The notes under the pieces: model-generated
Told to the model about the DNA's origin: nothing
Database searches by the model: none
What the model saw: the letters and a program-made list of their open reading frames with translations, nothing else
Assembly (NCBI GenBank): GCA_938045315.1
Contig: CALINM010000068.1
Span: 1 to 13,026, forward strand
Direction of reading: 5' to 3'
DNA length: 13,026 bases
Source of the DNA: an uncultured bacterium
GTDB lineage: Bacteria; CALINM01
Part shown: piece after piece, positions 1 through 13,026 of the stretch
Numbering within the stretch: position 1 is the stretch's first letter
Layout of the letters: the number at the start of each line of letters is the position of its first letter
Translations under genes and position numbers: made by a program

Positions 1-240
1 AGAGTTAACTTTTTGTTTTAAAAAATCTAACTCTGAATTATTGCCATCCTCCTTCTTTTTTCTACCTATTAGCTGGGAAAGATTGTTTTTTTCTGCTCTT
101 AAATCTTCTGTTTTTTTTATTAGTGAACGCCTTTTTTCATCAAGAGATTTAAAATAGGAAAGGTCAAAATTCATCTGCCGTTGTCTGAGCATGCTTTCAA
201 CTAAATCCAGATTATCCCTTACAAATTTTATATCAAGCAT
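1..240 (-). CDS. serS: Seryl-tRNA synthetase, N-terminal part (partial)
   Basis: The first 80 codons of a - strand gene that runs off the left edge. The product would charge tRNA-Ser with serine in the cytoplasm. The start MLDIKFVRDNLDLVE followed by SLDEKRRSLIKKTEDLRAEK is the classic SerRS N-terminus: a short lead-in, then the first helix of the long antiparallel coiled-coil arm that grips the tRNA variable arm. The catalytic domain lies outside the window. An in-frame ATG two codons upstream (246) exists. I prefer 240 because most SerRS begin MLDIK, and because the predicted transcription start (about 243) would leave the upstream ATG untranscribed. The family call is secure; the start is moderately so. 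Confidence 0.93.
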   Translation of the reverse strand, partial: MLDIKFVRDNLDLVESMLRQRQMNFDLSYFKSLDEKRRSLIKKTEDLRAEKNNLSQLIGRKKKEDGNNSELDFLKQKVNS

Positions 241-249
241 AGCCATAAA

Positions 250-278
250 ATTTTACTATATTTACCCTTAAACTGCAA
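250..278 (-). promoter_or_regulatory. Predicted sigma-70 promoter of serS
   Basis: On the - strand, TTGCAG (278-273) and TAAAAT (255-250) are separated by 17 bases. The expected start of transcription is near 243-244, only about 3 nt before the ATG at 240, which would give an almost leaderless mRNA. An AAGGG stretch lies inside the spacer and so would not be transcribed as a ribosome binding site. Prediction by eye only. Confidence 0.45.
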
Positions 279-304
279 AAAATTTTTTCAAAATATAAGT
301 ATCC

Positions 305-334
305 TTGACAAACTTAAAAGCTAGATAATACAAT
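305..334 (+). promoter_or_regulatory. Predicted sigma-70 promoter of the 369-3549 operon
   Basis: A perfect -35 TTGACA (305-310) and a near-consensus -10 TACAAT (329-334) have an 18-base spacer. The expected transcription start is near 341, giving a leader of about 28 nt that carries GGAGG (356-360) ahead of the ATG at 369. It is divergent from the serS promoter. Confidence 0.6.
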
Positions 335-368
335 CTAAACCATAAAGATAGGTTTGGAGGAGTTAATA

Positions 369-983
369 ATGGAATTTTCAAAGATAGAAAAACCCGATAC
401 TAAAATTTATGAGGGCAAAAGGAAGTTATATTGCTTGCCCAATGTTTATCCTATCCCGGAGAGTAATACCAACTACAAATCTTTATGCTCCAGGTACTGG
501 CAAGAGGCAGAAATACAACTAAGCAAGCTTGAGCTAATGACACCTATTACAAAGGTTTTTTGTGAGATGATTTTTAAAGATGAGAATGCTCTTGAGATAC
601 TTTCTAAAATTGATGAATTTATGCATGATATGGTAGAAAAATATGCGAACAAGGGTGCCAAGATAGTTCCTGTTGAAGAAGAAGAGATATTTAGTTCCTA
701 TATAGATTGGGCAAATTGTTTAAAAGTAGTTCATTCTAAAAATGTTTTCGCCAAGATATTAGAGTTTTATAATGATATATCGAGTAGGCGCTTATCATTT
801 ATAAGTGATGTAATTAATAAAAATCTTAATTCATGTGAAGCGGGGCTTCTTATTATTAAGGATGAAGATAGAAGAAAAATAGCATTTCCAGAAGATGTGG
901 AGATATTTCTCGTAATACCTCCTGCATATGATGACATATTAAAGTTTATCAGGGATATGATAACAGGAAAATTGGAAAAATAA
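369..983 (+). CDS. Hypothetical protein, 204 aa
   Basis: I do not recognise this protein. The start is ATG 369, with GGAGG at 356-360 at good spacing; an in-frame TTG at 354 lies upstream but overlaps that site. The product is soluble and charged, with no signal peptide, membrane segment or Cys-rich metal motif. It looks mostly helical, with an acidic patch (VEEEEIF) near residues 101-107. The C-terminal 40 residues alternate in a way that suggests a beta-alpha unit (EIFLVIPPAYDDILKFI). It is the first gene of an operon: the next gene, a glycosyltransferase, starts 2 nt after its stop. The context suggests a role connected with surface glycan assembly or its control, but nothing in the sequence proves that. 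Confidence 0.8.
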   Translation: MEFSKIEKPDTKIYEGKRKLYCLPNVYPIPESNTNYKSLCSRYWQEAEIQLSKLELMTPITKVFCEMIFKDENALEILSKIDEFMHDMVEKYANKGAKIVPVEEEEIFSSYIDWANCLKVVHSKNVFAKILEFYNDISSRRLSFISDVINKNLNSCEAGLLIIKDEDRRKIAFPEDVEIFLVIPPAYDDILKFIRDMITGKLEK

Positions 984-985
984 AC

Positions 986-1780
986 ATGAATGCAAAAATT
1001 ACTGTAATCATAAATACTTACAATAGGCCTCATTACTTATCTAAAGTTTTAAATGCTTTTTTACATCAGACTTTCCCACCCGATGAAATTATAATAGCCG
1101 ATGATGGGTCAAAGGATGATACGAAGGAATTAATAGAAAATTATAAAAAAAAATCAAAAATACCAATAAATCATGTTTGGCATGAAGATAAGGGATTTAG
1201 ACTTGCTCAGATTAGAAATAAAGCTATAGCAAAATCTTCGGGTGATTACATTATAATTTGTGATGATGATTCAATTCCTGATATACATTTTGTGGAAGAT
1301 CATAATAAATATAAAATGACAGGTAGCTTTTTACAGGGACACAGAGTTTTGCTGGGTAAGCGTATCTCTAATGATATAAGTTATGAGAATTGCAATTTTT
1401 TTAATCTATTAAAATTTTATTTAATGGGAGAAGTAAGAAATATATCTAATGCTTTAAGATTACCTGTACCTTTAATAAGAATATCACAGGGGCTAAAAGG
1501 TATCAGGGGCTGCAACATGAGTTTTTATAAAAAAGACTTAATCTCAGTTAATGGGTATAATGAAGACATTGTTGGCTGGGGGAGAGAGGATGCAGAGCTT
1601 GCGGTTAGGTTATACAACAGGGGATTAAAGAAAAAAGATATAAAATTTAGGTTGTGTGTATATCATCTTTTCCACGATGAGTTTTCGAGGGAGAGATTGA
1701 AGAAAAACGATGAAATTTTAATGGAGACATTAAAAAAACATATTACCTATTGTGAAAATGGTATAGATAAGTACTTTTAA
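986..1780 (+). CDS. Family 2 glycosyltransferase with galactosyltransferase-type C-terminal domain
   Basis: A 264-aa cytoplasmic or membrane-peripheral GT-A fold sugar transferase. The N-terminus, KITVIINTYNRP, with ADDGSKDDT at about 38-46, is the nucleotide-sugar binding half. RNKAI (77-81) and CDDDSIPD (92-99) give the DxD metal/UDP-sugar site. The later block RGCNMSFYK to GWGREDAEL (up to about 205) matches the C-terminal Glyco_transf_7C region seen in chondroitin-polymerase-like and LPS enzymes, where the Asp/Glu supplies the catalytic base. There are no membrane segments. It starts 2 nt after the upstream stop, so translation is probably coupled. The donor and acceptor sugars cannot be read from the sequence. 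It probably works with the following glycosyltransferase on LPS or another surface polysaccharide. Confidence 0.9.
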   Translation: MNAKITVIINTYNRPHYLSKVLNAFLHQTFPPDEIIIADDGSKDDTKELIENYKKKSKIPINHVWHEDKGFRLAQIRNKAIAKSSGDYIIICDDDSIPDIHFVEDHNKYKMTGSFLQGHRVLLGKRISNDISYENCNFFNLLKFYLMGEVRNISNALRLPVPLIRISQGLKGIRGCNMSFYKKDLISVNGYNEDIVGWGREDAELAVRLYNRGLKKKDIKFRLCVYHLFHDEFSRERLKKNDEILMETLKKHITYCENGIDKYF

Positions 1781-1813
1781 TTTCAATTTTTTTTGAAATT
1801 TGCGGGAGAGATT

Positions 1814-2656
1814 ATGTATGATGTGTGTGGGTCTATTGTTCTCTATAAAAATGACCCCAAAATAGCTTCAAAGACAATAGAAAGTTTTTTTAATACCCCT
1901 TTAAAAGTGTTTCTATACCTTATAGATAATTCTCCCGATGATAGTTTGAAAATTTTAGCCCATTACACTAATAATTTAGAATATGTGTTCGTAAATAAAA
2001 ATATTGGATTTGGAGCAGGCCATAATATTGCCATAAGAAAAGCAATCAATAATGCTAAATATCATCTTGTTCTCAATCCTGACATTTATTTCAACAATGG
2101 GGTTCTTGAAGAGATTTTTTCTTTCATGGAAAATAATCATGATGTGGGTCTTTTGATGCCAAAAATCCTTTATCCTGATGGAAGGATTCAGTATTTGTGT
2201 AAAATGCTCCCCACACCTCTGGATATTTTTTTAAGAAGATTTCTGCCTTTCAAAAAAATTATAGAGAAAAGGAATGAGAGGTATGAATTAAGGTTTACTG
2301 GATATGACAGGATTATGAATGTCCCCTATCTTTCAGGGTGTTTTATGTTTTTAAGAAATAGCGTAATAAAAGAGATAGGTGCTTTTGATGAAAGATTTTT
2401 TATGTACTTTGAGGATACAGATTTGACAAGAAGAATCCATAGAAAATATAAAACCATTTATTTCCCATATGTGTCTGTAATTCACTGTTATGGTAAGGAA
2501 TCCTATAAAAAATTTAAGATTTTGCTAATCCATATAATGAGCACTTTTATCTACTTTAACAAATATGGTTGGTTTTTTGATCAAGAGAGAAAAGATATAA
2601 ACTTTAAATTAATTCATGATAAAAATTTTCTCTATCCAGATTTAAAATTGGGTTAA
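1814..2656 (+). CDS. Family 2 glycosyltransferase, rhamnosyltransferase (WbbL) type
   Basis: A 280-aa GT2 enzyme. SIVLYKND (7-14) and LIDNSPDD (36-43) form the nucleotide-binding half. NKNIGFGAGHN (61-71), LNPDIYF (87-93), SGCFMFLR (174-181) and the block from GAFDERFF to EDTDL (189-204) are the diagnostic run of the WbbL/rhamnosyltransferase-like family, with DTD supplying the acidic catalytic residues. The start is ATG 1814, because GGGAGAG at 1804-1810 sits just ahead of it. An in-frame TTG at 1793 would add seven residues but has no ribosome site. The gene follows the first glycosyltransferase by 33 nt and is followed by the LysR gene after 5 nt. The likely role is transfer of a deoxy-hexose such as rhamnose during cell-surface polysaccharide assembly. 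Family is secure, the substrate inferred. Confidence 0.9.
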   Translation: MYDVCGSIVLYKNDPKIASKTIESFFNTPLKVFLYLIDNSPDDSLKILAHYTNNLEYVFVNKNIGFGAGHNIAIRKAINNAKYHLVLNPDIYFNNGVLEEIFSFMENNHDVGLLMPKILYPDGRIQYLCKMLPTPLDIFLRRFLPFKKIIEKRNERYELRFTGYDRIMNVPYLSGCFMFLRNSVIKEIGAFDERFFMYFEDTDLTRRIHRKYKTIYFPYVSVIHCYGKESYKKFKILLIHIMSTFIYFNKYGWFFDQERKDINFKLIHDKNFLYPDLKLG

Positions 2657-2661
2657 AGGAG
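2655..2661 (+). promoter_or_regulatory. Ribosome binding site abutting the LysR start codon
   Basis: AAAGGAG touches the ATG at 2662 with no spacer and overlaps the TAA stop (2654-2656) of the upstream glycosyltransferase. Normal spacing is about 5-9 nt. No other in-frame start nearby fits the family, since the conserved LysR N-terminus begins right here. Translation may depend on ribosomes finishing the upstream gene. Confidence 0.45.
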
Positions 2662-3549
2662 ATGGATATACACAAATTAAAGGTTTTTTTAAGTGTTTAT
2701 AAACACAAAAGTTTTTCAAGGGCATCGAAAGATTTAAGGATTTCTCAGCCCACTATAACGGAGCACATTAAATACCTTGAAAATTATTTAGGAGTAAAAC
2801 TTTTTGACAGGATCGGTAGAAATATTTATCCCACTGAGCAAGCTCATCAATTGTATGAAAAATCTATAAATATCGTTGAAGCCTTTTATAATTTAAAAGA
2901 TCTTGTAAAAAAAGAGCATTATGGTGAAATTAAATTATTTTCAAGTTCCATACCGGGTAATTATATTCTTCCAAAATTTATAGTGAAATTTCTTGAAGAA
3001 CGAAAAGAATTTTGTATTAATCTTGAAGTAAGTGATAGCAAAGTAGTTATTGAAAAAATTGTTAATGATGAAGGTTATATAGGCTTTGTGGGAACGAAGC
3101 TAATCAATGATAAACTTGAATATGAAGTATTTAAAAAAGATGAAATTATACTCTCTGCATCAAGTAAATGTAAAATACCAGATAAAATAAATCTTTCCGA
3201 TTTAAAAAATTATAATTTTGTTTTACGTGAAGAGGGCTCAGGGACGAGACATGAAATTGAAAGATTTTTATTTTTGAAAGGAGTTGGATTTGATGATTTG
3301 AAAATTAATCTAATTGTTCAGAATAACGAAGTTATAAAAAAGATTTTGTTACAGGGTGATTATATATCTTTTCTTTCTGAGTTGAGTGCGAGAGAAGAGA
3401 TTGAAAGAGGATTATTAAAGAAGATTATTATTAATGATCTAAAGATTGAAAGGAATTTTTATATTGTTAAGAAAAGGCAGAGAACATTACCACTCAGGTA
3501 TAAAGTTTTTTTAGACTACATTATGTCTCATAAAAATGAAACTCCTTAA
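2662..3549 (+). CDS. LysR family transcriptional regulator, CysL / selenium-associated type
   Basis: A 295-aa DNA-binding regulator of standard LysR length. The N-terminal winged helix-turn-helix is plain: MDIHKLKVFLSVYKHKSFSR, then SQPTITEHIKYLE (about 29-41) and GVKLFDRIGR. The rest is a periplasmic-binding-protein-like effector domain. It carries SSIPGNYILPKF at about 95-106 and LREEGSGTR at about 188-196, features of the CysL-like group that also holds the regulators found with selenium-metabolism genes. No selenium or cysteine genes are in the window, so the target is unknown. It is the last gene of the 369-3549 operon, an unusual place for a LysR gene, which is more often divergent from its target. 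It has no terminator of its own. Family certain, subgroup moderately sure. Confidence 0.9.
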   Translation: MDIHKLKVFLSVYKHKSFSRASKDLRISQPTITEHIKYLENYLGVKLFDRIGRNIYPTEQAHQLYEKSINIVEAFYNLKDLVKKEHYGEIKLFSSSIPGNYILPKFIVKFLEERKEFCINLEVSDSKVVIEKIVNDEGYIGFVGTKLINDKLEYEVFKKDEIILSASSKCKIPDKINLSDLKNYNFVLREEGSGTRHEIERFLFLKGVGFDDLKINLIVQNNEVIKKILLQGDYISFLSELSAREEIERGLLKKIIINDLKIERNFYIVKKRQRTLPLRYKVFLDYIMSHKNETP

Positions 3550-3552
3550 ATT

Positions 3553-3581
3553 TTTACAATAAGGGCTTTTTATGGTAAAAT
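3553..3581 (+). promoter_or_regulatory. Predicted extended -10 promoter for a leaderless MEMO mRNA
   Basis: TTTACA (3553-3558) and TAAAAT (3576-3581) are 17 bases apart, and TGg directly before the -10 makes it an extended -10. The expected transcription start is 3588, exactly the A of the ATG. No Shine-Dalgarno sequence lies between. Prediction by eye. Confidence 0.5.
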
Positions 3582-3587
3582 TTCAAT

Positions 3588-4391
3588 ATGATAAGAGAAC
3601 CAGTAGTTGATGGGGTTTTTTATCCTTCAAATAAAGATAATTTAGAAAAAGTTTTAAAAAACTTTATAGCTCCAAATAAAGAGCAAGAAAGTTCAAAGAT
3701 GATAATATCGCCCCATGCTGGGTATATATATTCTGGTCACGTGGCAGGTGCAGTCTTCTCAAAAATTAAAGTGCCTGATAATGTAATAATTTTAGGTCCA
3801 AACCATACTGGGCTTGGGAGAAGATTTTCGATTATGAGTGAAGGGCAGTGGTTAACCCCTTTGGGTAGTGTTAAGATTAATGAAGAACTTGCAAGAATAA
3901 TTAAGAAAAAATCAAATCTCATAGAGGAAGATTATTTGGCTCATGCTCAGGAGCACTCAATAGAAGTTCAATTGCCCTTTATGATATATAAAAACCCCAA
4001 TCTTAAAATAGTTCCCATAAGCGTTATGTATGGTAACTATAATGTATTAAAAGAATTGGGGATTTTAATTGCAGAGAGTATTATGGAGTTTCAAGAGGAT
4101 GTATTAATCGTAGTTAGTTCTGATATGTCTCATTATTTAACACAAGATGAAGCTATAAAAAGGGATAGTATAGCGATAGAAAAAATATTAAATCTTGATG
4201 CTCTTGGTCTTCTGGAAGCTTGTAAAAGTTTTAATATATCTATGTGTGGTATCTACCCTTCAGTTATTGGGATTGAAGCAGTTAAAACATTAGGGGCAAA
4301 AGAATCTATACTAGTCAAATATGCCACTTCTGGTGATATCAATAGGGATTATAAAAAAGTTGTAGGTTATTGTGGCATTATTATTAAATGA
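3588..4391 (+). CDS. amrB: MEMO family protein (AmmeMemoRadiSam system protein B)
   Basis: A 267-aa protein, the usual length. It opens with REPVVDGVFYPS and carries SPHAGYIYSGH (41-51), ILGPNHTG (68-75), EHSIEVQLPF (about 121-130), SSDMSHY and CGIYPSVIG, the signature blocks of the MEMO family. The fold resembles class III extradiol dioxygenases, and the conserved histidines (H43, H51, H73 here) plus a late cysteine line the metal pocket. In bacteria and archaea it is one of three linked genes (AMMECR1, MEMO, radical SAM) of unknown chemistry; the other two are not in the window. It is monocistronic by context, with its own promoter. There is no ribosome binding site ahead of ATG 3588, in keeping with a leaderless transcript. 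Confidence 0.9.
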   Translation: MIREPVVDGVFYPSNKDNLEKVLKNFIAPNKEQESSKMIISPHAGYIYSGHVAGAVFSKIKVPDNVIILGPNHTGLGRRFSIMSEGQWLTPLGSVKINEELARIIKKKSNLIEEDYLAHAQEHSIEVQLPFMIYKNPNLKIVPISVMYGNYNVLKELGILIAESIMEFQEDVLIVVSSDMSHYLTQDEAIKRDSIAIEKILNLDALGLLEACKSFNISMCGIYPSVIGIEAVKTLGAKESILVKYATSGDINRDYKKVVGYCGIIIK

Positions 4392-4399
4392 AAAATAAT

Positions 4400-4413
4400 T
4401 TGACAATAGTCAA
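4400..4413 (+). promoter_or_regulatory. Crp/Fnr-type palindromic operator
   Basis: TTGACAATAGTCAA is a perfect inverted repeat, TTGAC-N4-GTCAA. It has the geometry of Fnr/Dnr-type sites (TTGAT-N4-ATCAA) with the inner pair changed from T/A to C/G. Its centre (4406.5) lies about 38-43 bases upstream of the start expected from the -10-like TATATT/TATTAT/TATTCT cluster at 4432-4442, which is the class II activator position. The TTGACA inside it is not a usable -35, because no -10 lies 16-18 bases downstream. I infer activation by a Crp/Fnr-family protein, for example an HcpR-, Dnr- or Fnr-like sensor of NO or oxygen status. Confidence 0.6.
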
Positions 4414-4470
4414 AGACATACCTCCACCCTTTATATTATTCTATATTTAAAAAAATCGGAGGTAATAAAA

Positions 4471-5172
4471 ATGCTAAGAAAAATAATTGAAATTGATGAA
4501 AATAAGTGTAATGGATGTGGTCTATGTGTCACGTCCTGTGCAGAGGGTGCAATAGCCATCATAAATGGTAAAGCTAAATTAATATCTGATAAATATTGTG
4601 ATGGATTAGGGGCATGCTTAAAGGAGTGTCCTGAAGGAGCACTCAAAATTGTGGAGAGAGAGGCTGAGCCTTTTGATGAATCAGCTGTTCATGAACATTT
4701 ACACAGCCTGAAAAAAGAATTGCCCTGTGGTTGTCCAGGTTCATCGGTTAGAAATTTAGAACCCTGCCCAGTTCCAGATAGTAGCTTAGATAATGATTTT
4801 GTTTTAAAAAGTGAACTTACAAATTGGCCTGTTCAGTTGACACTGGTTCCTCCAACAGCTCCATTTTTACGAGATAAAGAGGTTGTTCTTGCTGCCGATT
4901 GTGTACCCTTTGCCTATCCTAATTTTCATAAGGACTTTTTGAAGGGAAGGACCGTTTTAGTTGCCTGTCCAAAACTGGATGATTTCAAGGCGCATGTAGA
5001 AAAACTTGCTTTGATTTTAAAGATGGCAAATATAAAAAGATTAACAATTGTTCACATGGAAGTGCCCTGTTGCTTTGGGTTAAATCATATGGTAAATCAG
5101 GCAATGGATTTATCGGGTAAAAAAATTGAAGTTAATGAAGTAACAATAGGTGTAAGAGGTAATATTTTATAA
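4471..5172 (+). CDS. 4Fe-4S ferredoxin-domain protein (FrdX-like), 233 aa
   Basis: A cytoplasmic electron carrier. The N-terminal 60 residues are a bacterial ferredoxin fold: motif 1 is C13-x2-C16-x2-C19-x3-C23. Motif 2 is C43-x5-C49-x3-C53-P, in which the expected second cysteine (position 46) is Leu. The first cluster therefore has four Cys ligands and the second only three. After a linker comes CGCPGS (86-91), then a longer C-terminal domain with DCVPFAYPNF and VPCCFGLNHM, whose extra cysteines could hold another metal or disulfide; I do not know its function. A strong ribosome site, GGAGG (4458-4462), precedes ATG 4471. It is the first gene of a two-gene operon behind the Crp/Fnr-type box. 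Ferredoxins of this kind are known to be co-regulated with hybrid-cluster protein in anaerobes, so a nitrosative-stress role is plausible but inferred. Confidence 0.85.
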   Translation: MLRKIIEIDENKCNGCGLCVTSCAEGAIAIINGKAKLISDKYCDGLGACLKECPEGALKIVEREAEPFDESAVHEHLHSLKKELPCGCPGSSVRNLEPCPVPDSSLDNDFVLKSELTNWPVQLTLVPPTAPFLRDKEVVLAADCVPFAYPNFHKDFLKGRTVLVACPKLDDFKAHVEKLALILKMANIKRLTIVHMEVPCCFGLNHMVNQAMDLSGKKIEVNEVTIGVRGNIL

Positions 5173-5186
5173 AAAGGAGATAAATT

Positions 5187-5642
5187 ATGGCAAGATGCCC
5201 TGGACAGGATACACAATTTTGGAAATATGATGCAATTTACGATGTTAAATGCCCTCAATGTGGAGGAGATGTGGAGTTCTACAAAGATGAAGTTACGCAC
5301 AGGTGTAAAAATTGTGGTGCCACAGTTCTTAATGAAAAAATGGATCTTGCTTGTCTCAAGTGGTGTCCCTATGCAGAGCAATGTGTTGGTCCAGAAAGGT
5401 ATAAAGCAGTAAAGCAAGAAAAAGAGTTAGAAGAAAAGAGGAATGAAGACTTTAGAAAACTCTTGGAGTTAATCCCTGAAAGAGAGCTGGAAGTAAGAAA
5501 AACTTTTAAGGAACTTTTTTATAAAAACAAAGATTTGACAAAACTTTTTGACACTAATGAGCTTTTCTATATAAAAGAAAAGAATGAAGAGCTCTTTGAA
5601 AAGTGTATTGGATACTATAAAAAATTTATGGAGCAGCGCTAA
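5187..5642 (+). CDS. Small cysteine-rich zinc-ribbon protein, 151 aa, function unknown
   Basis: Conserved-looking but uncharacterised to me. It begins MARCPGQDTQFWKYDAIYDV. A zinc ribbon follows, with C22-x2-C25 and C40-x2-C43, then C56-x3-C60-x5-C66 in LACLKWCPYAEQCVG, which could bind a second metal or an iron-sulfur cluster together with C4. The remaining 85 residues are strongly charged and helical (EKELEEKRNEDF...), probably a coiled or bundled helix domain. A ribosome site, AAGGAG, lies 14 nt after the ferredoxin stop, so the two form one operon and may share an electron-transfer or redox-sensing job. Its stop codon overlaps that of the convergent flavodiiron gene. A rubrerythrin- or hemerythrin-like iron site is not evident. 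Confidence 0.8.
   Translation: MARCPGQDTQFWKYDAIYDVKCPQCGGDVEFYKDEVTHRCKNCGATVLNEKMDLACLKWCPYAEQCVGPERYKAVKQEKELEEKRNEDFRKLLELIPERELEVRKTFKELFYKNKDLTKLFDTNELFYIKEKNEELFEKCIGYYKKFMEQR
5639..5642. other. Overlapping stop codons of convergent genes
   Basis: The four bases CTAA contain TAA (5640-5642, +) ending the zinc-ribbon gene and, read in reverse, TAG (5641-5639, -) ending the flavodiiron gene. No hairpin terminator is visible on either side, so the transcripts should overlap and could pair as antisense RNAs. Confidence 0.9.
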
Positions 5643-6862
5643 AAGGGACCAAATTGTTTATGGTATTCCTTAAGTCTGATGGCAAAATTTTTTCCAAATT
5701 CATAGCATCTTTCTTCATCATCTAAAGAAGGTCTATATTTAACTTCTAAACTTGGTTCAAAAAGCTCAAGCCCGATCTTTTTTATAACCTCGTTCATCTC
5801 TTTTACCGCTCCACCACCCCATCCATAACTTCCAAAGGTTCCAACTATTCTATTTTTAGGCCTAAGACCTCTAAGATAATCAAGAAACTGCATTACAGGT
5901 GGAAATGCTAAATTATTTAATGTAGGAGCACCAATCAATGTGCCCCGACATCTCCAGAATTCTGTTATGGCAATACTCATTGGTGTAGCTCTTAATTTAA
6001 TAACCTTACAATCAAGGCCTTCACTTTTTATGCCCTGTGCAATTGGATAAGTCATGTGTTCAGTACTGTTCCACATAGTGTCATATACTATTAGAACGCG
6101 CTCTTCTGCAAAACCTTCAGCTATATCCAAATAAATTTTTAAGATTTTAGAGACGTTTTTTCTCCAGATAATGCCATGGTCTGGTGCTATCATATCTATT
6201 TCAAGACCCATCTTTTGTAACTCAAGTATTTTTGGCTTAATAATAAAACCAAAGGGCATAAGTATATTCGCATAATAATCCCATACCGCATCATTTAAGA
6301 TTTCTTCAGATGAGCAGTTTATAAATTCATCGTCAAACCTTGATGAAGAAGCAAGATGTTGGCCAAAAGCATCTTGACTTATTAGTAATTTGTCTTCTTC
6401 AATATATGTCATCATTGAGTCAGGCCAATGCATCATAGGCGTTTCGATAAATAGAAAAGTTTTGTTACCTGTATTGATTTTTTGACCTGTTTTTACAACA
6501 TTTATATTCCATTTGCTTAAATCAAAGAACCTCTCAAGACCATCTTTACCTTTCTGAGTAAGGTAAATTTTTGCTTCAGGACAATAAGCCATAATTTTAT
6601 CTAAAGCCATTGCATGGTCATTTTCTATATGGTTAATGATAATATTTTTAATTTGTGAGGGGTCTATTAAATGTTTTATATTTTTTAACATAATCTCAGC
6701 AAAGTTATGCTTGACTGTATCAATTAATGTGATTTCTCTATCTAATACAAGGTAGTTATTGTAAGTTGTACCTCTTGGCGTTTGATATCCGTGAAAATCT
6801 CTTATTGCCCAATCAATAGCTCCAACCCAAAAAATATCTTTTTTAATCTCAATTGGTTTCAT
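5639..6862 (-). CDS. fprA: Class A flavodiiron protein (NO and/or O2 reductase)
   Basis: A 407-aa cytoplasmic enzyme of standard class A length. It reduces NO to N2O or O2 to water, using electrons from rubredoxin or a similar donor. The N-terminal metallo-beta-lactamase domain has all diiron ligands: H78, E80, D82 and H83 (NHIENDH), H145 (MMHWPD), D164 (ISQDAF) and H229 (APDHG). The C-terminal flavodoxin domain starts near residue 255 with RVLIVYDTMWNST, the FMN phosphate loop. GSYGWGGGA near 350 is the second FMN loop. There is no fused rubredoxin or reductase domain. A perfect AAGGAGG (6876-6870) precedes ATG 6862. Convergent with the ferredoxin/zinc-ribbon operon, it is likely part of the same defence against NO or oxygen. 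Whether NO or O2 is the main substrate cannot be read from the sequence. Confidence 0.95.
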   Translation of the reverse strand: MKPIEIKKDIFWVGAIDWAIRDFHGYQTPRGTTYNNYLVLDREITLIDTVKHNFAEIMLKNIKHLIDPSQIKNIIINHIENDHAMALDKIMAYCPEAKIYLTQKGKDGLERFFDLSKWNINVVKTGQKINTGNKTFLFIETPMMHWPDSMMTYIEEDKLLISQDAFGQHLASSSRFDDEFINCSSEEILNDAVWDYYANILMPFGFIIKPKILELQKMGLEIDMIAPDHGIIWRKNVSKILKIYLDIAEGFAEERVLIVYDTMWNSTEHMTYPIAQGIKSEGLDCKVIKLRATPMSIAITEFWRCRGTLIGAPTLNNLAFPPVMQFLDYLRGLRPKNRIVGTFGSYGWGGGAVKEMNEVIKKIGLELFEPSLEVKYRPSLDDEERCYEFGKNFAIRLKEYHKQFGPF

Positions 6863-6890
6863 GAAAAAACCTCCTTATTTAATATTTCTT

Positions 6891-6918
6891 ATTATAGCAT
6901 TAATAGTTATGAAATCAA
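6891..6918 (-). promoter_or_regulatory. Predicted promoter of the flavodiiron gene
   Basis: On the - strand, TTGATT (6918-6913), a 16-base spacer and a perfect TATAAT (6896-6891) preceded by TGc (extended -10). The expected transcription start is near 6884, giving a leader of about 22 nt with AAGGAGG. No copy of the TTGAC-N4-GTCAA box is found here, so expression may be constitutive or under another regulator. Confidence 0.65.
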
Positions 6919-6977
6919 CCGTACCTTTTTTGAATTTTAGCCAAAAAACACTTAACTATTTTAAAAAAACTTTAATT

Positions 6978-7311
6978 ATGAATTAAAATAAACATAAAGA
7001 AAAAAGTTTTAAGTTCCATATAACAGTATTTTTAGTGATAATCTTTCTCCCTTCCTATTCGCTTGCCTATTTTTTTATTACAGTTAAAAAGGATAGAATC
7101 TTTGATAAAATTTTAGGGCTTAAGTTAGGGGCCGATGATTACGTTGTAAAACCCTTTGATACTTCTGAACTACTGCGAGGATTAAAGCTTTTTTAAGAAG
7201 ATATGAAGAAAAAAAAGCGGTAAAAAAATATTCCCGACGATATTAGATGAAGAAAAGAGGAGGGTTATTTTTAAAGAGAAAGAAGTTATATTCAGTGTCA
7301 TAGTGTATTAA
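6978..7311 (+). pseudogene. Two-component system remnant: kinase-like N-terminus joined to an OmpR-type response-regulator fragment
   Basis: ATG 6978 is followed by a TAA two codons later. The same frame then reads [20 protein letters not shown] (from 6996): a basic start and one membrane helix, as at the N-terminus of a sensor histidine kinase. Without leaving the frame it passes into [20 protein letters not shown], then [12 protein letters not shown], the beta4-alpha5 end of a receiver domain including the conserved switch Lys before Pro (KPF). One base is missing near 7175. In the next frame [18 protein letters not shown] follows to a TAG at 7244. A further shift gives ILDEEKRRVIFKEKEVIFS, the entry to an OmpR/PhoB winged-helix domain, which is itself missing. 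The receiver phosphorylation Asp and the whole kinase core are absent. The receiver identity is firm; the kinase identity of the first segment is inferred. Confidence 0.75.
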
Positions 7312-7367
7312 ATGAGCATTTAGAAAATTCCGATTCAAAACCATATACAGATTTAGGATTGGATAAC

Positions 7368-8623
7368 TGTGGTTGATGTCATAAGAATCAATATGATTAC
7401 TATTATTGGAGTTAATTATCATAAAAGAGCAAATAAGGAAAAGGTAACGTCAGATGGCAGAGCTCCTCTACTGGACAAACTTCTTGCAGGACATGGGTTT
7501 ACAAAGGAGCACGCTTGAACCACGTAGCCATACTTATATGCTAATTGATCAAATCACAGTTGATAGTACCTATGGTGAAAAATTTCAATATAAAAACCGG
7601 GCCGATATAACAAAATTGCAATGCTTGTAACATTCTTATGGAGACAGATAAAAAAATACCTGATGTTGCAAAAGCAGCAAATCCAACATATATTATTCAG
7701 TGTAAGTCATTGGATTTTGTTATGAAGTGGTCTTATCTGGGTGATAAAAATCCCAAAGCAAAAGGGGATAAAGCTTAAGATATATTTAAGGTCATAAAAG
7801 ACGCGCAAGATACTGTTGGTTGCATCCATTGTCATGCTATCTATGCAGCTAAGGGAAGGGTTATAAGAGATGCGCTTATTCAGTCAGTGCAAAGAGATGG
7901 AGATAGGCCGCCTTTTAGCAAAGTAATGATAAAATGCTTTGGATATAAGAGAGTTTAAAGATTATAGAAAAATAGGGTTGTTAAAAAAACGATTCAGTGA
8001 TTATGTGTGCTCAGTGCCATGTTGAGTATGCATGCAATCCTGGTTTTTGAAAAAGATGATTTCAATAAAAAAATTGGGTTAATGACCAATATTTTCCATG
8101 GAGAAATATCTTTGACGTCTTGAAATTTTACGATGACATAAACTTTAGAGATTACAGACATCCAGTGACAGAAGCTAATTTAATCAAATTTCAAAATCTA
8201 TGGGCAAAGACATCTATGGGTAGTAAACATGAAAGGGCTGGTGTAACCTGTGCAGATTGTCATATGGCAAAAACAAAAAATAAGGCAGGGAAAGTATATA
8301 CATCTCATCTTGCAGCAGGCCCAAAAGAGACCTGCCTTAAATGTCATAAAGATTGGACAGAAAAACAGGCTATCTATACCATTGATAGTGTTAAGAAGTA
8401 CATAAAAGACAAGATAAGAAAATCCGAATACGGGCTTTCTAAATTCATAGATAAATTTGAAGAGGCTAAAAAAGCAGTAATTCCTGAAGATGTTTTGAAA
8501 GAGTCCAGAAAACAGCATGATATAGCCCATCCATATTGGAAGTGGTGGACGGCAAAAAATTCGGATGGTTTTCATAACCCCCATCGGGCAAGAGTTTCTC
8601 TTGGCATTTCAATAGAAGCTTAA
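7368..8623 (+). pseudogene. nrfA: Ammonia-forming cytochrome c nitrite reductase, degraded
   Basis: Pieces in all three frames rebuild a pentahaem NrfA. It would reduce nitrite to ammonium in the periplasm. Landmarks in order: QYD (7389-7397); KVTSDGRAPLLDKLLAGHGF (7441-7500); EPRSHTYM (7517-7540) with the active-site Arg; haem 1 as CNACN (7617-7631), where family members have CxxCK; haem 2 CIHCH (7821-7835); haem 3 CAQCHVEY (8006-8029) with the active-site Tyr; haem 4 CADCHM (8249-8266); haem 5 CLKCH (8333-8347). The tail, QHDIAHPYWKWWTAKNSDGF, is intact to TAA 8623. There are about seven frame changes (near 7405, 7515, 7616, 7955, 8005, 8048 and 8097) and in-frame stops at 7374 and 7776. 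The QHPE motif, whose His is catalytic, reads QNLW (8192-8203). Signal peptide and nrfH are not recognisable. The longest open piece (8099-8623) lacks a start and a signal peptide. Confidence 0.9.
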
Positions 8624-8706
8624 AGAAGGGGTATAGAGATTCTTGATAAAACAATAAAAGAAAAGAATCAGATCACACAGAAGTAAGTTACAAAAAGGGG
8701 GGACTT

Positions 8707-8940
8707 ATGAAGTATTTTTGTTTATCCCGCTTCTGTTCCCCCTAATCTCCTAAGCGCCGATAAACATATAAAAGAGAAGGAGGCTATATCTAAAAATTGT
8801 GTAAATATGCAAATTCCCTATTAGGGGTATGTGCTAGTTAAGGGTTGGTGCCAATCACTTTTAAGAGTGAGGTAATTAAAGCTAAACTGGGTGTGTGATA
8901 ATTATGGGAAAATCGCAAGCATTATTTAGTTAAATATGCA
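8707..8940 (+). pseudogene. Remnant of a small secreted c-type cytochrome
   Basis: A strong ribosome site, AAAAAGGGGGGA (8692-8703), precedes ATG 8707, but the frame closes after 12 codons. Reading across a shift at 8713 gives FLFIPLLFPLIS, a signal-peptide core. A further shift gives SADKHIKEKEAISKNCVN (8753-8806), the cleavage region and start of a mature protein. CVN is followed by an ATGCAA that one base change or deletion would make C-H, i.e. CVNCH. Further on, CAS then a stop then GLVPITF (8830-8862) resembles a second broken CxxCH. End coordinate approximate. It follows the nrfA remnant by 83 bases, so it may once have been an electron-transfer partner. The cytochrome identity is an inference from a signal peptide plus a damaged haem motif. 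Confidence 0.5.
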
Positions 8941-9024
8941 GTATAAATCATTCCTAAATTTTTGATGCTTACTTTAAAATCGAAACAATTGATTTTTTTT
9001 AAAGTTAGTATTAATTTATATGAC
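8941..9024 (+). other. Region upstream of the exporter operon, no clear ribosome site
   Basis: Together with the end of the cytochrome remnant this forms the non-coding approach to the ABC operon. A weak promoter, TTGATT (8989-8994) and TAATTT (9012-9017) with 17 bases between, would start transcription near 9024, directly at the GTG at 9025. There is no Shine-Dalgarno sequence before GTG 9025 or before the alternative ATG at 8965. No terminator or conserved RNA structure was seen. Confidence 0.3.
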
Positions 9025-9768
9025 GTGAAAGAAATAATAATTTTTGACAAGGTTTCGAAAACTTACAATTTAGGATTGGGCAAAAAAAATATTCCAGTGC
9101 TTTTTGACATATCCTTTAAGGTCAAAAGGGGAGAGATTTTTGGTTTTGTTGGCCCAAATGGTGCTGGAAAATCAACAACAATAAAATTGATCCTTAATTT
9201 GATTTATCCAGACAAAGGGGATGTTTTAGTTTTTGGGGTTAAACCAGATGATGCTAAAATTAGAAAAAATATAGGTTATTTACCAGAAATACCAGCTTAT
9301 TTTGATTATCTCACACCTGAGGAACTGGCATGGTTCTCTGGAAGGATTGCCGGGCTCTCTGATAAAGAAATAAGAGAAAGATGTGATGAATTATTTTCAA
9401 GACTTTTTTTTGAAGAACATAGAAAGAAAAAAATTAAAGAACTTTCAAAAGGAAATGCTCAAAAAGCTGGTATTATTGCTACCTTTTTAGCACGTCCAAA
9501 GCTTTTAATATTAGATGAACCTATGACAGGTTTGGATCCTATAGGAAGAAAACTGGTAAGTGATTTAATCCTGGAGTTTAAAGATAAGGGACACACGATT
9601 TTTCTTACTTCCCATATTCTTTCTGATGTAGAAAGGTTATGTGATAGCTTTGCTATTATTAATCATGGAAAAATTAAGTATAGTGATAGCAAAGATAATC
9701 TGATTAAAGCTGGAAGAAATTTAGAAGCAATTTTTTATGAAGTAATTGGCTTAAAAAATAATCATTAG
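9025..9768 (+). CDS. ABC transporter ATP-binding protein (ABC-2 exporter type)
   Basis: A 247-aa ATPase that powers the membrane partner encoded next. Walker A is GPNGAGKST (43-51), followed by a Q-loop region YLPEIP (85-90) in which the usual Gln position is hydrophobic or acidic. The signature is LSKGNAQKAG (140-149), a relaxed form of LSGGQ common in ABC-2 exporters such as NosF. Walker B is LLILDEP (160-166), the D-loop is GLDP and the switch His is in TSHI (H197). I start at GTG 9025 because VKEIIIFDKVSKTY matches the usual N-terminus. ATG 8965 would add 20 residues of unlikely sequence, and neither has a ribosome site. It precedes the permease by 19 nt. The substrate is unknown. A gliding, copper-centre or surface-export role cannot be distinguished. 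Confidence 0.9.
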   Translation: MKEIIIFDKVSKTYNLGLGKKNIPVLFDISFKVKRGEIFGFVGPNGAGKSTTIKLILNLIYPDKGDVLVFGVKPDDAKIRKNIGYLPEIPAYFDYLTPEELAWFSGRIAGLSDKEIRERCDELFSRLFFEEHRKKKIKELSKGNAQKAGIIATFLARPKLLILDEPMTGLDPIGRKLVSDLILEFKDKGHTIFLTSHILSDVERLCDSFAIINHGKIKYSDSKDNLIKAGRNLEAIFYEVIGLKNNH

Positions 9769-9787
9769 TTAACAAAAGGATTTAGTC

Positions 9788-10600
9788 GTGATAAGAAGAG
9801 TTTATCCTTTTATTAAGATTACCTTTTTAGAGGGAATCAGGAATAAAATAGCTTCTGGGATTATTATATTCTCCTTGGTATCGATGCTCTCTAATGTAAT
9901 AATTATAAATTTAGCTGCTCAAGACGTGGGTAAAATTGCTATAGATTTTGCATTGTCAAGTTTTTCTCTTTCAGGACTATTTTTAATTCTTCTTGGATGT
10001 GGTAGTAGTCTTTATAAAGATATTGATAGAAAAACTATATCCCTTGTTTTGAGCAAAGCTATATCAAGACATGAATACATACTTGGTAAGTTTTTCGGTT
10101 ATCTTTTAACATTATTTTTTGTTTTAGGCCTCTCTTCAATCATAGGATTGCTCACACTCTATTTTATAAAGCTCTCCCATCCAAAACATTTTGTGGCACC
10201 ATTTTCTGGAATTTTTCTGGGATACATATTTTCTTTCTTATCTTCTATTTTAATTTTGTGCGTATTGATATTTTTTTCTTCAATTACTACTAGTTCCTTT
10301 ACTGCAATGCTTTTAACAATCATGATTTATTTCATTGGCAATTCAATTGGGGAATTAAGAGATTTTGCAGAATCTCAAGCAGCAATTCAGGCGGGCTTTC
10401 CCCCTGTCTTTAAAAAAATTCTGCTGGTTGTTCATTTTATAGTACCAGATCTGGCAAAGTTAGATTTAAAAATTTTTTCAGCAAATGGTCTTCCAATTCC
10501 TCATGATTTTATTATATTTTCAGTTCTCTATGGGATAATTTATTGTGCTATACTTATTCTTCTTTCAATGAAAGCTTTTGAAAGAAGAGAGTTTGTATAA
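9788..10600 (+). CDS. ABC-2 type transporter permease
   Basis: A 270-aa integral inner-membrane protein with about six hydrophobic helices (roughly residues 20-40, 55-75, 100-125, 135-165, 170-185 and 243-262), the layout of ABC-2/NosY-like permeases. Between helices 2 and 3 the sequence YKDIDRKTISLVLSKAISRH then EYILGKFFG is the cytoplasmic segment typical of this group, where the ATPase docks. The start is GTG 9788, with AAAGGA (9775-9780) seven bases upstream. It ends in TAATG, sharing one base with the next gene, so the three genes are translated in sequence. A longer soluble loop (about 186-238, with GELRDFAESQAAIQ) faces one side of the membrane. The transported substrate is not known. 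Confidence 0.88.
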   Translation: MIRRVYPFIKITFLEGIRNKIASGIIIFSLVSMLSNVIIINLAAQDVGKIAIDFALSSFSLSGLFLILLGCGSSLYKDIDRKTISLVLSKAISRHEYILGKFFGYLLTLFFVLGLSSIIGLLTLYFIKLSHPKHFVAPFSGIFLGYIFSFLSSILILCVLIFFSSITTSSFTAMLLTIMIYFIGNSIGELRDFAESQAAIQAGFPPVFKKILLVVHFIVPDLAKLDLKIFSANGLPIPHDFIIFSVLYGIIYCAILILLSMKAFERREFV

Positions 10601-11442
10601 TGAAGAAAGTTTTTCTTTGGATTATAATTCTTCTTTTGCTGCCAATTCACTATATAAATCTTGAAAAGACAAGGCTTATAAGGCCACTTGTAAAAGAAGA
10701 AAAAATTTTTCTACCCGAATCTTTTATGAAAATTTTTTCAGGTGAGTTTAAGGGAGTTATAGCTGATTTTCTAATTATTAATCTGTCTTCCTATTATGGT
10801 GGCATAATTCTTGAAAAAAAAGAGGCGATACAAAAAGAGTTTGATTATATGTATAGGGTTTTAAAGATAGCAAGTAGTTTAGATCCCTATTACTTCGATA
10901 TTTATTATTTTACCCAATCAATTTTAGCATGGGATGCAAGAATGCCTGATAAAGCAATTGAAATTTTAAAAGTAGGTTCAGAGAAAAGAGAAAATGACTG
11001 GTTACTGCCCTTTTGGATTGGTTTCAATTACTACTATTTTTTAAATGACAGGAAAAGAGCTGCTTTTTACTTTAGAGAAGCATCTAAAAGACCAAATGCA
11101 AGCGACCTTGTGGCTTCAATGTCTATAATTGCTGATTATGAGGGTGGGGAGACGGAAATGGCGATACTTTTTCTGGAGGATATGATTAAAAGAACAGATG
11201 ATGAACATAAAAGAGGTAAATTTTTAATCAGGCTCGATGCATTGAAAAAAATTAGATATCTTGAGCAGGCAGTTGAAAATTATAAAAGAAAATTTGGAAT
11301 GGTCCCAAAAGATTTAAATCAGTTGGTTAGTGAAAATATAATAAGTCAAATTCCTGATGACCCTTATGGTGGTAAGTTTTATATTGACGAGCAAGGTGGG
11401 GTAAAGACTACAAGTAATTTAAGATTTGTAAGAAAAAAATAA
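10600..11442 (+). CDS. Membrane-anchored TPR-like protein with a pseudopilin-like C-terminus
   Basis: A 280-aa protein. A basic start and one hydrophobic helix (MKKVFLWIIILLLLPIHYI) anchor it in the inner membrane or act as an uncleaved signal. Residues about 85-210 form helical repeats of TPR type: LKIASSLDPYYFDIYY, PDKAIEILKVGSEKRENDW and KRAAFYFREASKRPNASD. Residues about 228-280 (YKRKFGMVPKDLNQLV..., then IPDDPYGGKFYIDEQGGVKT) resemble the C-terminal region of type II secretion major pseudopilins (GspG), where DPYGG and a glycine turn bind calcium. No prepilin peptidase site is present. The ATG overlaps the permease stop, so it is almost certainly a working part of the exporter, perhaps a periplasmic adaptor. 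Neither the function nor the fusion is known to me. A terminator follows. Confidence 0.8.
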   Translation: MKKVFLWIIILLLLPIHYINLEKTRLIRPLVKEEKIFLPESFMKIFSGEFKGVIADFLIINLSSYYGGIILEKKEAIQKEFDYMYRVLKIASSLDPYYFDIYYFTQSILAWDARMPDKAIEILKVGSEKRENDWLLPFWIGFNYYYFLNDRKRAAFYFREASKRPNASDLVASMSIIADYEGGETEMAILFLEDMIKRTDDEHKRGKFLIRLDALKKIRYLEQAVENYKRKFGMVPKDLNQLVSENIISQIPDDPYGGKFYIDEQGGVKTTSNLRFVRKK

Positions 11443-11460
11443 ATCTTCATTCTTTATATA

Positions 11461-11488
11461 AAAAAGGGGCTAAAATTAGCCCCTTTTT
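11461..11488. terminator. Bidirectional rho-independent terminator
   Basis: A perfect hairpin: AAAAAGGGGCTAA (11461-11473), two loop bases, TTAGCCCCTTTTT (11476-11488). The GGGGC/GCCCC core flanked by A and T tracts works in both directions. It lies between the converging exporter operon (+) and the secreted cytochrome gene (-). Confidence 0.95.
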
Positions 11489-11502
11489 CATTTTTTATGT
11501 CC

Positions 11503-12696
11503 CTATTTTGAAATTGTAATTGTGATTGGATTGCTAACAGCTGTACCCAGGAGGGTTCCCATATTGTTTCTAAAAACAATTTTTATGATAGCCTTAGAAT
11601 TTTGATTAACAGTAGGTAATGTCCAGTTATAATTACCAGGGTTTCCGTTTAATGTTCCCGCTAATTTCCAGACAAAACTATTATTTAGTTTATAATAAAC
11701 TGATACTTTTGCAGTGTTTGTTAATACAGGTGAACTTGTCCAGTTTATATTTAATGTATTTCCATTTGTTAGAACTTCTCCTCCGGCAGGGGTGTTGATT
11801 GTTGCTAATTCAATAGTAATTGGTAAGTCTGTTTTATCGCTTGCTATCTGGACGTAGTTACTATTGAAAGCACTCACAAGAATCCTACATTTCACATTTT
11901 TCTTAAATAATGAGGTATCAAAGTTATACGAGTTGCTCATTATACCATTTTCGATAGGTATCCAAGTTAATCCATTATTAGTTGAGTATGAAATGTTATA
12001 GTAGGTTGCTTTTGGATGGGGCTCCCATGTAATAGGTAATACAGAACCTGCTTGAAACTTTTCTCCCTCGTTAGGTGAAAGAATCCTAAAATTTGAAGTT
12101 ACAGCGGGAGTAGTTACCTGAATAATGTTACTATTAGGTGAAACATTTCCCACGGCATCAAAGGCTTGAACATAATATGTATAAGTTGTTGATGGAGTAA
12201 TATTGGTATCAGTATAATTTGTAGAACTGGTGTTTGCTATTTCGATGTAGTCTCTAAAAATTTTATAACCACTAACCCCAACATTATCAGTTGCTGCAGA
12301 CCACGATAAAAATATGGATGAATTTGTAACATTATTAGCTGTTAAATTTGTAGGTGCAGTTGGAGGTGTTGTATCTGAGCTATTTACTGGTTTACTATCA
12401 GGATCACCGGGAAATGTCCTTGCATTGATTTCAGTAATATTTGTAAAACCATCACCATCAGAATCCTGATTTTCAATGTTCTGAAAATTGTAACCACTGT
12501 TTAAGTATGCATTACCATAGTTATTAAGAGCTGGTTTTACAGTGTGGCATAAATTGCAACTATCAATTGCCGTGCCTTTTGTACCATAAGTTGTGTTGAA
12601 ACTATTTAAATAACCAGAAACAGCATGAGATTTATTAGAGAAATTGAAAATAAATATTAGAAGCATTATGTAAAAGAAAAAATATTTTTTAATCAT
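11503..12696 (-). CDS. Secreted monohaem cytochrome with EF-hand-like loop, fibronectin III and Ig-like repeats
   Basis: A 397-aa exported protein. The signal peptide spans residues 1-25 (SHA at the cleavage site). A single haem motif, CNLCH (47-51), is followed by a calcium-loop DSDGDGFTNITE (78-89) of the thrombospondin-3/dockerin kind. A fibronectin type III domain spans about 111-197 (PPTAPTNLTA..., WSAATDNVGVSGYKIFRD, YYVQAFDAVGN). Two Ig-like segments (about 202-295 and 297-397) each start with an I-x-x-P-x-x-G-E pattern and an I-x-W strand, so they look like a duplicated unit. Ribosome site AAAGGAGG sits 7 bases before ATG 12696. It is likely an outer-surface or extracellular protein for adhesion and/or electron transfer. 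Similar cytochrome-plus-beta-sandwich proteins occur in metal-reducing bacteria. No sorting signal is seen at the C-terminus. Confidence 0.85.
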   Translation of the reverse strand: MIKKYFFFYIMLLIFIFNFSNKSHAVSGYLNSFNTTYGTKGTAIDSCNLCHTVKPALNNYGNAYLNSGYNFQNIENQDSDGDGFTNITEINARTFPGDPDSKPVNSSDTTPPTAPTNLTANNVTNSSIFLSWSAATDNVGVSGYKIFRDYIEIANTSSTNYTDTNITPSTTYTYYVQAFDAVGNVSPNSNIIQVTTPAVTSNFRILSPNEGEKFQAGSVLPITWEPHPKATYYNISYSTNNGLTWIPIENGIMSNSYNFDTSLFKKNVKCRILVSAFNSNYVQIASDKTDLPITIELATINTPAGGEVLTNGNTLNINWTSSPVLTNTAKVSVYYKLNNSFVWKLAGTLNGNPGNYNWTLPTVNQNSKAIIKIVFRNNMGTLLGTAVSNPITITISK

Positions 12697-12703
12697 AGTT
12701 TAA

Positions 12704-12712
12704 CCTCCTTTG
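12704..12712 (-). promoter_or_regulatory. Strong ribosome binding site of the secreted cytochrome
   Basis: CAAAGGAGG on the - strand, 7 bases before ATG 12696, supports this start, which also gives a well-formed signal peptide. I could not pick a convincing promoter in the AT-rich stretch up to 12885. Confidence 0.8.
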
Positions 12713-12885
12713 ATTTATTATGTGGCAATGAAAACACAGGATTATCAAAACTTAACATATAATTAATTTTAATGGATGAAAAAATCTGGTTAAAACTTTG
12801 TTAAATGTATTTTTTCTAATTAAAAAAGAAGAAATGAAATAAAAACAAGATTTTTGTATATTTTGTAGTGAAAAATTATTTATTT

Positions 12886-13026
12886 CTAATTTAAATTTTC
12901 CTTGATAATCCTTTTTGCTATTTCATCACATTTTTCATTTTCTAAGTGTTTCTTATGCCCTTTTATCCATATCCATTCTATTTCATGCTTCTTTGAAAAT
13001 TCGTAAAGCTTTATCCATAATTCTTT
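12886..13026 (-). CDS. rnhA: Ribonuclease HI, C-terminal part (partial)
   Basis: The last 46 codons of a - strand gene that enters from the right edge. The product cuts the RNA strand of RNA/DNA hybrids in the cytoplasm. IEWIWIKGHKKH followed by LENEKCDEIAKRII matches the conserved end of RNase HI (W-V-K-G-H-x-G-H-x-E-N-E-x-C-D-E-L-A in E. coli). It includes the flexible-loop catalytic His of KGH and the fourth metal-binding Asp of CDE. The tail ends soon after, at TAG 12888-12886. The N-terminal active-site acids lie outside the window. The 190 bases between this stop and the next gene's ATG hold nothing else that I can support. Confidence 0.9.
   Translation of the reverse strand, partial: KELWIKLYEFSKKHEIEWIWIKGHKKHLENEKCDEIAKRIIKENLN

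Follow-up and report, generated by a model that had tools for sequence, protein, structure and literature searches.

Remnants of three genes in the window

The window, which is the whole stretch of 13,026 nucleotides analysed here and the entire contig C68 of G000 (a 1.86-Mb draft genome in 244 contigs, 91.8% complete), carries, over positions 6974-8696, fragments of three genes: one for a sensor histidine kinase, one for a response regulator of the OmpR type and one for an octaheme nitrite reductase (ONR). The fragments are in the same order as the corresponding genes on contig C80 of G002, and the genes flanking them on both sides are open frames. Two genomes were used for comparison, G001 from the same genus and G002 (recorded as ‘Proteobacteria bacterium isolate SKW305’) from the same family; all three are draft assemblies. 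Apart from this one same-genus and this one same-family genome, all relatives offered for comparison were ‘same domain’ only, which suggests that the lineage stands alone at a high taxonomic rank. We called lesions by frameshift-aware alignment to the intact 526-aa ONR on contig C118 of G002 (L031/L058), the nearest intact relative of the broken gene. The features of the locus are as follows:

6974-7083, plus strand: 5’ remnant of the sensor histidine kinase (about residues 2-30, membrane anchor, with a little upstream DNA)
7084-7087, no strand: approximate junction of deletion 1, kinase fused to response regulator (blastn coordinates)
7088-7287, plus strand: middle of the OmpR-type response regulator, about residues 83-153 (blastn, frameshift-aware alignment)
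7288-7295, no strand: approximate junction of deletion 2, response regulator joined to ONR within the haem-2 motif (blastn coordinates)
7293-8696, plus strand: putative ONR pseudogene, residues 58-521 of the 526-aa relative (blastn 74% to the C118 gene of G002; frameshift-aware alignment)
7368-7382, plus strand: haem-3 motif with internal TGA, CG*CH (frameshift-aware alignment)
7523-7525, plus strand: active-site Arg codon, kept, within EPRSH (alignment, sequence)
7617-7631, plus strand: ‘CNACN’ over the YGKAWDIL region, no haem motif (alignment, sequence)
7692-7706, plus strand: haem-4 site, equivalent to the catalytic CxxCK and reading I-I-Q-C-K (alignment, blastn, sequence)
7822-7836, plus strand: haem-5 motif CIHCH, intact (alignment, sequence)
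8006-8035, plus strand: intact haem-6 motif CAQCH, with the active-site Tyr at 8027-8029 and Cys at 8033-8035 (alignment, sequence)
8120-8623, plus strand: longest open frame left in the remnant, 167 aa with a TTG start (open reading frames)
8192-8203, plus strand: QHPE changed to QNLW, catalytic His lost, codon now AAT at 8195-8197 (alignment, sequence)

The frameshift-aware alignment spans positions 7293-8665 with 340 of 466 columns identical, and similarity at the DNA level (blastn) reaches 8696. The ONR remnant is without the first 57 residues and contains eight frameshifts (near 7404, 7513, 7619, 7923, 7931, 7990, 8042 and 8079), three in-frame stops (TGA at 7374, TAA at 7776 and TAA at 8621) and an in-frame deletion of four codons. 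Haem 1 is absent, haem 2 is cut by the deletion junction, haem 4 has lost its first Cys and kept its second Cys and its Lys (AAG, 7704-7706), and haems 5-8 are undamaged. We assigned the active-site Arg, Tyr and Cys from the residues that we take to be their counterparts in TvNiR (Arg131, Tyr303 and Cys305), and all three codons are kept in the window copy.

An initial annotation had described positions 7368-8623 as an nrfA gene broken by frameshifts and stops between intact genes, with the catalytic His of QHPE replaced by Asn and the active-site Arg and Tyr remaining. The alignment bore out the breakage, with breakpoints within tens of bases of those proposed, as well as the His codon and the two retained residues, and the flanking frames are open. 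The interval itself did contain a broken haem-protein gene but was too short, leaving out the kinase and regulator fragments. The same annotation had reported a Lys-to-Asn change (AAC) in a haem-1 motif, ‘CNACN’. We rejected this substitution on the basis of the frameshift-aware alignment, in which 7617-7631 pairs with YGKAWDIL and the real CxxCK lies at 7692-7706.

Two other regions of the window were noted. The 265 bases at 8697-8961 have a gene-like start (an ATG near 8708 after a G-rich stretch) with a frame that is soon broken; this is perhaps another decayed gene, and a search of 8660-8960 against G000, G001 and G002 gave no convincing similarity. Positions 11503-12696 on the minus strand encode a secreted-looking protein of 397 aa that has an fn3 domain and a single CxxCH motif and is intact beside the dead cytochrome gene.

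Assignment of the broken gene

The C118 protein of G002 contains eight haem motifs (CYQCH, CAQCH, CGRCH, CLQCK, CIECH, CAQCH, CADCH and CLRCH), seven being CxxCH and one CxxCK. It matched ONRs of the PDB over nearly its whole length with 531-613 bits (8rv0, 613 bits; 2ot4, 552 bits), compared to 114 bits or fewer for NrfAs, and the best pentaheme NrfA match (114 bits) ran from residue 189 onward only. The NCBIfam NrfA models gave 144 bits against a cut-off of 595 and 136 bits against a cut-off of 692. A pentaheme NrfA would have five haem motifs in place of these eight, and scores above the model cut-offs. ONRs are defined by seven CxxCH and one CxxCK motifs with an active-site Tyr, Arg and Cys (PMC5433712). 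The eight motifs, the PDB scores and the agreement of the relative with this definition indicate, by homology and not by function, that the broken gene is an ONR pseudogene. The nrfA identity was rejected on the same motifs and scores.

The G002 relative is homologous along its full length to 8rv0, Thioalkalivibrio TvNiR (2ot4/2zo5) and TpNiR (3sxq), with which it shares the active-site Arg, Tyr and Y-x-C in addition to the haem motifs, and the window remnant is alignable along residues 58-521. Unlike these ONRs, the window copy is truncated and frameshifted; haem 1 and the catalytic His are missing from it, as are parts of haem motifs 2-4, and it does not have the single open frame with export signal and full haem set of a functional ONR. 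The NrfAs of E. coli (1gu6), W. succinogenes (1fs7) and Desulfovibrio (2j7a) have the C-terminal catalytic domain (Pfam Cytochrom_C552) in common with ONRs, and CxxCK occurs in many members, but they have no three-haem N-terminal domain. In a protein tree with other PF02335 relatives, the remnant and the two ONRs of G002 grouped together at 100/100; the tree does not settle the order of these three (92/66), and its remaining rows are proteins with five haem motifs.

The cluster in related genomes

The kinase remnant matched contig C80 of G002 just before and into the kinase gene (blastn 70%; tblastn 53% over residues 2-35). The regulator remnant was 71% identical to C80 by blastn (E 5e-23) and 77% identical to the intact response regulator of G001; its alignment contained four frameshifts, the first of which (7078) falls at the kinase junction. 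Compared with C80, the window lacks about 1.7 kb at the first junction (blastn coordinates 8683 to 10369 on reversed L057) and about 0.55 kb at the second (10579 to 11125), where the ONR resumes at codon 58. These coordinates point to two deletions that fused the three genes, and to collapse of the entire kinase-regulator-ONR cluster.

G002 has two ONRs, and the C80 copy (cut by the contig end) is placed after the sensor kinase and response regulator. In this kinase, a CxxCH motif lies within a Tll0287-like sensor domain; the regulator is of the OmpR type, with receiver and Trans_reg_C domains. In G001, the response regulator is intact (83% identity to its G002 counterpart) and the kinase, 76% identical to that of G002, is open up to the contig end; unrelated genes follow them, with no ONR; neither an ONR nor a PF02335 match was detected in this draft assembly. 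The genes on the left of the remnant had no close homologue in G001, and on the right the matching G001 contig stops short of the ONR position. The three draft genomes are therefore in three states: two ONRs with the kinase-regulator pair (G002), the pair only (G001) and the collapsed cluster (G000). It is possible, though less likely than not, that ONR ammonification was lost stepwise across G002, G001 and G000, and that the upstream Tll0287-type kinase serves the ONR as its own sensor of redox state or nitrogen oxides. We found no report of a Tll0287-type kinase as ONR regulator, and a literature search gave nothing on ONR loss. Tll0287-like kinases with CxxCH, located at L057:1855-3405 (minus strand, upstream of the ONR in G002) and at L122:5540-6781 (minus strand, without an ONR in G001), are candidate haem-based sensors.

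Decay of the cluster and its likely consequence

We considered it very improbable that the gene is intact and appears broken through errors of sequencing or assembly. Some of the called indels are near short homopolymers (7923, 7990 and 8042) and the draft assembly is fragmented, but against the eight frameshifts and three stops in 1.4 kb, the flanking genes have neither a frameshift nor an in-frame stop in 10,020 bp. If errors were spread evenly, all eight ONR frameshifts would land in the remnant with a probability of about 4e-8. The two large deletions relative to the C80 cluster also argue against errors, as do the substitutions at catalytic residues, where errors are not expected to be concentrated. 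Changes at codon positions 1 and 2 were relatively commoner on the window branch than on that of the intact C118 gene (58:66 vs 10:38, Fisher p 0.002), but a comparison with the other copy, C80, showed no significant excess (32:44, p 0.56), and the substitution pattern alone is thus no proof of decay. True decay is nevertheless well supported by the clustered lesions, the two deletions, the substituted catalytic residue and the intact flanks, with disabling lesions confined to the gene. The initial annotation reached the same conclusion partly from the supposed loss of the haem-1 Lys, an argument that was wrong. A living, shortened two-haem cytochrome encoded by the 167-aa frame at 8120-8623 is just as hard to credit. 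The frame is open with two intact CxxCH motifs (8249-8263 and 8333-8347) and its conservation is a little higher than that of the 5’ part (pN 0.104 vs 0.136), a small difference; however, its TTG start is inside the domain, no export signal is visible, there is no catalytic haem, QHPE is lost and the 4-codon deletion is present.

Another reading accepts the decay and holds that the ONR was lost as another nitrite enzyme took over, such as the siroheme reductase-like (NirA/sulfite-reductase-like) protein of G000 at C65:2634-4982 (L103). This protein of about 782 aa combines two NIR_SIR stretches with a TusA domain at its C terminus, and its gene adjoins that of haem b synthase (AhbD). PF01077 matches were found in G000 and not in G001 or G002, and the best NCBIfam match of the protein is ferredoxin-nitrite reductase, but at 198 bits, far under the family cut-off of 594. 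The TusA domain and the neighbouring haem b synthase gene fit sulfur or haem metabolism equally, and G001 has no ONR and no such enzyme. We regard such a takeover as unlikely; it would supply an added cause for the decay and not replace it.

Very probably, then, the locus is a pseudo-operon, the decayed remains of a kinase-regulator-ONR cluster, with loss of ONR-dependent nitrite reduction. The ancestor would have had one cluster of a Tll0287-type kinase with a haem-motif sensor, an OmpR-type response regulator and an ONR. Two large deletions, in either order, would have joined the 5’ end of the kinase to the regulator and the latter to the ONR. Afterwards or before, the locus would have gained at least eight frameshifts, three stops and the substitutions of the haem Cys and catalytic His. 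Disuse may have relaxed selection on the cluster. Third codon positions differ from the relative by about 50% at a protein identity of about 75%, and the remnant overall still looks selected, from which we infer that selection maintained the gene for most of its past and that the decay is recent. No working ONR could be made from these remains, so that ONR-dependent reduction of nitrite to ammonium would be lost. A second ONR, NrfA or PF02335 match was not found in the 244 contigs of G000, and a DNA search of this genome with the remnant region recovered the window itself as the sole match; an intact copy could be missing from the assembly because it is fragmented and 91.8% complete.

Clustered frameshifts, stops and deletions beside intact neighbours are likewise found in ordinary bacterial pseudogenes, and this well-bounded case is ordinary pseudogenisation in kind; the only unusual point is that a regulatory and enzymatic cluster was struck together. 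Annotation of the gene as nrfA could wrongly credit the organism with making ammonium from nitrite, the opposite of what the sequence indicates. The corrected annotation comes with a testable candidate ONR regulator in a relative, and the three related genomes provide a small natural series for the loss of a nitrite reductase and its regulator.

Among the molybdopterin proteins found in G000, TtrA-like and others, none was recognisable as a nitrate reductase. In G001, a molybdopterin oxidoreductase match at about 7520-8791 of L105 (C33:17519-18790) reads through one TGA and is possibly a selenocysteine formate dehydrogenase.
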